From Chloroflexus aurantiacus J-10-fl (GTDB taxonomy: Bacteria; Chloroflexota; Chloroflexia; Chloroflexales; Chloroflexaceae), in assembly GCF_000018865.1 (NCBI RefSeq), contig NC_010175.1, positions 868,001 to 932,000 on the forward strand: DNA of 64,000 nt, given 5' to 3'. A model generated the notes under the pieces. The model ran no database searches. It was given only the letters and a program-made list of their open reading frames with translations, and had not been told where the DNA came from. The position numbers and the translations under genes were made by a program. Of this stretch, positions 1 through 64,000 are shown in pieces (positions within the stretch are counted from its first letter, which is position 1; the number at the start of each line of letters is the position of its first letter).

Positions 1-373
1 TCTCCAATTCGGTGCGGGATTTCGCCGTGGAGACAAACACACTTCCACATATAGCCAGAAGTGTCATCCAACCACATGATCCGGTAACGTTTCCGAGACG
101 TCCTCTCGTGTAGGTTTATCCTTTGCCCTTCACTTGCAATTAAGACTAAGAATTTTAACCTCTCTAAGAACCCCGAACAAACTTTCAGTTTACTGCTACT
201 ATCATTAATATTTAGCAAAAATAGCAATCAGTGTTTTGTCATACAAATTTCATTATCGAATACTACACTCTCCACGATCCCGCTAACGACTACAAGTAGT
301 AACCATTAAGAGAGACCCGGCCAGGCCAAATATCTGAAGGGTTTCGTCATTTACCATGCACTGAGGTTGAACA

Positions 374-1045
374 ATGAGTGTAGATAGTTTACTCAACCTC
401 CCCCTTGAGCAGCTCATCTGTGGTTGTGAACGAGAACGAACTGTCTTCCGTCAAACCAACGAACAACTATCACCGTACTGTATGGCACTGTTTCGCCGCG
501 CTTTTGCCGGTGATCAAGATGCCTGGCAACACATCATTGTCATTTTCGGACGCATGCAGCGTACCTGGATCCAACACATTGTAAAGCTGGGGTCAATAGA
601 GGATCTGGATAATGACGATTTGCAAGGCATCATACACGAAGCATTGTGCGCATTATATCAGGCCGGGCAACGCCATGAGGAACTGACTGCTACCGATAAT
701 CCGGCGAAACTCATTAAATACTGGAAAAAATGCGTTCAAACAACGGTGTTAAGAACACTGCGCACGAGGAAGCGCCAACGTTTGTTCGCTCATCTACATG
801 AACATTTACCTGCGCAACCTGGTGATCCAGAATTAAAGATTGCTCTCTGGCAACGTATTCGTGCAATCTTATCCGAGGAAGAACTCCTGATTCTCACTCT
901 GGATATGCAAGGTTACAAACCACAAGATATTGTCAAACAACTACCAGAACAATTTCCTACAGTGCAGCAAGTGTATCAGATCAAACAAAACTACCTTCGT
1001 CGTCTGCAACACGATCCCACCATTCGCGAACTTCACAGCTTCTAA
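374..1045 (+). CDS. sigma-70-like (ECF-type) regulator, divergent
   Basis: This 223-aa protein has the layout of a small sigma factor. An N-terminal helical part containing LDNDDLQGIIHEALCALY resembles sigma region 2. A C-terminal part with LSEEELLILTLDMQGYKPQDI followed by a PTVQQVYQIKQNYLRRL helix resembles the region 4 helix-turn-helix. Similarity to known ECF groups is weak by eye, so a promoter-recognition role is inference. The start is supported by a GAGG sequence at 363-366, 7 nt before ATG. A clear Rho-independent terminator follows, so the gene is probably monocistronic. No anti-sigma gene lies beside it; the next genes encode a small unknown protein and a giant secreted peptidase, which it might control. 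Confidence 0.6.
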   Translation: MSVDSLLNLPLEQLICGCERERTVFRQTNEQLSPYCMALFRRAFAGDQDAWQHIIVIFGRMQRTWIQHIVKLGSIEDLDNDDLQGIIHEALCALYQAGQRHEELTATDNPAKLIKYWKKCVQTTVLRTLRTRKRQRLFAHLHEHLPAQPGDPELKIALWQRIRAILSEEELLILTLDMQGYKPQDIVKQLPEQFPTVQQVYQIKQNYLRRLQHDPTIRELHSF

Positions 1046-1084
1046 CATAACGCCTGGATCGGCAATTGACCCATTCATATTGAC

Positions 1085-1122
1085 AACGCATTCCTTGCCA
1101 TAGCGGTTGGAATGCGTTTTCT
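1085..1122 (+). terminator. Rho-independent terminator after the sigma-like gene
   Basis: Perfect 10-bp arms, AACGCATTCC (1085-1094) and GGAATGCGTT (1109-1118), are followed by TTCTC. It lies 40 bp after the stop codon and argues that the next gene starts downstream, at 1197. Confidence 0.8.
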
Positions 1123-1196
1123 CTCTGCCTGCCAAAAACAACGTATTGCGTGCTCTCTTTAGTAGTAGAAGGAATCAGGCAACAAGGAGATCCGAT

Positions 1197-1415
1197 ATGC
1201 GTCCCCCCGCTGCCGATCAGCGCACACCAGTGCGCGGCAATAGTCCAAATCTATCGCCAGCAGCCCGACTCTATCAGCATTTCCTCCTACTAACCAGAAA
1301 TGACGAACGTGAAAGCTGGTTGCGCCTGTGTTACGTCAGGCGATCTTCGGTAGCGTTCACTAGCAGTCAACTTGTTGTTAGAAATATGCGAACTATGAAG
1401 CAAATTCAACATTGA
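1197..1415 (+). CDS. small protein of unknown function (72 aa)
   Basis: I do not recognise this short, basic, arginine-rich protein (begins MRPPAADQRTPVRG). It is called because AAGGAG (1184-1189) sits 7 nt before the ATG. A longer in-frame version would have to start inside the preceding terminator hairpin. It has no membrane segment or signal peptide. The central part (SPAARLYQHFLLLTRNDERESWLRLCY, about residues 20-46) looks helical. It lies 79 bp before the C11 peptidase gene on the same strand and could share its transcript. It could still be a chance reading frame. Confidence 0.4.
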   Translation: MRPPAADQRTPVRGNSPNLSPAARLYQHFLLLTRNDERESWLRLCYVRRSSVAFTSSQLVVRNMRTMKQIQH

Positions 1416-1494
1416 AAACATATAGCCATGTGATTCGTGACGTGACATCAAGAGGGTTTGGAAACTCCATCACTATCAACAAGAGGAGTTGACT

Positions 1495-4400
1495 ATGGCA
1501 GCGTCCTGTATCCGTAGCATGCTGTTAGGCGGATTGTTTATTCTCCTGGTCTCATTCAATGCACCGGTGTTTAGCATGCCGATCCTACACTCTTCACCAT
1601 TGACCTCAGGTGCTAATCAGGCTGGTGACACCCAAGAATCGGGTGCTATCCCATTACCACGAGGTTGTGGCGGCGTCACACCGCCGGGGGAAGTAGAGAC
1701 CACCTGCTGCCTGAACGGTATCGTATATGTTGATGGAGAGCCGGTTGCGGGGGCCGAAATTACGATCACCAGCTCACGTGGTACCAGTATTTCCCTGTAC
1801 ACCCGCTACATCAACACTGTTGACAACGTCCCATTTTACGAGATTAGCCTTAGTGACGATCCGCTACAAGTGCAAAGCGGTGAAACAATTACCATCACGG
1901 CACGACTTGGCAACCGAGAGCGTAGCCTGACTCATGAGGTGCAACCGGGAAGCCAACAAGTTGACATTGTGTTACCCCGCCGGAGTCCCAATGACTTTGT
2001 AGCCCTGCAATCAATACCGCTGCGCAGCATATCTGGCGAATTTGACGGCCTGAGCGGTATTGCAATCAACCCTGAGTATCAGGTATTTGTGGTTGATCAA
2101 GAAGCGCATCAGATTCAGGCCTTTGATACTAATGGTAATCCTCTTCAACCACCGTGGGGGCATTACGGGCAAAACCCAGGGCAATTTAACCTACCGCGTC
2201 GCGTAGTTGTTGACGCAAGCCGTAATGTCTATATCCTCGACGCCGGCAATCGTCGCATCCAAAAATTTGACCGACAGGGTCGCTATGTGCATTCGTGGAT
2301 GTTATGTACCCAACTCTCATCGTGTCCGTTCCCGTATGATCTTGCATTGGCGCCCGACGGAACTATTGCCGTTGTCTACAATCAGGGAGTGACCATCTTC
2401 AGCACTACCGGTGATTTGCAGCGGCAATGGTCAACCGGTATCCATGGCACAGACATCGACATTGATCGCAATGGAAACGTGTATATTACGACCGGACAAT
2501 CTGATATATATACATTCACCCCTGGCGGTCAGTTGACGACGACGCTGAACACACCGCTCACCTCTATTCAAAGCATGGCAATTGACCCAAGTGGCAACCT
2601 TTGGGTGACCGATCCGATCAATGGTATCGTCCGTCTGTCAACCACCGGCGCAATTGCACAGCAATGGACGATTCCGGGTGAACTCTTTAACGATATGGCC
2701 ATTGCACCAAACGGTCAGCTTTACCTGACGAGTTACACTAATAAGGTGCTGGTATTTGACCCAACACGCGGTACAACTCGATCATGGGGCAGATCAAGCC
2801 GGTATCGTGATGTTATCGGAACGGTGACCGTGCCCAATAATACTTTGTTTATTGCCAATCGTGAACCGGCTGCGGTTACCCGGTTGACATTCCAGCAATC
2901 TGTGACATCGACCCAAGTGGCGCTTAATCCGCTCCCAAGACGCATTGTTGATATGACCAAAGCTGCTGATGGTTCGGTCTATATCCTTGATCAATCAAGC
3001 TCGACCACTGCCCGCGTCTACAAAATCAATGCGCTCGGCCAACAACTCTTCTCATTTCCAATCAATGATGTCAGTGCAGGCGCAATTGCAGTAGCGCAAA
3101 ACGGCACTATCTTTATTGCGGAAGATCTCGATAATCAGGTCTTGCAATTCTCTGCCGATGGTCAATACCGTTCAAGCTGGGGCGGGACGGGTAGCAAACC
3201 CGGAAGATTCTATTTACCCAGTGATCTGGTAATTGACTCAAATGGATATATCTACGTCGCTGATCGAGGTAATGAGCGTATTCAAAAATTGCGGCTGGAC
3301 GGGACGGTGGAGAGAACGGTATCAGCTACCTTTGATCCTACTCTCGACAATGTATTGCAGGTATTTAATAACAACATCTATATCTATCGTGAAGACGCGA
3401 TTCGGGTTCGTGACAGCGACCTTACCAGCCCTCCGTTGTACACTATTGAACTGAATAATCAGGTGAAAGGATGGGACATCGATCAGCATGGGAACATCTA
3501 TGCCTTCAATCCGGATACGAGACAGATCGAGATATATCGCCCGATGCGGTTTACACAACCAATCGCCACGATCAGTTACCTCAACCTGAGCAGTCTGAGT
3601 GCTGATGATACGCTGATAGTGCAGGGTATGGGCCAAGACAGTGATGAAACGAACACCATCCATGCCTGGCGCTGGGAGTCAAACCAGAATGGTCAAATCA
3701 GCACCAGCCGAACATTAGCAATACCGGCTGCCAGTTTGAGTAGCGGTACACACACGATTACGTTAAAAGTCCAGGATAATGAAGGCGAGTGGTCTCAACA
3801 GACCAGTCTCTCAGTGTATGTTAGTCCACGCATTCAGAACATACCGGCCTGGACGATACTCCTTTACCTCGATGCCGATTATGCTGCCGATGGTCAAGCA
3901 TTACTGAAATCTTTCAATAACACTATCAGAAATCTTAAACAACTCAGTAATTCGTCTATTCGGATCGCTATCCAGATCGATGGGCCACAAAACAACGATA
4001 CTCGTCGCATACTTATTCATCCTGGTCAACCACCCAGCGAGAACAGCATATCAGAACAAGCAATGGATGATCCACTTACACTGGCGAACTTCTTACGTTG
4101 GGGGCAAGAGACCTTCCCGGCACGGCACTACTACCTGGCTATTGCCAATCATGGGCAGGGCGTCCAGGGCATTGCCTGGGACTCGACGAGTGACGCACGT
4201 GATGATGGGAGAAGAAACAACAGTGCGTATCTCACCATCAAAGAACTTGGTCAAGCGCTCAATGCACCCGGCGTCGCACCAATTGACGTGATTCACCTTG
4301 ATGCCTGCTCGATGGGACTGCTAGAGGTCGCTTTTGAACTGAGGCCGCGAAGTGAAGTGCCACTCCGATCACGCCTGCTCATCGCTTCGCAATACCTGGG

Positions 4401-5133
4401 CTGGAGCTTCTTCGCGTATGACGAATACGTTGCCGATATTACGGCAACAAGTACACCAGAAATGGTTGCACGCACGGTGGTACAGATCTACGCCGATAAG
4501 TCAGTGCAGAAACGAGTACCATTCACTATTACCGCCCTTGATCTCGGTCGCGTGACAACCGTTGCTTCTACCGTTGACCGCCTGGCTGCTGAGTTAGCTG
4601 CTTATGCCAATAACAGCAATGAACACTTCAACCAGGTACAGAACATTCGCAATAGCAGCAGCCATCTTAACAGCGATAATGACTACCGCAACGCCCGTTC
4701 TGATGCATACGTGGACCTCCTGAGCTGGACCCGAAACGTCAGAGACAGCATTTCAGACCGGGCGATCCAACAACGGGCAGACGAGTTGATCAATGAATTG
4801 ACCGGTACACAGTCATTTATCTTACCCAACCCTAACGGCCATCGAGTTGGAATCGCAACCTTGCCTGCAAGGTACGGCAGTTACCGTATTGACCTGAGCG
4901 ATGTGCATGGTATCTCGATATATTACCCTGACTACACCAGACGCAACGCCACCTTCAACAGTTATGTCAATAATTACCTGTTTGAGTTTACCCGTTACAC
5001 CCGATGGAGTGAACTCTTAACCGCCGGTGTCGTAGCGTTGAATCCGGGAGACCCGGAAGTAGATGAGGGTCTCGCGCCATTAGCACCGCTCAGCGTCGAG
5101 TATTATGTGCATGTACCGATGATTGTGCGGTAA
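1495..5133 (+). CDS. secreted NHL-propeller / clostripain (C11) protein
   Basis: A 1212-aa exported protein. Residues 1-28 form a signal peptide. About 70-165 is a carboxypeptidase-regulatory or Ig-like domain (GIVYVDGEPVAGAEITI). About 170-690 is a long NHL-type beta-propeller with repeats such as YVADRGNERIQK. About 690-780 is a PKD-like domain. About 783-1190 is a peptidase C11 (clostripain) domain with the catalytic pair His886 (ANHG) and Cys938 (DACSMG). C11 enzymes usually cut after arginine or lysine. The C-terminus YVHVPMIVR matches the tails of the three other giant secreted proteins in this window. A TTG at 1489 is in frame, but AGAGGAG at 1482-1488 is 6 nt from the ATG at 1495, which I take as the start. 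Probably extracellular or cell-surface; the substrate is unknown. Confidence 0.9.
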   Translation: MAASCIRSMLLGGLFILLVSFNAPVFSMPILHSSPLTSGANQAGDTQESGAIPLPRGCGGVTPPGEVETTCCLNGIVYVDGEPVAGAEITITSSRGTSISLYTRYINTVDNVPFYEISLSDDPLQVQSGETITITARLGNRERSLTHEVQPGSQQVDIVLPRRSPNDFVALQSIPLRSISGEFDGLSGIAINPEYQVFVVDQEAHQIQAFDTNGNPLQPPWGHYGQNPGQFNLPRRVVVDASRNVYILDAGNRRIQKFDRQGRYVHSWMLCTQLSSCPFPYDLALAPDGTIAVVYNQGVTIFSTTGDLQRQWSTGIHGTDIDIDRNGNVYITTGQSDIYTFTPGGQLTTTLNTPLTSIQSMAIDPSGNLWVTDPINGIVRLSTTGAIAQQWTIPGELFNDMAIAPNGQLYLTSYTNKVLVFDPTRGTTRSWGRSSRYRDVIGTVTVPNNTLFIANREPAAVTRLTFQQSVTSTQVALNPLPRRIVDMTKAADGSVYILDQSSSTTARVYKINALGQQLFSFPINDVSAGAIAVAQNGTIFIAEDLDNQVLQFSADGQYRSSWGGTGSKPGRFYLPSDLVIDSNGYIYVADRGNERIQKLRLDGTVERTVSATFDPTLDNVLQVFNNNIYIYREDAIRVRDSDLTSPPLYTIELNNQVKGWDIDQHGNIYAFNPDTRQIEIYRPMRFTQPIATISYLNLSSLSADDTLIVQGMGQDSDETNTIHAWRWESNQNGQISTSRTLAIPAASLSSGTHTITLKVQDNEGEWSQQTSLSVYVSPRIQNIPAWTILLYLDADYAADGQALLKSFNNTIRNLKQLSNSSIRIAIQIDGPQNNDTRRILIHPGQPPSENSISEQAMDDPLTLANFLRWGQETFPARHYYLAIANHGQGVQGIAWDSTSDARDDGRRNNSAYLTIKELGQALNAPGVAPIDVIHLDACSMGLLEVAFELRPRSEVPLRSRLLIASQYLGWSFFAYDEYVADITATSTPEMVARTVVQIYADKSVQKRVPFTITALDLGRVTTVASTVDRLAAELAAYANNSNEHFNQVQNIRNSSSHLNSDNDYRNARSDAYVDLLSWTRNVRDSISDRAIQQRADELINELTGTQSFILPNPNGHRVGIATLPARYGSYRIDLSDVHGISIYYPDYTRRNATFNSYVNNYLFEFTRYTRWSELLTAGVVALNPGDPEVDEGLAPLAPLSVEYYVHVPMIVR

Positions 5134-5160
5134 CACATATCCAGGCCACAACTGCAATTC

Positions 5161-5196
5161 ATTCAGAGGCACGATTGTATCGTGTCTCTGAATGTT
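5161..5196 (+). terminator. terminator after the C11 protein
   Basis: A 15-bp stem with one G.T pair (arms 5161-5175 and 5179-5193, 3-nt loop) is followed by GTTT, 27 bp after the stop codon. Confidence 0.75.
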
Positions 5197-5219
5197 TGAT
5201 CAATTGAAATCTGGTATCA

Positions 5220-5420
5220 GTTATCAGACATCGTAATACCACCGCTTACACAACGATGCGTATCGTGCCGGTGTCACACTTATACCGAAACACCACCGGA
5301 CGTGCCACCGCCAAACCGCTGGCAGGTTGTCACCAGCACAGGAGGACCGGTTTAGCGCATCTGCACTCAGGCGAGGCCGTAGGGTGATGATTGGATAGCC
5401 TGTCATGCTTGCTCAATGCC
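5220..5420. repeat. degenerate dispersed repeat, family C (copy 1)
   Basis: The stretch around 5310-5410 resembles 14760-14870 and 34350-34420. Shared blocks are a CAGG(A/T)G...GGTT stretch, then CATCTGC-like, CTCAGG-like, then GGGTGATG followed by TGGAT. No inverted ends or coding capacity are visible. Confidence 0.4.
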
Positions 5421-5511
5421 GAGAGGTGATATGCAGCACGCAGCAGTCTCAATCTGTCTGCTGAAGATTCAAGAGCGGATAGACCGTATGGGGTAAGGCA
5501 ATGTCTACCGC

Positions 5512-5632
5512 ATCAGAACGGCCCAACGCAGGCTTCGACCTCCCCTTGCTCGCAGAGCTTCAGGAACGGACAAAAAACGCAATTTCTACTTTATCAGGAC
5601 GCCCCAATGCAGGCTTCTACCTCCTCTCTCCC
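5512..5632. repeat. imperfect ~40-bp direct repeat, 81 bp apart
   Basis: 5512-5551 and 5593-5632 share ATCAG(A/G)ACG, CCCAA(C/T)GCAGGCTTC and ACCTCC. The second copy abuts the left end of the inverted-repeat element at 5635. Confidence 0.6.
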
Positions 5633-5634
5633 AC

Positions 5635-5954
5635 AGCGCTATGCATTACCCATATGTCACGCTGCGTTGGGCCGGACTGCAAGCGCTTCCCGTGGCGCGG
5701 GCTTCCAGCCCGCGTGCGGGCATCATCGCCACCGCCGGCAGGGGTTGGCCGTAGCCGCTAGTGCGCAGGCTGGACGTCTGCCCCATGGTCTGATCCAACG
5801 GCTACCTCCGCTGCTATCATCCGCTTTCCGTTCGTAACGTACGACCCACGCGACAGCAGGGTGACGCGATAGTGCCCAGGATCGCGCACAATGAGATAGG
5901 TTCGACTGATGAGCGAAGCGGTTGACAACCTGGGTATGGGTAAGGCATAGCGCT
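5635..5954. mobile_element. MITE-like element, family B, 320 bp with 20-bp TIRs
   Basis: The left end AGCGCTATGCATTACCCATA (5635-5654) matches the right end (5935-5954) in inverted orientation at 19 of 20 positions. The interior has no convincing gene. Its first 150 bp are clearly related to 52018-52170, including a GTCACGCTGCGTT block and a GCGGGCTTCCAGCCCGC palindrome. This is the expected form of a non-autonomous transposon remnant; no transposase is visible in the window. Confidence 0.65.
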
Positions 5955-6452
5955 GCGCGGGAGCGGGGAGCGTAGCGGCTGCGATCACCTCTGAACAACC
6001 ATCCATGGCACGCGATGCAAGACATTCCCGTCCACCGCATCCCGTGGATGGTCAGGTGAACGGCACAGGCACCGTCCGTAGGGGCGGGTTGAGAACCCGC
6101 CCCTACCGAACCCGCCCCTACCGAACCCGCCCCTACACACTACCGGCACCAGCACGCTGTGGGGCAGGCTGCCGGCCTGTGCTCAGCCATCCCCATCATC
6201 AGGGGTACGTGCCGGCACGGGTGTCCGCTGCAATCCGCACCGGATCGTGAGCACGGCTGGCGCGGCAGCCATGCTGCCGCACTCCACACTGCGCGCCACG
6301 CACATGATGCGCGTGTAAGGCAACCCATTCAGCACGTGATACCACGGCTGGAGCGGCGCGCTGCCATCGGGCCAGTCACCCAAAACAGCATCCATGGCGA
6401 TCATACCTGCTGATACACACGTGGTTGATACCAGGTATGGGTAATGCATAGC
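5955..6452. repeat. second family B segment with one visible end
   Basis: 6230-6452 parallels 52290-52494: GTGAGCACGGCTGGCGCGGC, then CCGCACTCCACACTGCGCG, then CATCGGGCCAGT. It ends in TATGGGTAATGCATAGC (6436-6452), the family B right end. No matching left end was found, so it is truncated or shares the left end of the element at 5635. Open frames here are shadows of GC-rich repeats. Confidence 0.5.
6078..6136. repeat. GTAGGGGCGGGTT palindrome plus 15-bp tandem units
   Basis: GTAGGGGCGGGTT (6078-6090) and AACCCGCCCCTAC (6094-6106) form a 13-bp inverted repeat with a 3-nt loop. Two further copies of the right arm follow as exact 15-bp units CGAACCCGCCCCTAC (6107-6121 and 6122-6136). Related palindromes occur at 34220 and 46766. 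Confidence 0.75.
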
Positions 6453-7096
6453 GGGGGTGGGTGAGGGGAGGGCAGACGTGTGATTCATGGCTTCCTGATA
6501 GGGTAGACGTTGTGTTCGTTCATCTGTCCTGGCCGTCCGTGAATACCGTCAGGGCCGGGAGCTTGCTTTTGGCTCCTCCCTCCAGCACTGGTACCGGCAC
6601 CATGCGCGCCGGAGGCGCGCGCTCCCAGCTCCCGGCTGGGGAGCACGCCCATCATCACTCCCCCGACCCGCTCCGGCACGCGGGCAATGCAGTATTCGAG
6701 GTATGGGTAATGCATAGCCCACAGCGCGAGAGAGACCGGGGCGAGGACGTATGGTGTCCGCTACTGTATCGCCTGTAAGGAGCAGGAGTTAACGGTTCGG
6801 GGTGTAGCCGCTTTCGCGAGCCTGTTCAAGGTTACGCCGCATCGTCGAGCGCGGGGGTTAACGGTTCAGCGTGGAGAAGCCGTATGTGATATACCGGGTT
6901 ATGGGCGTATTAGTGGCGTGCGCTCCTACTGGTTACCAACGCTTGCGCACAGCAGTGCACTGATCAGGTGCAGTGTCAGCACGACTGTGGGTAGGGCATC
7001 ATAACTTTTATTACACACAAAACGTGACACCGGGCGATCATCCTCGACACCCTTGCATCTACAAGTGGATGCACGGTGGACAGTATCAACAACCAT
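6453..7096. other. non-coding repeat-derived region
   Basis: No supportable gene. It holds another family B right end (TATGGGTAATGCATAGC, 6702-6718), a GCGCGCC-gga-GGCGCGC palindrome (6604-6620), and two copies of GTTAACGGTTC near 6788 and 6857. It looks like layered repeat debris. Confidence 0.5.
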
Positions 7097-7176
7097 AGCG
7101 AATGGCAGCCCTCTGGCCGCCATTCGCTGAGATGTCCGGCCCTCATCGGTGATTCGATGAGCTGATGATGAGGGCT
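7097..7176 (-). terminator. two hairpins downstream of the PA14/C39 gene
   Basis: A hairpin of AGCGAATGGC (7097-7106) and GCCATTCGCT (7119-7128), and a larger imperfect one at about 7138-7176 (CCGGCCCTCATC paired with GATGAGGGC-TGG), lie just past the leftward stop codon at 7189. There is no clear U tract, so termination is inferred. Confidence 0.5.
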
Positions 7177-7188
7177 GGCAGCTACATC

Positions 7189-10100
7189 CTAACGCTGAAC
7201 CAACGGTACACGCACGATAAAGCTGGCCGACGGCTCCTGCTGCTCGGCTTCGAGACCTAATCCAAGCGTGCCCTGTTCGTGCAGCAGTTGGAAATATGTC
7301 TCAACCTCATCGCCGGTATTGCTTTGCTGGGTCAGCGCAACACCCTGAGCACCCATCTGCGCTGATGACAGTGCCGATGGCTGCGCAATACCGTACCACG
7401 TCCCATCAGCACGGCCCCAGGTCACTTCCAGATATGCCAGGCCAGTGGCTTCGTAGTGCTCGATCTGGAATGTTCGCCAACCGGCACTGATAGCCACATT
7501 GGCACAGGTCTGCCCCACGCTATCACGCCAGCGTTCAAACTTCACCTGCCCATCAACCTTAAACCGGAAGCCATCATCGGATCTGACGCAGATACGATAC
7601 GTTCCGCCTCTGAGCGATACCGGCCAGGTGAAGCGTGACGAGAAGTTGTCTTGATTGGACGCATGCGGTCCGCCTAATCCCCAATTCTTGCTCACCGTAT
7701 TGAGAACTTCCGAGCGGTAGGTTCCGCTGAAATTACGGTTACTCCAATATTCGGCGAACACCCTCGGCCAGAAGGCAAATTCCATCGAAGCCACACTACT
7801 ATTTTCGTAGAAATCAACTATCAGGTTGTGTGTGCCGGGATTGAGGCGGTAGTAGGATGAATACGCCGACCGTGCTGCGTGATCCCACCATTGACTCAAA
7901 ATCAGATTGCCATTCAGAAAGACCCGGCTGCCATCATCACTGCGCGTGTAGAACTGCCAGGCACCACCGGGCAGGAAGAGTGAACGCTGCCAGCGCACCG
8001 AGAAATTATCAGGTGGCAATGCAGGGTCTGGGCTGCCCAAGCCCCAGTTGAAATTGATAGCGGGATCATTGCGCGTGAGTGCCGGTGTTCCTTGCAGGAA
8101 GCGATTGCTATAATACGATCCTGTCCATACCATGGCAGGTGTATGGTATTGCCAGTTTACCCGTACCGCAGCAGTACGCACTACCTCATAATACTCAACT
8201 TTAATCACATGCTCACCGGCCGCGAGGTAAACGTCAGTGGCCGAAGGGGTAAAGGATCGCGGTTGCCATTGATTCAGCACCAGCCTTCCATTAACATAGA
8301 TCCGCAAACCATCATCAGAAGCGGTGGTGAAGCGATACACACCACTCCGATCAACACGCACCTTTTTTGTCCAGCGTACCGAGAAGTTGTCGGCCTGTAC
8401 CCCAGGAGCTGGTGCGCCAGTCTCCCAGTTAAAATTAATCGTGTTGTCACCCCGCACTAACACCGGGCTCCCGGATAGTGACGTATTGTTGAAGTATTCG
8501 CCACGCCATTGCGAAGCGTCGACCACCGAACCGGTGCTGGCAATGGCGTTGACTTTAAATGCCCAGAAGAAGCCAGGATAAGTTGCGGTCATCTGTTCCC
8601 AGGTGTACACCACCCCTGCCCCATCCCGCAAAGTACCATAGGTACGGCGGTTATTGGCATTCCCTGCCGGATCGTTGACGATCAGTCGCACCTCATTGCC
8701 GGCCCGCTCATAACCAATAATCACTACGATATGGCCGACGCTGGAAAGATTGGTGCCGGCAATGACCGCATGACCGCGTTCGAGCGCGTAGATTACCCCC
8801 TGGAGTGTGTAGATATGGTGCTGCTGCGTATCGCTATTGTAGGGAGGACCACCCTTTTGATCAATGCCATACAGGCGGAGTGCCCGTTCTGAGGGTTCGC
8901 GTCCGAATGAGGATGACGGCACATAGGTGCCGTTGTAGTAATGGCCGTGGTGGAATTGCACGACAAGGTTGCCGAGATCACCGCGTACTTTGCCTAGACT
9001 GGCCAGCACCATGACTGTGGATGCTGTGCCACACGATTGGTTTTTACCGGTAAAATTCGCCGGTGTATCGATTTTCTGATGCACATACGGTGCATACGTC
9101 GTTGGGTCGAAACCGGGCACGATATACCGACTGTACAGCGTCGTTGCCGTAGCCTGGGTTTCAACTGAAGCCAGTTCCGTGTTATCCAGACCAAAGACAA
9201 CCAGTCCTTTGGTGAAAGGATTGGCCACACTATCGAGCGCTGGCAAGCCGATCAGCGCCGAACCATCCTCACTCCACTGGAGACCGTTCGTCTGCACCGA
9301 GACCGTCAGGGTTTGGGTTGTATCCGTCTGCAAATCGTGGACGAGCACCTCACCGGTCGAGCGCCGGGCAATCGCCACCCTGTCACCCTGCGGTGACCAG
9401 ACCGCAGCGCCAATATCACGCGGGTCGCTGTAGACCTCTTGAACGTTACTACCATCAAGATTCGCCGTCAACAGGCTGGTACCACTCTCAGGAACGGTGG
9501 AGAAGAGCGAACTGGTGGTCACAGCCGCAATGCGCGTCGTGTTAGGAGCGGTCTGGACAATATCGAATGAGAGGTAAATGGTATCGTCGTCGTTGCGGAG
9601 CAGATCGCGCACGGTACCATCGTCAACATCAATGCTGTTGAGACCGACCAGACTCTGCGTTTCGGTATTGACGACGGTATAGAACAGCGTGCCAGTGTCA
9701 GCAATCCCGGCCACTATCTGCCCTACACCCTCACCCACAATCTGCTCGTGGGTCTGACCATCGGCGCTGCTCAGCCACAGTTCACCGGCGAAGCTGGCCA
9801 CGGCTGCCTGTTCCATGCGGTTGATGGCGTTTGCATCAGCTTCGCCAGCGAAGGGGCCACGGGCCAGCGTATAAGCAACCTGATCGCCATACCAGGCGAA
9901 TGAGGTCGCCGCCAGTGCCGGATCCTCACTGGCGTAGATGAGGGTTGTATCCAGACCGTAGAGATCGGTCACGAAGATCGCACTATTCCCGGTATCACCA
10001 TCAATCACCATATACGCCACTCGTTGCCGATCTGGGGAGAGCTTCGCAATCACCCGATCAACGGTGACGGAACTGACCGGAACAGCCGTAACCAGATGCC

Positions 10101-10311
10101 AGGCATCATCGCGCAAGAAATAGATGCCGTAGGTCGAGGTATTGTACGCCAACACATAGACACTGGCCGGCAGATTGGGATCACCAGACATGATGAGATT
10201 TTGCTCCTGATTTTGGGCTTGTGCTGGCGTGATTGGCCGCACTACACTGAGCAGGAGCAGTGCAATCAACCCAAACGATAGCCACCATGGACGGAGAGAG
10301 CGTGTACGCAT
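7189..10311 (-). CDS. secreted propeller / C39-like peptidase / triple PA14 protein
   Basis: A 1040-aa exported protein. After a signal peptide (about 1-32), residues 60-400 form a TolB/WD40-like propeller (e.g. [24 protein letters not shown]). Residues about 405-585 are a C39-like (BtlCP/Peptidase_C39_2) cysteine peptidase with Cys427 (NQSCGTAS), His527 ([10 protein letters not shown]) and Asn546/Asp547 (VNDPAGN). Three PA14 domains follow (about 590-725, 726-860, 861-975), each with an SDDG motif typical of glycan-binding PA14 folds. The tail ends IVRVPLVQR. It starts 20 bp after the kelch-subtilisin gene with AAAGGATGG as ribosome site, so the two form an operon. A glycan- or cell-wall-anchored secreted peptidase is the best reading; the substrate is unknown. 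Confidence 0.85.
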
Positions 10312-10331
10312 AGAACCATCCTTTCCCCAAC

Positions 10332-13300
10332 TTAGCGCTGAATCAGCGGCACATAGATCCGAACCGGCGTGACGATGTCGTCAATGGCAAAGGGGAGTGC
10401 AGGTGCTGTGGTAACCCGATAGAAACGACCTCCGTTATCTTCAATGCTGCCATCCATCGCAATCAGACGCAGGAAGTAGGTAGTGTCTGGCTGTAAGCCA
10501 CGGAGTACGAAGAGTGTCTCTCCTGGAATGGCACTCGCGGTACCGACTTGCCTGATCCACGGCCCTCCTTCCTGCACGGCGTACTCCAGGCGGGCAATCC
10601 GACCATCAGGCGCTGTCCAGCGGATCAGCATGCCATCAGCGGTACGGTGAGTAATCAATGGATGCGATTGCCGAAGTACTCTCTGTACAATGAGACTCAC
10701 CGGAATGCGAATTTCGGCAGCCGATGGATCATTACTTTGAATAATGAGCACAGCCCGATATGTGCCCGCCGGCATGCCACGACCATCAAAGTGAATGGGA
10801 ATGGAGAGGGTTTGACCAGGCTGAATCACGCCACTGGTTTGTGGCAGTCGCAACCAGCCCAGACCGGTGCGAGCTGCCTGAGCTGCCGCGTAGACATCGA
10901 GCAGGCCATAGCCGGTCTGTTGATCAGGCCCCGGTGCTGCCAGATCACGGGCGGTTGTGCGGAGTAAGGCTTCAAGCTGGTCAATAGCCAGACCGGGGCG
11001 AAGCGATAGCAGGAGCGCCACTGCTCCTGCGGTGTGAGGACTGGCCATCGAGGTACCGTTCTGGGGAAGCGTGCCACCATTCAGTGCCGCCGACTCGATG
11101 GCCACCCCAGGCGCAACGAGATCCGGCTTCACATTACTGGTCAAACGCGACGGGCCCTGGCTACTGAAGGCTGCCAGTGTATCGTTATCATGCGTGGCAC
11201 CGGTAGCAAAACTCTCGGCATAATCACCGGGCGAACTGACACTACCCACACCGGTAACAAGGCAGCCTGGACGGGCCTGCCCGCAATTCCCGGCAGCAAA
11301 CGCAGGAAAGATACCTGCGGCGCGCCATACGGCTACCATCTGCTGGAACAGTGGCCGACCACCCGGCCCGCCCCACGAATTATTCACCACCTGGGGTCGC
11401 ATGTCAGGATTAGCTGCCACCGGGCCGAGTGTAGACGGATACGGCGCAAGCATCCACTCCATCGCCCGCAAGATATCAATATCCTGACACGCGCGACGAC
11501 TACAGGCACGAGCGGCGATCCATCGGGCACCCGGTGCGACACCGATACCGTCAATACCGACCATCGTGCCAATCGTATGCGTGCCATGTCCGTTATCGTC
11601 ACCGGGCGCGTCGGGAAAAGTACCGGTCGGATCAAACCAGCTATAGCTGTGATCGTAACTACCATCGGGATAACGACCACGATAATTGGCGTTGAGAAGC
11701 GGATGATCGAGCTTCGCCCCGGTGTCAATACTCCCGACAACCACACCTTCGCCGCGCACACCGAGTTCATTCCAGACCCGATCAGCCCCAATCCGTCTAA
11801 TGTTCCATCTGACGCCAGTTGATTGCGGGGAGGCGCCAGTTGGCATCTCATCAATCGCATAGGTCTCGCTGATCGTAATCCCAATAACACGTGGCTGCGC
11901 CAGCAATGTGCGCAGAGTTTCGGCATCCCCTCGCACCACAATCGCATTTACGCTGTACAGCGACCAGTAAAAACTCACTGCGCCGGTTCGACGCTGCCCT
12001 TCCAGATAGCGTAACGTCTCGGCCTGGCTACGTGCGGCAACTTCCTGAAGATGACGGACTATGGCACGCCCCCGTTCACGCCAGTCTTCAATTTGCATTG
12101 CTGCCCGCAGATCGGCCACTTCATCCATGTAGACCAGATAGGTCTCATGGCGCGTTGATGTTGTTTGAGCAAAGTGGGCAAGGCGAGCATCGAGACGGTC
12201 GGGTGGACGATAGAGACGGGGCAACGTCCATGAGGTATCCGTTGCAGCAGTCGGATGGGACGAAGCGGTTGCAGTACCAGCCTCAACCCGCAAATTAATC
12301 GTCAACGGGCTGGCACCACGATTGCTTATCGGCAACAATCGCTCAGTACGCTCACCGCTCACGACGGTTGCTGAAATTGGATCGGTTGCCACTACAATCT
12401 GCGGATTATCGATAATCGTTAAGGTTTGAGTAACAGGTGCCGACCAGATGCCGGCACTGTCACGCACCGCCAGCGCGACTTCGTAGACACCGACCGCGAA
12501 ATCAGCCGCATTGAGCGTCTGGTGAGCGGTTGTGCCAGGCAGGACAGCACCATTGATCAACCAGCGATAGGCATTAATCTGGCGACCACTCCCGTTAGCG
12601 GCAAAACCACTCCCGATCAACTGAATACGATCAGTACTGCGATTAGCAGGATTCGGTGACACACTGTCAATTCGAGCCGTCGGCAAAGCCGAGCAAGAGG
12701 ACTCAGCACGTTGCCATACGTAAAGTTGTTCACGTTCTGGTATGCCACCAACAATCAAGGCCCGGCAGGTTGCCAGTTGATACGCAGCCGCGTGGAATGA
12801 CAATACAGGAGGACGCGGTACATCAGGGAGTTGCGTCCAGGACACTCCATCCCAGGCCCAGAGCACTTCACTCAGTTCGTCATCACCAATCCCACCGAAA
12901 AGGATGCTCTTTTGGCGAACGGCATCGTAGAAGAGGGTGTGTCCCATACGTGCAGCAGGGCCACGAGCCACCACCTGCTGCCAGCGACTCCCATCCCATT
13001 CCCACGTATCATCGAAGTAGGTTGGTGTTTCGCCCTGCAGCGCATAACCACCAAACAGTACTACCCGACCACGGAGTGAATCATAGGCAGCAGCATGGTT
13101 GCGGCGTGCCGGCGGACGAACAGTGGGTGATAGCGCAATCCAGGTCTGGCCATCCCATTCCCAGGTATCACTGTAAAAGCCGGCTGTGCCTTGAGCGCCA
13201 CCGAACAGGACGATCCGACCACGAGCGGCATCATACGTCAGGGTGTGTCCCCAGCGTGGTGGTGGTGACACAGACGGCGTGCGCAGTACCCACGTGCTAC

Positions 13301-14552
13301 CATTCCACACCCAGGTATCGTTACGGCTACTACCACTGTACCCCCCAAAGAGGACAACCTCTTGACGAAGTGGATCATAGGCCATTGCGTGGCCGAAACG
13401 AGGGGAAGGTCGTGTTGGCGGTGATACCATTCGCCAGCCCTGTTCGGCAGTCCATAACCAGGTATCGTCTAGCGGTTCACCGTCAATACCACCGAACAAA
13501 ACAATGGTTCCGCGTCCAACATCATCAGCCAGCGCCGTCTGTGTTCGCGAGGAAGGAGCTGACGGCCCGGAAAGCGGCTGCCAGGTACTCCCATTCCAGA
13601 ACCAGGTATCGGCGTATGTTTCAAAAAGCCCATTCCCGCCAAACAAGAGCAGACGCTGCTGCACAGGAGCAAACGCTGCTGCTGCACCACTACGCGCCAA
13701 AGGTGACAGAGAAGGTGTTAAGCGTTGCCAGGAATGGTTGTGCCACAACCAGGTGTCGTCAAGCAGGGTTTGCTCATCTTCGCCGCCAAACAGTAAAACA
13801 CCCGCTGTTGTTGTCACCAGGATGTGATCAGTACGGGCAGAAGGTGATGTTGTTGGTGACTGAAAAACCCAGCTTGTACCATCCCACACCCATGTATCAT
13901 CAAGTATCTGCGAACCGAAATCGGTGACCGACGCACCACCAAACAGCACGATCTGTCGGGAAGCTGCATCATAGGCCATGGCGTGTTCGTGCCGCGTTGA
14001 TGGCTCACTGTCCGGGAAGAGTTGTGTCCAGGTAACGCCATCCCAGACCCAGGTATCATTCCGTGAACGGCCATCATAACCGCCGAAGAGCAGGATCTGC
14101 TCGCGCTGAGGATCGTAGACCATGGCGTGAGCACGACGTGGTGATGGAGATCGGGCGGGCTGGCGTTGCTGCCATCCCCCGGCTGACCATACCCACGTAT
14201 CACCCAGCATCGTTTGGCCGTCCCACCCACCAAAGAGCACCAGTTCCTGACGACGTGCATCATACGCCAGCGCTGTATGACTACGCGGTCCAGGTCCACC
14301 GAAGCCTAACCATTGCCAGCGCCCCTCACGCCATACCCATAAGTCATTCTGTAATTGTGGATTCTGGTCGACAACTGTGCCACCAAACAGAAATATCTCT
14401 GTGGCATTCGCCGCCATTGCGTGGTGCTGACGCGCCACCGGCACATCAGAATGCCATCCAATCGTTTGGGTAGCGGCCACTCGCGGTACTGCCACCGGTA
14501 AAACACTACCCAGTATCGCGATCAACGTGCAGAGCAACAGAAGACGACGCAT
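10332..14552 (-). CDS. secreted kelch-repeat / subtilisin (S8) protein
   Basis: A 1406-aa exported protein with a signal peptide (about 1-27). About residues 35-620 carry eleven kelch-type blades marked by (V/L/I)LFGG, each with a TWVW- or DTWEW-like strand, plus a twelfth degenerate one (LIVGG). An Ig/PKD-like domain follows (about 640-740). The subtilisin domain (about 925-1230) has a complete triad: Asp943 (SIDTGA), His989 (GHGTHT) and Ser1168 (NGTSMASPH), with the oxyanion AGN motif. A choice-of-anchor-like segment and an FnIII-like domain precede the tail RIYVPLIQR. Most of the plus-strand open frames opposite it are shadows. GGGAG 6 nt before the ATG supports the start. First gene of a two-gene operon with the PA14/C39 gene. 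Confidence 0.9.
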   Translation of the reverse strand: MRRLLLLCTLIAILGSVLPVAVPRVAATQTIGWHSDVPVARQHHAMAANATEIFLFGGTVVDQNPQLQNDLWVWREGRWQWLGFGGPGPRSHTALAYDARRQELVLFGGWDGQTMLGDTWVWSAGGWQQRQPARSPSPRRAHAMVYDPQREQILLFGGYDGRSRNDTWVWDGVTWTQLFPDSEPSTRHEHAMAYDAASRQIVLFGGASVTDFGSQILDDTWVWDGTSWVFQSPTTSPSARTDHILVTTTAGVLLFGGEDEQTLLDDTWLWHNHSWQRLTPSLSPLARSGAAAAFAPVQQRLLLFGGNGLFETYADTWFWNGSTWQPLSGPSAPSSRTQTALADDVGRGTIVLFGGIDGEPLDDTWLWTAEQGWRMVSPPTRPSPRFGHAMAYDPLRQEVVLFGGYSGSSRNDTWVWNGSTWVLRTPSVSPPPRWGHTLTYDAARGRIVLFGGAQGTAGFYSDTWEWDGQTWIALSPTVRPPARRNHAAAYDSLRGRVVLFGGYALQGETPTYFDDTWEWDGSRWQQVVARGPAARMGHTLFYDAVRQKSILFGGIGDDELSEVLWAWDGVSWTQLPDVPRPPVLSFHAAAYQLATCRALIVGGIPEREQLYVWQRAESSCSALPTARIDSVSPNPANRSTDRIQLIGSGFAANGSGRQINAYRWLINGAVLPGTTAHQTLNAADFAVGVYEVALAVRDSAGIWSAPVTQTLTIIDNPQIVVATDPISATVVSGERTERLLPISNRGASPLTINLRVEAGTATASSHPTAATDTSWTLPRLYRPPDRLDARLAHFAQTTSTRHETYLVYMDEVADLRAAMQIEDWRERGRAIVRHLQEVAARSQAETLRYLEGQRRTGAVSFYWSLYSVNAIVVRGDAETLRTLLAQPRVIGITISETYAIDEMPTGASPQSTGVRWNIRRIGADRVWNELGVRGEGVVVGSIDTGAKLDHPLLNANYRGRYPDGSYDHSYSWFDPTGTFPDAPGDDNGHGTHTIGTMVGIDGIGVAPGARWIAARACSRRACQDIDILRAMEWMLAPYPSTLGPVAANPDMRPQVVNNSWGGPGGRPLFQQMVAVWRAAGIFPAFAAGNCGQARPGCLVTGVGSVSSPGDYAESFATGATHDNDTLAAFSSQGPSRLTSNVKPDLVAPGVAIESAALNGGTLPQNGTSMASPHTAGAVALLLSLRPGLAIDQLEALLRTTARDLAAPGPDQQTGYGLLDVYAAAQAARTGLGWLRLPQTSGVIQPGQTLSIPIHFDGRGMPAGTYRAVLIIQSNDPSAAEIRIPVSLIVQRVLRQSHPLITHRTADGMLIRWTAPDGRIARLEYAVQEGGPWIRQVGTASAIPGETLFVLRGLQPDTTYFLRLIAMDGSIEDNGGRFYRVTTAPALPFAIDDIVTPVRIYVPLIQR

Positions 14553-15175
14553 AGTTCACTCCCAAACCTGGATAGATTAGGGTTTACTATGAGAAAGAGA
14601 CGGAGGGAAAAGGTGGTTTTTGGCAATGATCAGGGTATGGAGGGGAGAGTATTTGTGTCGTCTTCACCAAAAGAAAGTATCGGAGATAGATCTTTGTAGA
14701 TAACAGCAACTTGTGCGCAAAGACGTGCATCGTTCAGCCGGGCGTACTCGTGCTGAATCGCCACCAGACCGAGCCGCCAGTAGGTTGTCGAAAGAGCACC
14801 GACTCCGCGCATCCGTTCTCAGGTGCGTGCAGGGTGATGGCTGGATCGTATGTCGTGCTTTCACCACTCCCAGATTTTAGATAAGACAAAGCAACCCGAT
14901 GTGGTGGCACGAGATAGGGGCACGGCATAGCGTGCCTTACCACAGCAATCATTCAGTTCTTGCAGATAGTAATACGTCGCTCAAGGATAGCGTCAGGGCG
15001 ACTCTGAGTAGTGTGTCAGGACTCCTACAGAACCAGATTTGATATCATAGCTGTCAGTCAAAGGGAAGACTTTACAATGGCATCCAGACAGGCTGCAATC
15101 TAACCTATAAGAGTACAGGATATACCCATTCCCAGCGAACAACTCCATCGCCAGCATACACCTGACATCATGGTT
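14553..15175. other. intergenic region with family C repeat (about 14700-14890)
   Basis: No gene is supported. 14760-14870 matches the degenerate family C repeat at 5310-5410 (AGTAGGTTGTC, CATCCG, CTCAGGTG, CAGGGTGATGGCTGGAT in the same order). The promoter of the leftward kelch-subtilisin operon must lie near 14560-14640, but no strong -35/-10 pair stands out. Confidence 0.4.
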
Positions 15176-15212
15176 CCCCCTCTGCTCTCTTACCGGCAGA
15201 GAGCAGAGAGGG
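15176..15212 (-). terminator. hairpin after the M23/C11 gene
   Basis: A 13-bp stem with a 2-nt bulge (CCCTCTGCTCTCT against AGAGAGCAGAGAGGG) around a TACCGGC loop, 55 bp past the leftward stop codon. Confidence 0.6.
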
Positions 15213-15267
15213 AAGATGCACTATCGCGGAGATGCGGGTTGTAATGTTACCACCAGTATGTCAACCT

Positions 15268-18200
15268 CTACCGTCCGCGTACAACAAGTGGTACGTAGAC
15301 AACCTCATTGGGAATGAGCAGTGGTAACACCTCACGATTGAACGGTGACTCTGGGGGCAAAGCAGCTACTCCGAAAAAGTCTGCGAGGAGACTATCCCAG
15401 CTACTATCGCGGGTGAACTGGAATCGGAGGTGATCGAGATATTGTTCATAATCATTCGATCCCGACCGCCGTGGGAAGTAGAGACTAACCCCATGAGCGT
15501 TATCTAGTTCGATGTAGATATCATTGTACACCCCGCTTGCCCTGTAGTTCACGACGACCAACCGATTCTTGACCACATCCTTCACCTGGCGGGCCGCACT
15601 CTGCACTGTTGCATTCTGCACGTACCGTTCCAGTGTATCAGCCCAATGATACAGGTCGATGTACTCATCATCCTGATCGATCCTGTATAGCGGCTCACGT
15701 GAGTCGAATTTCTGAACTGCCGAACGAGCATTCTGCATAGAGGTTGTGACTCCTGACAAATTACTTCGCAACGCATTTGCCAGAGTATCAAGAGCCTGAC
15801 GTGTACTGTTTACCTGACTCAGATCAAGTACGGAGACTGTTCGCGGTTTACTGTTAATCAGACGGTGGTTGTAGTACAGTGTTGCAATCCGACCAGCCAG
15901 GGTACGTGGAGTAGTATCGGCACTGATTTCGGCAATCGCATCGGCCAATCCAGCCAGTGCTGTTGCATCTCCACTACTGAGCTGGGTTGCTGGCACATAG
16001 AGGTTGTAAGCGAAGACAGCCCAGGCCAGATTTTGGGATGCGATCAGGTAGTTCGCATAAGACCGTATGTCGTAGGCTTGCTCCAACAATGCCATCGAGC
16101 AGGCATCATAGTGGACAATATCAATCTTCCGCTGACCACCATTTGTCGCATTATGTAGTGCGGTGCGCACCTCAGCGGGTGTCAGCTTGTCTCTGTTGTG
16201 TGAATCGTCCCAGGAGAAGCCTTCAATGCCATTACCATGGCTGGCAATAGCCAGGTAGGAGTATTGGGAAGGGTACGTGGTCAGCGCCCACTGGACGAAA
16301 TTTTGCAGTGTTTGCGCGTCTCCCATGTTGAGTTCGCCCATACTCCAGGAATTCACATTTGGAGTGTATCGGCCATCTTTCTGGACTAACAACCGTCTCG
16401 TATCACCACGCCCGTTGCTATCTATCAACGCAACCACTTTGACATTAGAATTGAGGGTGAGAGCCTCCAGATTGCGAATAGCGTTTTGCATATACCGACT
16501 GAGGTTATTATCCCCATTAAGGTAGAGCATGAAAAGAAATGTTGGTTGCGGAGTAGGCGTTACCGTTGGCCGCGCCGTCGCTGTAGGAGTAGGCGTCAAC
16601 GTTGGACGTGGGGTCGCTGTTGGCGTAGGGGTGGCAGTTGGACAGGCCGCCGACCATGTCTCAACCTGATTGCTTGGTGGCGATTCACCCGCACCGTTGT
16701 AAGCGGTGATACGGTAGATGAAATAGCCATTACAGTTCAGATTTGGAATGGTATAGCTGGTAACATTAGCCCCAACTGACGCAATGCGGTGCCAGTTGCT
16801 ACCATCCGACCAGTAAATATGAAAGCCATCCTCGTTGTTGGAGTTGTCTTGCCAGGCAATCGAAACACTGTTTGTGGTACTCCCGGTTTGACGCAGATTG
16901 CTGGGTGGTTCGGGCGTAATTTTTGTCCATGAAAAGTCAGTACATGCCTGGCCCCAGAACTCAATGAATTCGACCACTACATCGTGATATCCTGCGCTCA
17001 GCCGTATATCTGCTGTATACTCTTCATTGACCCGTCCCCAGTCACGGTCTTCAATGATCAGGTTGCCATCAACCCGGATGTACACCCGATCATCAGCAGC
17101 GGCGCGGAACCGATACACTCCCTCATCGAAGTAGAAGCGTCCCGACCAGCGCACAGTGAAGTAATCGGGCCAGACCCCCCACCGCATTGCACCGGGTTCA
17201 CTACCAGGGGCGTTATCCACCCAGCAAGAGCTACGGGAGCTAATGGACTGATTCTCGACCCAGGTTGGTCCCATCTGGAAATTCCACACATCATGGACGT
17301 AATTCCGAAATTGTACGTGCCACTGGCCATCCTGCGGTGCCGGCCAGCTACGTGCCTCAATATTTCCCGGCCCATGGTAGATGAGGAAGCCGTTACGAAA
17401 GCTTTGCTGGGGTTTTCCTTCAGTATTGAGGTATTCGTCACTGGTAGGTACGCCAAGCCACGAATCTGGTCCACCGATTGACTGATAGTGTTGACGAAAT
17501 GCGCCACGGAGCACATAAGCCGGCACACCTCGTAAATGATCCGGGTCATTGTTGCGATCATACACTAGCAGCGATGGTCCAAAGGCACCACCATCATATT
17601 CCTGTATCATCACGGGATTGGTGTTACCCCACCATACAACCAATCCGGCGGGATAACCGAGATTTCGGGCGCCACCGTGACGATTGTAGGCCTGATCAAA
17701 TACCGGCTCCCGGCCACTTCCTTGTCCAATCGAGTAGCCGCTACCGATAGCGCCTTCATTAGTAATCGTATTGTTTGCAGTAAAGTAGATTGATGCGCAA
17801 CGGGTGGTGGCATCCCGGATCCGTATCATGCAGTTTCCTGACACATGCCATCCGCCAAATTCAAAACCATCAATAGGCATATTCTGACCATTAATGGTTA
17901 TCCAGAAATGGAAATGAGCACCGGTTACGTAACCCTGACAGCGCACCTTTGTACCCTGTCGACCAACCGCTTCCCAACGCGCGACTGCCTGACCATTACC
18001 AACTGTGATCGCGTCCAGATGGTAATAATTTGTCGAAATACCATTACCGTGATCAATGCGAAGATGCGTATCAGCGGCTCCAGGGCAGGCATGGTACGCC
18101 ACACCACCACGTGCGGCATGGACAGTGGCATTAGCAGGCCCGGCAAAGTCAAGTGCCGCTGATTGAGCACCGTGAGGTCCCTGGGTCAGGTATCGACTTT

Positions 18201-18672
18201 CACCGACCGGCCAGGGCAGGGAAATTTGCATCGAACGGTCGTTCTGTAATTCAATCAGGCTCTGTAACGACGTTGCAGGATTATAATCCAGGGTTGCCCA
18301 TTGCTCAGGCGTAAGGAGATCTCGCGGAATGTGCTTCAACGCTGCCCGGAACAGGTCGGTGTATTCAATCGCCACCGCCCAACCTTCGGTGCGTTGCTCG
18401 GCCAGGTAGAGATAGACGTTTGGCAGTTCGTTATCGGCGAAGACGCCAACTGTTCCGAATGTCCAGCCATTAAGCTCAGCAATAGAACCAACTTCGAGGA
18501 TTGCTGTCGCAGATACTCCTTTCTGGTCGCGCACTGCTGCTTGAACCGCCTGCTCACGGGTACCGGCATAAACCGGCAGGGGTGTTCGGCGATCCGCCTG
18601 TACGACCAGTGGCGAGCTACTACTCAACAAGAGAGCGACGATCAGGAGATAGAGGAGGCGATAGCGCATCAT
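15268..18672 (-). CDS. secreted dual peptidase: M23 + PA14-like + FnIII + C11
   Basis: A 1134-aa exported protein with a signal peptide (about 1-26). An M23 domain spans about 150-285 with His167, Asp175 and the HFH pair His253/His255. The 8-residue His-Asp gap and ALDFAG motif resemble the LasA (M23A) group more than LytM. Next come a PA14-like domain (about 445-585), an FnIII domain (about 588-675), a Thr-Pro repeat linker (about 676-712) and a C11 clostripain domain (about 713-1095) with His812 (ASHG) and Cys858 (DACSMA). The tail is VVYVPLVVRGR. AAAGGAG 7 nt before the first of two ATGs supports the start. M23 enzymes cut peptidoglycan cross-links or elastin-like glycine bonds and C11 enzymes cut after basic residues; joining both in one chain is notable. 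Confidence 0.9.
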   Translation of the reverse strand: MMRYRLLYLLIVALLLSSSSPLVVQADRRTPLPVYAGTREQAVQAAVRDQKGVSATAILEVGSIAELNGWTFGTVGVFADNELPNVYLYLAEQRTEGWAVAIEYTDLFRAALKHIPRDLLTPEQWATLDYNPATSLQSLIELQNDRSMQISLPWPVGESRYLTQGPHGAQSAALDFAGPANATVHAARGGVAYHACPGAADTHLRIDHGNGISTNYYHLDAITVGNGQAVARWEAVGRQGTKVRCQGYVTGAHFHFWITINGQNMPIDGFEFGGWHVSGNCMIRIRDATTRCASIYFTANNTITNEGAIGSGYSIGQGSGREPVFDQAYNRHGGARNLGYPAGLVVWWGNTNPVMIQEYDGGAFGPSLLVYDRNNDPDHLRGVPAYVLRGAFRQHYQSIGGPDSWLGVPTSDEYLNTEGKPQQSFRNGFLIYHGPGNIEARSWPAPQDGQWHVQFRNYVHDVWNFQMGPTWVENQSISSRSSCWVDNAPGSEPGAMRWGVWPDYFTVRWSGRFYFDEGVYRFRAAADDRVYIRVDGNLIIEDRDWGRVNEEYTADIRLSAGYHDVVVEFIEFWGQACTDFSWTKITPEPPSNLRQTGSTTNSVSIAWQDNSNNEDGFHIYWSDGSNWHRIASVGANVTSYTIPNLNCNGYFIYRITAYNGAGESPPSNQVETWSAACPTATPTPTATPRPTLTPTPTATARPTVTPTPQPTFLFMLYLNGDNNLSRYMQNAIRNLEALTLNSNVKVVALIDSNGRGDTRRLLVQKDGRYTPNVNSWSMGELNMGDAQTLQNFVQWALTTYPSQYSYLAIASHGNGIEGFSWDDSHNRDKLTPAEVRTALHNATNGGQRKIDIVHYDACSMALLEQAYDIRSYANYLIASQNLAWAVFAYNLYVPATQLSSGDATALAGLADAIAEISADTTPRTLAGRIATLYYNHRLINSKPRTVSVLDLSQVNSTRQALDTLANALRSNLSGVTTSMQNARSAVQKFDSREPLYRIDQDDEYIDLYHWADTLERYVQNATVQSAARQVKDVVKNRLVVVNYRASGVYNDIYIELDNAHGVSLYFPRRSGSNDYEQYLDHLRFQFTRDSSWDSLLADFFGVAALPPESPFNREVLPLLIPNEVVYVPLVVRGR

Positions 18673-18832
18673 ACGGGCACTCCTTTGCGGGTGTTACACG
18701 CGCAATGCTTCACAACTAATACAGACCGACAACACGACCAGCACGGTACCGGATAGACCTTTTGACCCGTTCAAACAGCGATTCATGTTTAAGAAATGCG
18801 AGAGAGGAGTAAATTTGGCAGCAACATATAAA

Positions 18833-18873
18833 CATCCCGCAGGAGAGGCTCTTTGAGTAGCTCCTGCGGGATG
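18833..18873 (-). terminator. terminator after the glycosyltransferase pair
   Basis: A perfect 13-bp stem, CATCCCGCAGGAG (18833-18845) and CTCCTGCGGGATG (18861-18873), is followed on the minus strand by TTTATATG. Confidence 0.8.
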
Positions 18874-18930
18874 GATGCAGATGGTACGGAATTACAGGTG
18901 GAAATTATAGGCTGCTAATCTGGATTCGTG

Positions 18931-20091
18931 TTATGATCCCCCAACCGGTTGCAAACTCAACTGCTGGTGGATAACGCGGGCAATCTGGATTGCCCCGTCG
19001 CGCGGTACGGCATGTTTGAGTCGTTCGACGGTTTCGGCGTAGCGCACCGGGTCTTCGAGCTGGCTGATTGCGGCTACAATCCGTTCGTTGGTGGGGCAGA
19101 AGAAGCCTAACTCGTAGTTCAGCACAAAATCAATGTTCCCGTGTTCCTGTAAACCCACCGCCTCAGTGACGATGACCGGTTTGCGCATGACTAACGCTTC
19201 CATCAACGTGCCAGGGCCGGCTTTGGTGACCACCACATCACTGGCCGCCATCAGCTCTTCCATGTTGTTGACGAAACCAAACACATGGGTATGCGGTAGC
19301 CGTGGCCCACTGCGTAGCTCTTCGTAGAGCGCCCGGTTCTTGCCGGTCACAACCAGGAATTGTTTGTCGGGCATCTGTTGTTCGAGGGTTTGCACCAGCT
19401 CGCCAAGACGACCAGAGCCGACGCCACCGGCAGTCAATAGGACGGTGAACCGATCCGGTTCCAGTCCAAGATCGCGGCGGGCAGTTGGGGCATCGCGTTG
19501 CTCGGCAGCAAATTTGGGATGTACCGGAAAACCACAGCGCTGGAGCTGGCTGGGTTTCATGCCGCGTTTGTGCATTAATCGGTACGCTTCGTCGGTTGGG
19601 GTCAATGCCAGATCAACACCAGGATAGCTCCACGAGGCATGCAGGGTGACGAGATCGGTCACGACGGTCAGCACGCGGAACGAATGCTGCCGTCGCCGCC
19701 GGGCCGCACATACCAGGCGATGAACGAGGGGATGGGTGACAACCACCAGTCGTGGCCGCCGCTCGGTCAGCAGACGATTGAGGTTCTGGCGGGCAATCAG
19801 GTAGACAATCCGCGATAGAAAGCTGACCGTTGATTGGGAATTGGTCAGTTGGAACGAGAAATTGTACAGCTTTAACCAGCGGGTTGAGAGTTGATCGTAG
19901 AGACCGGGCGCACTGCGCACACCGGGAACATTCGTCGCCTGCAAGAGGTCTTCAATTGCCCAGGTGATGCTCGCACCGGACATCTGCTCAAGGGCAGCAC
20001 TGATTGCCACCGCAGCACTACGATGACCACCACCGGTATCAGAGATCGCAAACAGGACATCAATCGGTTGTCGATTCATAGCATTAGTCAT
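18931..20091 (-). CDS. GT28 glycosyltransferase, MGDG-synthase type (second of pair)
   Basis: A 386-aa family GT28 enzyme with the N-terminal MGDG_synth fold (SDTGGGHRSAAVAI, glycine-rich loop at 19-24) and the C-terminal nucleotide-sugar domain (LTAGGVGSG; then SDVVVTKAGPGTLMEAL). The family moves galactose or glucose from a UDP-sugar to diacylglycerol; in green phototrophs such glycolipids make up cell and chlorosome envelopes. The exact sugar cannot be read from sequence. I start it at the ATG at 20091, where ATGACTAATG overlaps the upstream stop codon by 8 nt. A longer frame to 20115 and an internal ATG at 20079 are alternatives. Probably translationally coupled to the preceding GT28 gene. 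Confidence 0.8.
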   Translation of the reverse strand: MTNAMNRQPIDVLFAISDTGGGHRSAAVAISAALEQMSGASITWAIEDLLQATNVPGVRSAPGLYDQLSTRWLKLYNFSFQLTNSQSTVSFLSRIVYLIARQNLNRLLTERRPRLVVVTHPLVHRLVCAARRRRQHSFRVLTVVTDLVTLHASWSYPGVDLALTPTDEAYRLMHKRGMKPSQLQRCGFPVHPKFAAEQRDAPTARRDLGLEPDRFTVLLTAGGVGSGRLGELVQTLEQQMPDKQFLVVTGKNRALYEELRSGPRLPHTHVFGFVNNMEELMAASDVVVTKAGPGTLMEALVMRKPVIVTEAVGLQEHGNIDFVLNYELGFFCPTNERIVAAISQLEDPVRYAETVERLKHAVPRDGAIQIARVIHQQLSLQPVGGS

Positions 20092-21223
20092 GGCGGTGAC
20101 TCTCAAGATCGGCAATCACCTTTTCGGCAATGTCAAGCGCCGCCCGCGGATGCGCTGCCGCCTGCGCACAGCGGCGCATTTCAACCAGCATGGTTGGATG
20201 GTTAAGGAGGTTCACCACAGCCCGAGGTGTCGACTCGCACATACGGAGCTGGATACCGCTCCCGGTACTGACGACGTAATCGGCATTCCATTCCTCGTGA
20301 CCGAGGATGGGGTCAATGATAACCATCGGTGTACCGCGGGCCAGAACTTCGCTCACGATCAGACCTCCGGCTTTGGTGATGACCAGATCGCTGGCGGTGA
20401 TCAAATCGTCAACATAATCGACAAACCCCAACACACGCAGATCAATGTTCGGCGTGGAAATAAAATCGCTTAACGACTCGACCAGGGTTGTATTGCGCCC
20501 GGCAACCACGATCAGGGTTGCCTTGAGCGAACTCTGCATGAGACCGCTGACGATCAATCGCACGTGTTCATCATCAACCCCGCCCCCGAAGAGGGTAATG
20601 ACCGTCCCGTCAAGCGGGAGTTCGCGCCGTTGCCGTGCTTCGCGGCAATCGTTGGGCTGGGCAAAGGCCGGGTCAATCGGAATCCCACTCACGACGATCT
20701 GCTGTGGACTAACACCGCGTTCGATCAGTTGAGCGCGTGTCTGTTCGTCACCGACAAAATAGCCATCGATCTCGGTGTACGTCCAGAAGGTATGGGCTGC
20801 GTAGTCGGTAATCACGCAGTAGATCGGTTCGGTCAGGCGCGCACTGCGCTTATAACTGACCAGCAGCTCCATCGGGAGAAAATGGGTGCAGATGATGACC
20901 TCTGGCTGAAATGCCCGCAAGACCTCTTTCAAACCATTCGTACCAATGCCCTCAACCAGCTTGCGGATATTATTCGTTATCTCGGCCAGGTTCGGATCGG
21001 CATTGGTTTGAGTATAAAAATAGCCCCACACTAGCGGCGCCCGGTCGGTCAATTCGAGATACGAGCGTGCGTAGGCAAGGCGAAACAGACGTGAGGTGTG
21101 GTCAAGTACGTCTTCAACCCGTACCTCACCCGGTTGGCGACGACTAAAAGCAGCAGCCAATGCTTCAGCAGCACGCTTATGGCCGGTTCCAACCGATGCG
21201 TGCAAGATTAACACCCGCGGCAT
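20084..21223 (-). CDS. GT28 glycosyltransferase, MGDG-synthase type (first of pair)
   Basis: A 379-aa paralogue of its downstream neighbour. It has the N-terminal loop HASVGTGHKRAAEAL (residues 8-22), a central TDYAAHTFW segment typical of MGDG synthases, and the C-terminal UDP-sugar motif (LFGGGVDDEHV; SDLVITKAGGLIVSEVL). A GGGAG at 21232-21236, 8 nt before the ATG at 21223, decides the start over an in-frame ATG 15 nt upstream. Two GT28 genes in one operon suggest successive or distinct sugar additions on diacylglycerol (mono- then diglycosyl lipid), which is inference. Confidence 0.8.
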   Translation of the reverse strand: MPRVLILHASVGTGHKRAAEALAAAFSRRQPGEVRVEDVLDHTSRLFRLAYARSYLELTDRAPLVWGYFYTQTNADPNLAEITNNIRKLVEGIGTNGLKEVLRAFQPEVIICTHFLPMELLVSYKRSARLTEPIYCVITDYAAHTFWTYTEIDGYFVGDEQTRAQLIERGVSPQQIVVSGIPIDPAFAQPNDCREARQRRELPLDGTVITLFGGGVDDEHVRLIVSGLMQSSLKATLIVVAGRNTTLVESLSDFISTPNIDLRVLGFVDYVDDLITASDLVITKAGGLIVSEVLARGTPMVIIDPILGHEEWNADYVVSTGSGIQLRMCESTPRAVVNLLNHPTMLVEMRRCAQAAAHPRAALDIAEKVIADLESHRHD

Positions 21224-21705
21224 AGATCTATCTCCCACGAGGCACGTTGCTGTGCGCGAACAATAGTATCTTTCAACCGTATGGTACCATAAGTCGTCTG
21301 CATAAAGTTACCTTTTCCCAACCGAATGTCAGAGACCGGTGATGAGAAGGCGGAAAACAGCTATAGGTCGTGAATGAGGTGTATACTGCTGTTAGATGTT
21401 CTCTACCGTTGATCGTGACGAGCAAACACAGCATCCTCGTGACCAGTATGGGCAACGGCGTGCCACACAATGGATCGTGAGCACGGCCTCTGCACTGCAA
21501 ACGCCGCGCCACGCGCATAACGAGCGGGCAAGGTAACCAATTCAGCGCGTGATGGCACAACCGAAGCTGCGCTCTGCCAACGAGCCAGGAGCCGGATAGA
21601 CTATCGTTGGCGATTGGCAAGTGTTCATGCGCCTGGGCGAAAAGCCGGGAGCACGACAGCACAGCTTTTATGAAATAAGTGCTAGTAATCACTGGAGATG
21701 TAGTT
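21224..21705. repeat. intergenic region with degenerate family B interior
   Basis: 21410-21600 follows the order of 52230-52420: a CGTGACCAG.ATGGG block, then ATCGTGAGCACGGC, then CACGCGCATAACGAGCGGG, then TCAGCGCGTG. No terminal inverted repeats were seen, so this is an eroded copy. It also holds the promoter region of the leftward GT28 operon, which I could not place. Confidence 0.45.
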
Positions 21706-22194
21706 GTGAACTTACGACTGGTCATCGAATTAGTTCCTTCAACTTCCTGGTACGCAAACATGCGCAAAGTGCTTCCCAGGAAAGTATGGGACAACATCCG
21801 CAAGAGCGTTTACGCCGAGTATGGACACAGGTGTGGTATCTGTGGAGCCACAGGCCGGTTAGAGTGTCACGAACGTTGGGAATATGATGATGAAAAGCAC
21901 ATTCAAACCTTACGCGGTTTCATAGCGCTATGTCCCTTATGTCATCGGGTGAAGCATATTGGTCTTGCAGGGATACATGCGGCTAAGGGAATTGTTGATT
22001 ATGAGAAAGTAGCTCAGCACTTTATGAATGTTAACAGGTGTGATCGAGACACTTTTGAGCAACACAAGAAACAAGCATTTGCGCAATGGCGACAGCGTTC
22101 CCGCTATCAGTGGCAGATAGATTTTGGCCCGTATCAGAGTATTGTTGAAGGTGCTGGTAGCTCAAAAGCACCTCGTCCATCAGAGTCTATGTAA
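21706..22194 (+). CDS. HNH-like zinc-finger nuclease domain protein
   Basis: A 162-aa protein with two CxxC knuckles (Cys43/Cys46 and Cys76/Cys79) around a LECHERWEYDD motif (His55-Glu56), and CHRVKH at 79-84. This is the layout of zinc-bound HNH-fold proteins common in phages and genomic islands. The conserved opening NLRLVIELVPSTSWY and the spacing suggest a stable family; nuclease activity is inferred, and a nucleic-acid-binding role is possible. GGAG about 9 nt before the GTG at 21706 supports this start; another GTG at 21679 is possible. It stands alone beside a repeat element, without phage genes. Confidence 0.65.
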   Translation: MNLRLVIELVPSTSWYANMRKVLPRKVWDNIRKSVYAEYGHRCGICGATGRLECHERWEYDDEKHIQTLRGFIALCPLCHRVKHIGLAGIHAAKGIVDYEKVAQHFMNVNRCDRDTFEQHKKQAFAQWRQRSRYQWQIDFGPYQSIVEGAGSSKAPRPSESM

Positions 22195-22281
22195 CTCGAC
22201 TTGTCATAACGTTTTCGGCTGCCCAACCGGTGACTGATCCAAAAAACACAGCATAGCTTCCGCACGCCAAATCACGCAACA

Positions 22282-22320
22282 AGTGTATCATAGGGTGTAG
22301 ACAGCATCCTATGATACACT
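22282..22320. repeat. 13-bp perfect inverted repeat
   Basis: AGTGTATCATAGG (22282-22294) and CCTATGATACACT (22308-22320) with a 13-nt loop, 88 bp past the HNH gene. There is no U tract on the plus strand. It could be a weak terminator or a protein-binding site. Confidence 0.55.
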
Positions 22321-22503
22321 ATTCCTCCACATCCACGCCGCAATGATCGCAGGAATGCGCCAGTGTCCATCTCGTTTTTGCAGTGGCGGGCTGCGGCTGT
22401 GGCGTACTCTATAGCGGTGCAGGTGTCAACGCTGTACCGATTCTATTTTTCCCCATCCAACCGGTCTATCGGTTCGCGGGGAGCGGGTTGGGCGCGAGTG
22501 GGA

Positions 22504-22512
22504 TGGTATACT
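22504..22512 (+). promoter_or_regulatory. extended -10 promoter candidate TGGTATACT
   Basis: TGG followed by TATACT is 28 bp before the ATG of the membrane-protein gene. No good -35 box is at the right distance, which fits an extended -10 promoter. The same TGGTAT form occurs before the M1 peptidase and trpA genes. Confidence 0.4.
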
Positions 22513-22540
22513 ATACACAGGGTAAGCCAACGGAGCCGTT

Positions 22541-23173
22541 ATGCGGGGATTTGGTCGGTTATTGGGCGCTCTTTTGCGGGGGCCGGAGCGGACATTTGGT
22601 TGTCTGGTGTTTGTGCTGGGTGGTTTTAGTCTGGCTACCTGGCCTGTGGCCGGTGTGGGGCCGATATTGACGTTGATTACGTTGCTGCTGATCGTCACCG
22701 GGCTGACGCTTTTCTGGCGGGATGCGGGCTGGTTTCGCCGGGTTTGGGGTGGTGGTTTGATGCTGGCGGTGGCGGCAGCGGTGATTGCGATGCTTAATCC
22801 CGATACGCCGCACGGTGCGATGTTTCAGGTGGTGGCGTGGCTGGCGTTGCTGCCGGCAGTGCTGGCGGTGATCGGTTATGCCTACCAGCAGTGGTTTGGG
22901 CAGCAGGAGGCGCCGGTGTTGGACGAAGGGTCGCAGGCTGTTGCGGGTGATGCCGACGCGGCTATTCCGCCGCCGTTGCCCCGTCAGCAGCAGGTGGCCG
23001 ATGCTGTGCCGCCGCCGTTGCCGCGCCCGCGCCGTGCGTTTGGTGATGCGCCGGCGACTGAGCCGAACGAGCCGGCCATTGATCTGCCGCCACCGCTGCC
23101 CCGCCGAGTCGCGGCGACCGATCTGCTTGAGCGCCTTTTGAACACGCCACCAGAGCAGGGCAATGGAGATTGA
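22541..23173 (+). CDS. membrane protein with three PPPLPR motifs, unknown function
   Basis: I do not recognise this 210-aa protein. Residues 1-115 contain about four hydrophobic segments (e.g. PILTLITLLLIVTGLTLF, MLAVAAAVIAM). The cytoplasmic-looking C-terminal 90 residues are rich in Ala, Asp and Pro. They carry PPPLPR three times, each followed by a basic or polar stretch, at roughly 148, 162 and 187. Such proline motifs are typical binding sites for partner domains. CGGAG precedes the ATG. The 3' end overlaps the esterase gene by 11 bp, and the esterase overlaps the kinase gene, so the three probably form one transcription unit. Confidence 0.7.
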   Translation: MRGFGRLLGALLRGPERTFGCLVFVLGGFSLATWPVAGVGPILTLITLLLIVTGLTLFWRDAGWFRRVWGGGLMLAVAAAVIAMLNPDTPHGAMFQVVAWLALLPAVLAVIGYAYQQWFGQQEAPVLDEGSQAVAGDADAAIPPPLPRQQQVADAVPPPLPRPRRAFGDAPATEPNEPAIDLPPPLPRRVAATDLLERLLNTPPEQGNGD

Positions 23174-24074
23174 TCCGCGTGCACAATTGATTGAGTGGGA
23201 GAGCAGTAGCCTGGGGGTGAAGGGGCGGATGTATGTGTATACGCCGCCAGAGTACCATCCCCACGGCCCGGCGTTGCCGGTCGTTTATCTGCTGCGCGGT
23301 CATGAACGGGAATGGGTTAATCGGCGCGAAGATGATAGCCGGATGGGGAGCGCTATTGATGTTTATGAGCGGGTGCGCGCACGAGGGGAGATTGGGCCGT
23401 TGATTCTGGCGATGCCCGGTCTGGCCAGTACCGATAATCGGATTCCCGGTTTGCTAGCCGATTTTGCGGCACCACATTTGACCGATGCAGAAGGGATCGG
23501 CAGTGGTCGGTTTGCGACGTTCTTTTTTGAGGAAGTGTTGCCGTTGCTGGAACGGGAATTTCACGCGCATCCCCAGGCCAGGGCAATCACTGGCTTTTCG
23601 CTCGGTGGCTATATGGCCGTGAAAGCGGTTGCCCTGCATCCAGAGCTGTTTGTCAGTGTCAGTGCCTATGATGGGTCGTTTCCTTACGCCAGCGACAACG
23701 GTCGGCGATCACGACGCTACGACACGCTCTTTACCGCGTCAATGTTCGATCCGGCACTGGGACGACCGCGCGATCCGGATCGTTTGCGCGATCACAACCC
23801 GATTTGTCTGTTGATGCGGGCTAATCGGGCTGCGTTGCGGCGGATTACCTGGATGATTCAGTATGGACCGGAGCACATTGAGCCGTGGGGGGCAAACTTT
23901 TACCGGGGTGAGTATCTGCTCCGGGCGCTGGCAACCCTCGGTATTGCCAATGCGACTCCGATAGCGGCCCTGCCCGATGGGGCGCATACCTGGGCAGTGG
24001 CTGATCGTCATTTGGAACAGGCGCTGCCGTTGCACTACCGGGCGTTCGAGCGTGTGATGAAGTCAGACCCATGA
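23163..24074 (+). CDS. esterase D-type alpha/beta hydrolase
   Basis: A 303-aa enzyme of the putative-esterase family. It has YLLRGHEREW near the oxyanion region, the nucleophile elbow GFSLGG with Ser146, and a C-terminal GAHTWAVADRH segment that supplies the likely catalytic His. It has no signal peptide, so it is probably cytoplasmic. Relatives hydrolyse S-formylglutathione, enterochelin or acyl esters; the substrate here cannot be told. It overlaps the upstream membrane-protein gene by 11 bp and shares an ATGA overlap with the histidine-kinase gene. Confidence 0.8.
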   Translation: MEIDPRAQLIEWESSSLGVKGRMYVYTPPEYHPHGPALPVVYLLRGHEREWVNRREDDSRMGSAIDVYERVRARGEIGPLILAMPGLASTDNRIPGLLADFAAPHLTDAEGIGSGRFATFFFEEVLPLLEREFHAHPQARAITGFSLGGYMAVKAVALHPELFVSVSAYDGSFPYASDNGRRSRRYDTLFTASMFDPALGRPRDPDRLRDHNPICLLMRANRAALRRITWMIQYGPEHIEPWGANFYRGEYLLRALATLGIANATPIAALPDGAHTWAVADRHLEQALPLHYRAFERVMKSDP

Positions 24075-25471
24075 AGACGCCACCCTCTGATACGATTGAA
24101 TTGCTGGTACGCCTGCGCTGGCCGTTCGCGGCAGTGGTGGGGTTGCTGTTTGCGCTGACCCGCCTGGTGGAAGGGTTGTATTTTGATGCCGCGATGGAGA
24201 CACCTGCCGGACGAGCGCTTGATCCGATTGTGTGGGGGCTGCTGGCGTTTGCCGCGATTTGGGGTGTGTTGAGCTGGGCCATCCATCAGGAACGGTTGCG
24301 GATCTCGAATGAAGCGCGTATGCTGGCCGCCCTGCGCGAGAGTAACGAGCGCCTCGAATTACTCTACGAGATCAATCAGCGGGTCGCGTCGAGCGCCACG
24401 CTTGATGAGGTGCTCGATTATGCGATCACGCTGCCGGCCCGATTGGTGAATGCCGGTGCAGCCACAATTGTGCTGATGGACGAGCAGGGTCAGCCGTACA
24501 CGGCCCGCGTGACCGGGATCGACGCTGGAGAGCTGGAACGCGCCCGGACAGCGTTTCTGTTGCGCTTGATGACGTCACCCCCCGATCAACCGGTGGTGTT
24601 GTCACCGCATTTAGGATGCAATTGGGCAGCGTGCCTGGTGCTCCCATTGGTAGAGCACGATGCCCACCCGATTGGATGGATCGAAGCCTTCCTCAAAGAA
24701 GGTCCCGCCACATTACGCGAGACCCGTCAGCCGGTACTTCAGCCGTTGCTGGCGACGGTGGCCGGAGAGCTGACGGAGGCGGTGGTGAATAGCCGGCGCC
24801 GGGATCGGGCGATTGCCAGTATTGCTGCGGTTGAACGGGCAATTAGTGCTGAACGTACCCGCATTGCGCGTGATCTGCACGATGGTGTTGCCCAGTCGCT
24901 GGCGTTTATGCGGATGCGGATTGATCTGTGGGAAGACTGGCTGACCCAGGAACCAGAACGTTTACGCGAAGAGTTTGCTACGTTCAAAGCCAATCTGCGC
25001 CGTCAGATTGAAGAGTTGCGACGGGCAATCTTTGCCCTGCGGCCGATTGAGATCGGGCAGTTGGGCTTTGCCGGCGCTCTACGCCGCTTCATTAACGAAT
25101 TCGCCGAGCAGCAAGACTGGGACGTTTCGATTGACTTCGCCGAACTGCCGCCCGATCTGCCTCCGGTGCTTGAGCTGGCAGCGTTTCGCTTTGTGCAGGA
25201 AGCCCTGAACAACGTTGCCAAGCATGCGCAGGCCCGCCGGGTCTGGATCAAGCTGGGAGTGCGCGACCAGGGGTTGATCATCCACGTGCGGGATGATGGG
25301 GTTGGCTTTAATCCTGGTGAGGAACCACCTGCCGGACATCTCGGCTTACGGCAGATGCGCGAACGGGCAACTGCACTGGACGGTCAGTGTATGATTATGT
25401 CTCGTCCTGGCGACGGGACGGAAGTGCGGGTCTGGCTGCCATTGCGCTACTCTGTCACCACCGTGAACTGA
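24071..25471 (+). CDS. GAF-domain sensor histidine kinase (HisKA_3/NarX type)
   Basis: A 466-aa membrane kinase. Two hydrophobic segments lie in the first 80 residues, a GAF-like sensor domain at about 100-240, a HisKA_3 dimerisation/phosphoacceptor region with His270 in RIARDLHDGVAQ, and a HATPase_c domain with N-box EALNNVAKHA and G-box HVRDDGVGFNP. This class usually phosphorylates NarL/LuxR-type regulators. No response regulator follows; the nearest is at 28763 on the other strand with its own kinase. Its start overlaps the esterase stop codon (ATGA), so the kinase is made together with the membrane protein and esterase. Confidence 0.88.
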   Translation: MKTPPSDTIELLVRLRWPFAAVVGLLFALTRLVEGLYFDAAMETPAGRALDPIVWGLLAFAAIWGVLSWAIHQERLRISNEARMLAALRESNERLELLYEINQRVASSATLDEVLDYAITLPARLVNAGAATIVLMDEQGQPYTARVTGIDAGELERARTAFLLRLMTSPPDQPVVLSPHLGCNWAACLVLPLVEHDAHPIGWIEAFLKEGPATLRETRQPVLQPLLATVAGELTEAVVNSRRRDRAIASIAAVERAISAERTRIARDLHDGVAQSLAFMRMRIDLWEDWLTQEPERLREEFATFKANLRRQIEELRRAIFALRPIEIGQLGFAGALRRFINEFAEQQDWDVSIDFAELPPDLPPVLELAAFRFVQEALNNVAKHAQARRVWIKLGVRDQGLIIHVRDDGVGFNPGEEPPAGHLGLRQMRERATALDGQCMIMSRPGDGTEVRVWLPLRYSVTTVN

Positions 25472-25570
25472 ATCCATCTTCTGGCGTATCCACAACCGGG
25501 CCGGTGATCGGGTAAGATACCTCTACAAGAGAGTCACCACGCAGGCGTGGTGTGAGTAGTGTGAGGAGTT

Positions 25571-26494
25571 ATGACAACCACAACCACCGACCGTATCCGC
25601 ATCTTTGAGCAGGTACTCGACGGTTTGATGCGCCGTTATCGCGAACGGGTACCTGATGTCAGCGCGATTGCGCAGGCTATGGTTCGCGAAGGGATTATTA
25701 CCTCACCCGATCAGATCGAGAACGACCATATTGCCTTCCGCACGATGGGTGTGCCGCACCTCGGCATCCGCTCGCTGGAGAAGATTTTCCTGCACTACGG
25801 CTATGAGCGGCGTGATCGGTATCACTTCCCGGCCAAGAAGCTCGATGCTTTCTGGTACCATCCGCCCCGCCCCGATCTGCCCCGTATCTTCATTTCTGAG
25901 CTGCGGGTGAACGATCTTTCCCCAGAAGCAGCGGCCATCATTCACAGCTATACCGATGAAGTGACATCTGATCCGGTCGATGCCCTTGATCTGGACGATG
26001 CCGCGCAGGTTGATGAGTTTCTGCACCGTCCACTCTGGCGCCTGCCGACGTGGGCCGATTACCAGCGGCTAGCTGCCGAGAGCGAGTATGCGGCCTGGGT
26101 GATTTACAATCGCTACTACCTTAACCACTTTACGATCACCGTCCACAATCTACCGACCGGCTACAACACGATTGCCGATTTCAATGCGTTCCTCGAACGG
26201 CATGGCTTTAAGCTGAATGATGCCGGTGGGAAGATTAAGGTCAGCCCCGACGGCAAGCTCTTGCAATCGAGCACAGTAGCCGAAATGATCTGGGCCGAGT
26301 TTGCCGGCGGCGAACGTCATCAGATTGCCGGTTCGTATGTTGAGTTTGCCGAACGGCGTCCGCTCGATGAGTTTGCCCATCTGCCGCCACACGAGCTGCG
26401 GCGGGAGCATCGGCGCGAAGGGTTCGAGGCCGGCAACGCTGATAAAATCTTCGAGAGCACTTACAGCACGCAGACGGTGAAGCGAACTCATTAA
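25571..26494 (+). CDS. DUF1338 protein, HglS/YdcJ-type 2-oxoadipate dioxygenase
   Basis: A 307-aa DUF1338 protein. The family is known from HglS, an Fe(II) enzyme that turns 2-oxoadipate into D-2-hydroxyglutarate in lysine breakdown. Likely metal ligands are His53 (NDHIAFRTMG), His186 (LNHFTITVHN) and Glu259 (SYVEFAERR), all present. It is shorter than HglS (about 460 aa), as are many bacterial homologues, so the substrate could differ. GTGAGGAG precedes the ATG. A small CCACGC-agg-CGTGG hairpin sits in the leader. No other lysine-degradation genes are nearby. Confidence 0.75.
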   Translation: MTTTTTDRIRIFEQVLDGLMRRYRERVPDVSAIAQAMVREGIITSPDQIENDHIAFRTMGVPHLGIRSLEKIFLHYGYERRDRYHFPAKKLDAFWYHPPRPDLPRIFISELRVNDLSPEAAAIIHSYTDEVTSDPVDALDLDDAAQVDEFLHRPLWRLPTWADYQRLAAESEYAAWVIYNRYYLNHFTITVHNLPTGYNTIADFNAFLERHGFKLNDAGGKIKVSPDGKLLQSSTVAEMIWAEFAGGERHQIAGSYVEFAERRPLDEFAHLPPHELRREHRREGFEAGNADKIFESTYSTQTVKRTH

Positions 26495-26781
26495 GACATT
26501 GGCGTGTACACAACACTGGTGAGAGCGACAGGCAAGCCAGCCTGTTCCGCGGTGTCCGATATAGAGTACGGTGAGTGCGGAAGTACGGCTTCCGCACTCA
26601 AAACGACCCGACCAAGACGGAGTAAGCAGAACCTTGTCTCATTGAAAACAACTACCCCAAAACATCAGTAATGAAGAGATGCTGTTCTTGACAAACCCAT
26701 ACCTCTTTGCTACAGTGACGAACATCAATTGTGTTATCCACGCGAAACTCAGACAATACACCCAGAGATATAGCAAATCAT
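26495..26781. repeat. intergenic region with GAGTGCGGAAG palindrome (26573-26599)
   Basis: GAGTGCGGAAG (26573-26583) and CTTCCGCACTC (26589-26599) form a perfect 11-bp stem. A related palindrome (GCGGAAG-tatgg-CTTCCGC) lies at 29629-29647. From about 26640 the DNA becomes AT-rich, marking the left edge of the restriction-modification cassette. Confidence 0.55.
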
Positions 26782-27795
26782 ATGCAAGATCACCACGATT
26801 CATATCCTTTGTTCCCCGAAGTCAGAGAGGCTTCGGCATCGTATACGCGGAACAAAGAACTCCCCATGTTCTTTGGTCAGCCGATACGAAAGGGAACGAT
26901 CCTCAATATCGAAGATGTGCCATCAGACCCGCACGAACCTGTGCTCTACTACACGCACCCTCATGGAGAGATTTGGATTGGCGACGCCATTGCCTGGCTC
27001 CGGTCGCTTGAAACCGAGTCGGTAGATATGATCTTTGCCGATCCACCATATAACATTCGCAAGGCAGAGTGGGATAGCTTCGAGTCGCAGGCAGCGTATG
27101 TTGAATGGTCGTTAGAGTGGATCAGCGAAGCCGCTCGTGTTCTCAAACCTACCGGTACGTTATACATTTGTGGATTTTCCGAAATTATTGCTGATCTCAA
27201 ATTACCGGCATCGCGCTTTTTTAAAGGATGTCGCTGGCTGATCTGGCATTATAAAAACAAAGCAAACCTTGGAAAAGACTGGGGACGTTCTCATGAAAGT
27301 ATCCTTCATTTCCGCAAAGACAGACAATTTACATTCAACATTGATGATATTCGCATCCCTTATGGTCATCACACGCTGAAATATCCCGACCATCCACAGG
27401 CAGAGACCAGCCAATACAGCCGGGGAAGACGACGCCAGGCTGTCTGGCGACCGCATCCACGCGGTGCAAAGCCGAGAGACGTGCTGGAAATACCAACCAC
27501 CTGCAACGGGATGCACGAGAAAACACCGCATCCAACCCAAAAACCTGAAGAATTGCTACGAAAGCTAGTTCTGGCATCCTCGAATGTTGGTGATGTGATC
27601 GTTGATCCATTTCTTGGCTCTGGAACTACTGCGGTCGTTGCAGAACAACTCAAACGTCGGTGGAAAGGATGTGATATTTCGCTCGAATATTGTCAATGGG
27701 CAGTCCAAAGAATTGAATTAGTAGAAGATTGGCCAATCGAAAAATGGATTCAATACGATTTTGAGAATGCTGAACGAAGGAAATCCATTCGATGA
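26782..27795 (+). CDS. DNA methyltransferase, beta class (N4/N6, type II)
   Basis: A site-specific methyltransferase (337 aa from the ATG at 26782). Catalytic motif IV DPPY is at residues 87-90 and the AdoMet motif I DPFLGSG at 275-281. This order defines the beta class, which methylates adenine N6 or cytosine N4. The target-recognition region lies between. TPHPTQKP just before motif I is typical. The start is uncertain: a GTG at 26731 (354 aa) and an ATG at 26866 are also in frame. Codon use is more AT-rich than the neighbours, pointing to acquisition. It overlaps the next gene by ATGA, as expected for a cognate restriction enzyme. The recognition site cannot be read from the sequence. Confidence 0.88.
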   Translation: MQDHHDSYPLFPEVREASASYTRNKELPMFFGQPIRKGTILNIEDVPSDPHEPVLYYTHPHGEIWIGDAIAWLRSLETESVDMIFADPPYNIRKAEWDSFESQAAYVEWSLEWISEAARVLKPTGTLYICGFSEIIADLKLPASRFFKGCRWLIWHYKNKANLGKDWGRSHESILHFRKDRQFTFNIDDIRIPYGHHTLKYPDHPQAETSQYSRGRRRQAVWRPHPRGAKPRDVLEIPTTCNGMHEKTPHPTQKPEELLRKLVLASSNVGDVIVDPFLGSGTTAVVAEQLKRRWKGCDISLEYCQWAVQRIELVEDWPIEKWIQYDFENAERRKSIR

Positions 27796-28742
27796 CCACA
27801 GTCACATTATCTGGTTTACAAGTCAGAGTACAGGATAAGACTGCCTTCCAGAGCCTTGATGAATACTACAAACTATGCTACGACTTTCTTTCATTCGTCA
27901 ATCGCCAGCAGCTTACCCCTATCGTTTCGCCTAACCGCCATCACTATATTTTTTATCAGTTTGATCAATTCTACGGATACAGAATTACACGTCCAATCAA
28001 CACAAATCTCTTCATTGAAGATGCTAACAGCTTTAATGAAGAATTCAATCAATTTTTGTCATTTCTTGATGACGTAAAATCAGACAGAGATGATGTTATC
28101 AGAAGACCATACGTTTCAGCATATTTGCAATCTCGTGGAGTTCACAAAGTCATCTACACAATACAACAATCAATCGGTTGTGTTGGTGATTCATTCGATA
28201 ACTCAAACCAATCACGTAAACGGGTAGGGCAGCTTTTCGAGATATTTATCAGGCTGATAATTCAGAGATTAGGGTTAGACTGCGATTCGAGAACGATTAC
28301 TCTGCCCCTACCTGGTTATCCTGACCATGAAATGTCTTTTGAGTTAGATTTGGTATTCTCAAAAGGAAGTACTCTTGTTGTTGCCGAGACCAGAACTCTT
28401 CACGAAAAAGAAATTATTGCGTCAGTAAAGACAACAAGCAAAGATCGTCTGGACAAGATTTTTCTTGATAAGCATCTCCTCAGTCACATCTTGGGCAGAA
28501 ACGTACCGGTTGTAGCAATCTTTCTCCACGACGTACAGCGTTCCAGGTTTGGAAATAGTCCTTTTGGGATTAGTTCAACATTCAAAAGTAACCATTTTCT
28601 GGGTTACACAATCGCTTTAAATGGTTTAGATGGAGTTTACTATGTTGATCTGCCTGAATCTGTGATCGGCAAGCAATTCTACGAGCAGATTAAAGACTTG
28701 CAGACATTTCTGATCAGAGATATCTGGGTGCTGACTGCATAG
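27792..28742 (+). CDS. probable type II restriction endonuclease
   Basis: A 316-aa protein that I identify mainly by context: it overlaps the methyltransferase gene by 4 nt and shares its AT-rich composition. The central part fits a PD-(D/E)XK fold. A helix with SRKRVGQLFEIFIRL (Glu150) precedes strands with Asp186 (FELDLVFS) and Glu199 (VVAETRTL), where the usual ExK is ExR. Lys213 (SVKTTSKDR) could take over the lysine role. No close known enzyme is recognised by eye. A regulatory or structural partner of the methyltransferase is less likely. Confidence 0.65.
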   Translation: MTTVTLSGLQVRVQDKTAFQSLDEYYKLCYDFLSFVNRQQLTPIVSPNRHHYIFYQFDQFYGYRITRPINTNLFIEDANSFNEEFNQFLSFLDDVKSDRDDVIRRPYVSAYLQSRGVHKVIYTIQQSIGCVGDSFDNSNQSRKRVGQLFEIFIRLIIQRLGLDCDSRTITLPLPGYPDHEMSFELDLVFSKGSTLVVAETRTLHEKEIIASVKTTSKDRLDKIFLDKHLLSHILGRNVPVVAIFLHDVQRSRFGNSPFGISSTFKSNHFLGYTIALNGLDGVYYVDLPESVIGKQFYEQIKDLQTFLIRDIWVLTA

Positions 28743-28762
28743 ATAGCAAGCACTCGCTGGAA

Positions 28763-29416
28763 TTACGGCAACAACCCCAATTCACGCGCACGGATGATGG
28801 CCTGGGTGCGGTCACGCACGGCCAGTTTGGCCAGCAGGCTAGAGACGTAGTTTTTGACAGTACCCTCGCTGATACAGAGCTGATCGGCAATCTCGCGGTT
28901 TGAGTGTCCGGCAGCAATGCCATGCAACACATCCATCTCACGCTCGGTAAGCGGTTCGGCTAACGGCGATGGCCGGGTGGCCGGTGCCGAAGCGGCCAGG
29001 CGAGAGAATTCGGCCAGTACTTTGCGGGTGATACTCGGCTGAATCAATGCCTCACCACGGGCCACAATGCGGATTGAGGCGACAATGTCGCTGCTGTCGG
29101 CATCTTTGAGCATGTAGCCACGGGCACCGGCTTTCAAGCCCTCAATCACGTATTCATCGTCATCAAAGGTGGTCAGGATGATCACACCGATGTGTGGCCA
29201 ACGCCGACAAATCTCGCGAGTGGCGGCAACCCCATCCATTACCGGCATCCGTATATCCATGAGAACAACATCCGGTTGCAACCGCTCAACGAGTTCAATG
29301 GCTTGCTGACCATTCACGGCAGTGCCGACAACTGTCAAATCTGCTTCAAGATCGAGCAGGGTCTGAATACCCTGACGTACCAGGGTCTGGTCATCAACCA
29401 GCAGGATGCGGATCAT
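28763..29416 (-). CDS. NarL/LuxR-family response regulator
   Basis: A 217-aa two-domain regulator. The receiver domain (1-120) has acidic residues DD at 8-9, phospho-acceptor Asp54 (LMDIRMP), and a conserved Lys in the YMLKDAD region. The DNA-binding LuxR helix-turn-helix (about 150-215) contains LTEREMDVLHGIAAG and SEGTVKNYVSSLLAKL. GAGG 5-6 nt before the ATG at 29416 supports this start over a longer frame. The partner is most likely the HisKA_3 kinase at 29714-30952, same strand, separated by 297 bp of repeat-like DNA. Its 3' end is 20 bp from the converging restriction gene. Confidence 0.9.
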   Translation of the reverse strand: MIRILLVDDQTLVRQGIQTLLDLEADLTVVGTAVNGQQAIELVERLQPDVVLMDIRMPVMDGVAATREICRRWPHIGVIILTTFDDDEYVIEGLKAGARGYMLKDADSSDIVASIRIVARGEALIQPSITRKVLAEFSRLAASAPATRPSPLAEPLTEREMDVLHGIAAGHSNREIADQLCISEGTVKNYVSSLLAKLAVRDRTQAIIRARELGLLP

Positions 29417-29713
29417 AGTCCCTCGCCTGACGTTACTATAGCGCCACGTATCAGGTGACGCTGTCCGGACACTGCACAGCATCTGCGAGCGCGTCAGCGG
29501 CGGATGCAAAGATGTGTTCTCGCTCTAACCGCTGGACACCCTGTCACCGTTCTGGGACGGACAATCAATATATTTCGGGAGGTAGTCCGACAAACCCCCG
29601 GCGCTCGTAGCACCAGACCGGGGTGACGCGGAAGTATGGCTTCCGCACTTCGCGATCCCCTGACGCCAAAGAGTTTTTCAGCGATACACATGGGCGCTCT
29701 CCGCCTTACTCTG
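29417..29713. repeat. 297-bp spacer with GCGGAAG palindrome between kinase and regulator
   Basis: No gene. GCGGAAG (29629-29635) and CTTCCGC (29641-29647) form a hairpin matching the one at 26573. Such a long spacer between a kinase and its regulator is unusual and suggests that a small repeat was inserted. Confidence 0.45.
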
Positions 29714-30952
29714 TCATGCATTTCTCGATCTGCGGGGAAGCACAATCGCAAGGCGAAAACCACCTTCCGGTTGCGGTGCAGCCTGTATCTCGCCACCCAG
29801 CCGGCTCACCCGTTCGCGCAATCCGGCCAGACCAAAACCGGTTTCGCCAATCGCAGGAGCGGGCGGCCCGTCATTGATCACGTCGAGACGCACCGATTCG
29901 GTATCGGCAATCAATCGCACCGTTACACACGTAGCCTGAGCATGCTTTTGCACGTTCGTCAAACCCTCTTGGGCAGCGCGGAAAAGCGTCATGACCATTG
30001 CCGGCGAAATCTCACCAATCTCACCCGCCTGTTCAAACCTGATCTGGAAGGACGCGACCCGGCTGAAATCGTGTACCAGCCGTTCAATGACGACCGGTAA
30101 CGGCTGCTCGGCAAGTGGATTGCTCCGCATTATAGCCACACTCTGACGCACTTCGGTTAAGGCGGCCTGTGCCGCTTCACGGCACAGATGAAGCGCCTGC
30201 GCAGCACGAACCGGATCGTGTTCGAGTAAGCGGGCTGCGACCTGTAACTGCACGTGCAGGGCGGTTAGATGATGGCCCAGGCCATCGTGAATCTCGTGCG
30301 CCAGGCGAACCCGTTCTTCGGCAGCAGCCAGGGCCAGTTCGCGCTCGCGCGAAGCTGCTAACGCCTCATTCGCGGCCCGTAGTTCAGCCGCCAGACGCTC
30401 AGTGCGCGCCATCTGTTCGCTGAGCCGGGCTAACACGATGGAAAAGATGAGGGTGAAGATGAGACCCAGCGCAATCGATGGCGCCTGGGTCAGGATTTGG
30501 GTTGACGACACGCCACGCAGCCAGAGCACGCCATTCCAGCCGGCATAGAGCAAGAGGCTGAGCGCCAGACCAGGCCAGATACCGAGACCGATGATGGCCT
30601 GCGAGCCAATCACAAAGAGAATGAAGGGCAGGAAGGTCCAGCCTTCATCGAGACCAAGATAATTGACCACGAGAAAGATCAATGAACTCAGCCCGAAAAA
30701 GAGGCGATTGGCGACCACATCACCCCAGCGCAGTTGCAGGCTATCCCAAGCCGCATTAAGGGCCAGCAGCAGACTCAAGAGCACTATGACCGGATAAAAG
30801 CGTTCTGCCGGTAGATGACGATGAAAGAGGATATACTCAACCAGCGCTACCGTGATGACGGCATAGGCTGCCATCATTAATGTATGCTGACCGTTATTGA
30901 AATAGGCGGTTAACCGTTGCCACCACCCGGTTTGCTGTGCTGACGACATCAT
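29714..30952 (-). CDS. membrane sensor histidine kinase (HisKA_3/DesK-like)
   Basis: A 412-aa kinase with about five to six membrane segments in the first 170 residues and no separate soluble sensor domain, as in DesK. The HisKA_3 region has His222 (LAHEIHDGLGHHL). The HATPase_c domain has EGLTNVQKHAQA (N-box) and a short GFGLAGLRERVSRLG (G2-box). The start is ATG 30952, overlapping the upstream stop codon as ATGA, so it is coupled to the unknown protein encoded before it. A membrane-state or ligand signal sensed by the membrane part is likely. Its probable target is the NarL-type regulator downstream. Confidence 0.88.
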   Translation of the reverse strand: MMSSAQQTGWWQRLTAYFNNGQHTLMMAAYAVITVALVEYILFHRHLPAERFYPVIVLLSLLLALNAAWDSLQLRWGDVVANRLFFGLSSLIFLVVNYLGLDEGWTFLPFILFVIGSQAIIGLGIWPGLALSLLLYAGWNGVLWLRGVSSTQILTQAPSIALGLIFTLIFSIVLARLSEQMARTERLAAELRAANEALAASRERELALAAAEERVRLAHEIHDGLGHHLTALHVQLQVAARLLEHDPVRAAQALHLCREAAQAALTEVRQSVAIMRSNPLAEQPLPVVIERLVHDFSRVASFQIRFEQAGEIGEISPAMVMTLFRAAQEGLTNVQKHAQATCVTVRLIADTESVRLDVINDGPPAPAIGETGFGLAGLRERVSRLGGEIQAAPQPEGGFRLAIVLPRRSRNA

Positions 30953-31902
30953 TGCACGACCCACGGCTGTAAAATGTAATGCCACCAGTTGTTGAGGACG
31001 CCATCAGTTTCACCGGCAACTCGCGGCAGATGGTCGAGCCACCAGAGATGATGGAGACGCATATCGCCATTTCCCCACTCGGCACAATCCATCAGTCGCG
31101 GTGGTGCGCTCAAGTCGGGAAACTGGTACCAGGCGTCGGCCCGTGACTCCACCCGACGCGGATTTCCCCAATCGTAATCACGGGTGCTGGAAGGCGCAAA
31201 ATGGACGTTACCGCACTCATCAAGGCGGGTGAAGCGCGTCCACAGATTGCGTTCAGCCGGGTGATGCCGATAGACGTAGGTCATAATCGACTCAACCCGA
31301 TGACCAAAGTTCTCCAGCATACAGCCAACATCACGCTCGACATTAAACCCCATCACAATATAGCGGCGTGCGGCAGGAATGTGCAGCGGCGGCGCATTGC
31401 ACCAGAAGGCAGCGGGGCCAATCATCCGACTCTCATAATAGCCGGCATAGGGAAAACCGAATAGCCAGATTTCGTCAATCTCACCCCGATCAATGGCATC
31501 GCCTAAACCAATCTCGGCCAGCAATCGCTCATAATCTGCTTCATCGGGCTGATGAAAAGGGATGCGGCGTTCCCAGGCAGCCAGATAGGTCGCGCTATTG
31601 TAGCGAAAGCCGTCAATCTTCACCGGAAAATCGGTAAACGTGCGCCGCACGACAATCCGGTAATCGGCAATCCCCCCTGAGCAAATACGGAGATCGGCGA
31701 TATACTGCGCTGCCAGTACTTCAGGATCGTACCAGCCCATCACCTTGCTTAACGGCAGGTTCCCTCGTTCGGGAATAGGTGGATCGTGGACAATTAGCGC
31801 TACATTCAGCGGTATCGGCACACCGGGACGGTCACCACGCACAATCGTCGGCTGAGCACCCGCTTTCGGTCGGTTCCCCCAGTTCAACAGCCAGTCAAGC
31901 AT
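30949..31902 (-). CDS. uncharacterised protein coupled to a histidine kinase
   Basis: I do not recognise this 317-aa protein. It has no signal peptide or membrane segment and is rich in Trp, Tyr and Arg. Notable segments are RGDRPGVPIPLNVALIVHDP (about 25-44), DEIWLFGFPYAGYYESRMIG, FNVERDVGCMLENFGHRVES and DCAEWGNGDMRLHHLWWLDH. The last two contain conserved-looking Glu, Asp, His and Cys residues that could form a metal or catalytic site. The start is ATG 31902, with GGAGG 8 nt upstream. ATGA overlap with the sensor-kinase gene suggests a link to the same signal. Function unknown. Confidence 0.7.
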   Translation of the reverse strand: MLDWLLNWGNRPKAGAQPTIVRGDRPGVPIPLNVALIVHDPPIPERGNLPLSKVMGWYDPEVLAAQYIADLRICSGGIADYRIVVRRTFTDFPVKIDGFRYNSATYLAAWERRIPFHQPDEADYERLLAEIGLGDAIDRGEIDEIWLFGFPYAGYYESRMIGPAAFWCNAPPLHIPAARRYIVMGFNVERDVGCMLENFGHRVESIMTYVYRHHPAERNLWTRFTRLDECGNVHFAPSSTRDYDWGNPRRVESRADAWYQFPDLSAPPRLMDCAEWGNGDMRLHHLWWLDHLPRVAGETDGVLNNWWHYILQPWVVQ

Positions 31903-32607
31903 CGCCGTTGCCTCCATTCAGCGGTATGGCGCATGAGAAGTAAACAATGTCCAACCGTCACATTGTCGCAGAATCGCTCCGAACCAGTCATACACATAGG
32001 CGAACAGGCAACCCACACACCTTCAGCATACCAGGGAAAAGGAGCAACCTGACATCTGCTTTTTGGGCGATACTGCCTGTAGCTTGTGAACGTGTCAGAC
32101 CCTTATCGCACAGAGTATCCCAGGCATCACTCCGGCAGACAGATACTATCTCCTGGCCCAACCGGTGAGAAGTTTGCCGGCTATCGGTAACCGATGGCGA
32201 ATCTTTGCCTCCAGGGTAACAAACGCTGCCACGGAGACGGTGGGTAGATGATGTGGCATGCTATCACAATACAACCGGCAAAGACAAATAGCGGCAGGCA
32301 GCAAACCATCCTCTTGTCGTCGGCCCATGGCGGCGAGAAACGTTCAGCAGGTACACGTACCTTCACGTTCAAGGACAGCACCGGTGTTGATGGGTGGTAC
32401 CGCGTCTCGCAGTGTGCTGTAGTCCACCCCTGCCGGGGGCGGAAACCGGCGGTGCGGTATGGCTCGCTGTCGCGCACCGGTTCTGGCCTGCAATACCTCG
32501 CGAGATGCGGGTACGGTGTGCTGTTGCGGGTAGGGAGTGCGCCGGCGGCGCATGCTCCCAGGCTTTGGCGTTTCACCATCCCTGCCAGGCTGTGGTATGA
32601 TGCCTTT
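31903..32607. other. divergent intergenic region (705 bp)
   Basis: It separates the leftward kinase operon from the rightward M1 peptidase. No supportable gene. 32380-32580 is GC-rich and repeat-like (a GTGCGCCGGCGGCGCATGC palindrome near 32536), similar in style to 6590-6620. Frames reading into the M1 gene from here lack a ribosome site and a protein-like composition. Confidence 0.4.
32572..32601 (+). promoter_or_regulatory. promoter for M1 peptidase, probably leaderless
   Basis: TTCACC (32572-32577), an 18-nt spacer and extended -10 TGGTATGAT (32593-32601). Only 6 nt separate the -10 from the ATG at 32608, so transcription would start at or next to the A of the start codon. Confidence 0.5.
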
Positions 32608-34116
32608 ATGATACGACTATTGCTTCTGATTATCATTGCATTTGGTAGCGTCACCCCGTTCTTCCCCGGTGCCGTCTTCCGCGACGATCCGCCGGCGGCT
32701 ACGACCATCGTTGATCCCTTCATCACGGCCCAAACGGCGGCGATGCGGGCCGAGCATGCTGCCGACCTTACCGATGCAGATTGGGATCGTTACACCCTCA
32801 CGGTGCAGCTTGATCCAACCGGCCCCCGCTTGAGCGGTGCAGTCAGTGTTCGCCTGACCAATCGCAGCGAGGTGGATTTCGATACCATCTGGTTTCATCT
32901 CTACCCCAACCACCCTGATTTTGGTGGACGACTCGATGTGACTTCGGCGCAGATCGATGGGGTACCGGTGCCATCACGCACCTTACACGGCGACACCCTG
33001 ATTGGCTTGCGCGCACCGCAACCGCTTCCCCCCGGCCAGAGCGCAACGGTCACCATGACCTTCACGGCCCGCACACCCCGCAACGCCAGTCAACGCATCT
33101 TCGGCGCGTACAATCTGGAGGCCGGGGTCTGGTCGATTGCCTCGTTCTATCCGCTGCTGGCCCGCTACATCCCCGGTATGGGCTGGGATACCCGACCAAT
33201 CGTGTCACGCGGTGATTTTACCGTCAGCGCAACTGCGCTCTACGACGTTACGGTTGATGCACCCGCCGACTGGCATCTGGTCAGTAGCGGGAGTCGGATT
33301 GAGCACCGTACCACAGATCACAACCGCCAGGTAGCCCGATTTGTCAGTGGGCCGATGCGAGAATTCTATCTGGCGGCACTCCAGGGTCTCATGCCGATCA
33401 GCACTGAAATAGACGGCATACGGGTGATCAGCTACGTGCAACCGAACGATCAGACCGCCGGTAAGCAGAGTCTGACGATTGCCACCACAGCCTTGCAGGT
33501 CTTCAACCAGCGTTTCGGGGCATACCCGTACAACGAGTTTGAAGTTATCCAGGCGGCACTGACTCAGTTTTACGGCATGGAGTATCCCGGTGTAGTGCTG
33601 ATCGAGCAAGACCTGTACCGACGCAACGACCGCTTACTGGAGACGACCATCGCCCATGAAATCAGCCACCAGTGGTGGTACGGGCTGATTGGGAACGACG
33701 CCCAGGGCGAGGCGTGGCTTGACGAAGGGTTGGCGAGTTACAGCCAGATACTCTACTACGAGATGATCGACAACCCTGCCCAGGCCACAGCCGAACTCGA
33801 AGCCTTCCGCGCCAGCTACCGCCGATTGCGCGAGCGGGGCGGCGATGCGCCACTGGCTACTCCCCCGGCGGCGCTCAATAATGGGCGTTACGTCCCGATT
33901 GCCTATGCGAAAGGAGCGCTCTTTTTTCACGCACTCCGCCAACGCATTGGCGAAGCTGCCTTCAACGACTTTCTCCAACAATACGTCGCTACGTATCGCT
34001 GGCGGGAAATCGCCGGCCCTGATCTGATCCGTATCGCCGGTCAGGCGTGTGGATGTGACCTGGATGATCTATTCACGGATTGGGTGCTCACCGCTACCGC
34101 CGTGCCGATCCCCTAA
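32608..34116 (+). CDS. exported M1-family zinc metallopeptidase
   Basis: A 502-aa peptidase with a signal peptide (about 1-22). The gluzincin site is complete: His350-Glu351-x-x-His354 and Glu373, 18 residues after the second His (HEISH...WLDEG). The exopeptidase GAMEN motif is replaced by GMEYPG (about 330), as in many short bacterial M1 relatives. The N-terminal half is the beta-sandwich domain of M1 (RLSGAVSVRLTNRSEVDFDTIWFHLYPN). Likely an extracellular or periplasm-side aminopeptidase for peptide scavenging. There is no ribosome site before ATG 32608; the -10 box is 6 nt upstream, suggesting a leaderless message. An in-frame extension to 32248 lacks support. Confidence 0.85.
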   Translation: MIRLLLLIIIAFGSVTPFFPGAVFRDDPPAATTIVDPFITAQTAAMRAEHAADLTDADWDRYTLTVQLDPTGPRLSGAVSVRLTNRSEVDFDTIWFHLYPNHPDFGGRLDVTSAQIDGVPVPSRTLHGDTLIGLRAPQPLPPGQSATVTMTFTARTPRNASQRIFGAYNLEAGVWSIASFYPLLARYIPGMGWDTRPIVSRGDFTVSATALYDVTVDAPADWHLVSSGSRIEHRTTDHNRQVARFVSGPMREFYLAALQGLMPISTEIDGIRVISYVQPNDQTAGKQSLTIATTALQVFNQRFGAYPYNEFEVIQAALTQFYGMEYPGVVLIEQDLYRRNDRLLETTIAHEISHQWWYGLIGNDAQGEAWLDEGLASYSQILYYEMIDNPAQATAELEAFRASYRRLRERGGDAPLATPPAALNNGRYVPIAYAKGALFFHALRQRIGEAAFNDFLQQYVATYRWREIAGPDLIRIAGQACGCDLDDLFTDWVLTATAVPIP

Positions 34117-34219
34117 TCACGCCGGGTATATGGTAGAGAGTGTTACCGGCAGATCCAAGCCAACGGGTACCGTTCGACGCCAATCACACCTGATCGCGAC
34201 GGGAACTGCACGCTGGACA

Positions 34220-34253
34220 CCAGTAGGGGCGACGCATGCGTCGCCCCTACTGG
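34220..34253. repeat. 34-bp perfect palindrome with GTAGGGGCG core
   Basis: Each arm is CCAGTAGGGGCGACGCA with no loop, the centre being between 34236 and 34237. It shares the GTAGGGGCG end with the repeats at 6078 and 46766. No function is visible; the two flanking genes converge here. Confidence 0.75.
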
Positions 34254-34289
34254 CACACCTGAACAATGCAGATTGTTGAGCAAGATTTG

Positions 34290-34440
34290 GCATTACAACA
34301 GCGGATATCATACGACGCGCTACGGTATCCGCTGTGGAATGCGATCTTATGGAGCAGGAGCGCTGGTTCAACACATCTACGCTCCGGTGCAATGCCAGGG
34401 TGACGGTTAGATAGTGCGCCTTGCATTCTCTGCTGCCACG
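34290..34440. repeat. family C repeat (copy 3)
   Basis: 34350-34420 shares the order CAGGAG, CTGGTT, CATCTACGCTC, CAGGGTGACGGTTAGATAG with 5335-5400. Degenerate and non-coding. Confidence 0.4.
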
Positions 34441-34464
34441 TGTGATATACCCTCGAGACAAAGC

Positions 34465-34495
34465 AAAAAGAGTACGGTTGTACCGTACTCTTTTT
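34465..34495 (-). terminator. bidirectional terminator after HU
   Basis: AAAAAGAGTACGG (34465-34477), loop TTGTA, CCGTACTCTTTTT (34483-34495). A-tract and T-tract flank a GC stem, so it can stop both the leftward HU gene and any rightward read-through from the M1 gene. Confidence 0.9.
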
Positions 34496-34530
34496 GACCG
34501 GCAAGACAAAACGGAACGTTATCCGCAGCT

Positions 34531-34806
34531 TTAACCTCGCACAGCCTCTTTGAGGGTGCTGCTGGCGCTGAAGCCAGGGGTCTTCGTAGCGGGAATATGC
34601 ATCTTCTCGCGGGTCTGCGGATTGACACCTTCCCGTGCCTGCCGCGAACGCACCTCGAACGTCCCAAAACCGGTGAGCGTCACCTTCTCGCCACGAGCTA
34701 ATGCTTCGGTGATCACCTCGAGCGCGGCATCGATAATCAGCTTCGTCTCCTTCTGCGAAACCTTTGCGCGCTCGGCCACAGCCTTAATGAAATCGGTCTT
34801 CTGCAT
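34531..34806 (-). CDS. hup: HU-family DNA-binding protein
   Basis: A 91-aa nucleoid protein of the HU/IHF family, full length. The N-terminal helices (KTDFIKAVAERAKVSQKETKLIIDAALEVI) lead to the signature GFGTFEVRSRQAREGVNPQTRE and the DNA-intercalating arm with IPATKTPGFSAS. It bends and compacts DNA as a homodimer. AGGAGG lies 9 nt before ATG 34806, so a longer in-frame version is rejected. It is a single gene with its own strong terminator. Confidence 0.95.
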   Translation of the reverse strand: MQKTDFIKAVAERAKVSQKETKLIIDAALEVITEALARGEKVTLTGFGTFEVRSRQAREGVNPQTREKMHIPATKTPGFSASSTLKEAVRG

Positions 34807-34937
34807 CGGTGCAGTCCTCCTTAAATATTCACTCCTACCTGAATATCTCTTCAGAAAGCAGTATACCGCATCTGTCAAGACCTGTATCTCTTGTTGATGC
34901 GATAAACAGCATCTGAGATTTTCCAACAATATTTTAT

Positions 34938-34979
34938 GGCTTTGCAATGCGCAAAACGAGTTTTACGCATTACAAAGCC
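34938..34979 (-). terminator. terminator after the GTPase operon
   Basis: Twenty-base arms (34938-34957 and 34960-34979) pair at 18 positions around a 2-nt loop. On the minus strand the hairpin is followed by ATAAAATATTG, 18 bp past the GTPase stop codon. Confidence 0.7.
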
Positions 34980-34997
34980 ACCGAAAACGAGGCGAAC

Positions 34998-35528
34998 TTA
35001 GTCTTCACTGCGCTCCTGGATCACGTAGAGCAGTTCGAGCAACACATTCTTCACGCTCTCGCGATCCGTTGCCGTACACGGTAACACCTTGATATGCGGT
35101 GGTTGACGCAGAGCCAGTCGCAATTCTTCCGGCGACCAGGCATTAGGCCGATCCTGCTTGTTTGCCGCAATCACATACGGTGTATCGCGATACGAGACGA
35201 AGAAGTCGATGATCCGGTTCGTCTCTCGGAACGTTTCGGGTCGTGTGCTATCGACGAGGATCACCAGCCCGAGCATGCCTTCGGCGAGGATCTCCCACAT
35301 AAAATCGAAGCGCTTCTGTCCCGGTGTTCCGAAGAGATGGAGCACGAGATCATCAGAGATCGCGATGCGTCCAAAATCCATCGCGACAGTCGTTTCCTTC
35401 TTGATCAGCCGAGTATCGTCGGTCGCCCGGCGCTCCGTCGAAACGACCTCAATTTCCGAGATCGTCTTGATAAACTCGGTTTTGCCGGCGTTCACGGCGC
35501 CGCTGATCACCATCTTTACCGTCTGCAC
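34998..35528 (-). CDS. small Ras/Arf-like GTPase
   Basis: A 176-aa GTPase with P-loop GAVNAGKT (10-17), switch II FGTPGQKRF (66-74) and base-recognition NKQD (123-126). The GTPGQ form of G3 and the overall length place it with the Arf/MglA-like bacterial GTPases that often travel with DUF4388 or roadblock proteins. A GTG at 35528 follows GGAGG closely and is taken as the start; a longer frame to 35597 is possible. It is the last of three genes (DUF1385, DUF4388, GTPase), 31 bp after DUF4388. A role in polarity, motility or surface behaviour is inferred by analogy with MglA. Confidence 0.85.
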   Translation of the reverse strand: MQTVKMVISGAVNAGKTEFIKTISEIEVVSTERRATDDTRLIKKETTVAMDFGRIAISDDLVLHLFGTPGQKRFDFMWEILAEGMLGLVILVDSTRPETFRETNRIIDFFVSYRDTPYVIAANKQDRPNAWSPEELRLALRQPPHIKVLPCTATDRESVKNVLLELLYVIQERSED

Positions 35529-35559
35529 ACAGCCCTCCGCTCCGATGCTCTGGCCCCAG

Positions 35560-36372
35560 CTACATGCTGCGGATCCGATTGATGATCCGATTAACAAGGC
35601 TCTTCTTCAAACGCGGCTGTTCTACCGGAGGCATTCCAGCAGCCAGCACGCGCTGTCGCTTCACTAGCTCCAGCATTCCGGCGGTCAGAAACCCATAAAC
35701 CGCACGACACACATCGAAATCACTCAATCCGGTCTTCTGGGCAATTTCGGCCAGTGTATCACGGCCATTAATGCGAGCGAAGACCTTCCATTCATCAGGT
35801 GCCAGGCGCATCCCCTTGAGCTTTTCGCCTGGTGGGGCCAAAAACCGTGGCACCAGATCGGTCGACGGAATGCGATCACGGATGCGTTCCCATTCATCGA
35901 TCCGTCGCACCCCTTCCATAATCAGGTGGTCGATAGAGATCGGCGTCGGCGCCAAGGGTGCATCGGGCGCCGGTCGCTGATTATGCTCGAAAAGAAAATC
36001 GCCTTCAGGCCAGGCAAACAGCCCATAGACTGACTGTTCGGTGTGCCCCAGCAAGGCTTGCTGTAATCGATCAGGGCTTGCCAGACCAGTATCAATGATC
36101 ACCTGGCTGAGGGTCGTCCCATTGCCTCGTGCTGCAAGTGTCTGACATGCCTGAGCAACTTGTTCGGCATTCAGCACCCCAAGCCGCACCAGGAGATCCG
36201 GTTTTTCATCTTCAGGACGGCGTGCCGCCAGCAATAATTTTCCCTTCTCGAAGTACAGACGCGCCGTTTGATCATTATACGACAGATGCAGCGCACCCGT
36301 TTTATACCCGCGATCAACGAGTGAGAGAAAGTCTGACAAGCTAAAATCTCGGATGTTCCCCACCAATGCCAT
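35560..36372 (-). CDS. DUF4388-domain protein
   Basis: A 270-aa protein with an N-terminal DUF4388 (PatA-like) domain (1-105: MALVGNIRDFSLSDFLSLVDRGYKTGAL, then LYFEKGKLLLA), a second helical part (about 105-165) and a C-terminal winged-helix-like region (about 195-245; WKVFARINGRDTLAEIAQKTGLSDFDVCRAVYGF). The family is common beside bacterial Ras-like GTPases and two-component systems in Chloroflexi, Deinococcus and Myxococcus; biochemical function is largely unknown. GGAGGAATGT before the ATG gives a clear start. It probably works with the GTPase encoded downstream. Confidence 0.82.
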   Translation of the reverse strand: MALVGNIRDFSLSDFLSLVDRGYKTGALHLSYNDQTARLYFEKGKLLLAARRPEDEKPDLLVRLGVLNAEQVAQACQTLAARGNGTTLSQVIIDTGLASPDRLQQALLGHTEQSVYGLFAWPEGDFLFEHNQRPAPDAPLAPTPISIDHLIMEGVRRIDEWERIRDRIPSTDLVPRFLAPPGEKLKGMRLAPDEWKVFARINGRDTLAEIAQKTGLSDFDVCRAVYGFLTAGMLELVKRQRVLAAGMPPVEQPRLKKSLVNRIINRIRSM

Positions 36373-36409
36373 ACATTCCTCCGCTATCGCGGGTTATGGG
36401 TGAATGACC

Positions 36410-37345
36410 TCACATTGTCGGTTGTGTATCGACCAGACCGGTCACATTCGCAGTTACCTGAACCGGTTGCGCCTGAGCGTGTTGGTCGGCATGCAACACT
36501 GCCTCGAAGGCAGCAATTGCTGTAGCAATCATATCATCATTTGGCTCACGTGTTGTCAGGTACTGCGCTGCCAGGGTTGGGGCCAGCAGCCAGCGCACCC
36601 ATGGCCGATGGTAGTGATTCGCAGCCAGTTGCTGCACCTCAAAGGCAACGGCTGCCACCAAAGGAATCAGGACAATACGCGCTATGATTCGTTGCCAGAC
36701 GGGCAATCCTGCAACTGATAGAAAGATCAGAAACCCTATCAAGGCCACTGCGAGCAGAAAGCTGGTGCCACAGCGGGGATGGATACGACTGCACTGCCGG
36801 ACCGATTCGACGGTGAGTGGTAAACCGGCCTCGTAGGCATTGATGACCTTGTGTTCTGCACCATGGTAACCAAACACCCGGTTGATGTCGGGAATACGGC
36901 CAATCGCAACAATGTAGGCAATGACCATCGCCAGATTGATCAATGCCTCAATCACTTCACGCAACAAGATCGGTGCACCCAATTGACCGATGAAGTTGGC
37001 TACTAGTGATGGCATCACCACAAAGAGACCAACCGCAACTGCGATAGTTACGATGAAGATCAGACCCTGGAGCCAGGGGTGTAATTGTTCTTCCTCATCG
37101 GCAGCTACGACAGTGGCAGAAAAGTCGAGTGCTTTGCGGCCAATCGTGAAAGCTTCGGCCAGAGCAGCAAATCCGCGCAGCAACGGCAAACGCTGCCAGC
37201 GCGCCGCACGTGGGGGAACCGGCATATCCAGGCGGGCAAAGCTGCCATCGGGGCGACGCACAACGACGGTCGCCTGGTGACGACCGCGCATCATAACGCC
37301 TTCGAGAACTGCCTGACCGCCGTATTTAAATTGCTGCCCACTCAT
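36410..37345 (-). CDS. DUF1385 integral membrane protein
   Basis: A 311-aa protein with the DUF1385 signature near its start (YGGQAVLEGVMMRG, residues 6-19). About five membrane segments follow, and HRCG/HGAEHK-like charged motifs (GYHGAEHKVINAYE) that are hallmarks of the family. Function is unknown; it is widespread in Firmicutes and Chloroflexi, often near release-factor or thymidine-kinase genes. The ATG at 37345 is chosen because the conserved region begins there; an upstream ATG at 37399 cannot be excluded because neither has a strong ribosome site. First gene of the DUF4388/GTPase unit. Confidence 0.8.
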   Translation of the reverse strand: MSGQQFKYGGQAVLEGVMMRGRHQATVVVRRPDGSFARLDMPVPPRAARWQRLPLLRGFAALAEAFTIGRKALDFSATVVAADEEEQLHPWLQGLIFIVTIAVAVGLFVVMPSLVANFIGQLGAPILLREVIEALINLAMVIAYIVAIGRIPDINRVFGYHGAEHKVINAYEAGLPLTVESVRQCSRIHPRCGTSFLLAVALIGFLIFLSVAGLPVWQRIIARIVLIPLVAAVAFEVQQLAANHYHRPWVRWLLAPTLAAQYLTTREPNDDMIATAIAAFEAVLHADQHAQAQPVQVTANVTGLVDTQPTM

Positions 37346-37538
37346 ATCGGTTTCTACTTGCCTCGGCTCTCTCACGGGCACGCAAACCTCTACTACCATT
37401 TATCTTACCATACCAGCAGGCACCAAACTGTATCGAACCTGGCGTGATTCCCCTGGTACGACCGTCTTCTGATGAGCACATCGCACACACAACGCTATAG
37501 CTATGACCGGTAGCGTATACCCAACGGTAGATCATACG

Positions 37539-37991
37539 CTACCCAGCCTGGCCATCGGTCTTATCACGGCGAGCCAGAGTCGTGGCTGCAGCACGGACGC
37601 CGGTAACCAGACTGGAGATGCGGATGATCGGCGAAACCACTCGTTCAGCGACGTAGGTCGTTGTTGTCGTTGCCGTTTGAGCCGAATCACGCACATTGTG
37701 GGCGATGGTGCGAGTGGCATCAAGCGCCTCATTTGCCTTGGCCAGTGCCTCGTCCAATTTCGGTATCACATTGTTACGCGCCAGGCGATTGATCTGTTCA
37801 ACGGCGTAGAGAATAGCGATCAGGATTGCAATTGACAACACTGCGCCGATTAATTGCAACGCCGCCAGGATCACGATGAACACATCACGCCAGGCTGCGC
37901 GGAATCCTTCACCGAGGAAGATTGCTGCGATAATAAACCCGAACAAAACCGCGGTTAGCAGGCCGATACCGATGCCAATCCAACGTAACAC
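37539..37991 (-). CDS. membrane protein with helical tail, unknown function
   Basis: A 150-aa protein with two membrane helices (IGIGLLTAVLFGFIIAAIF and VFIVILAALQLIGAVLSIAILIAILYAV). A long amphipathic helix follows (about 65-125; KLDEALAKANEALDATRTIAHNV), similar in layout to DUF948 proteins. The start is GTG 37991 after GGAGG. Not recognised further. Confidence 0.65.
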   Translation of the reverse strand: MLRWIGIGIGLLTAVLFGFIIAAIFLGEGFRAAWRDVFIVILAALQLIGAVLSIAILIAILYAVEQINRLARNNVIPKLDEALAKANEALDATRTIAHNVRDSAQTATTTTTYVAERVVSPIIRISSLVTGVRAAATTLARRDKTDGQAG

Positions 37992-38051
37992 GGGGCTACC
38001 TCCATACCGGGTCGCACATGATGCGACTGTGAGGGCACTATAGTGCGCTGA

Positions 38052-38080
38052 ATTATATCATAGCCGTAAGCGTGAAACAA
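38052..38080 (-). promoter_or_regulatory. sigma-70 promoter for the 150-aa membrane protein
   Basis: On the minus strand, TTGTTT (38080-38075), a 17-nt spacer and TATAAT (38057-38052). It overlaps the end of the 85-aa gene. Confidence 0.6.
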
Positions 38081-38315
38081 CTATGAGTAGTATCCATGCC
38101 AGTAACGAGGCTTCGAGCATTGGCACTCCGGCTGGTGCCGGTATGTTCAACGGAAATCGCCAGCCAAGCAGGGTGGCGATTAAACAGCCTGCGGCGGCAG
38201 TCGCCCAGAAGATAGGGAGCTGCCGCCACGATCTGCCAAGTAAGACGTGGGCAAGTGCAGCGTGGGTTGTGGTCAGGAGCAACAAGAGGAGGGCTGCCGG
38301 CGATAGAGCACTCAT
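38058..38315 (-). CDS. small membrane protein, coupled to mnmA
   Basis: An 85-aa, very hydrophobic protein with three membrane segments (LSPAALLLLLLTTTHAALAHVLL; LPIFWATAAAGCLIATLLGW; MLEASLLAWILLIVVSRL). It is accepted as real because its ATG overlaps the mnmA stop codon in ATGA. Function unknown. Confidence 0.6.
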   Translation of the reverse strand: MSALSPAALLLLLLTTTHAALAHVLLGRSWRQLPIFWATAAAGCLIATLLGWRFPLNIPAPAGVPMLEASLLAWILLIVVSRLRL

Positions 38316-39391
38316 GCGACCTCCGGGCGCGCAATCCAGCCCCCACCCAACACCTGTTGTCCGCGGTAGAAGACAGCAGCCTGACCGGGACTGACCGCAC
38401 GCTGTGGTCGCTCTAGCTCAACCAGCCAGCGACCGTCGGGTTGTTGCGAGACACGTGCAGGCAGTGGTTCGGCGTGGGCACGCACCTGCACCAGACAGGT
38501 GAATGACTCAGCCGGTGGCGCATCATCAACCCAGCATGCATCGATGACCGTAAAGCGCGCGCGATTGAGGGCTGCCGCTGGGCCGACAATTAACGCATTC
38601 CGGGCCGGGTCAATCGCAACGACATAGCGTGGTTCGCCGCCACCCAGACCCAAACCGCGCCGCTGACCAACCGTGTACAGCGGCAATCCACGGTGTCGCC
38701 CGATTTCCCGTCCTTCGAGATCAACAATTGGGCCGGGCACCAGACTCTCCGGCGATTCGATCCGCAACAGATTGCGGTAATCGCCGTCGGGCACAAAACA
38801 GATATCCTGGCTCTCTTCACGGTCAGCGCTGGGCAGACCACGGGCGGCAGCCATTTCACGTACTTCGCGCTTGGTGTAGGCACCAATCGGAAAGATCAGG
38901 CGCGATAGCTCGGCCTGACCTAACATATGCAGCATATACGACTGATCTTTCTCAAGATCAACCGCCCGCCAGAGCTGATAACGACCATCTTCGCCCTGGA
39001 TGATGCGGGCGTAGTGACCGGTTGCCACCGCATCAAACCCCAATGTCCGCGCCCGGTCAAGTAAAGCACGAAACTTAATCATGCGATTACACTCGACGCA
39101 GGGGTTAGGGGTAAGACCGTGCGTGTAGGCACGGATAAAATAATCGATCACGTGCCGACGGAACTCACGCTGATAGTTAAACACGTAAAAGGGGATGCCT
39201 AGCAACGCACAGACCCGGCGGGCGCTTGCCGCTGCCTCTGCCGCACAGCAGAGACTTTCGCGCAAGCCCTGCTCGTCGTCATCCCACAAGTGCATGGTAA
39301 CGCCGGTCACCTGATGACCGGCCTCAAGTAAGAGTGCTGCGGCCAGTGAACTATCAACACCGCCGCTCATTGCCACTAATACGTTTGCCAT
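38312..39391 (-). CDS. mnmA: tRNA 2-thiouridylase MnmA
   Basis: A 359-aa enzyme that thiolates U34 of tRNA(Lys/Glu/Gln) with sulfur from a persulfide relay. It has the ATP-pyrophosphatase loop AMSGGVDSS (7-15), the catalytic Cys101 in NPCVECNRMIKF, and the second cysteine in SQDICFVPDGDY. Length is normal for the family. The -10 box TATAAT lies only 6 nt before the ATG and no ribosome site fits, so the message is probably leaderless. The small membrane gene downstream is translationally coupled. Confidence 0.95.
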   Translation of the reverse strand: MANVLVAMSGGVDSSLAAALLLEAGHQVTGVTMHLWDDDEQGLRESLCCAAEAAASARRVCALLGIPFYVFNYQREFRRHVIDYFIRAYTHGLTPNPCVECNRMIKFRALLDRARTLGFDAVATGHYARIIQGEDGRYQLWRAVDLEKDQSYMLHMLGQAELSRLIFPIGAYTKREVREMAAARGLPSADREESQDICFVPDGDYRNLLRIESPESLVPGPIVDLEGREIGRHRGLPLYTVGQRRGLGLGGGEPRYVVAIDPARNALIVGPAAALNRARFTVIDACWVDDAPPAESFTCLVQVRAHAEPLPARVSQQPDGRWLVELERPQRAVSPGQAAVFYRGQQVLGGGWIARPEVA

Positions 39392-39501
39392 ATCAGTATT
39401 ATACCTGCTCTAGCGATAGCTGCCGTTTCGATTGTGGTGAAAAGGTATAATAGTGCCACAATCGGGCAAGACTGTTCTGAAATCCGTTCAGTAGCGATAG
39501 T
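39391..39501. promoter_or_regulatory. divergent promoters; inverted repeat around a TATAAT box
   Basis: Minus strand: TATAAT at 39403-39398, 6 nt from the mnmA start. Plus strand: TATAAT at 39446-39451, 50 bp before the hydrolase gene. The plus-strand box is flanked by CGATTGTGG (39429-39437) and CCACAATCG (39456-39464), a 9-bp inverted repeat with an 18-nt gap. This is the placement of a repressor operator. Confidence 0.55.
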
Positions 39502-40323
39502 ATGTCAATCGTCCAAATCATGCAGCACTACCACCACCGGCTTGGGATCAGCTATCTGACTGCCGGTGAGTCTGGCCCGGCCATCGTGTTTCTCCACGGG
39601 TGGGGCGCATTTAAGGAACTCTGGTGGAGCGCCCTTCGCGACCTTGGCCGTGATTACCGCTGTTTTGCCATCGATATGCCCGGTCATGGCGAGAGTCGGA
39701 TTGGACGGGCCGACCAGATTGAGCGGATTGCCGTGTTGATTGCCGATTTTTGCCATGATCTCGGCCTTTCAACCATCATTCTGGTCGGTCATTCGATGGG
39801 GGGCAGCGTTGCCGTCGAGATGACTCTTCACTACCCCCACCTGGTACAGCGCCTGGCTCTTATTGATGCGGCAGTCGACGCCTATCGCATGCCGGCCTAT
39901 ACCCGTATCTATCTGTTGCCACATCTCGGCTGGCCAACCTTTCGCCTGACCCAGGCTATTGGACGTGCGTTTCGACCGCTCGGTCAGCGGATACCGCACG
40001 AGCACGGTGGCGGCTGGATTCGTCCGTGGTTACGACGGGCATCGTACCTCGCCACGTTTGACCCAGAAGGATTGTACCGCATTTTGCGTTCGCTCTTCGC
40101 GACTCGCGCAGACGAACGACTGCAACAGATCCGTGTCCCAACCCTGGTAATGACCGGGCAGTTCGATAGTCTGGCCCCGCCTGCCCACGCTCGCCGTCTG
40201 GCCCAGGTGATACCCGGTGCACGCTATGTCATGATTCCGGTCAGTCTCCACAACCCAATGGACGAACGACCGCGGGCATTCACCCGCGCTCTCCGCGCAT
40301 TTCTCGCCGAGACCGACTCGTAA
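39502..40323 (+). CDS. alpha/beta hydrolase
   Basis: A 273-aa alpha/beta-hydrolase-fold enzyme with oxyanion motif HGWG (32-35), nucleophile Ser98 (GHSMGG), likely acid Asp222 (GQFDSLAPP) and His250 (SLHNPMDERP). The lid (about 130-185) is rich in Arg and aromatic residues. The substrate is unknown; relatives include esterases, lactonases and C-C hydrolases. No signal peptide. No good ribosome site precedes ATG 39502. It ends 10 bp before the left end of a MITE, beyond which another alpha/beta hydrolase gene lies. Confidence 0.8.
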   Translation: MSIVQIMQHYHHRLGISYLTAGESGPAIVFLHGWGAFKELWWSALRDLGRDYRCFAIDMPGHGESRIGRADQIERIAVLIADFCHDLGLSTIILVGHSMGGSVAVEMTLHYPHLVQRLALIDAAVDAYRMPAYTRIYLLPHLGWPTFRLTQAIGRAFRPLGQRIPHEHGGGWIRPWLRRASYLATFDPEGLYRILRSLFATRADERLQQIRVPTLVMTGQFDSLAPPAHARRLAQVIPGARYVMIPVSLHNPMDERPRAFTRALRAFLAETDS

Positions 40324-40332
40324 GCGGCAAGA

Positions 40333-40647
40333 TAATCCAAGTTGCCACCTTACGTCACTACAGCGGTGCGGGTCGTTGAGCGCGACGGGGGAGGGTGGAA
40401 CACGGATGGACGCGGGTGAGGCGGATGCACGCGGATAGCACCCAAGGTGTCACCTTATATCACCACAAAGACACGGCGGATGGGCATACCAGATGTGCGT
40501 GACGTCGTGCGTCTACGGAACTGGCTGCTACCCAAACGATTCGTACAGTTTAGTTACGCTGCACAATGTTGTACGCAGCGTCGTGCTGTTCATCATCGCA
40601 GGTAGTCTTTCGTGGCCTGCTCATAGCGTAGGTGGCAACTTGGGTTA
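40333..40647. mobile_element. MITE-like element, family A, 315 bp (copy 1)
   Basis: The ends TAATCCAAGTTGCCACCTTA (40333-40352) and TAGGTGGCAACTTGGGTTA (40629-40647) form an imperfect terminal inverted repeat. The whole element reappears inverted at 53460-53781, with long matches such as ATACCAGATGTG, ACTGGCTGC and CGTGGCCTGCTCA. It has no coding capacity and begins and ends with TA. It lies between two same-strand hydrolase genes. Confidence 0.8.
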
Positions 40648-40665
40648 AGATATGTCAGTTTCGCG

Positions 40666-41475
40666 ATGGTGCATTCAGAAAGTTATACTGTGATGAACCT
40701 TGAACCCTACCGCAAAGAGATCCAGCTTACCGGCACAGCACCGGTGCGATTGAACGTCGTGGACATCGGGCCACTCAATGGTGAATGCCAGGGTACCATT
40801 GTCTGTATTCATGGCTGTGCCGGTAATCTCGAACAGTGGATACACCAGATCAGCCATTTAGCCGGTCGTTATCGCGTCATTGCCCCAGATTTACGCGGCC
40901 ATGGTCGCTCTGAAGTCGTCAATTCGGCGTACTCACTCGAAGAGTTTTTGTGGGACATGACGCAGTTGATAACCCGCTTGCAAGTTGAGGAGCCATTTAT
41001 CCTGATGGCACACTCGTTCGGTGGGCCAATCGCCATCACCTTTGCCGCCAGCCAGCCTCATCGCGTCAGCCGGCTGATTCTGATTGCAACCGGGCCAGAA
41101 ATGCATCTGCATCCGCTCCACGAGCGAATCGTCAAGTTGCCGATCTCGCTGGCAATGCTGGAGAGGTTGCGGCCCATTTTGATGCCGAAAACCTATGCGC
41201 CGGTGAAGGTTATCCAGCGGGTACTGGCCGGCACGCTGTTCCGCTGGAACGGGCGAACCGTCTTGCCCCAGGTGCAGACACCGACGCTGATTATCGCCGG
41301 ACAGTGGGATTTTATCGCCCCGGTGGCCCAGGCCCGCGAGAGTCAACAATTAATGCCGAACGCCCGGCTTGAAATCGTGCGCTATACTCGCCATCTCCCC
41401 CATCTCGAACGTCCCGATGCGGTTAATCGTCTGATCGACCGTTTTCTGGAAGGGCCACGGAGCTGGCGTGATTAG
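40666..41475 (+). CDS. alpha/beta hydrolase
   Basis: A 269-aa alpha/beta hydrolase with oxyanion motif HGCAGN (49-54), nucleophile Ser117 (AHSFGG), likely acid Asp in AGQWDFIAPV and His in RHLPHLERP. It is similar in length and layout to the hydrolase on the other side of the MITE but only distantly alike, so not a recent duplicate. The start is uncertain: ATG 40666 is 19 bp from the MITE end and ATG 40693 is also in frame; neither has a clear ribosome site. The element may have displaced the original promoter. Confidence 0.78.
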   Translation: MVHSESYTVMNLEPYRKEIQLTGTAPVRLNVVDIGPLNGECQGTIVCIHGCAGNLEQWIHQISHLAGRYRVIAPDLRGHGRSEVVNSAYSLEEFLWDMTQLITRLQVEEPFILMAHSFGGPIAITFAASQPHRVSRLILIATGPEMHLHPLHERIVKLPISLAMLERLRPILMPKTYAPVKVIQRVLAGTLFRWNGRTVLPQVQTPTLIIAGQWDFIAPVAQARESQQLMPNARLEIVRYTRHLPHLERPDAVNRLIDRFLEGPRSWRD

Positions 41476-41634
41476 GCGTTCGCTCATTCATCACATGGGC
41501 GCTGGCAGTGAAGGTGTCATAGCAAATCTTGAGTTACACCGTACATCACTAAATTGCTATTGACACCAGCAGAGTCACGGCTGATAATCGAAACTGCCAG
41601 GTCTTCCCTCACCAGCATTGTAAGGGATAGTTGC

Positions 41635-43326
41635 ATGACCGATCTCTTTACCAGTCGTCCATGGCTTCGCCATTACGATCCGGGTGTGCCGGCAACGCTT
41701 GACCTGAAACCAGAGCCGTTGCCGGTGCTGTTGCAACAGGCCGCCGAGCGCTTTGCAGACGCCACTGCCATCGCCTTTTACGGTCGCACGCTCAGCTACG
41801 CCCGACTATGGGCAGAGACCAACCGGTTTGCCCGTGGCCTGCTCGGTACCGGCTTTCAACCGGGCGAGCGGGTGGTCATCCTGTTACCCAATATTCCCCA
41901 GTCCGTCATTGCCTACTTCGGCGTCCTGCTTGCCGGGGGGATTGTGGTTCTGGCTAATCCGATCTTTGACGCCGAAGGCTTTGCCCACGAGGTGCGTGAC
42001 TCGGGGGCGACAACAGTGATTGCGCTCAGTATGTTTCATCGGCTGGTTGAGCAGGTGCGGGCTGAACTACACTTTCCTCGGCTGATCTACACCAATCTGA
42101 AGGAATATCTGCCATCGAGCCAGCGTCTGCTCTTTACCCTGCTGCGTCAGGAGCAGGAAGGCCACCGGGTTCCCGATGCTCAGGCAAGCCAGGCGCTCTG
42201 GTTTCAACATCTGGTGGCTGCCGGTCAGGACGGCGAGTTGCCCACGCTCGACGCCGGCGATCCGGCTGTTATTCTGTATACCAGTGGCACAACCGGCGCC
42301 GCCAAGGGTGTGTTGCACCGCCACGCCAGCCTGTACATCAATGCGTATCAGACACGAATGTGGTACGCCGATGCCGAAGAGGGCAACGAGCGGGTGTTGT
42401 GCGTCATACCCTTCTCGCACGCTTACGGCATGACTGCCTGTATGAATGTTGGGATCGCGCTGGGCGCAACCCTGATCCTGCTCCCAACTTTCGAGACGCA
42501 CAACGTGCTGCATACCATCCGCCGTGAACGACCAACGATCTTTCCCGGCGTCCCCCCGATGTACGCGGCGCTCAACGAAGTGCGCGAGGTGCGCAAATAC
42601 GGCCTCTCGTCACTCAAGAGTTGTCTGAGCGGTGCCGCACCCCTACCGGTAGAGGTGCAGGAAGGCTTCGAGCGCATCACCCGTAGCCGCCTGGTTGAAG
42701 GGTATGGTCTGACTGAAGCGGGGCCGGTTACCCACGCCAATCCGTTGCGCGGCGCACGACGTGCCGGCACTATCGGCCTGCCAATCCCCGACACCGAAGC
42801 GCGGATCGTCGATCTGGAAACCGGTCAAGACCTGCCGCCGGGCGCAATCGGTGAACTGCTGATACGTGGCCCGCAGCTTATGGCCGGTTACTGGAACAAC
42901 CCGGAAGCAACTGCCGAAGCGCTCACGGCTGATGGCTGGTTGCGCACCGGCGACATTGCCCGGATGTTGCCTGACGGCTACTTTCAGATTATCGAGCGCA
43001 AGAAGGAGATGATCATCGCCGGCAACTACAATATCTACCCTCGCGATCTCGAAGAGGCGCTGTACGAACATCCGACGGTGATCGATGCCGCAGTCGTTGG
43101 GGTGCCGCTGCCCAATGGCAAGACAGAAGTGCGCGTCTTCGCCGTCACCCGACCCGGTGAACGGGTTAGCGAAGCTGAGGTGCTGGCATTTCTCCGCGAG
43201 CGCGTCAATCTGCCGGTTGTTCCCGACAAAATTGAGTTTCGCGAAGCACTACCGCGGAGCTTCATTGGTAAATTGCTGCGCCGCCGGTTAGTTGAAGAGT
43301 TGCTTTCACGCGAACAACGGTCATAA
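41635..43326 (+). CDS. AMP-forming acyl-CoA synthetase
   Basis: A 563-aa adenylate-forming enzyme that activates a carboxylic acid, most likely a medium- or long-chain fatty acid, to its CoA thioester via an acyl-AMP. The P-loop YTSGTTGAAKG is at 215-225, followed by the A5 motif EGYGLTEAGP, the A7 TGDIARMLPDGYFQI and the C-terminal lysine motif FIGKLLRR. The ATG at 41635 is chosen because AAGGGAT precedes it and family alignment begins there; an in-frame extension to 41554 is unlikely. It is followed by a hairpin at 43339-43369. Confidence 0.88.
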   Translation: MTDLFTSRPWLRHYDPGVPATLDLKPEPLPVLLQQAAERFADATAIAFYGRTLSYARLWAETNRFARGLLGTGFQPGERVVILLPNIPQSVIAYFGVLLAGGIVVLANPIFDAEGFAHEVRDSGATTVIALSMFHRLVEQVRAELHFPRLIYTNLKEYLPSSQRLLFTLLRQEQEGHRVPDAQASQALWFQHLVAAGQDGELPTLDAGDPAVILYTSGTTGAAKGVLHRHASLYINAYQTRMWYADAEEGNERVLCVIPFSHAYGMTACMNVGIALGATLILLPTFETHNVLHTIRRERPTIFPGVPPMYAALNEVREVRKYGLSSLKSCLSGAAPLPVEVQEGFERITRSRLVEGYGLTEAGPVTHANPLRGARRAGTIGLPIPDTEARIVDLETGQDLPPGAIGELLIRGPQLMAGYWNNPEATAEALTADGWLRTGDIARMLPDGYFQIIERKKEMIIAGNYNIYPRDLEEALYEHPTVIDAAVVGVPLPNGKTEVRVFAVTRPGERVSEAEVLAFLRERVNLPVVPDKIEFREALPRSFIGKLLRRRLVEELLSREQRS

Positions 43327-43338
43327 CCCAACAGACAC

Positions 43339-43369
43339 GGGTAGGCCAGGGTCATACCGGCGCCTACCC
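43339..43369 (+). terminator. hairpin after the acyl-CoA ligase
   Basis: GGGTAGGC (43339-43346) and GCCTACCC (43362-43369) pair 12 bp past the stop codon. There is no U tract. Confidence 0.5.
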
Positions 43370-43613
43370 CACCCACTCAGGTGACGCTTGCTGGCAGGAC
43401 TGATCGCTTTGTACAGGCCGAAGCCGGTGCTCACAGATAGCCGTTCCTGTCAGAGCCGATAGCGCATTACTGCTGAACTCACATGGATACTTCTACGTCC
43501 AACCACACCTTCCCGCTACTCGCCATCTCCCATAAGCAGGTTCTCTTGCAACCTCTGCACGATGTATCTCGTATCGAATACTGCAAGCTGATCGTAGCGA
43601 ACAGGAGTGAATC

Positions 43614-45128
43614 ATGAATAGGGTCCAACGAAGCGTTACGGCAGTAAAGCAATTGTTAGAGAGTGGTGAACTCGATCAATTGCAAATCAAGGCCAGCGAC
43701 TTCATTTCGCAGCGTTCAGGCAACGAAAGCGGAGCAACCCGGATCGAGCAGATGAGTGTTCTGCTCGATGAGGCGGCTGAGTTGCTGAACCGTAATCTGC
43801 AACAGCGCGATTCAGGCGGGCAGGTCGCCAACGTTATTTCACCGGTAGTGATCCCCCGTGATCCGCGTTCGGTGCTCTGGATCGCAGTCACCGCTATCCT
43901 GGTAGTGATCGGCCTAATCGGTTGGCTCTTCAGTCTGCTGATCGATACCGTCTCCTTGGGCTTCACCAACCTGAGCCTTGTTTTGTTCGGGCCGCACTAC
44001 TGGCTGTTGGTCATCGGCTATGTAGCCTACAGTCTCTGGCGTAACACCTTCATTATGGTGCCCGACGGCTGCCAGGCACTGATCACCCGCTTTGGCAGGC
44101 TGGAGGAGATCGCACCGGCAGGACGCAAAGTGTTGCTCGATCCGTGGAAGCGCGTGAGTTACATCGTCAATGTGACGCGCGAATATCCGTACAACGCGCC
44201 GATCCGGGAAGCACCAACCGCTTCGCGGGTTAATGCCTCGGTCGATCTCTTCTTGCAATTCAAGATCGAAGACCCGGCAGCGTTCATCTTTACCCTGGGT
44301 GGCGCAAAAGGCTTTCAAGAGAAGCTCCAGAATGCGGTTAGCGAAGTGACGCGCGCTCTGATCTATGAGCAGCGCGCTGAAGCCATCTACGATCTGGTAG
44401 GCGAGAGTACGCAGAGTCTGCTTGACACGCTGAACCAGCAATTTCTGCCAGCGGTACGCTTTGTCAACGCCAACATCACCCACGCCGAGCCGTCGAGTCA
44501 GGAGTACCGGATCGATCTCGCCAAACCGGAGATGATCCGGGTCGCGAAAGAGGCGTACACCTACGAATACGAACTGGCTCTGCGTAAGGAGCAAGATGAA
44601 GGTGATCTGAACCGGGAACTGGCCGGCCTGCGCGAGCAGTTGTCGGCTATTCAAGCCGAAATTGCCACCTACCAGGCCCAGATCGATATTGCCCGCGAGA
44701 AAGAGACGTACCGCGCTAATGCGTATGCCAGCCAGTTGCTGAGCGAAGCCGAGAGTACTGCCCGGGCCAACGCTGCCCTGCTGGAAGCGCAGGCGCTCGA
44801 TATTCGGGCAGTCGGTGCCGCACGTTATCCCGAAATTCTGCAATACCGGTACCAGCAAGATATTCTCGACCGCCTGGAAGCAGTGGCCGATCATCTGCCG
44901 CAGATCGTGCAGGTCGGTGGTGGTGAAGAGGCAGCTATCGACTATCTGGCCCTGGCGCAACGGATGCTGGGCATCACCGATACCCAGCTCTATTCGCCCG
45001 AAGATGTCGCTGCCATCCGTAGCCGTATGCAAGAGATTCGCCAGCGCATCCTGGCCCGATCTGAACAGATCGCCCAAGTCGTCACCACTGAGACCGAACA
45101 GCGCAGCGAGAAAGGAGAACCGCGGTGA
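43614..45128 (+). CDS. SPFH/band-7 membrane protein (first of pair)
   Basis: A 504-aa protein. A helical N-terminus (1-75) is followed by VVIPRDPR and two membrane segments (about 88-140), an SPFH/prohibitin domain (about 142-320; FIMVPDGCQALITRFGRLEEI), a coiled-coil rich in Glu/Ala/Gln (about 325-410) and a C-terminal helical tail. SPFH proteins form ring-like membrane scaffolds that organise lipid domains or regulate membrane proteases. GGAG, 6 nt before ATG 43614, supports the start. Its stop codon overlaps the GTG start of a shorter paralogue, so the two are made together and may form a hetero-oligomer. Confidence 0.85.
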   Translation: MNRVQRSVTAVKQLLESGELDQLQIKASDFISQRSGNESGATRIEQMSVLLDEAAELLNRNLQQRDSGGQVANVISPVVIPRDPRSVLWIAVTAILVVIGLIGWLFSLLIDTVSLGFTNLSLVLFGPHYWLLVIGYVAYSLWRNTFIMVPDGCQALITRFGRLEEIAPAGRKVLLDPWKRVSYIVNVTREYPYNAPIREAPTASRVNASVDLFLQFKIEDPAAFIFTLGGAKGFQEKLQNAVSEVTRALIYEQRAEAIYDLVGESTQSLLDTLNQQFLPAVRFVNANITHAEPSSQEYRIDLAKPEMIRVAKEAYTYEYELALRKEQDEGDLNRELAGLREQLSAIQAEIATYQAQIDIAREKETYRANAYASQLLSEAESTARANAALLEAQALDIRAVGAARYPEILQYRYQQDILDRLEAVADHLPQIVQVGGGEEAAIDYLALAQRMLGITDTQLYSPEDVAAIRSRMQEIRQRILARSEQIAQVVTTETEQRSEKGEPR

Positions 45129-46360
45129 GTGAGCCACGACGTGAATTTTCGCGTATCCGCGAGGCAGTAGCGACCTGGAACCGCATCCGGCAACTCCTTC
45201 GCTCCGGTGAAGAGGGGCAACTGGTGCCGGTGGTGATTCCCAGAGATCGCCGACGGGCACGCTGGCTTTTGCCACTGGCCATCGGGTTGTATCTGATCGG
45301 TGTCGCCGTCTTCAGTGGGGGAGTCTTCGGCGGTCTGGCGCTCTTCCTGGCGCTGATCTTCTTTATCTGGGCCGGGTTGTCGTTTGTACTCGGTGCGATT
45401 ATCGAGATCGAACAGGGCACAACCGGTATTCTGTCGCGCTGGGGACAGATTGTCGGTACACTGTCACCGGGTCGTCATTACCTTTGGTGGCCGTGGGAGA
45501 AGGTCGAGGCCGTGGTTGACACCAGCACCGAGATTCCGTACACCGCACCGGTGATGGCGGCGCCAACCCGCGAAAATGTGCCGTTGAAGTCCATCGAATT
45601 CTTCTTGAAGTTCCGGATCGAAGACCCCGTCGCCTTTGTGCGCCGCCTGGGAGCCAGTAACTTCGATCTGGTGCTGAGCAGTGCGGTGCAGGACGCCATT
45701 CGGCAGCGGGCACGCCGGGTTGAAACCGAACGCGCCTACGATCTGCGTGGCAGCGATGTCGGTGATATGCAAGAGCTACTCAACCGCCAACTGGCCCGCT
45801 ACGGTGTCCGCATTACCGGTGCCAACATTCCTGATGTGCAATTGCCCGATCAGTATCAGCAGCACCTGGCGACCCGCGAGCGTGTCGCGAAAGAGTTGCA
45901 AGCCTACGCACGTGAATGGGAACTGATCAAAAAGCAACGGATCGACGGTCTGCTACTTGAGATTGAGCGTGCCAGGAAGGTGCGCGACGCCAAACTGGTC
46001 GAGGTACGGGCAGCGATCAATAAAGCCCGTGAAGACGTGGCGCGTATGCTGCAAGAGAAAGAGGCCGAAGCGCAGCGCGTGCGTTGGGAGATCGAAGCGC
46101 GTGGCCGGGCAACTCTACGCCAGGCCGAAAATGAGGCGCGCGGTCTGGAGTATCTTGGTCAGGCGTACCAGGACAATCGGGCTGTGCTGCAATATGAATT
46201 GGCCCGGCGCCGGCTTCAGGTGGCCGAAACACTGATGAAACGCGCCCCACGCCCGATTGTCATCCAGAGCGACGGCGGCGATGCTTCGGCATTAACTACG
46301 CTGCTAACGGCGCAGTTGTTGCCGAAATTGACCGGTAATGGGGATGGGATGGGGAAGTAG
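45125..46360 (+). CDS. SPFH/band-7 membrane protein (second of pair)
   Basis: A 411-aa paralogue of the preceding gene, starting with GTG in a GTGA overlap. It repeats the VVIPRDRR box (about 37-44), two membrane segments (about 48-95), an SPFH domain (about 97-270; EIEQGTTGILSRWGQIVG) and a long coiled coil (about 260-370; LLEIERARKVRDAKLVEV). The C-terminus is short. Shared order of motifs suggests gene duplication within the operon. The shared PRD-R box next to the membrane is a distinctive family trait. Confidence 0.85.
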   Translation: MSEPRREFSRIREAVATWNRIRQLLRSGEEGQLVPVVIPRDRRRARWLLPLAIGLYLIGVAVFSGGVFGGLALFLALIFFIWAGLSFVLGAIIEIEQGTTGILSRWGQIVGTLSPGRHYLWWPWEKVEAVVDTSTEIPYTAPVMAAPTRENVPLKSIEFFLKFRIEDPVAFVRRLGASNFDLVLSSAVQDAIRQRARRVETERAYDLRGSDVGDMQELLNRQLARYGVRITGANIPDVQLPDQYQQHLATRERVAKELQAYAREWELIKKQRIDGLLLEIERARKVRDAKLVEVRAAINKAREDVARMLQEKEAEAQRVRWEIEARGRATLRQAENEARGLEYLGQAYQDNRAVLQYELARRRLQVAETLMKRAPRPIVIQSDGGDASALTTLLTAQLLPKLTGNGDGMGK

Positions 46361-46872
46361 GAGGTAGAAAATAGGAAATAGGGAATGTTAGGGAGGGGAA
46401 GGGAGGTTAATCCCTTTCTCTCTATGTTTTTAGGGGTGGACAGAACACGTGATTGCAGGCGAGGGGTGTCAAATCCGGGTTGCTGAAGTTATTGCTCGTG
46501 ATCACACCCTCACGCCAGCAGTGACCTGATCACGGACACGGAGAACGGCGCTTCCGCTGCGCACGCAGTGGGATCAAACGCCGTAGCTACGGTTTCCCGA
46601 CCGGATTGCCTGTGTCGCGTCGTTTACAGTGCAGCAGCCACGCTATCGCATCAGCCAGGCTCGTGATCAGGGGCAGATGCAGCGGTTTCCCTGATCCACA
46701 TACTCACGTTCCCGGAGGAGCCGTTTTGAGATATTCCCATCGCTGATCACCCTATCAAATTGGGCAGGTAGGGGCGGGTTCAGCCCCCACAGACGGTGCA
46801 TGTACCTGTTCACATTGCCATGCGATGAGGTTCAAACATTGTATTTTTCAGATTCCACCCCTTCCAACACTG
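46361..46872. other. intergenic region (512 bp)
   Basis: No gene is supported. It begins with an AGGAGGTAGAAAATAGG/AAATAGGGAA near-repeat right after the SPFH gene. At 46766-46789 it contains a truncated member of the GTAGGGGCGGGTT palindrome family. It ends in the promoter of the HTH/ImmA gene. Confidence 0.4.
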
Positions 46873-46909
46873 GTTGACAAAGTGTCAGCGAACAGCGATA
46901 ATTGTCAAC
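46873..46909 (+). promoter_or_regulatory. strong promoter with overlapping palindrome (operator)
   Basis: TTGACA (46874-46879), an exact 17-nt spacer and GATAAT (46897-46902). GTTGACA (46873-46879) and TGTCAAC (46903-46909) form a 7-bp inverted repeat that covers both boxes, and GTGTCAG / CTGTCAG adds a direct repeat. This is a typical site for autorepression by the HTH protein encoded immediately downstream. Confidence 0.7.
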
Positions 46910-46928
46910 TGTCAGGAAGGAGTTGGCC

Positions 46929-48197
46929 ATGATTAGTCAACGATTGCGCCAGTTGCGGTTGGCGCGCGGCATGACCCTCAGCGATCTGGCTCAGGCAACC
47001 AACCACATTGTTACCCGTCAGGCTATTTCCAAGTATGAACATGGGCACGCTCAACCATCACCGACGGTGCTTCAGCGCTTAGCGCAGGCACTCGGTGTCC
47101 GACCGACCGATCTCCTCGACGGTGCCAATATCCGGGTAGATGTCGTTGCCTATCGTAAACGGGCTTCGCTCGGCAAACGACAGAGTGAGCATCTCGCCGC
47201 GTTGGCCGAAGAGGCATTGCGCGAACGGGTGCGATTACAACGGCTTATTGGCGACACCAGGGTACTCGATGTCCCGTTGCAGGAGTATCCGGTGAAGAAT
47301 CTGGACGACGTTGAGTCTGCGGCTACCGCTCTCCGTAACCGTTGGGATCTGGGTAGTGCACCGATTGCCAATTTGACCGACGTGTTAGAAGATCACGGCT
47401 TGCACGTTATCGAACTCGCAACCATTGACGGCTTCGATGGCGTTGCTGTAATTGCCCGTGATGAACACGGTCATCCGCTGGCCGCAGCGGTGATTGCGCA
47501 GCGGAGCGATGATGGTGCGCGATGGCGGATGAATCTCGCCCACGAGCTGGCGCATCTGGTGCTGCAACCGCAAGACAATCTCGATGAAGAGAAGGCTGCG
47601 TTTCGCTTTGCAGCGGCATTTCTCGCGCCAGCCCATGATCTGCGCGCCTTTATCGGTGAGCGCCGTCATCATCTACATCTGGATGAATTGCTCTTGATGA
47701 AGCACCACTTCGGTATGAGCATCCAGGCGCTGCTTTACCGCATGCAGACGCTGGACATTATCAGTCCATCTCTCTTCCGCAAGTGGATGATCGAATTCGG
47801 TGAACGGGGCTGGCGAATGGCAGAACCGGAACCACTGCCACACGAAGAACCGCTCTGGTTGCGGCGGGCCACCCTTCACGCCCTGGCGGAAGAGCTGATC
47901 GATCCCGCAGAAGCGCAGCGTTTGCTGGGTGATGAGGTGGCAACCGGTGTGGCGCAGGCCGTTTTCGCCGAAACTGTCATCCCTGAGACTATTCCTGAAA
48001 CCATCCAGGCCGAGGATGTGCCGGAAAGTCATTACCCACCGCCACCTCCAGCTCACACTGTTCCCTGCCGGCAATTGCTCCGGCTACCGCAGGCTGAACG
48101 CCATGCGATCCTGGCTGCGCAGGCGGCCAATGCACTCGATCTCTATCAGTCTGTCGCCGATTCTGTAAACGAGGTCGCAACGAGTGAGCACAAGTAA
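46929..48197 (+). CDS. HTH-XRE / ImmA-IrrE metallopeptidase, probable antitoxin
   Basis: A 422-aa protein in three parts. An XRE helix-turn-helix (1-65; LRLARGMTLSDLAQ...ISKYEHG) comes first. An ImmA/IrrE zinc-metallopeptidase domain (about 110-280) has His205-Glu206-x-x-His209 (NLAHELAHLVL). A proline-rich linker (about 365-378) then leads to a helical tail at about 381-412 (LLRLPQAERHAILAAQA). That tail resembles the toxin-facing C-terminus of small MazE-like antitoxins (LPxxERxxIL..QA). AGGAAGGAG is 6 nt before ATG 46929. It overlaps a MazF/PemK-like gene by 14 nt. The reading is a self-repressing antitoxin or stress-sensing protease; which role dominates is inference. Confidence 0.85.
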   Translation: MISQRLRQLRLARGMTLSDLAQATNHIVTRQAISKYEHGHAQPSPTVLQRLAQALGVRPTDLLDGANIRVDVVAYRKRASLGKRQSEHLAALAEEALRERVRLQRLIGDTRVLDVPLQEYPVKNLDDVESAATALRNRWDLGSAPIANLTDVLEDHGLHVIELATIDGFDGVAVIARDEHGHPLAAAVIAQRSDDGARWRMNLAHELAHLVLQPQDNLDEEKAAFRFAAAFLAPAHDLRAFIGERRHHLHLDELLLMKHHFGMSIQALLYRMQTLDIISPSLFRKWMIEFGERGWRMAEPEPLPHEEPLWLRRATLHALAEELIDPAEAQRLLGDEVATGVAQAVFAETVIPETIPETIQAEDVPESHYPPPPPAHTVPCRQLLRLPQAERHAILAAQAANALDLYQSVADSVNEVATSEHK

Positions 48198-48534
48198 ATC
48201 GCCCCGGCGTGGTGAGATCTGGCAGGCCGATCTCGGTGATCAAACATCAGGGTTAGTGTTGATAGTGAGTACTGACGCTTTTGAACATCTGCCGATCCGT
48301 CTGGTCGCCCGCTTGCGCCCATGGGAAGACCGGTTTGCCGGTATGGTGTGGTTGCAGCGTCTGGAGGGAACCTGGCCGACCCGCTTAGGTAAGCCACACG
48401 CCGTTGATCTGTTACAGTTGCACTCGATTGAGGTGCATCGCTTGCGCACGATGGTCGGACGAGCACCGGCCATCAGAATGGATGAGATTGCTGCGGCAAT
48501 TGCGCTGGTAGTAGATTATAATCCTGCCGGGTAA
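48184..48534 (+). CDS. MazF/PemK-like toxin
   Basis: A 116-aa protein with the MazF/PemK opening RRGEIWQADLGD and following strand GLVLIVSTDAF. The usual QVRTI..RL segment appears as LQLHSIEVHRLRTMVGR, so at least one residue that matters for RNA cleavage in known MazF proteins may be changed. MazF enzymes cut mRNA at short motifs. The start is GTG 48184, inside the end of the HTH/ImmA gene, with GAGG 9 nt upstream. Gene order (regulator first, toxin overlapping) is that of a toxin-antitoxin unit. The protein may be active, altered in specificity or decayed. Confidence 0.7.
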   Translation: MSTSKSPRRGEIWQADLGDQTSGLVLIVSTDAFEHLPIRLVARLRPWEDRFAGMVWLQRLEGTWPTRLGKPHAVDLLQLHSIEVHRLRTMVGRAPAIRMDEIAAAIALVVDYNPAG

Positions 48535-48566
48535 GTCAACGACCGCAACCCAACCAACGTATACGC

Positions 48567-50876
48567 ATGAACTATAGCGCACAACCAGATATGACCACCA
48601 CGTCCACAGGTTTCACCATCAATGCCGGTGCACTGCTGGCAAGCGCACCGGCAACCGCAACCGCAACCGCCCTTAATGAAGCTCTGGCCGCATACGGTCT
48701 CTGTCTGCCGGTTGCCCCGTTACACACCGACGCAACGCTCGCCGAACTGGTAGCCTGTAACAGTGGTGGTCGGTATCGGTTGTACAGCGGGCCAATCGGT
48801 CGCTATGTGCGGGCAGCAACCCTGGAAACCGCCAGTGGTCTGTTGCACGTCGGCGGCCCAACCCTCAAGCGGGCAACTGGCTACAACCTGCACCGCGCAC
48901 TGGCCGGGCAGGGCGTGCGCCTCGGTGATCTGCGTGAATTGACGTTCAATTTGCGCCCTTTGCCGGCAATGACCACCCTGTACCTGGTAGCGGGGCCGCT
49001 TGACCGGTTGTTGATGCTGGCAGCCGATCTAATGACCGCCAATCTGGAGCTGCGGGCATTAGCGTTCGATGCCGGTGGATTGCTCCTCATCGCCCTGGCC
49101 GGCCTGCCAGAAGTGGTGACTCGCCAGTCGCAGCAGGTACTGGCAATGGCAGATCTCCATCAGCTCGCCGTTACCCGTGACCCCGCCAACGGCTGGCGGC
49201 ATTGGGAAGAGCTTGCGCGCCGGCATTGTGCTCTGCCCGCCGACCAACGCCTCGATATGACACTACCGCGCAGCAAACTGGCCGAGGGGATCGCCGCCTG
49301 TCGGCAGATCGGTGATGCCGCTACCACCATCTGGGGCGATCTGGGTGTAGGGAGCATCCACGTCACGCCATTACCTGACGCCCGGCGCTATGCAACGTTG
49401 AAAGCGCAGCTAGCCACACTCGGCGCTCAACCGTGTTACGAGTTTGGCCCACCGCCACAACCGCCCTATCCAACCCTGACCCCTCGCAAGCACCAGACGC
49501 CTGGCGATTGTATCGCTGCCCTCAAACAGGTGGTTGGTGACCGTTACCTGATCCACCATCCCGACCAACTGGCGGTCTACGGGCAGGACGCCTCGATTGC
49601 CGAGGCCGAAGCATTGCCGTATGCGGTCGCCTTACCGGCCAGCACGGCTGAAGTCGCCGCCCTGATGCAGATTGCGGCTGCACATGATCTGCCGGTAGTT
49701 ACCCGTGGGGCCGGCAGTGGCCTGGCAGGCGGCGCCGTACCAACACCGGGGTGCCTGGTGATTGGCCTGAACCGCATGGAACAGATAACTATTGATCGCG
49801 GGCAACAGGTTGCCCACGTGGGCGCCGGTGTCATCACTGCCGAACTACAACGGGCCGCCGAGCGCGTTGGCCTCTTCTACCCCCCCGATCCGAGCAGTCA
49901 GGCGGCCTCGACCATCGGCGGCAATATCGCCTGCAACGCCGGTGGGCCGCGGTGTCTGAAATATGGAGTAACTGCCGATTACGTATTGGGATTAACGACG
50001 GTACTGGCCGACGGCTCCATCGCCCGCTACGGCGATGGCCTGGCCGGTCAGGGTGAGAGCGATGGATTAGTGCAACTCCTTGTCGGCTCCGAAGGAACCC
50101 TGGCCGTGATTACCGAGGCAACCCTGCGGCTGATCCCACTGCCCCGCGCCCGCCGCACGACCATGGCGATCTTCGCCGATCTGGCCGCAGCCTGTGCCAC
50201 AGTCGAACGGATCATGGCATCGGGGATTATTCCAGCCAGTCTGGAGCTGATGGATGACACCACTATCGCCGCCGTGGAAGCGTATCTGCGCATCGGCCTG
50301 CCGGCTGATGCCGGAGCGATGTTATTAATGCTGGCCGATGGTGAACCGGAAGCGGTTGAACGCGACGCAGCAGCCCTGGCCGAACTGGCAAAGGCCGGCG
50401 GCGCACAACGGGTAGCAGTGGCGCGCAACGCCACCGACGAAGCAAACCTCTGGCAGGCACGACGAGTGATCGCACCGGCCCTGGCTCGCATTCGCCCTAA
50501 CCGATTGGGTGAAGACATCAGCGTACCGGTGACCCGCATCGCCGAATGTGTCGGCCAGATCAAGCAGGTAAGCGCCACCTACGGCCTGCCTATCGTAGTC
50601 TTTGGTCATGCCGGCGACGGCAACCTGCATCCAAACATCCTCTTCGATGCCCGCAATCCGACCGAAGTGGCGCGATTATGGCCGTGCGCAGAAGCCGTCT
50701 TCAAAGTGGCGCTGGCCGTGGGTGGTACGCTGTCGGGAGAGCACGGTATCGGCACCCTCAAACGACCATTCATGACCCAGGCGCTCGGTGAGGCCCAGCT
50801 TGCTGTGCAACGTCAGATCAAAGCCCATTTCGACCCCACCGGTCGGCTGAATCCTGGCAAAGTACTCCCGGTATGA
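48567..50876 (+). CDS. GlcE-GlcD fusion, FAD-linked glycolate/D-2-hydroxyacid dehydrogenase
   Basis: A 769-aa flavoprotein. Residues about 310-769 are a full GlcD subunit with the FAD pyrophosphate loop VTRGAGSGLAGGAVPTPG (about 377-394), PPDPSSQAASTIGGNIACNAGG, and the C-terminal GHAGDGNLHPNILF and GEHGIGTLKRP motifs. Residues 1-300 resemble GlcE (GPIGRYVRAATLETASG, GPTLKRATGYNLHRAL) but lack the FAD-binding loop, so only one FAD is expected. The enzyme would oxidise glycolate or a related D-2-hydroxyacid. The iron-sulfur GlcF subunit is not next to it. No clear ribosome site; ATG 48591 is an alternative start. It overlaps the methyltransferase gene that follows. Confidence 0.8.
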   Translation: MNYSAQPDMTTTSTGFTINAGALLASAPATATATALNEALAAYGLCLPVAPLHTDATLAELVACNSGGRYRLYSGPIGRYVRAATLETASGLLHVGGPTLKRATGYNLHRALAGQGVRLGDLRELTFNLRPLPAMTTLYLVAGPLDRLLMLAADLMTANLELRALAFDAGGLLLIALAGLPEVVTRQSQQVLAMADLHQLAVTRDPANGWRHWEELARRHCALPADQRLDMTLPRSKLAEGIAACRQIGDAATTIWGDLGVGSIHVTPLPDARRYATLKAQLATLGAQPCYEFGPPPQPPYPTLTPRKHQTPGDCIAALKQVVGDRYLIHHPDQLAVYGQDASIAEAEALPYAVALPASTAEVAALMQIAAAHDLPVVTRGAGSGLAGGAVPTPGCLVIGLNRMEQITIDRGQQVAHVGAGVITAELQRAAERVGLFYPPDPSSQAASTIGGNIACNAGGPRCLKYGVTADYVLGLTTVLADGSIARYGDGLAGQGESDGLVQLLVGSEGTLAVITEATLRLIPLPRARRTTMAIFADLAAACATVERIMASGIIPASLELMDDTTIAAVEAYLRIGLPADAGAMLLMLADGEPEAVERDAAALAELAKAGGAQRVAVARNATDEANLWQARRVIAPALARIRPNRLGEDISVPVTRIAECVGQIKQVSATYGLPIVVFGHAGDGNLHPNILFDARNPTEVARLWPCAEAVFKVALAVGGTLSGEHGIGTLKRPFMTQALGEAQLAVQRQIKAHFDPTGRLNPGKVLPV

Positions 50877-51658
50877 TGATCACCAGCCTCGCCAATCCAA
50901 CCATCAAAGCCCTGCGTGCGCTCAGGCAACGCAAAGCTCGCGACGAGCAGGGGCGCTACCTGATTGAAGGGATTCGCCCGGTCGCCGAAGCGATTCAATG
51001 CGGTGCACCGCTCGACATGCTGGTCGTTGCCCCTGAACTGCTCAACAGCAGCTTTGCGCACGAACTGATCGACACCTATGCTGCTGGCGGCGGCAAAATA
51101 CTGACCGTCAGTGCAGCAGTCTTCAGCAGCCTGGCCGACAAAGACAACCCGCAGGGCCTGGCAGCCGTCGGGCGCATACACTACACCCCCCTCCCCAACC
51201 TGTCGCCGGCGCCGGTTGGCTGGGTGGTACTGGTTGAAGTAGCCGATCCGGGCAACCTGGGCACAATCTTACGCACTGCCGATGGTGCCGGCTTCAGCGG
51301 CGTCATCCTGGTCGGCGCAACGACCGACCCCTTCGACCCGGCAGCGGTGCGGGCCAGCATGGGCGCCCTCTTCAGCCAACAGATTGCACGCACGAGCTGG
51401 CCCGATCTGCTGACCTGGGCACGACAGCACCGTATCGCCCTGGTCGGCAGCTCTGATCGCGGAGCCAGTGACTACCGGGCCACAACCTACCCGCGACCAC
51501 TGCTCCTGGTGCTGGGCAGCGAACGGCACGGCCTGACGGACGAACAGCTTGCCGCCTGTGATCTGGTTGTCCGTATTCCAATGCGGGGGCGTAGCGACTC
51601 GCTCAATCTGGCAGTGGCAGCCGGCATCCTGATGTACGAAGCGACCCGCTCACAATAA
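50873..51658 (+). CDS. SpoU/TrmH-family RNA 2'-O-methyltransferase
   Basis: A 261-aa SPOUT methyltransferase that transfers methyl from AdoMet to a ribose 2'-OH in rRNA or tRNA. An N-terminal substrate-binding domain (about 1-100; RDEQGRYLIEGIRPVAEAI) precedes the SpoU domain with motif 1 NLGTILRTADGAGF, motif 2 LLVLGSERHGL and motif 3 IPMRGRSDSLNLAVAAGIL, which form the trefoil-knot AdoMet site. The start codon overlaps the stop of the glycolate-dehydrogenase gene. The exact target nucleotide is not predictable here. Confidence 0.88.
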   Translation: MMITSLANPTIKALRALRQRKARDEQGRYLIEGIRPVAEAIQCGAPLDMLVVAPELLNSSFAHELIDTYAAGGGKILTVSAAVFSSLADKDNPQGLAAVGRIHYTPLPNLSPAPVGWVVLVEVADPGNLGTILRTADGAGFSGVILVGATTDPFDPAAVRASMGALFSQQIARTSWPDLLTWARQHRIALVGSSDRGASDYRATTYPRPLLLVLGSERHGLTDEQLAACDLVVRIPMRGRSDSLNLAVAAGILMYEATRSQ

Positions 51659-52015
51659 TCAGCGGTTGCCCAGCCGACATCGCCCCGGATGGGTGCAGAC
51701 GGTGTCTTTCCCCACGTGCCTCATATGATGTTGTGATAGTCGCAATTCACCCGTCTCCAACATCATCCAGCCTGTGCAACCAGATCGCCATCCAGCGCGC
51801 CACTGCCAATAGGAGAGCGATCCTGTCGCATGTCAGCACTGCACTGTCAAACACATCACTCCCCAAAAAGTCCTGACAGACTTTATACCTTCACCCTGAC
51901 GCTACGGTTGTGAGGGTTCCACCACTGTGCACGAGCGCAGCTCCCCCTGGGAGCGTGATCCTCCGGCTTGCTCGTCACCTGACACAGCACGCCCCCTCCC
52001 AACCCCCCCCGCTGG
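51659..52015. other. intergenic region left of family B element
   Basis: I see no gene, terminator or promoter that can be supported in this stretch. Confidence 0.3.
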
Positions 52016-52494
52016 CTATGCAGTACCCACATGTCACGCTGCGTTAGGCTGGACTGCCAGCGCTCCCCGTGGTGGCTTCCCGTGGCGCAGGCTTCCAGCC
52101 TGCGTGGAAGCATTCCTCTCCACCGCCGGCAGTTGCGAGCCGTGGCCGCTGGTGCGCAGGTACGAACCTGGTGCAACAATACGTCTACGCACAGGTAGCT
52201 CATTCATGCCAGACCGAATCCATGATCGGAACGATCACATCCAGCTTTTCCGTGACCAGGATGGGGAACAGTGTGACACGCACCGAATCGTGAGCACGGC
52301 TGGCGCGGCAGCATGGCTGCCGCACTCCACACTGCGCGACACGTGCATAACAAGCGGGTACGGCAATCCATCCAGCACGTGCCGGCACGGCTGGGGCGGC
52401 GCACTGTCATCGGGCCAGTTGCCCACAACAGCACCCATAGCGATCATCCCCGCTAATACGCACGTGGTTGACACCAGTTGTGGGTAATGCATAG
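52016..52494. mobile_element. MITE-like element, family B, 479 bp with 16-bp TIRs
   Basis: The ends CTATGCAGTACCCACA (52016-52031) and TGTGGGTAATGCATAG (52479-52494) are inverted repeats at 15 of 16 positions. The left third matches the element at 5635; the right half (from GTGAGCACGGCTGGCGCGGC, about 52291) matches 6250-6452 and, less well, 21455-21600. No transposase gene. It includes GCAGGCTTCCAGCCTGC, a palindrome also present in the other copy. Confidence 0.7.
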
Positions 52495-52797
52495 GGGGGA
52501 GGAGCTGAGAACGTGCTTCCGCCCTAGCAGGGACAGTGTAGGCTGGGGGGATGTCGTAGGTGGTAGTAACGCACACCCGATACCCCTGCCATCAATCATC
52601 CCGGTGCGGCACCTGAGCGCGAATGTGCATCTGCGACACGTCCTGGCGACTCGCTGGTGATACGCCTGGCAGCGCTCCCGCACAGGTCTGACAACCTGAC
52701 TAATGCACAGCATCACTCAAGATTTGACACAAGCACCTGTCATCTCGTGAACATGATGGGTACCCATCCCACACAAGAACGGTCAGTTGCATTTGAA
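52495..52797. other. intergenic region right of family B element
   Basis: Nothing supportable. A frame of about 60 codons (52478-52660) runs out of the repeat and lacks a ribosome site. Confidence 0.3.
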
Positions 52798-53418
52798 TTA
52801 CGCCTCAACCGCCAACCGTACTCCCAAACCGGCCAGTACCGCTCCCGTGGCATAGTTGAGCCGACGACGCACGTCACTGCGGCGCAGCCAGACACTGACC
52901 CCGGCGACAACAAAGGTTAGGGTTGAAAACCAGAGAATGCTGAACATGAAGTGGATGGTCGTGAGCGCGAGTGCCGACCACAAAACCGGATCACCTGGAT
53001 CGATAAACTGCGGCAAAAATGCCAGATAAAACACCGCAACTTTTGGATTGAGGACATTGCTCAATAAACCTTCGACAAAGGCATGGCGCTCTTGACCGAC
53101 GGGCAGATGCGGTTCCTCCGTTGATCGTTGTCGCCAGGTGGTAATAATCGTCCACAGACCTAACCCGGCCAGATAGCAGGCACCGGCCAGTTTGAGCGCG
53201 TGGTAGAGCTGTGCCGACTGGAGCACAATCGCGGCTAACCCCAAACCGGAGAGCGTTGCCTGCACGAACAGACCACTCCCGATACCAAAGGCAGTTGCAA
53301 TACCGGCGAGGCGCCCGCGAGCCAGGGCATTGCGCAGCACCAGCATGGTGTCAGCACCGGGGATGAGAGTCAGGATGGCAACCGCAATCGTGTAGGCGAT
53401 CAGGCGTTCGGGAACCAT
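52798..53418 (-). CDS. LysE/RhtB-family exporter
   Basis: A 206-aa inner-membrane protein of the LysE superfamily with about six membrane segments and the typical opening TIAVAILTLIPGADTMLVLRNALARGRLAGIATAFGIGSG. The family exports amino acids such as lysine, threonine or homoserine lactone; the substrate is not evident. GGAG 5 nt before ATG 53418 supports this start over a longer frame to 53445. A MITE copy begins 41 bp upstream of the start codon and may carry or disrupt its promoter. Confidence 0.85.
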   Translation of the reverse strand: MVPERLIAYTIAVAILTLIPGADTMLVLRNALARGRLAGIATAFGIGSGLFVQATLSGLGLAAIVLQSAQLYHALKLAGACYLAGLGLWTIITTWRQRSTEEPHLPVGQERHAFVEGLLSNVLNPKVAVFYLAFLPQFIDPGDPVLWSALALTTIHFMFSILWFSTLTFVVAGVSVWLRRSDVRRRLNYATGAVLAGLGVRLAVEA

Positions 53419-53459
53419 AGCAACTCCGTAAGCATCAACAAGCATTATTCAGACTATGA

Positions 53460-53781
53460 TAACCCAAGTTGCCACCTACACTGTGAGCAGGCCACGAAAG
53501 ACTACCTGCGATGATGAACGGCACGACACTGCGCACAACATCATGCAGCGTACCTGAACGGTATGAATCGTTTGGGTCGCAGCCAGTTTCGTAGACGCAC
53601 TACGTCACACACATCTGGTATGACTATCCGCCGTGTCGCTGTGGTGATAGAAGGGAGCACCGTGGGTGACGATCTATCCGCGTGCATCCGCCAAACCCGC
53701 GTCCATCCGTGTGCCACCCCTCCCCCCGTCGCGCTCAACGACCCGCACCGCTATGGTGACGTAAGGTAGCAACCTTGGTTA
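53460..53781. mobile_element. MITE-like element, family A, 322 bp (copy 2, inverted)
   Basis: The ends are TAACCCAAGTTGCCACCTA (53460-53478) and TAAGGTAGCAACCTTGGTTA (53762-53781). It is the reverse complement of 40333-40647 with scattered differences, so both copies derive from one element. It begins and ends with TA; no coding capacity. Confidence 0.8.
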
Positions 53782-54144
53782 CTATACCTCAAGCCGGCAC
53801 CTGCGAGCGCAATCAGGTTTGTACCGCAGGTATGTCGGCGAAAACCTGGCACAAACCATTGCCTACCGCAATCCAGATGCGTACCGAAAGCAGGTTCCAG
53901 ATTCTACACATATGCGCACTAGAGGCAGACGCGCACAGTGAATAATCCTCGTTCTTGATACTCACCAGCAGGTTGATCACGGGGAAGAGTTTCGTGCTCA
54001 CACCTGCCCATCACCGACGGCAGGCACTATGCCAACCGTCATATACCACGATATGACCAACATCTGACCTTTGACACTGTTGGCTCAGCCCATTCCTTTG
54101 TATAGTAGAGGCAGCGAAGGGAGTCAGCGAAAGAGAGGTAGACA
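53782..54144. other. intergenic region (363 bp)
   Basis: I see no gene. TTTGACA and TATAGT near 54080-54108 could be part of a promoter for the membrane-protein gene, but the spacing is not canonical. Confidence 0.3.
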
Positions 54145-54669
54145 ATGACCACCGAAACGTCTGTAACCGAAACGACCACCACCAAACATGGCGACCGGGC
54201 AACGATTGGTCTTGCCCTGATCGCGATTGGGGTCGTCCTGTTGTTGGGAAATGTTATCGACACCGGATTGCTGATCCTGCCCGCACTGGCCATCATCTTC
54301 ACCGCAGTCGGCATCCGCACTCGCTGCAGCGGCTGGTTTATTCCGGCGGGTATTCTTGGCGGGATCGGCCTGGGTGCCATTCTGACCGATGTGCTGCCGC
54401 TGGCCGAAGAGGCTGAAAGTGGCGTATTCCTGCTCTCCTTTGCGGTCGGCTGGGCAGCGATCCCGCTCTTAAGTGCACTCTTCGCGAATGAACGGGTCTG
54501 GTGGCCCTTCATTCCCGGCGGGATTATGGCCGCTATCGGATCGTTGCTCATCATCGGTGAAAGTGGGGTGACGCTGCTGGAGGTGATCTTCAATCAGGCT
54601 GGTTGGGTCTGGCCGCTGGTCTTGATCGTGATCGGTCTCGGCCTGATCTGGCGACGACAAGCTGACTGA
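54145..54669 (+). CDS. small membrane protein, LiaF/DUF5668-like
   Basis: A 174-aa protein with a Thr-rich start (1-18), then five or six closely packed hydrophobic segments with short GG and GxG turns (IGLALIAIGVVLLLGNVID; PAGILGGIGLGAILTDV; PLVLIVIGLGLIWRR). The layout recalls the membrane half of LiaF or DUF5668 proteins, which link to cell-envelope stress sensing. No kinase or regulator is near. A short GAGAGGTAG lies 7-8 nt before the ATG. Confidence 0.6.
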   Translation: MTTETSVTETTTTKHGDRATIGLALIAIGVVLLLGNVIDTGLLILPALAIIFTAVGIRTRCSGWFIPAGILGGIGLGAILTDVLPLAEEAESGVFLLSFAVGWAAIPLLSALFANERVWWPFIPGGIMAAIGSLLIIGESGVTLLEVIFNQAGWVWPLVLIVIGLGLIWRRQAD

Positions 54670-54676
54670 GGAAGGC

Positions 54677-54711
54677 AACGCCCCCGGTGGGATAGAACCG
54701 CCGGGGGCGTT
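54677..54711. terminator. bidirectional terminator between convergent genes
   Basis: AACGCCCCCGG (54677-54687) and CCGGGGGCGTT (54701-54711) pair perfectly, between the stop codons at 54669 (+) and 54728 (-). Confidence 0.8.
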
Positions 54712-54727
54712 CGCGCTGAAAAGCGAC

Positions 54728-56146
54728 TTAGAAAATAATCTGATCGGCATTCACCTGTTCGAGGCTGCTCCACGGCGAACGCACCTGCTCGGCGCGGAGC
54801 TGACCGCGCAAACTGAGGACGAGGAGCAGCAACCCGGCTACCGCAATCAGCAGCAACGCACTCAGATAGACAGCAATATAGCCACTGGCAACCACGCCAC
54901 TCATTCTGCCGATAATATCGCGGGCCAGACCGGCAGCAATCGTTCCGACCCCTTGCGATAGCGCCTGGGTAATACCCCACAGGGCAAGGAACAGACCGGC
55001 GTGGGAACGGTCACACAACCCCATCACCAGCGCAAGGCCACCGACAATTAGCATACCGCGCCCCATTCCGATCAGAGCAATCCCTCCCAGGAATTGTCCA
55101 ACGTGATCGGGAGTATTGGCCAGGCTGATGGTCGCAAAACCGGCCACACCCAGGATCGAAGCGCCTCCCAGCATCCGCAACGCCGGATGACCACGCCAGA
55201 GCAGCCAGCCGGTTAAGACAATCGCGGTCAACATCCCACCGCCCCACACCGCAGTCAGGCGCGTCGTCTCGGCCACGCTCATCCCCAACACCTGACCGCC
55301 GTATGGTTCGAGCAGCACATCGTGCACAGCAAAGCCGGTCGTGGCCAGTGCCAGCACGATGAACAGGTTCCGCAGCGGGCGCTGCGCTGCCAGCATGCGC
55401 AACGACTCACCAAGCGTCTCGCGCACCCGTACCGGCGTGAAATCAACCAGCTCGCCATTCGGCTTCAACCGCTCTTGATCGAGCATTGACAGGAAGGTCA
55501 GGAATACAAAGGCTAACGCCGATCCCTGCATCACCTGGATCAACCGGGTATGGCTATAGTCGATCAACAGTTCACCGATCAGCAACGAACCGACAATCGT
55601 TCCCAAGACTAGCGCCACCCAGAGCAGACTCAACACCCGACCACGCTCTTCTACCGGCGTCACATCACTGACAATAGCGAGATAGATCGTCTCGGCAATG
55701 TTCACGCCCAGACCGTAGGCGAAGAAGATCGCAAAACAAACAATGACCGCTAACGGGAATGGTAAGTAGCCTTCACCACTCAGCAGAATCAGCGAGAAGG
55801 GAGCAGTCGCCAGGCCACCGTAGGTCAGCATCGCACCAAGTACCAGATAGGGGGTACGCCAGCGTCCGGCAGCTCGATGAACATCCGACTTGAATCCGAC
55901 AATGGCGCGGGCCGGTGAGATAAAGTAGTGGAGAGCCAGTAATGAACCTACCAGGAACGCTGCAATCCCTAACTCGTTAATCAGCACACGGTTGAGCGTA
56001 CCGGTCAGCGGTGCCAGCGAGAGTCCCATCCCAAATTGGAAGAGGCTCAGGCGCAATACCCGCAGCCACATCCGCAAACGAGGACGGGCAGCCAGCCAGT
56101 GTTGGGCCTGACGAAATGGGCGTAGCAATGTATCTGCCATTGCCAT
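54728..56146 (-). CDS. BCD/PucC-family transporter, (bacterio)chlorophyll delivery
   Basis: A 472-aa protein of the PucC (BCD) branch of the major facilitator superfamily, with about twelve membrane segments. Diagnostic stretches are NRVLINELGIAAFLVGSLLALHYFISPARAIVGFKSD, then TPYLVLGAMLTYGGLA, then VGTIAAGLARDI. The family is found mainly in phototrophs and helps insert or assemble light-harvesting pigment-protein complexes (PucC, LhaA, Bch2). It is the clearest phototroph marker in the window. AAGGAG 7 nt before ATG 56146 fixes the start. An extended -10 box TGCTATAAT is about 40 bp upstream. Confidence 0.9.
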   Translation of the reverse strand: MAMADTLLRPFRQAQHWLAARPRLRMWLRVLRLSLFQFGMGLSLAPLTGTLNRVLINELGIAAFLVGSLLALHYFISPARAIVGFKSDVHRAAGRWRTPYLVLGAMLTYGGLATAPFSLILLSGEGYLPFPLAVIVCFAIFFAYGLGVNIAETIYLAIVSDVTPVEERGRVLSLLWVALVLGTIVGSLLIGELLIDYSHTRLIQVMQGSALAFVFLTFLSMLDQERLKPNGELVDFTPVRVRETLGESLRMLAAQRPLRNLFIVLALATTGFAVHDVLLEPYGGQVLGMSVAETTRLTAVWGGGMLTAIVLTGWLLWRGHPALRMLGGASILGVAGFATISLANTPDHVGQFLGGIALIGMGRGMLIVGGLALVMGLCDRSHAGLFLALWGITQALSQGVGTIAAGLARDIIGRMSGVVASGYIAVYLSALLLIAVAGLLLLVLSLRGQLRAEQVRSPWSSLEQVNADQIIF

Positions 56147-56184
56147 GTTCCAGCTCCTTGGGCTAGAGCGCGGTGTTGTGTCGT

Positions 56185-56193
56185 ATTATAGCA
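56185..56193 (-). promoter_or_regulatory. extended -10 promoter for the BCD transporter
   Basis: On the minus strand TGC precedes TATAAT (56190-56185), 38 nt before the ATG. The -35 region (TTATCT-like near 56209-56214) is weak, as expected for an extended -10 promoter. Confidence 0.55.
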
Positions 56194-56462
56194 CGCCATG
56201 TCATGCGAAGATAAGGTGGGGTCGGTTCAGTTTACACCACCATTACATGAACCTCGGCTTTTAACACGCCGTGATGCACTGTCTTGCCTTGGTGAGCGCA
56301 ATGGTCATCCACCGATAGCCCTGACACATTCAGACTTCCCATAGCTCGCTGTATACAACATGACACAGTTGCTCGCCGATGTATCGTCACACCTCTGATC
56401 CAGTTCAGGTACCCCGGCCAGAACACACTCTTTGTCCACACCATGGCGCATGCCCGAACCTG
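56194..56462. other. divergent intergenic region
   Basis: Nothing beyond the flanking promoters of the transporter and trpA genes is seen. Confidence 0.3.
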
Positions 56463-56471
56463 TGGTATGAT
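56463..56471 (+). promoter_or_regulatory. extended -10 promoter TGGTATGAT before trpA
   Basis: It is identical in its nine bases to the -10 before the M1 peptidase gene and lies 41 nt before the trpA ATG. No good -35 was found. Confidence 0.45.
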
Positions 56472-56512
56472 GTCAGGTACAGCGATTGACCTCTCTACCT
56501 GTAGAACACACT

Positions 56513-57313
56513 ATGAGCCGAATAGCCGAAACATTTGCCAGACTCCGCGCTGCGGGGCGTATTGCGCTAATGCCATACCTGACCGTAGGTTTTCCCGAAC
56601 GCACCAGCACCCTTGAACTGGTACCGGCCCTCGAAGCAGCCGGCGCCAGTCTGTTTGAATTGGGCATCCCCTTCTCCGATCCGCTGGCAGACGGCACGAC
56701 CATTCAGCGGGCGACCCAGCGCGCTCTGGAAAACGGGATTACGATTGCCGATTGTATTGCAACGGTCGCCGAATTACGGGCCCGTCGGGTGGCGGCCCCC
56801 CTGCTGTTGATGGGGTACTACAACCCGTTGCTCCGTTACGGTCTCGAACGCGCCTGTGCCGCTCTGGCGGCAGCCGGTGGCGATGGCTGGATTATTCCCG
56901 ATCTGCCGCTCGAAGAAGCAGATGATCTCCGTCAGCTTGCCGCTGCTCACCAGCTCGACCTGATAATGTTCATCGCCCCCACCACCCCACCGGCCCGGAT
57001 CAGCCAGATCACTGCCCAGGCCAGTGGCTTTCTTTACATCGTCTCGCTAACCGGTGTGACCGGTGCCCGGCAGACTTTAGCCGGGAATCTGACCGATCTG
57101 ATTGCCAATGTGCGCCAGCAGACGAATCTGCCACTGGTTGTCGGTTTTGGGATCAGCCAGCCAGCGCATATTGCTGAAGTAGCCAGGATTGCCGATGGAG
57201 CAATTGTTGGCAGTGCCTTGATTGATCGCCTGGAACGTCTGCCACCTGAAGACCGGGTGAGTGGTGCCGCTGCGTATATTCGCGAACTGTTGAGCGCCGT
57301 TGCACGACCGTAA
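56513..57313 (+). CDS. trpA: tryptophan synthase alpha subunit
   Basis: A 266-aa TIM-barrel enzyme that splits indole-3-glycerol phosphate to indole and glyceraldehyde-3-phosphate and passes indole to TrpB. Catalytic residues fall at the same positions as in E. coli: Glu49 ([11 protein letters not shown]) and Asp60 (LADGTTIQ). [12 protein letters not shown] (loop 6) and VGFGIS are present. trpB and the other trp genes are not adjacent, so trpA is detached from a trp operon here. ATG 56513 is the family-like start. It is followed after 19 bp by the RAM-domain gene. Confidence 0.95.
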
Positions 57314-57332
57314 TCAAGAGAGGAGCATTGTC

Positions 57333-57566
57333 ATGGAAGCGCGAGCGTATGTCTTGATCGAGGCTGAGTCGGGCAAGATCGGTGAAGTATTGACCGCGTT
57401 GCGCGCCATTGATGGCCTGATTGCAGTCGATGCTGTGACTGGCCCCTACGACATTGTGGCAACCGTGCAAACGCCTGATCCACGCCAGATTGGGCGGTTG
57501 GTGATGAGTGAAATCCACGCCATTAGCGGGATCAAGCGCACAATTACCTGCATGGTCATTGGATGA
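57333..57566 (+). CDS. stand-alone Lrp/AsnC ligand-binding (RAM) domain protein
   Basis: A 77-aa protein consisting only of the RAM domain of Lrp/AsnC regulators (AYVLIEAESGKIGEVLTAL, then VTGPYDIVATVQTPD, then ISGIKRTITCMVIG). It lacks the DNA-binding helix-turn-helix. Such proteins form oligomers that bind amino acids and may modulate full-length regulators or enzymes. GAGAGGAG gives a strong ribosome site. Directly after trpA, so tryptophan or another amino acid is a plausible ligand; this is inference. Confidence 0.85.
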   Translation: MEARAYVLIEAESGKIGEVLTALRAIDGLIAVDAVTGPYDIVATVQTPDPRQIGRLVMSEIHAISGIKRTITCMVIG

Positions 57567-57593
57567 AGTGTGTAGCAACAGAAGGGGATTACC

Positions 57594-58535
57594 ATGGCTG
57601 AGCACGTCCTGGAAAAAGGCAAAGTTCATCACAAGTGGGACAACAGCTTACCCCCGGCAATCGAGATCGCTTCTGGCGACGTCGTACACTGTGAAACGGC
57701 AGAGGTAACGAATAATCAGGTGACACCCGGCTGCGATGCCAGCGTGTTACTCAATCTCGACTTTGGACAACTCTACCCGCTGGCCGGTCCGATCTTTGTC
57801 AAAGATGCCATGCCCGGCGATATTCTGGAAGTTGAGATTCTGCGTCTGCAACCACTCGATTGGGGCTGGACGGGTATCATTCCCGGTCTAGGGTTGCTGG
57901 CCCAAGACTTCACAGCACCGTATATCCGCCATTTCGACCTGAGCAACGGCCAGACTGCTCCCCTCCGCGATGACATCCATATTCCGCTTCAGCCATTCTG
58001 TGGCACGATGGGGGTTGCCCTTGACGAACCTGGCGCCTTCGATGTGTTGCCAACCGGCAAAGGGGGCGGCAATATTGATACCCGCCATCTGAATGTTGGT
58101 GCCAAACTCTACCTGCCGGTCTTCGTGCCGGGCGCCCTTTTCTCGGCAGGCGATTGCCATGCAGCGCAGGGCGATGGTGAAGTGTGCGTCACCGGTATCG
58201 AGTGCCCGATGCAATTCTCGCTGCGCTTCAATGTGATCAAGGGTCGTTCCTTGAAGCCGTGGCGCTACCACTTCTACACGCCACCCGGACCGATTCAGCC
58301 GGCATACGATGCTCGTGGGTATTACGTGACGACGGCTATCGGCCCCGATCTGATGGAGAACGCCCGCAATGCGGTGCGCGATATGATTGAATGGCTTACC
58401 GATAATTATCACCTGAGCCGTGAAGATGCTTACGTGCTGTGCAGTCTGGCCGGTGATCTACGCATTAGCCAGATCGTTGATGCCCCGAACTGGTGTGTCT
58501 CGTTTTATATGGCGTTGAGCGTCTTCCGCTCGTGA
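57594..58535 (+). CDS. acetamidase/formamidase family protein
   Basis: A 313-aa member of the FmdA/AmdA family of zinc-dependent amidohydrolases that release ammonia from formamide or acetamide. Family stretches include KWDNSLPPAIEIASGDVV, FVKDAMPGDILEVEIL, FCGTMGVA, GGGNIDTRHLNVGAKLYLPVFVPGALFSAGDCHAAQGDGEV (with Asp, His and Glu ligands) and AYVLCSLAGDLRISQIVDAPNW. Length is typical. It lies 28 bp after the RAM-domain gene, probably in the same transcript, and ends before a bidirectional terminator. Nitrogen scavenging is the likely role; the true amide is unknown. Confidence 0.88.
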   Translation: MAEHVLEKGKVHHKWDNSLPPAIEIASGDVVHCETAEVTNNQVTPGCDASVLLNLDFGQLYPLAGPIFVKDAMPGDILEVEILRLQPLDWGWTGIIPGLGLLAQDFTAPYIRHFDLSNGQTAPLRDDIHIPLQPFCGTMGVALDEPGAFDVLPTGKGGGNIDTRHLNVGAKLYLPVFVPGALFSAGDCHAAQGDGEVCVTGIECPMQFSLRFNVIKGRSLKPWRYHFYTPPGPIQPAYDARGYYVTTAIGPDLMENARNAVRDMIEWLTDNYHLSREDAYVLCSLAGDLRISQIVDAPNWCVSFYMALSVFRS

Positions 58536-58585
58536 GATGGTCGGTTGACAAATATCCGCACAACAACACCATATCCGTCAGGAAC

Positions 58586-58613
58586 CGGGGGTAACGCATT
58601 GCTGTTACCCCCG
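58586..58613. terminator. bidirectional terminator
   Basis: CGGGGGTAAC (58586-58595) and GTTACCCCCG (58604-58613), between convergent stop codons at 58535 (+) and 58622 (-). TTTGTT follows shortly on the plus strand. Confidence 0.8.
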
Positions 58614-58621
58614 ATGGTTTG

Positions 58622-60295
58622 TTATTCGTTCTGCCCGGCAAGGTGTTGCAAGGTTGCACTGCCCAGCCGATGGCAGAAATCACCAAAGGACTCGCCCGGG
58701 TTGCGTTCGCGCTGATAGAGTAGCAATATCGGTTCCAGCCGCGCGACAATCTCCTCGCGCTTGACATTATCGAGATAGACTTCTCCCAGGCGGGTTCCCA
58801 AAGGACTGCCACCCAGATAAATGGTGTAAGAATTCAGGCTGCGTCCTACCAATCCGATTTCAGCGGTATAGGGTCGGGCACACCCATTGGGGCAGCCGGT
58901 CATTCTGACGTGCGGAACCGGGCCATCGTGGAGTCCCAGCCGATCCAGCAGGGCGTTCATGTCACGAATCACCTGCGGCATGACCCGCTCGCTTTCGGTA
59001 ATTGCCAGACCACAGGTGGGGAGAGCTGGACAGGCCAGCGCATTCTGAACAACGAGCGGGATGGTACCGGGTAGCGCGACATCATACTGGCGAAAGATTG
59101 CCTCGATGGCCGCACGATCAGCCGGTTGAATATTCACGAACAGGATATTCTGCTGCGGAGTCAGGCGAACTTCGAGGCCGAAACGCTGCACAACATCCCG
59201 AATTGCTGCCCGGAGATGATCTCTGACCCGCCCATTTTCGACAAACAGGCCAAAGAAGAGCCGGCCATCACCCTGTTCGTGCCATCCCAGGTGATCATCG
59301 GCGCTGAGCCACGTGAGCGGTCTGGGTTCAGGCAACGCATAGCCAACGTAGCGCTCGACCTCAGCTTTGAACCGCTCGATGCCCCAACTCTCAACCAGAT
59401 ATTTCATCCGGGCCAGCTTGCGGTCATCACGTCGGCCATGATCGCGTTGCACCTTCACAATCGCTTCCACAACCTCAAAAAGCTGGGCGGGAGCTACAGT
59501 GGTAAGCGGCTTTGCCAGTGCCGGATGGGTTTCCTTAACCCCATGACTCTGGCCCAGACCACCACCAACCAGAATGGTGAACCCTTGCAGACTCTCTTCA
59601 ATCCACGGCACAATTCCAATGTCCTGGGTATAGACATCAACACAGTTATCGCCGGGGAAGGCAAAGGCAATCTTGAACTTGCGCGGCAGATAGGTTGCAC
59701 CGTAGAGCGGTTCATCCTCTTCCAGACTCGCCGCCTTTTCCCCATCGAGCCAGATTTCGTAGTAGGCACGGGTCTTTGGCTTCAGCCGATCAGAAAGAGC
59801 TTTCGCATACTGCATCAGCTCGATCCGCTGACGATCAACAAAAGGTGCAGGGCAGGCCACAATGTTCCGCACCACATCACCACATGCCGAGAGTGTAGTC
59901 AGCAGATGACGGTTAAGCGTGCGAATCAGTGGCTTCAGGCCACCCTTGCGCACGCCGTGGTACTGAATGGCCTGGCGAGTAGTAAAACGCAACGTGGTAT
60001 TGCCCAACTCATCCGCCAGCCGGTCGAGGGTCAGATACTGTTCCGGGCTAAGCCGGCCACCGGGAATAGCCACCCGGATCATAAATGAATACTCCGGCCC
60101 CAATCCCCGCGCTTTGCGGGCTTTACGCACATCGCGATTGTCTTGTTGATAAATGCCGTGAAACTTGAGAATCTGATACCCTTCATCACTGAAGTGATCG
60201 TTTCCGTCGTGCAGCTCGTGATCTACCGGCCCTCGCAAATGCCGGCTGGCCAGTTTGATCTGCTCAACTTTTGAAAGCCTGGGTGTATCCGTCAT
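58622..60295 (-). CDS. sir: assimilatory sulfite reductase, ferredoxin type
   Basis: A 557-aa siroheme/[4Fe-4S] reductase that reduces sulfite to sulfide with six electrons. The cluster ligands are Cys422, Cys428, Cys468 and Cys472 (CPALPTC ... GCPNGC), a C-x5-C / C-x3-C layout; the last also holds siroheme. Substrate-side arginines lie in LRFTTRQAIQYHGV. Nitrite reductases share this fold, but the sulfate-assimilation operon decides for sulfite. GGAG 7 nt before ATG 60295 supports the start. Last gene of the operon, 33 bp after cobA. Confidence 0.92.
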   Translation of the reverse strand: MTDTPRLSKVEQIKLASRHLRGPVDHELHDGNDHFSDEGYQILKFHGIYQQDNRDVRKARKARGLGPEYSFMIRVAIPGGRLSPEQYLTLDRLADELGNTTLRFTTRQAIQYHGVRKGGLKPLIRTLNRHLLTTLSACGDVVRNIVACPAPFVDRQRIELMQYAKALSDRLKPKTRAYYEIWLDGEKAASLEEDEPLYGATYLPRKFKIAFAFPGDNCVDVYTQDIGIVPWIEESLQGFTILVGGGLGQSHGVKETHPALAKPLTTVAPAQLFEVVEAIVKVQRDHGRRDDRKLARMKYLVESWGIERFKAEVERYVGYALPEPRPLTWLSADDHLGWHEQGDGRLFFGLFVENGRVRDHLRAAIRDVVQRFGLEVRLTPQQNILFVNIQPADRAAIEAIFRQYDVALPGTIPLVVQNALACPALPTCGLAITESERVMPQVIRDMNALLDRLGLHDGPVPHVRMTGCPNGCARPYTAEIGLVGRSLNSYTIYLGGSPLGTRLGEVYLDNVKREEIVARLEPILLLYQRERNPGESFGDFCHRLGSATLQHLAGQNE

Positions 60296-60328
60296 AAACT
60301 TTCTCCGCACTCATAGCTTCACGGATTG

Positions 60329-61135
60329 CTATCCGCGTTCAACAACGACCACGTCCCTGGCCTGATGCATCCCGGTGTAAGCCGGAACAGGCATTGCATG
60401 TACCGGTTCATCAGCAGCCACCGCCTGCAATTGCTCGCGCACCGCCACCACCGGGCCGATTACCCAGACTGCCGGTGCCTGAACCGCAACCCGCCCCTGC
60501 GCCACAGCTTCCAGCGCTGCCAGCACAATACGTTCGTTGGGTGTAGAGCCGTTCTCGATAAAAGCGCAGGGTTCCCAGGCGTCACGACCGGCCTGGATCA
60601 GCGCCTGCGCCAGTTCTGCCCGCCGTTCAACCCCCATCAGAATCACCAGAGTATCGATCCGGGCATAGGGAGCTATCTCAGGCGCAGCACCACCCTGCTC
60701 CTGACCACAGATCACGGCAAAACTTCGCCCAATACCGCGTAATGTCAACGGAATACCGGCCATTCCCGGTAACGCCAGCGCTGAACTGAGACCGGGCACT
60801 AACTCAACGGTAATGCCGTGTTGAGCCAGAAAGAGCCACTCTTCAGCACCACGCCCGTAGACCATGGGATCGCCGCCCTTCAAGCGCACGACCGTGCGTC
60901 CGGCGCGAGCATAGTGCAACAACAGATGAAGAATCTCACGTTGCACCCGATCCTGGTCACCCTTTGCTTTGCCGACGTAGATGCGTTCAGCTTGCGGGTT
61001 GACATACGCCAGAATCTCCGCAGACACCAGGCGGTCGTACAGCACCACATCAGCTTCGCCGAGCACCCGTAGCGCACGGAGCGTAAGTAATTCAGGATCA
61101 CCAGGGCCGGCACCCACCAGGTAAACCTTGCTCAT
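60329..61135 (-). CDS. cobA: uroporphyrinogen-III C-methyltransferase
   Basis: A 268-aa SUMT that methylates uroporphyrinogen III twice with AdoMet to give precorrin-2, the first step to siroheme and cobalamin. Signatures: VYLVGAGPGDPELLTLRA (4-21), DVVLYDRLVS, VVRLKGGDPMVYGRGAEE and VELVPGLSSAL. It overlaps the upstream dehydrogenase/chelatase gene by ATGA. Together the two genes supply siroheme for the sulfite reductase encoded next. Confidence 0.95.
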   Translation of the reverse strand: MSKVYLVGAGPGDPELLTLRALRVLGEADVVLYDRLVSAEILAYVNPQAERIYVGKAKGDQDRVQREILHLLLHYARAGRTVVRLKGGDPMVYGRGAEEWLFLAQHGITVELVPGLSSALALPGMAGIPLTLRGIGRSFAVICGQEQGGAAPEIAPYARIDTLVILMGVERRAELAQALIQAGRDAWEPCAFIENGSTPNERIVLAALEAVAQGRVAVQAPAVWVIGPVVAVREQLQAVAADEPVHAMPVPAYTGMHQARDVVVVERG

Positions 61136-61812
61136 ACCACCTCCTGTTGATGCAGGCTGAGATCGACCGGTACAGCGGAAGCAGTGTCGTACAGAGCCTG
61201 CCAGAGCAGGTTCTGCGCCTGAACGTAATCGCCTGCCCGCAGCATAGCCAGCGCTCCACTGTCTACGAGGCGGTACCAGGCAGCGCGTCGTTCGGCAAAG
61301 CTATGTGGGTAAGCCTGTTTGACCAGCGAGCGAAACGAGCGCAGCACATCCAGAAATGCCGCGTACTCTGGGCCATACACTGCGCTCAGATGCTCTTTGA
61401 TCCGCACTGCCAGCGCCGGTGCGACACCACTGGTCGAGATGGCAATGACCAGATCACCCTGACGATGAATCGAGGGCAAGATAAAATCGCAATGGGGCGG
61501 ATCATCGACTGCGTTCAGCCAGACTCCGCGTTCACGGGCTTCGGCAGCAATGGTGGCATTGAGAGTTGTATCTGGCAGATGGACAAAACAGAGCATGAAG
61601 CCTACCAGATCACCATAGTGATACGCACGTCGTTGCCAGTCGAGCCGGCCATCCTGCACGAGTGCATCCAGCGCCGGATGATCAAACGGTGAGATGAGTC
61701 TGACCCGTGCACCTGCATCCACCAGTCGCTGCACCTTGACCTCAGTCTCGATACCACCCCCGATGAAGAGCACCTTTTTATCGCGTAAATCCAGCATCAC
61801 CGGATAGTACAT
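61132..61812 (-). CDS. precorrin-2 dehydrogenase / sirohydrochlorin ferrochelatase (Met8/CysG-N type)
   Basis: A 226-aa enzyme related to Met8, SirC and the N-terminal half of CysG. An NAD-binding Rossmann start (KKVLFIGGGIETEVKVQRL) is followed by WLNAVDDPPHCDFILPSIHRQGDLVIAISTSGVAPALA, the family signature with the Asp and His used in dehydrogenation/chelation. It converts precorrin-2 to sirohydrochlorin and probably inserts iron. Together with cobA (overlap ATGA) this completes siroheme synthesis from uroporphyrinogen III. Confidence 0.88.
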   Translation of the reverse strand: MYYPVMLDLRDKKVLFIGGGIETEVKVQRLVDAGARVRLISPFDHPALDALVQDGRLDWQRRAYHYGDLVGFMLCFVHLPDTTLNATIAAEARERGVWLNAVDDPPHCDFILPSIHRQGDLVIAISTSGVAPALAVRIKEHLSAVYGPEYAAFLDVLRSFRSLVKQAYPHSFAERRAAWYRLVDSGALAMLRAGDYVQAQNLLWQALYDTASAVPVDLSLHQQEVV

Positions 61813-61824
61813 ACATCACCTCAA

Positions 61825-62565
61825 TCAGCGCATCAGGCTGCGAAACACCAGGTGTGAGCCAATGACCATCATCCACGCCAGCAGTCCCAGGCGGAATGGC
61901 CGCTGACTGACATGCTGGGCCAGCCAGGCTCCCGCCAGCGAGCCGATCACGCCGCCACCGGTCAGCTTGAGAAATAACCAGAGATCGAATTGCCCCAAAA
62001 CGGTATGGATTCCGCCCCCAATTGCCGAGAGGATCAGACCAAACCAGAGATCGGTGCCAACCACCGCCTGGGGTGAGAGCCGTGTCGTATTGAGCAGTAA
62101 CAACGTGCCCAAAGCCCCTGCTCCAGCCGATGAGAAGCCTACTTCAAGACCGATAAATCCGGCGCCGGCAATCATCCAACCCGGTGCGAGATGAAATGAG
62201 GGCACTTTGATCAGGGTCACGAACAGATTGATCCCTGCGGCCACCAGCACGATCAAACCAATACCGAGCAGCACTACATCGCGATAGCTTTTCAAAGCGT
62301 GTAACAGAAAGCTACCGATCACAACAGCCGGCACACCACCGGCCAGCAGCCGGGCGAGGGTCTGCGGATGTACCTGTTGCTGCTGCCAGTAGATCAGGCC
62401 AGCCGGAATTTTGGCGCACAGCGCAAACAACAGCGCTGTGCCTACCGCTACTTCCGGCGCAATCCCCAGACCAAGGATCAACACCGATGTGGTGATCGTG
62501 CCACCACCAACACCGGTCAGACCAATGCTGACAGCAATGAGCAAACCAAGCAACACTTCGAGCAT
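61825..62565 (-). CDS. TauE/SafE-family membrane transporter
   Basis: A 246-aa protein with about seven to eight membrane segments and the two glycine-rich repeats of TauE/SafE permeases (TGVGGGTITTSVLILGLGI and GFSSAGAGALGTLLLL). The family moves sulfite, sulfonates or sulfate. Within this operon (12-16 bp gaps on each side) sulfate uptake or sulfite efflux are both plausible. GAGGGTAAG precedes the ATG. Confidence 0.85.
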   Translation of the reverse strand: MLEVLLGLLIAVSIGLTGVGGGTITTSVLILGLGIAPEVAVGTALLFALCAKIPAGLIYWQQQQVHPQTLARLLAGGVPAVVIGSFLLHALKSYRDVVLLGIGLIVLVAAGINLFVTLIKVPSFHLAPGWMIAGAGFIGLEVGFSSAGAGALGTLLLLNTTRLSPQAVVGTDLWFGLILSAIGGGIHTVLGQFDLWLFLKLTGGGVIGSLAGAWLAQHVSQRPFRLGLLAWMMVIGSHLVFRSLMR

Positions 62566-62581
62566 CTTACCCTCGTACCGG

Positions 62582-63727
62582 CTACAGCGTCTGGTAAGCA
62601 GCGCGTAACACTTCAGCTACTTCGGGTCTGGTAAACTCCGGCGGTAATGGCGATCCTGCGCGCAACAATTCACGTACCCGCGTGCCTGAAAGAACAAGGT
62701 GATGTTGGGTATCGTGAGGGCAGGTACGCGGCGAGACAACTGCGGCGCAGGTTACGCAATAGAAGGTCTGCTCAAACTTGAGAATATGGATGCCAATCTC
62801 CTCTGGACGGAAATGGTCAAAGATGGCCTGCGCCTCATACGGGCCGTAATAGTTGCCAACCCCGGCGTGATCGCGCCCCACGATGAAATGGGTGCAGCCG
62901 TAATTTTTGCGACTGATGGCGTGCAGAATTGCTTCACGTGGCCCGGCGTAGCGCATTGCTGCCGGATAGACACCCAACAACACCCGGTTTTGCGGGTAGT
63001 AGCGTTCGAGGAGAACTTTATAGGCCGCCATCCGCACCGGGGCCGGAACATCATCCGACTTGGTAGAGCCGACGAGCGGGTGAAGGAACAGACCATCGAG
63101 CGACTCTAGTGCGACTTTGTGCAAATACTCGTGGGCACGATGAATGGGATTTCGGGTCTGGAAAGCGACAATTGTCTGCCAGCCCCGCTCTTGAAACAGT
63201 TGTCGCGTCTCGCGAGGCGTATAGTGGTGTTCGGGGAATGGCCCCCGATCCAGGGTCAGCAATTGCACCTTACCGGCCAGATAGACATCCCCTCGCGCAA
63301 ACAGCGCCGCAACACCGGGATGGGCGAGATCCGTGGTGCGATAGACCGCCAGTGCTTCATGCTCTTTATCAGGTCGATACTGCTCTTCGACATCAAGCAA
63401 GCCTACCGTTCGCCCATCCTTCGTCAAACGAACTGTTTTTCGATAGGAAGCTGCATCCTGTGCCGACACCCCCAGGGTGATCGGGATACTCCACGGCAGA
63501 CCATTCGTCAGGCGCATCTCTTCCAGCACACTCAGATAATCGGCCTGGCCCATAAAACCTTCTAACGGCGAATAGACACCGGTGGCAATGAGTTCGAGAT
63601 CGGCATACGCCCGTTCATCAAGCTCAAGTGCCGGCAGATGGTCATATTCGCGTGGATGTGCAACCCGAATCCGCTCAACCAGAACACCACCGTGCGGCTT
63701 CGGGAGAGAACTCGTTTGTGGTATCAT
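62582..63727 (-). CDS. sat: ATP sulfurylase (Sat type)
   Basis: A 381-aa ATP sulfurylase that makes APS and pyrophosphate from sulfate and ATP. The [10 protein letters not shown] motif (190-199) binds ATP and sulfate; [14 protein letters not shown] and [10 protein letters not shown] (cysteines of the Sat-type zinc site) follow. No APS-kinase domain is fused and none is adjacent, so APS itself is likely the next substrate. GAGGTGAGGT lies just before ATG 63727. It starts 13 bp after the cysH stop codon. Confidence 0.93.
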
Positions 63728-63740
63728 CACCTCACCTCGT

Positions 63741-64000
63741 TCACAGCGATTGTTCACCGATCCATAGGCCACATTCAATCTTGCCCTTCCCCGACCAACG
63801 CCCGGCCCGCACATCTTCACCAGGGCGCACGGCCCGTGTACAGGGCCAGCAGCCGATACTCTTGAAACCGGCCCAGTACAATGGGTTCACCGGCAGGTGA
63901 TGGGCTTGCGCAAATGCCTCTATCTGCTCCCGCCGCCAGTAGGCCAGTGGATTGATCCGCACCCGCTCACCAATCTCGACAAAACCCAGATCCCGGCGGG
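63741..64000 (-). CDS. cysH: APS reductase, C-terminal part (cut by window end)
   Basis: Only the last 86 codons are in the window; the reading frame stays open to position 64000. Readable motifs: [19 protein letters not shown], then the cysteine pair [11 protein letters not shown] and the terminal KIECGLW, which carries the catalytic cysteine. The CxxC is half of the [4Fe-4S] ligand set (CC...CxxC) that distinguishes assimilatory APS reductases from cluster-free PAPS reductases; the first CC pair lies outside the window. First gene visible in the sulfate-assimilation operon. Confidence 0.88.

Follow-up and report, generated by a model that had tools for sequence, protein, structure and literature searches.

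What are the two repeats of about 315 bp that face each other in inverted orientation across a 13-kb segment of the Chloroflexus aurantiacus J-10-fl chromosome, where did they come from, and do they act on the genes beside them? The stretch of DNA analysed here, which we call the window, has a length of 64,000 nucleotides and covers positions 868001-932000 of a single-contig genome of 5,258,541 bp. The original prediction held that the repeats are MITEs sharing inverted repeats at their ends (TIRs), that they may bring or remove promoters, and that they could mediate inversion of the DNA between them. The inverted pair itself is readily confirmed: a DNA alignment of copy A (plus strand) with copy B (reverse complement) gives 87.8% identity over 319 bp (E 3.6e-112), with a longest run of identity of 36 bp, and TAACCCAAGTTGCCACCT is found at all four ends with 1, 0, 0 and 3 mismatches. 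This sequence matches five times in the window, against 0.08 matches expected from shuffles. The fifth match is a lone TIR-like site at window positions 2583-2600, with 3 mismatches and no partner found in the window. The copies measure 315 and 322 bp with their outer TA dinucleotides included, and the list of open reading frames contains none of 90 or more amino acids inside either. The features of the locus are as follows (window coordinates).

40328..40334, no strand: left target duplication of copy A, CAAGATA, 6/7 identical to the right one
40333..40350, plus strand: left TIR of copy A, 1 mismatch to TAACCCAAGTTGCCACCT
40335..40645, plus strand: copy A, long-form MITE, element proper ATCC...GGGT (40333-40647 with outer TA/TA)
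40438..40455, plus strand: internal TIR-like direct repeat of copy A, 4 mismatches to the TIR
40630..40647, minus strand: right TIR of copy A, 0 mismatches
40646..40652, no strand: right target duplication of copy A, TAAGATA
40693..41475, plus strand: alpha/beta-hydrolase-like gene downstream of copy A, ATG conserved in 7 congeners (name from sequence)
52798..53418, minus strand: LysE-like gene downstream of copy B (name from the original prediction)
53455..53461, no strand: candidate left target duplication of copy B, TATGATA, 5/7 identical to the right one, decayed
53460..53477, plus strand: TIR of copy B, 0 mismatches
53462..53779, minus strand: copy B, long-form MITE, element proper ACCC...TGGT on the plus strand (53460-53781 with outer TA)
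53764..53781, minus strand: TIR of copy B, 3 mismatches
53780..53786, no strand: candidate right target duplication of copy B, TACTATA

A multicopy family with long and short forms

The two copies belong to a family that is dispersed across the genome. Used as a DNA query, copy A returns 49 matches; the 18-bp TIR, allowing up to 3 mismatches, returns 141, compared with 3 for the reversed pattern, and a second, left-end pattern returns 59. These searches yield at least 77 TIR-bounded pairs, comprising 17 long copies (315-337 bp), 59 short copies (203-231 bp) and one doubtful pair (306 bp, with 6 mismatches at one end), in addition to 17 good single TIR ends that lack a partner. The figure of 77 is a lower bound, because it derives from the first 100 of the 141 TIR places and from reading about 5% of the genome. 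Long copies (n=17) differ from the consensus by a median of 6.8%, and short copies (n=46) by 13.8%. The long form consists of an extra block with its own TIR followed by the short-form module (positions 108-315 match short copies); in copy A the module common to the short form begins at the internal TIR-like repeat, which lies at an equal offset in other long copies. Likewise, several short copies carry another TIR-like repeat at about +57. We infer from these extra repeats that new 5' ends have been captured repeatedly.

Some copies lie in more complex arrangements. At genome positions 1975313-1977182, five long MITEs and one short MITE form a tandem array with a 331-bp period and the 9-bp spacer TGATAATGA. 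The five long units are 97.0-99.4% identical and fall into two alternating types; this level of identity indicates recent growth of the array, for which unequal crossing-over of a two-unit block is the probable mechanism. Far from the array, at 4,939,341-4,939,349, the spacer recurs as its reverse complement between a partial copy and a 337-bp copy (genome 4939285-4939686). Nested copies are also seen. A different dispersed repeat is present at window positions 21381-21690; it has 49 matching rows among the stretches fetched, with one place represented twice. At least five short MITEs sit at one point of this repeat, in or adjoining its TTTATGAAATAAG (for example at genome positions 1949300, 2120171, 3056199, 3142338 and 3999838). 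The flanks of these nested copies match the other repeat family and so provide empty sites, somewhat ambiguous ones.

Two further observations concern motifs of the short form. One of them, CCACAGAGACACAGAGGACACAGAG, has 115 matches in this genome at up to 3 mismatches (none for the reversed control), some of them outside MITEs. The notion that this motif is widespread in bacteria was dropped for this phylum, in which 7 of 120 other Chloroflexota genomes contain it, at 1-4 matches each. In addition, an unrelated tandem array at genome positions 119918-121482, in which a 193-bp unit is repeated 8.1 times at 94% match, begins with a CACAGAG-rich motif that is present in short MITEs too; the 10-kb stretch around this array contains no TIR at up to 4 mismatches.

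True ends and target duplication

The true ends of the element are ACCC...GGGT, and the outer TA dinucleotides behave as target duplication, which sets the element proper at 40335-40645 for copy A and 53462-53779 for copy B. Among 71 copies (the 77 pairs minus 6 array members), an exact direct repeat of 6-10 bp flanks 23, against about 1.1 in shuffled flank pairs, and is absent from the other 48. The mode is 7 bp (14 of the 23), with the consensus TA-TSA-TA, that is, the pattern TA-N3-TA. The duplications of copies A and B agree at 6/7 and 5/7 positions, indicating that both copies are somewhat aged. A different reading, in which the TIR starts with TAA and the duplication spans 3 bp (exact in 29 of 63), predicts an identical empty site for most copies. 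It was replaced on three grounds. Some copies with a non-TA outer dinucleotide still match across the element (691379 TATGACA, 3358974 AGATCTA, 4667156 TATGTCA; other non-TA copies have no such match), duplications longer than 3 bp are seen, and IS982 ends are described as beginning with AC (PMC7335449).

Absence from relatives

The family is nearly confined to this genome among those compared. A whole-element search finds no copy in any of the 7 congeners or in 11 other members of the taxonomic family, and one short, weak match in each of two genomes of the order. When 2 mismatches are allowed, the TIR matches at most once in each of 60 relatives, like the control, compared with 125 times here. 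The two hydrolase genes that flank copy A are neighbours in 7/7 congeners, where 78-148 bp separate them as against about 390 bp here; the insertion is thus absent from all seven by gap length, the intergenic DNA of the congeners being too diverged for a base-exact alignment of the empty site. For copy B, one congener has both neighbours in order, with 636 bp between them versus about 850 bp here, and no MITE match in that genome.

These comparisons also bear on whether the repeats might be regulatory elements or non-coding RNAs, conserved at fixed places upstream of genes, the alternative against which the MITE reading had been set from the start. Copy A does fold better than 100 of 100 shuffles (z -2.5), largely because its inverted ends pair. 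However, the element is missing from 7/7 congeners and from the orthologous copy A site, the window has no Rfam match, target duplications flank copies, and some copies are nested in another repeat, all of which leaves this explanation with a negligible probability. The pattern suggests instead that MITEs proliferated in this genome's lineage once it had separated from the other sampled Chloroflexus species, a conclusion that we hold jointly with the identification of their parent given below, and as strongly.

An IS982 parent

A search for the parental transposase, proposed together with the original prediction, was extended to other genomes by way of the TIR. Scanning 84,980 species genomes for TAACCCAAGTTGCYACCT gave at least 117 stretches, where chance would give an estimated 15 or so across the collection as a whole. 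In 49 of these stretches two TIRs are paired at a spacing of 90-1300 bp, and an exact 6-9 bp duplication flanks 27 of these pairs, versus about 1.2 in shuffles. Six pairs among the matches listed are 859-1001 bp long; the 1001-bp pair has 5 mismatches at one end and no duplication. Four genomes, those of Calidithermus chliarophilus, Rhabdochromatium marinum, a Rubrobacter MAG and Thermus sp. 2.9, hold an IS982 transposase inside the TIR pair. The four intact elements measure 899, 963, 929 and 895 bp and contain, in this order of lengths, open reading frames of 275, 263, 276 and 280 aa. All four proteins exceed the curated cut-off of 130 for the NCBIfam model NF033520 IS982 (148, 166, 139 and 143 bits) and that of Pfam PF13612. 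A fifth element (859 bp, from a Poribacteria MAG) is partly masked and shows a matching transposase fragment by eye, and the remaining pairs are mostly 137-170 bp, of MITE length. Searches for mobile carriers gave no match to the element in plasmids and phages; in IMG/VR, three stretches each contain a single TIR that has no partner at the lengths tested. Among IS982 genes of other Chloroflexales, none of the 10 loci fetched has the present TIR.

Could another DDE transposase family, such as IS5 or IS4, have given rise to these MITEs, the IS982-like ends being a product of convergence? The genome does contain 25 matches to PF01609, and IS5 and IS4 models also weakly match the TIR-bounded proteins of the other genomes. 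Yet a local parent of IS4/IS5 type was rejected when no TIR pair was found at any of the 25 PF01609 loci (with as many as 6 mismatches allowed at each end, and the ends correctly arranged), and in 4/4 cases the TIR-bounded proteins pass the IS982 cut-off but fail those of IS5 and IS4. We therefore regard such an origin as very unlikely.

The host genome itself retains traces of IS982. It has no IS982 gene above the NF033520 cut-off and five sub-threshold matches. One of its loci, at about 789.8-790.4 kb, is a small, degenerate relic scoring 20.5 bits against the cut-off of 130; near 790.03 kb it resembles the Rhabdochromatium transposase (E 1.8e-5, with one stop; tblastn E 7e-10). The start of the relic is TIR-like with 5 mismatches, and its 3' end matches MITE copies, the best match covering 82 bp at 82% (E 8e-16). 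Furthermore, the right part of the MITE translates as the C-terminal tail of an IS982 transposase in the expected place beside the right TIR (best tblastn E 1.9e-5). Profile searches of translated copies for this tail are weak, with best E values of 0.025 and 0.069 (best shuffled 5.5 and 0.94), and the first of the two profiles took in one probably wrong open reading frame. The relic with its stop is the only counterpart of a matching transposase found in this genome; given that no intact one was found, the family is presumably immobile here at present.

Taken with the ends and duplications, these data argue strongly that the two repeats are MITEs, non-autonomous derivatives that arose by deletion from an insertion sequence of the IS982 family, a reading to which we assign a probability of roughly 0.93. 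The copies retain the IS982 inverted repeat ACCCAAGTTGCYACCT. Beside the right repeat lies what is left of the 3' end of a transposase gene, and the 5' portion contains additional TIR-like direct repeats. Acting in trans, an IS982 transposase would recognise the TIRs and mobilise the copies, with insertion at TA-N(3-6)-TA targets and duplication of about 7 bp. IS982 ends fit 5'-AC(N)6T(N)5TT (PMC7335449), and ACCCAAGTTGCYACCT agrees with this consensus at 4 of 5 positions: the initial AC, the T in ninth place and a single T of the final pair. The core of the original prediction, that the repeats are MITEs, is well supported by the TIRs, target duplications, many dispersed copies, empty sites in relatives and a parental transposase family in other genomes; its ideas on promoters and inversion fare differently.

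Neighbouring genes and gene order

Copy B lies 41 bp from the LysE-like start (53418), as first described. The distance of 19 bp given for copy A does not hold: the start conserved in 7 congeners, ATGAACC, is at 40693 rather than at the beginning of the longest open reading frame (40666), so that the gap is about 45 bp. The annotated hydrolase start, upstream of the congener-conserved ATG, is itself questionable. With copies about 45 bp and 41 bp upstream of gene starts, and with outward promoters reported for some IS982 elements (PMC9330008), the insertions might have supplied the hydrolase or LysE gene with a promoter, or moved one away from it, and so altered its expression. A scan of 421 bp around each copy (40300-40720 and 53400-53820), which covered promoters of sigma-70-like type only, found no such promoter and no intrinsic terminator where 0.3-0.4 were expected. 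The promoter idea thus finds no support here, and we consider an effect on expression unlikely.

The suggestion that A and B are an invertible pair flipping the 13-kb segment draws on their opposite orientation and 88% identity over 319 bp. Against it, the longest identical run is just 36 bp, the genes on either side of copy A keep the same neighbour in 7/7 congeners, and the hydrolases and LysE gene are collinear in 4/4 testable congeners (in the other three they are on different contigs). Given this collinearity, the reference order is the ancestral order; inversion is unsupported, and we judge it highly improbable that the pair acts in this manner. Inversion in a minority of cells, or regulation through another kind of promoter, may be compatible with these results.

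Relation to known elements and the reach of the TIR

It is informative to compare the family with described IS982 elements. According to PMC7335449, 57 of 69 IS982 members begin with AC and direct repeats span 2-10 bp; the Chloroflexus family resembles them in its AC-starting ends, the length of its inverted repeat and its variable direct repeats, and its intact same-TIR relatives, at about 0.85-1.3 kb, match in length and in transposase model (NF033520). In contrast, the window copies are 315-322 bp long without a transposase gene, and the host lineage lies outside the listed origins, the term "Chloroflex" being absent from that paper. A closer likeness is to MITECca01/02 of Cardinium cOegib, which derive from ISCca4 of the IS982 family (PMC9769881). 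These elements of about 240 bp are likewise short, IS982-derived, high-copy, lineage-specific and often inside other repeats, and a related form retains the 3' end of the transposase gene. Cardinium, however, still has intact copies of ISCca4, whereas no intact IS982 with this TIR was found in the Chloroflexus genome, and the likeness is one of description, the text of PMC9769881 giving no TIR. IS982-derived MITEs are therefore known already, and the present family is one more, with its parent named. Our searches, mostly of literature outside subscription journals, found no paper that contains both Chloroflexus and IS982.

The distribution of the TIR is the less expected result. Among the 35 of at least 117 loci that were looked at, TIR pairs flanked by an exact duplication of 5 bp or more come, by record title, from eight phylum-level groups (Deinococcota, Gammaproteobacteria, Rubrobacter, Cyanobacteria, Armatimonadetes, Chloroflexi, Ignavibacteria and Poribacteria), a 5-bp duplication being weak evidence for Rubrobacter and Ignavibacteria; the TIR matches in Acetothermia form no pair. 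In 14 of 14 genomes, chosen as already having a match, the TIR is present at up to 1 mismatch, in numbers from 2 and 3 (low counts, one with a control match) up to 168. The richest are a Thiotrichales MAG (144, control 1) and an Armatimonadetes MAG (168, control 0). MITE-length elements of Poribacteria, Pseudanabaena, Armatimonadetes and others share the TIR and TA-bounded duplications of about 7 bp with the Chloroflexus element, and differ from it in being mostly 137-170 bp and in having interiors that are unlike it by eye.

These observations invite speculation that one IS982 subgroup with a near-invariant 16-bp TIR has repeatedly spawned MITE families in at least eight phylum-level groups, each with unrelated DNA and with the TIR alone heritable, and that stranded copies, such as those here, are mobilised again when an IS982 of the subgroup visits from neighbours (relatives of Thermus, Calidithermus and Pseudanabaena carry it). 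We offer this tentatively, as a proposal with the odds well against it. If it were true, the TIR would be a cross-phylum exchange standard for orphan DNA, and a history of repeated end capture would be recorded in the extra internal TIR copies that the Chloroflexus forms have at the 5' end.

For the organism itself, a large and previously unassigned repeat family of a model phototroph can now be regarded, at the strength given above, as IS982-derived, with exact ends and a target preference, so that its copies can be annotated and can serve as markers of strain divergence. More broadly, a 16-bp end with matching duplications in eight phylum-level groups, for which one search recovers both autonomous and non-autonomous forms, gives a handle on how transposases and their MITEs travel between phyla.

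What the first reader, a model, noticed from the sequence alone, without database searches (positions are those of the whole stretch)
46873..48534. Three-part antitoxin (HTH + ImmA protease + MazE-like tail) overlapping a MazF-like toxin
ImmA/IrrE-XRE proteins and MazF toxins are both known, but here the regulator also ends in an LPxxERxxIL..QA helix like that of small MazE-type antitoxins, and the toxin gene starts inside it. The promoter has consensus spacing and is covered by a GTTGACA/TGTCAAC palindrome. This suggests that DNA binding, proteolytic control and toxin neutralisation are combined in one chain: a toxin-antitoxin design in which the antitoxin could inactivate itself on a signal.
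Basis: partly seen in the sequence, partly recalled or inferred. Interest (0 to 1): 0.75.

Follow-up and report, generated by a model that had tools for sequence, protein, structure and literature searches.

The report
Protease-repressor with MazF-binding tail
A bacterial gene pair joins a self-regulating DNA-binding protease, carrying a toxin-binding tail, to a MazF-like RNase toxin; the same design is spread over about twelve phyla, but in this genus (Chloroflexus) the toxin has lost both catalytic residues, so here it is probably a regulatory partner rather than a poison.

Summary
46929-48197 encodes XRE + ImmA/M78 protease (HELAH) + a C-terminal helix on a disordered linker. The overlapping 48184-48534 gene has the MazF fold. 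The promoter at 46874-46902 is spanned by an exact GTTGACAA/TTGTCAAC palindrome.

The tail is a real module. A profile from two small antitoxins beside related MazFs, with other N-termini, finds it (window 22.4 bits; best of 2400 shuffles 9.1). It occurs in nearly all MazF-partnered and in none of 62 PIN-partnered XRE-ImmA relatives. The MazF-partnered proteins form one clade covering about 12 phyla.

The operator is unchanged in all 8 Chloroflexus genomes, essentially once per genome. A GTT(G/T)AC-N24/25-GT(C/A)AAC version precedes 80 of 85 relatives.

The gene is nevertheless under purifying selection (dN/dS 0.07-0.27).

XRE-ImmA antitoxins are known (RosmerTA; Makarova 2009). I found no report of the MazF + tail subfamily, its operator, or the genus-wide loss of the active site. 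Protease-triggered inactivation remains inference. New variant of a known kind.

The parts
46873..46909 (+). operator: GTTGACAA-N21-TTGTCAAC inverted repeat spanning the promoter
   Evidence: Exact in 8 of 8 genus genomes with variable spacer; same layout upstream of 80 of 85 XRE-ImmA relatives with at most 1 mismatch
46874..46902 (+). sigma-70-type promoter TTGACA-17-GATAAT
   Evidence: 11 of 12 consensus
46914..46922 (+). probable ribosome-binding site AGGAAGGAG for the antitoxin gene
   Evidence: read from the sequence
46929..48197 (+). XRE-ImmA-tail repressor/antitoxin, 422 aa
   Evidence: Pfam, PADLOC RmrA 1.4e-47 over residues 3-334, AF2 model
46929..47126 (+). XRE helix-turn-helix, residues 1-66
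   Evidence: HTH_3 1.2e-16; closest PDB domain DdrO HTH
47508..47744 (+). ImmA/IrrE (M78) protease core, residues 194-272
   Evidence: Peptidase_M78 1.6e-9; best PDB fold match CapP 7t5t
47541..47555 (+). HExxH zinc motif H205-E206-L-A-H209 (E221 also invariant)
   Evidence: invariant in 24 of 24 aligned relatives
47943..48056 (+). disordered linker, residues 339-376
   Evidence: pLDDT under 50; pN/pS 0.90 within the genus
48057..48164 (+). C-terminal toxin-binding tail, residues 377-412 (LPxxERxxIL..QA helix)
   Evidence: helix at pLDDT about 80; profile match and partner correlation
48184..48534 (+). MazF/PemK-fold protein, 116 aa, GTG start, overlaps the antitoxin gene by 14 nt
   Evidence: PemK_toxin 2e-11; AF2 pLDDT 89, MazF structures at Z about 17
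48250..48252 (+). position of the missing MazF catalytic Arg (Gly23 here; beta1-beta2 loop shortened)
   Evidence: Arg in all 43 aligned relatives outside the genus, in 0 of 8 genus species
48316..48318 (+). position of the missing MazF catalytic Thr (Arg45 here; R, Q or H in the genus)
   Evidence: Thr in 41 of 43 aligned relatives outside the genus, in 0 of 8 genus species
48567..50876 (+). downstream FAD-linked oxidase (glycolate-oxidase-like), probably co-transcribed
   Evidence: FAD_binding_4 and FAD-oxidase_C; short gap after the toxin gene in the genus members measured and no terminator between

Best explanation
An autoregulated two-gene locus of toxin-antitoxin descent. The first protein is an XRE-ImmA repressor of the RmrA kind. 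Its body (residues 1-338) carries the DNA-binding and zinc-protease domains; a disordered tether (339-376) carries a short helix (377-412) that binds the MazF-fold protein made by the overlapping gene. XRE domains on the two half-sites of the 37-bp operator, which covers the -35 box and ends just past the -10 box, shut the promoter. By analogy with IrrE-DdrO, CapP-CapH and ImmA-ImmR, a stress signal would switch on the protease, cut the repressor or its neighbour, and so both open the promoter and free the MazF-fold partner. In the wider family that partner keeps the RNase active site and is presumably a toxin. In Chloroflexus it has lost both catalytic residues but is held by selection, so there it most likely acts as a non-enzymatic partner (co-repressor or ligand of the tail) in a switch that now also controls the oxidase gene behind it. 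Shown computationally: architecture, tail module, operator conservation, fold, residue loss, purifying selection. Inferred: tail-toxin binding, autorepression, protease trigger, loss of toxicity, role in the operon.
For: Domains. Tail module: profile from two small antitoxins with other N-termini hits the window tail at 8e-6 and 20 of 22 MazF-partnered relatives below E 0.05, 0 of 62 PIN-partnered; tether disordered and evolving neutrally (pN/pS 0.90), tail constrained (0.47), HTH and protease strongly constrained (0.17-0.18). One MazF-partnered clade over about 12 phyla. Operator: exact in 8 of 8 genus genomes and essentially once per genome; 65 of 85 relatives exact, none of 1700 shuffles exact; half-site base G or T follows K/R or other residue in the recognition helix 36:3 vs 1:34. 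Toxin fold; catalytic Arg/Thr lost in 8 of 8 genus species, Arg kept in 43 of 43 and Thr in 41 of 43 others; role of Arg25/Thr48 shown by mutation (PMC7354611); dN/dS 0.07-0.27. Same neighbours across the genus, short gap to the oxidase gene, no terminator.
Against: No binding, cleavage or toxicity was measured. The genus MazF could have a different active site. Proximity to the oxidase gene does not prove co-transcription or regulation. The recognition-helix correlation is not phylogenetically independent (few switches on the tree). Some small antitoxins used may descend from XRE-ImmA proteins by deletion, which is why the two-sequence profile was added. dS is near saturation in most genus pairs.
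Confidence: 0.6

Rival explanations
1. Fully active toxin-antitoxin pair: the Chloroflexus MazF-like protein is still toxic through a rearranged active site or another target, and the locus works as an abortive-infection or stress TA like RosmerTA.
For: MazF fold intact; the other phyla keep a normal active site; antitoxin body is RmrA-like; purifying selection. New Arg/Gln/His at the Thr position could in principle be catalytic.
Against: Both residues whose single mutation severely reduces RNase activity in B. cereus MazF (PMC7354611) are gone in every genus member, with the substrate loop shortened. Synteny is fixed across the genus, unlike typical mobile defence loci.
Confidence: 0.25
2. 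Decaying remnant: the toxin is dead and the pair persists by drift.
For: Loss of catalytic residues; long stem branch of the genus toxins (1.22 changes per column).
Against: dN/dS 0.07-0.27 for the toxin, open frames in 8 of 8 genomes, operator without a single change.
Confidence: 0.05
3. The protease domain acts only on other proteins or is regulatory, and the tail is not a neutraliser but a dimerisation or degradation element.
For: Self-cleavage was not tested; the tail is short and no solved antitoxin matched it convincingly.
Against: The tail tracks the MazF partner and is shared with small antitoxins lacking XRE-ImmA; PIN-partnered proteins do without it.
Confidence: 0.1

Closest known systems
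RosmerTA (RmrA antitoxin; NetFlax node D25), PMC10440598
   Same: XRE + ImmA antitoxin of about the same length, paired with diverse toxins; PADLOC RmrA model matches residues 3-334 at 1.4e-47
   Different: partner is MazF-fold (no PADLOC model hit); added 80-residue linker and tail outside the RmrA models; active site lost in this genus
COG2856-Xre fusions with PIN or RelE toxins (Makarova 2009, PMC2701414)
   Same: fused HTH and zinc protease next to a toxin gene; the PIN type is the sister group here
   Different: the association table read lists PIN and RelE with COG2856, not MazF; no tail
MazEF / PemIK
   Same: toxin fold and a C-terminal tail on the antitoxin (MazE tail mechanism in PMC5408214)
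   Different: antitoxin is a 422-aa XRE-protease, not AbrB-type MazE; toxin of this genus lacks catalytic Arg and Thr
IrrE/PprI-DdrO, CapP-CapH, ImmA-ImmR
   Same: M78 protease with an XRE repressor; CapP is the best PDB match, DdrO the best HTH match; PprI senses ssDNA (PMC10904395)
   Different: those are two proteins; here protease and repressor are one chain with a third module
spr1629 family repressor/antitoxin (NCBIfam NF052239)
   Same: similar architecture, 2.7e-24
   Different: 86 bits against a cut-off of 335, so not a member

Membership tests
RosmerTA (RmrA/RmrT) | XRE-ImmA antitoxin matching RmrA models | tested here: met
   PADLOC RmrA, 14 models, best 1.4e-47
RosmerTA (RmrA/RmrT) | adjacent toxin matching an RmrT model | tested here: not met
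   no PADLOC hit for the MazF-like gene
RosmerTA (RmrA/RmrT) | phage defence activity | not testable with these tools
   needs phage assays
MazF/PemK toxin | PemK-like fold and Pfam family | tested here: met
   PF02452 44.5 bits vs cut-off 23.1; Z about 17 to MazF structures
MazF/PemK toxin | catalytic Arg and Thr | tested here: not met
   Gly23 and Arg45 in the window; absent in all 8 genus species
MazF/PemK toxin | sequence-specific endoribonuclease activity | not testable with these tools
   needs an RNA cleavage assay
MazE antitoxin | AbrB/MazE DNA-binding domain | tested here: not met
   HTH_3 instead; no Pfam family for a relative's tail
MazE antitoxin | C-terminal tail that binds MazF | tested here: inconclusive
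   partner correlation and profile match, no binding test
ImmA/IrrE (M78) protease | HExxH plus downstream Glu | tested here: met
   H205, E206, H209, E221 invariant
ImmA/IrrE (M78) protease | cleavage of an XRE repressor | not testable with these tools
   needs protein

The most novel reading that the evidence does not exclude
A cross-phylum subfamily of XRE-ImmA antitoxins exchanged its PIN toxin for MazF together with a matching C-terminal tail while keeping one 36-37 bp operator whose half-site base is read by a recognition-helix residue; in Chloroflexus the toxin then became a pseudoenzyme and the pair a protease-gated switch of a glycolate-oxidase-like operon.
Probability: 0.35. Interest if true: 0.75.

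Novelty: new variant of a known kind. Interest (0 to 1): 0.6.

Why it matters
XRE-ImmA antitoxins are common in phage defence, but how they neutralise toxins of unrelated folds is unclear. This set suggests a simple rule: a constant sensor-repressor body plus an exchangeable tail that matches the toxin. The operator appears nearly constant over many phyla and two toxin types, which predicts binding sites for a whole family. The Chloroflexus branch offers a natural series for asking what a toxin-antitoxin pair is kept for once the toxin's catalytic residues are gone.

Tried and rejected
Regulon search: the operator with up to 3 mismatches in the own genome gave 22 forward hits against 20 for the reversed control, so no further target is supported. 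The extra exact site in G086 (C16) has no antitoxin gene beside it and was set aside as probable chance. CcdB-like gyrase poison: Pfam CcdB only 0.076, a CcdB structure appears at Z 14.1 below many MazFs, and the C-terminus ends VVDYNPAG without a Trp; I recall, untested here, that CcdB needs C-terminal residues. Tail against solved structures: only short helical coincidences. One search read minus-strand loci in the wrong orientation; redone. The G052 antitoxin and the G198 one were missed by a first pattern and recovered. No paper describing an ImmA-XRE-MazF pair or this operator was found in the held library; subscription journals and preprints are not in it.

Full report
What is there. The window lies in a 5.26-Mb single-contig genome of the genus Chloroflexus: the same-genus genome G198 carries the locus also held as Chloroflexus islandicus L061. 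The first gene, 46929-48197, encodes 422 aa: an XRE helix-turn-helix (residues 6-62, HTH_3 1.2e-16) and an ImmA/IrrE M78 protease domain (194-272, 1.6e-9), with H205-E206-H209 and E221 invariant among relatives. The second, 48184-48534, overlaps it by 14 nt and matches PemK/MazF (2e-11). Its AlphaFold2 model (pLDDT 89.4) superposes on MazF structures at Z about 17.

The tail. AlphaFold2 gives an ordered body to residue 338, a stretch under pLDDT 50 at 340-376, then a helix from about 380 (pLDDT near 80). Within the genus the linker evolves nearly neutrally (pN/pS 0.90), the tail is constrained (0.47), and HTH and protease strongly so (0.17-0.18). Part of the conservation of the last ten residues is expected from their overlap with the toxin's ribosome-binding site and start codon, so I rest nothing on them. 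MazF homologues elsewhere in the phylum are preceded by small antitoxins with ribbon-helix-helix, Phd-like or other N-termini whose C-termini resemble this tail. A profile built from only two of these, L009 and L010, which have no XRE domain, scores the window tail at 22.4 bits (E 8e-6 at Z=1000); the best of 2400 shuffles scores 9.1.

Partner correlation. A scan of the GTDB species genomes kept 80 loci and a viral scan added seven; 85 were analysed. By profile, 62 have a PIN gene behind the antitoxin, 22 a MazF, 1 neither. The two-sequence tail profile finds 20 of the 22 MazF-partnered proteins below E 0.05, counting L072 where a frameshift puts the tail in another frame, and none of the 62 PIN-partnered ones; the first, eight-sequence profile gave 14 of 22 against 0 of 62 (p = 1e-10). 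The 22nd and 21st are L145, a viral contig without a recognisable tail, and C. islandicus L061, whose tail is plainly homologous to the window's but scores low. A maximum-likelihood tree of the body puts the cellular MazF-partnered proteins in one clade of 26, spread over about 12 phyla by record title, with the PIN type separate and L145 inside the PIN side. Many of these are metagenome bins, so single phylum labels may be wrong. In the toxin tree, MazFs with XRE-ImmA partners are interspersed with MazFs having small antitoxins (6 changes of label; at least 2 forced by well-supported branches). One small antitoxin, L024, still begins with an XRE-like helix and goes straight into the tail, as if the protease had been deleted.

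The operator. The palindrome GTTGACA-N23-TGTCAAC is exact in all 8 genus genomes, and apart from one extra site in G086 it occurs once per genome, at this locus; the reversed pattern gives none. The spacer sequence differs between species. No regulon appears at up to 3 mismatches. The same layout precedes the relatives: of 85 upstream regions, 65 hold GTTKAC-N(23-25)-GTMAAC exactly and 80 with at most one mismatch; of 1700 shuffles none is exact and 0.4% have one mismatch; exact pairs pile up at spacings 24 and 25. It is shared by MazF and PIN types, so it belongs to the body, not to the toxin. None of 19 small-antitoxin MazF loci has an exact match. The variable base is G in 36 of 39 proteins with K or R at one recognition-helix position and T in 34 of 35 with another residue there; these counts are not independent on the tree.

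The toxin of this genus. MazF RNases need an Arg and a Thr (Arg25 and Thr48 in B. cereus; single mutants are severely reduced and the double mutant nearly inactive, PMC7354611). In the alignment of 52 MazFs, all 43 outside the genus keep the Arg and 41 keep the Thr; the two exceptions are distant and poorly aligned. All eight Chloroflexus species lack both: the loop before the Arg is shortened and the Thr position holds R, Q or H. Yet toxin dN/dS is 0.07-0.27 (dS near saturation for most pairs) and the reading frame is open in all eight. The simplest reading is a conserved protein that is no longer a MazF-type RNase. A new active site is not excluded.

Setting. An SPFH gene upstream and an FAD-linked, glycolate-oxidase-like gene downstream flank the pair in the genus members examined, except that the SPFH gene did not appear within the stretches fetched for G126 and G230. 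The oxidase gene follows the toxin by short gaps (29-68 nt where a start could be assigned, including alternatives), with no terminator-like site between and no other strong promoter. Co-transcription is therefore likely but unproven.

How it probably works. The XRE domains would hold the promoter shut from two half-sites about 30 bp apart, and the tail would hold the MazF-fold partner. By analogy with PprI, which senses single-stranded DNA (PMC10904395, abstract), and with CapP, the best structural match, a signal would activate the protease and release both promoter and partner. None of these steps was observed.

Relation to known systems. Fused XRE-ImmA proteins beside PIN and RelE toxins were described in 2009 (PMC2701414) and RosmerTA uses an ImmA-domain antitoxin with varied toxins (PMC10440598). 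The window protein meets the RmrA part of that definition and not the RmrT part. I found no account of the MazF-partnered, tailed subfamily or of the shared operator, but only openly licensed papers could be searched. Hence: a new variant of a known kind.

Noticed in passing
window 46361-46860: The 500 bp between the SPFH gene and the operator consist of pieces of dispersed repeats: 51 matches in the genome at about 68-92% identity. Several other genus members have only about 50 bp here.
   Followed up: partly
window 43614-45128 and 45125-46360: Two consecutive SPFH/Band 7 genes, overlapping by 4 nt, upstream of the locus.
   Followed up: no
L024 (G237), antitoxin upstream of the MazF: Small antitoxin that begins with an XRE-like helix-turn-helix and continues directly into the toxin-binding tail, as if the ImmA domain had been deleted.
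   Followed up: partly
L032/L006 (G052), antitoxin linker: The linker of this Chloroflexus species holds a tandem peptide repeat (QFPDVTATDTLAQAV, about four copies).
   Followed up: no
L072 (Geotalea toluenoxydans): Antitoxin frame is broken near residue 311; the tail continues in another frame. Pseudogene or assembly error not decided.
   Followed up: partly
L145 (viral contig): XRE-ImmA + MazF on a viral contig, without the recognisable tail and grouped with PIN-type proteins in the tree.
   Followed up: no
L162 (G086 contig C16), about position 1198: A second exact copy of the operator palindrome away from the locus, without an antitoxin gene beside it.
   Followed up: partly
window 48567-51658: FAD-linked oxidase gene overlapping a SpoU-type rRNA methyltransferase gene by 4 nt, directly behind the toxin gene.
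   Followed up: partly
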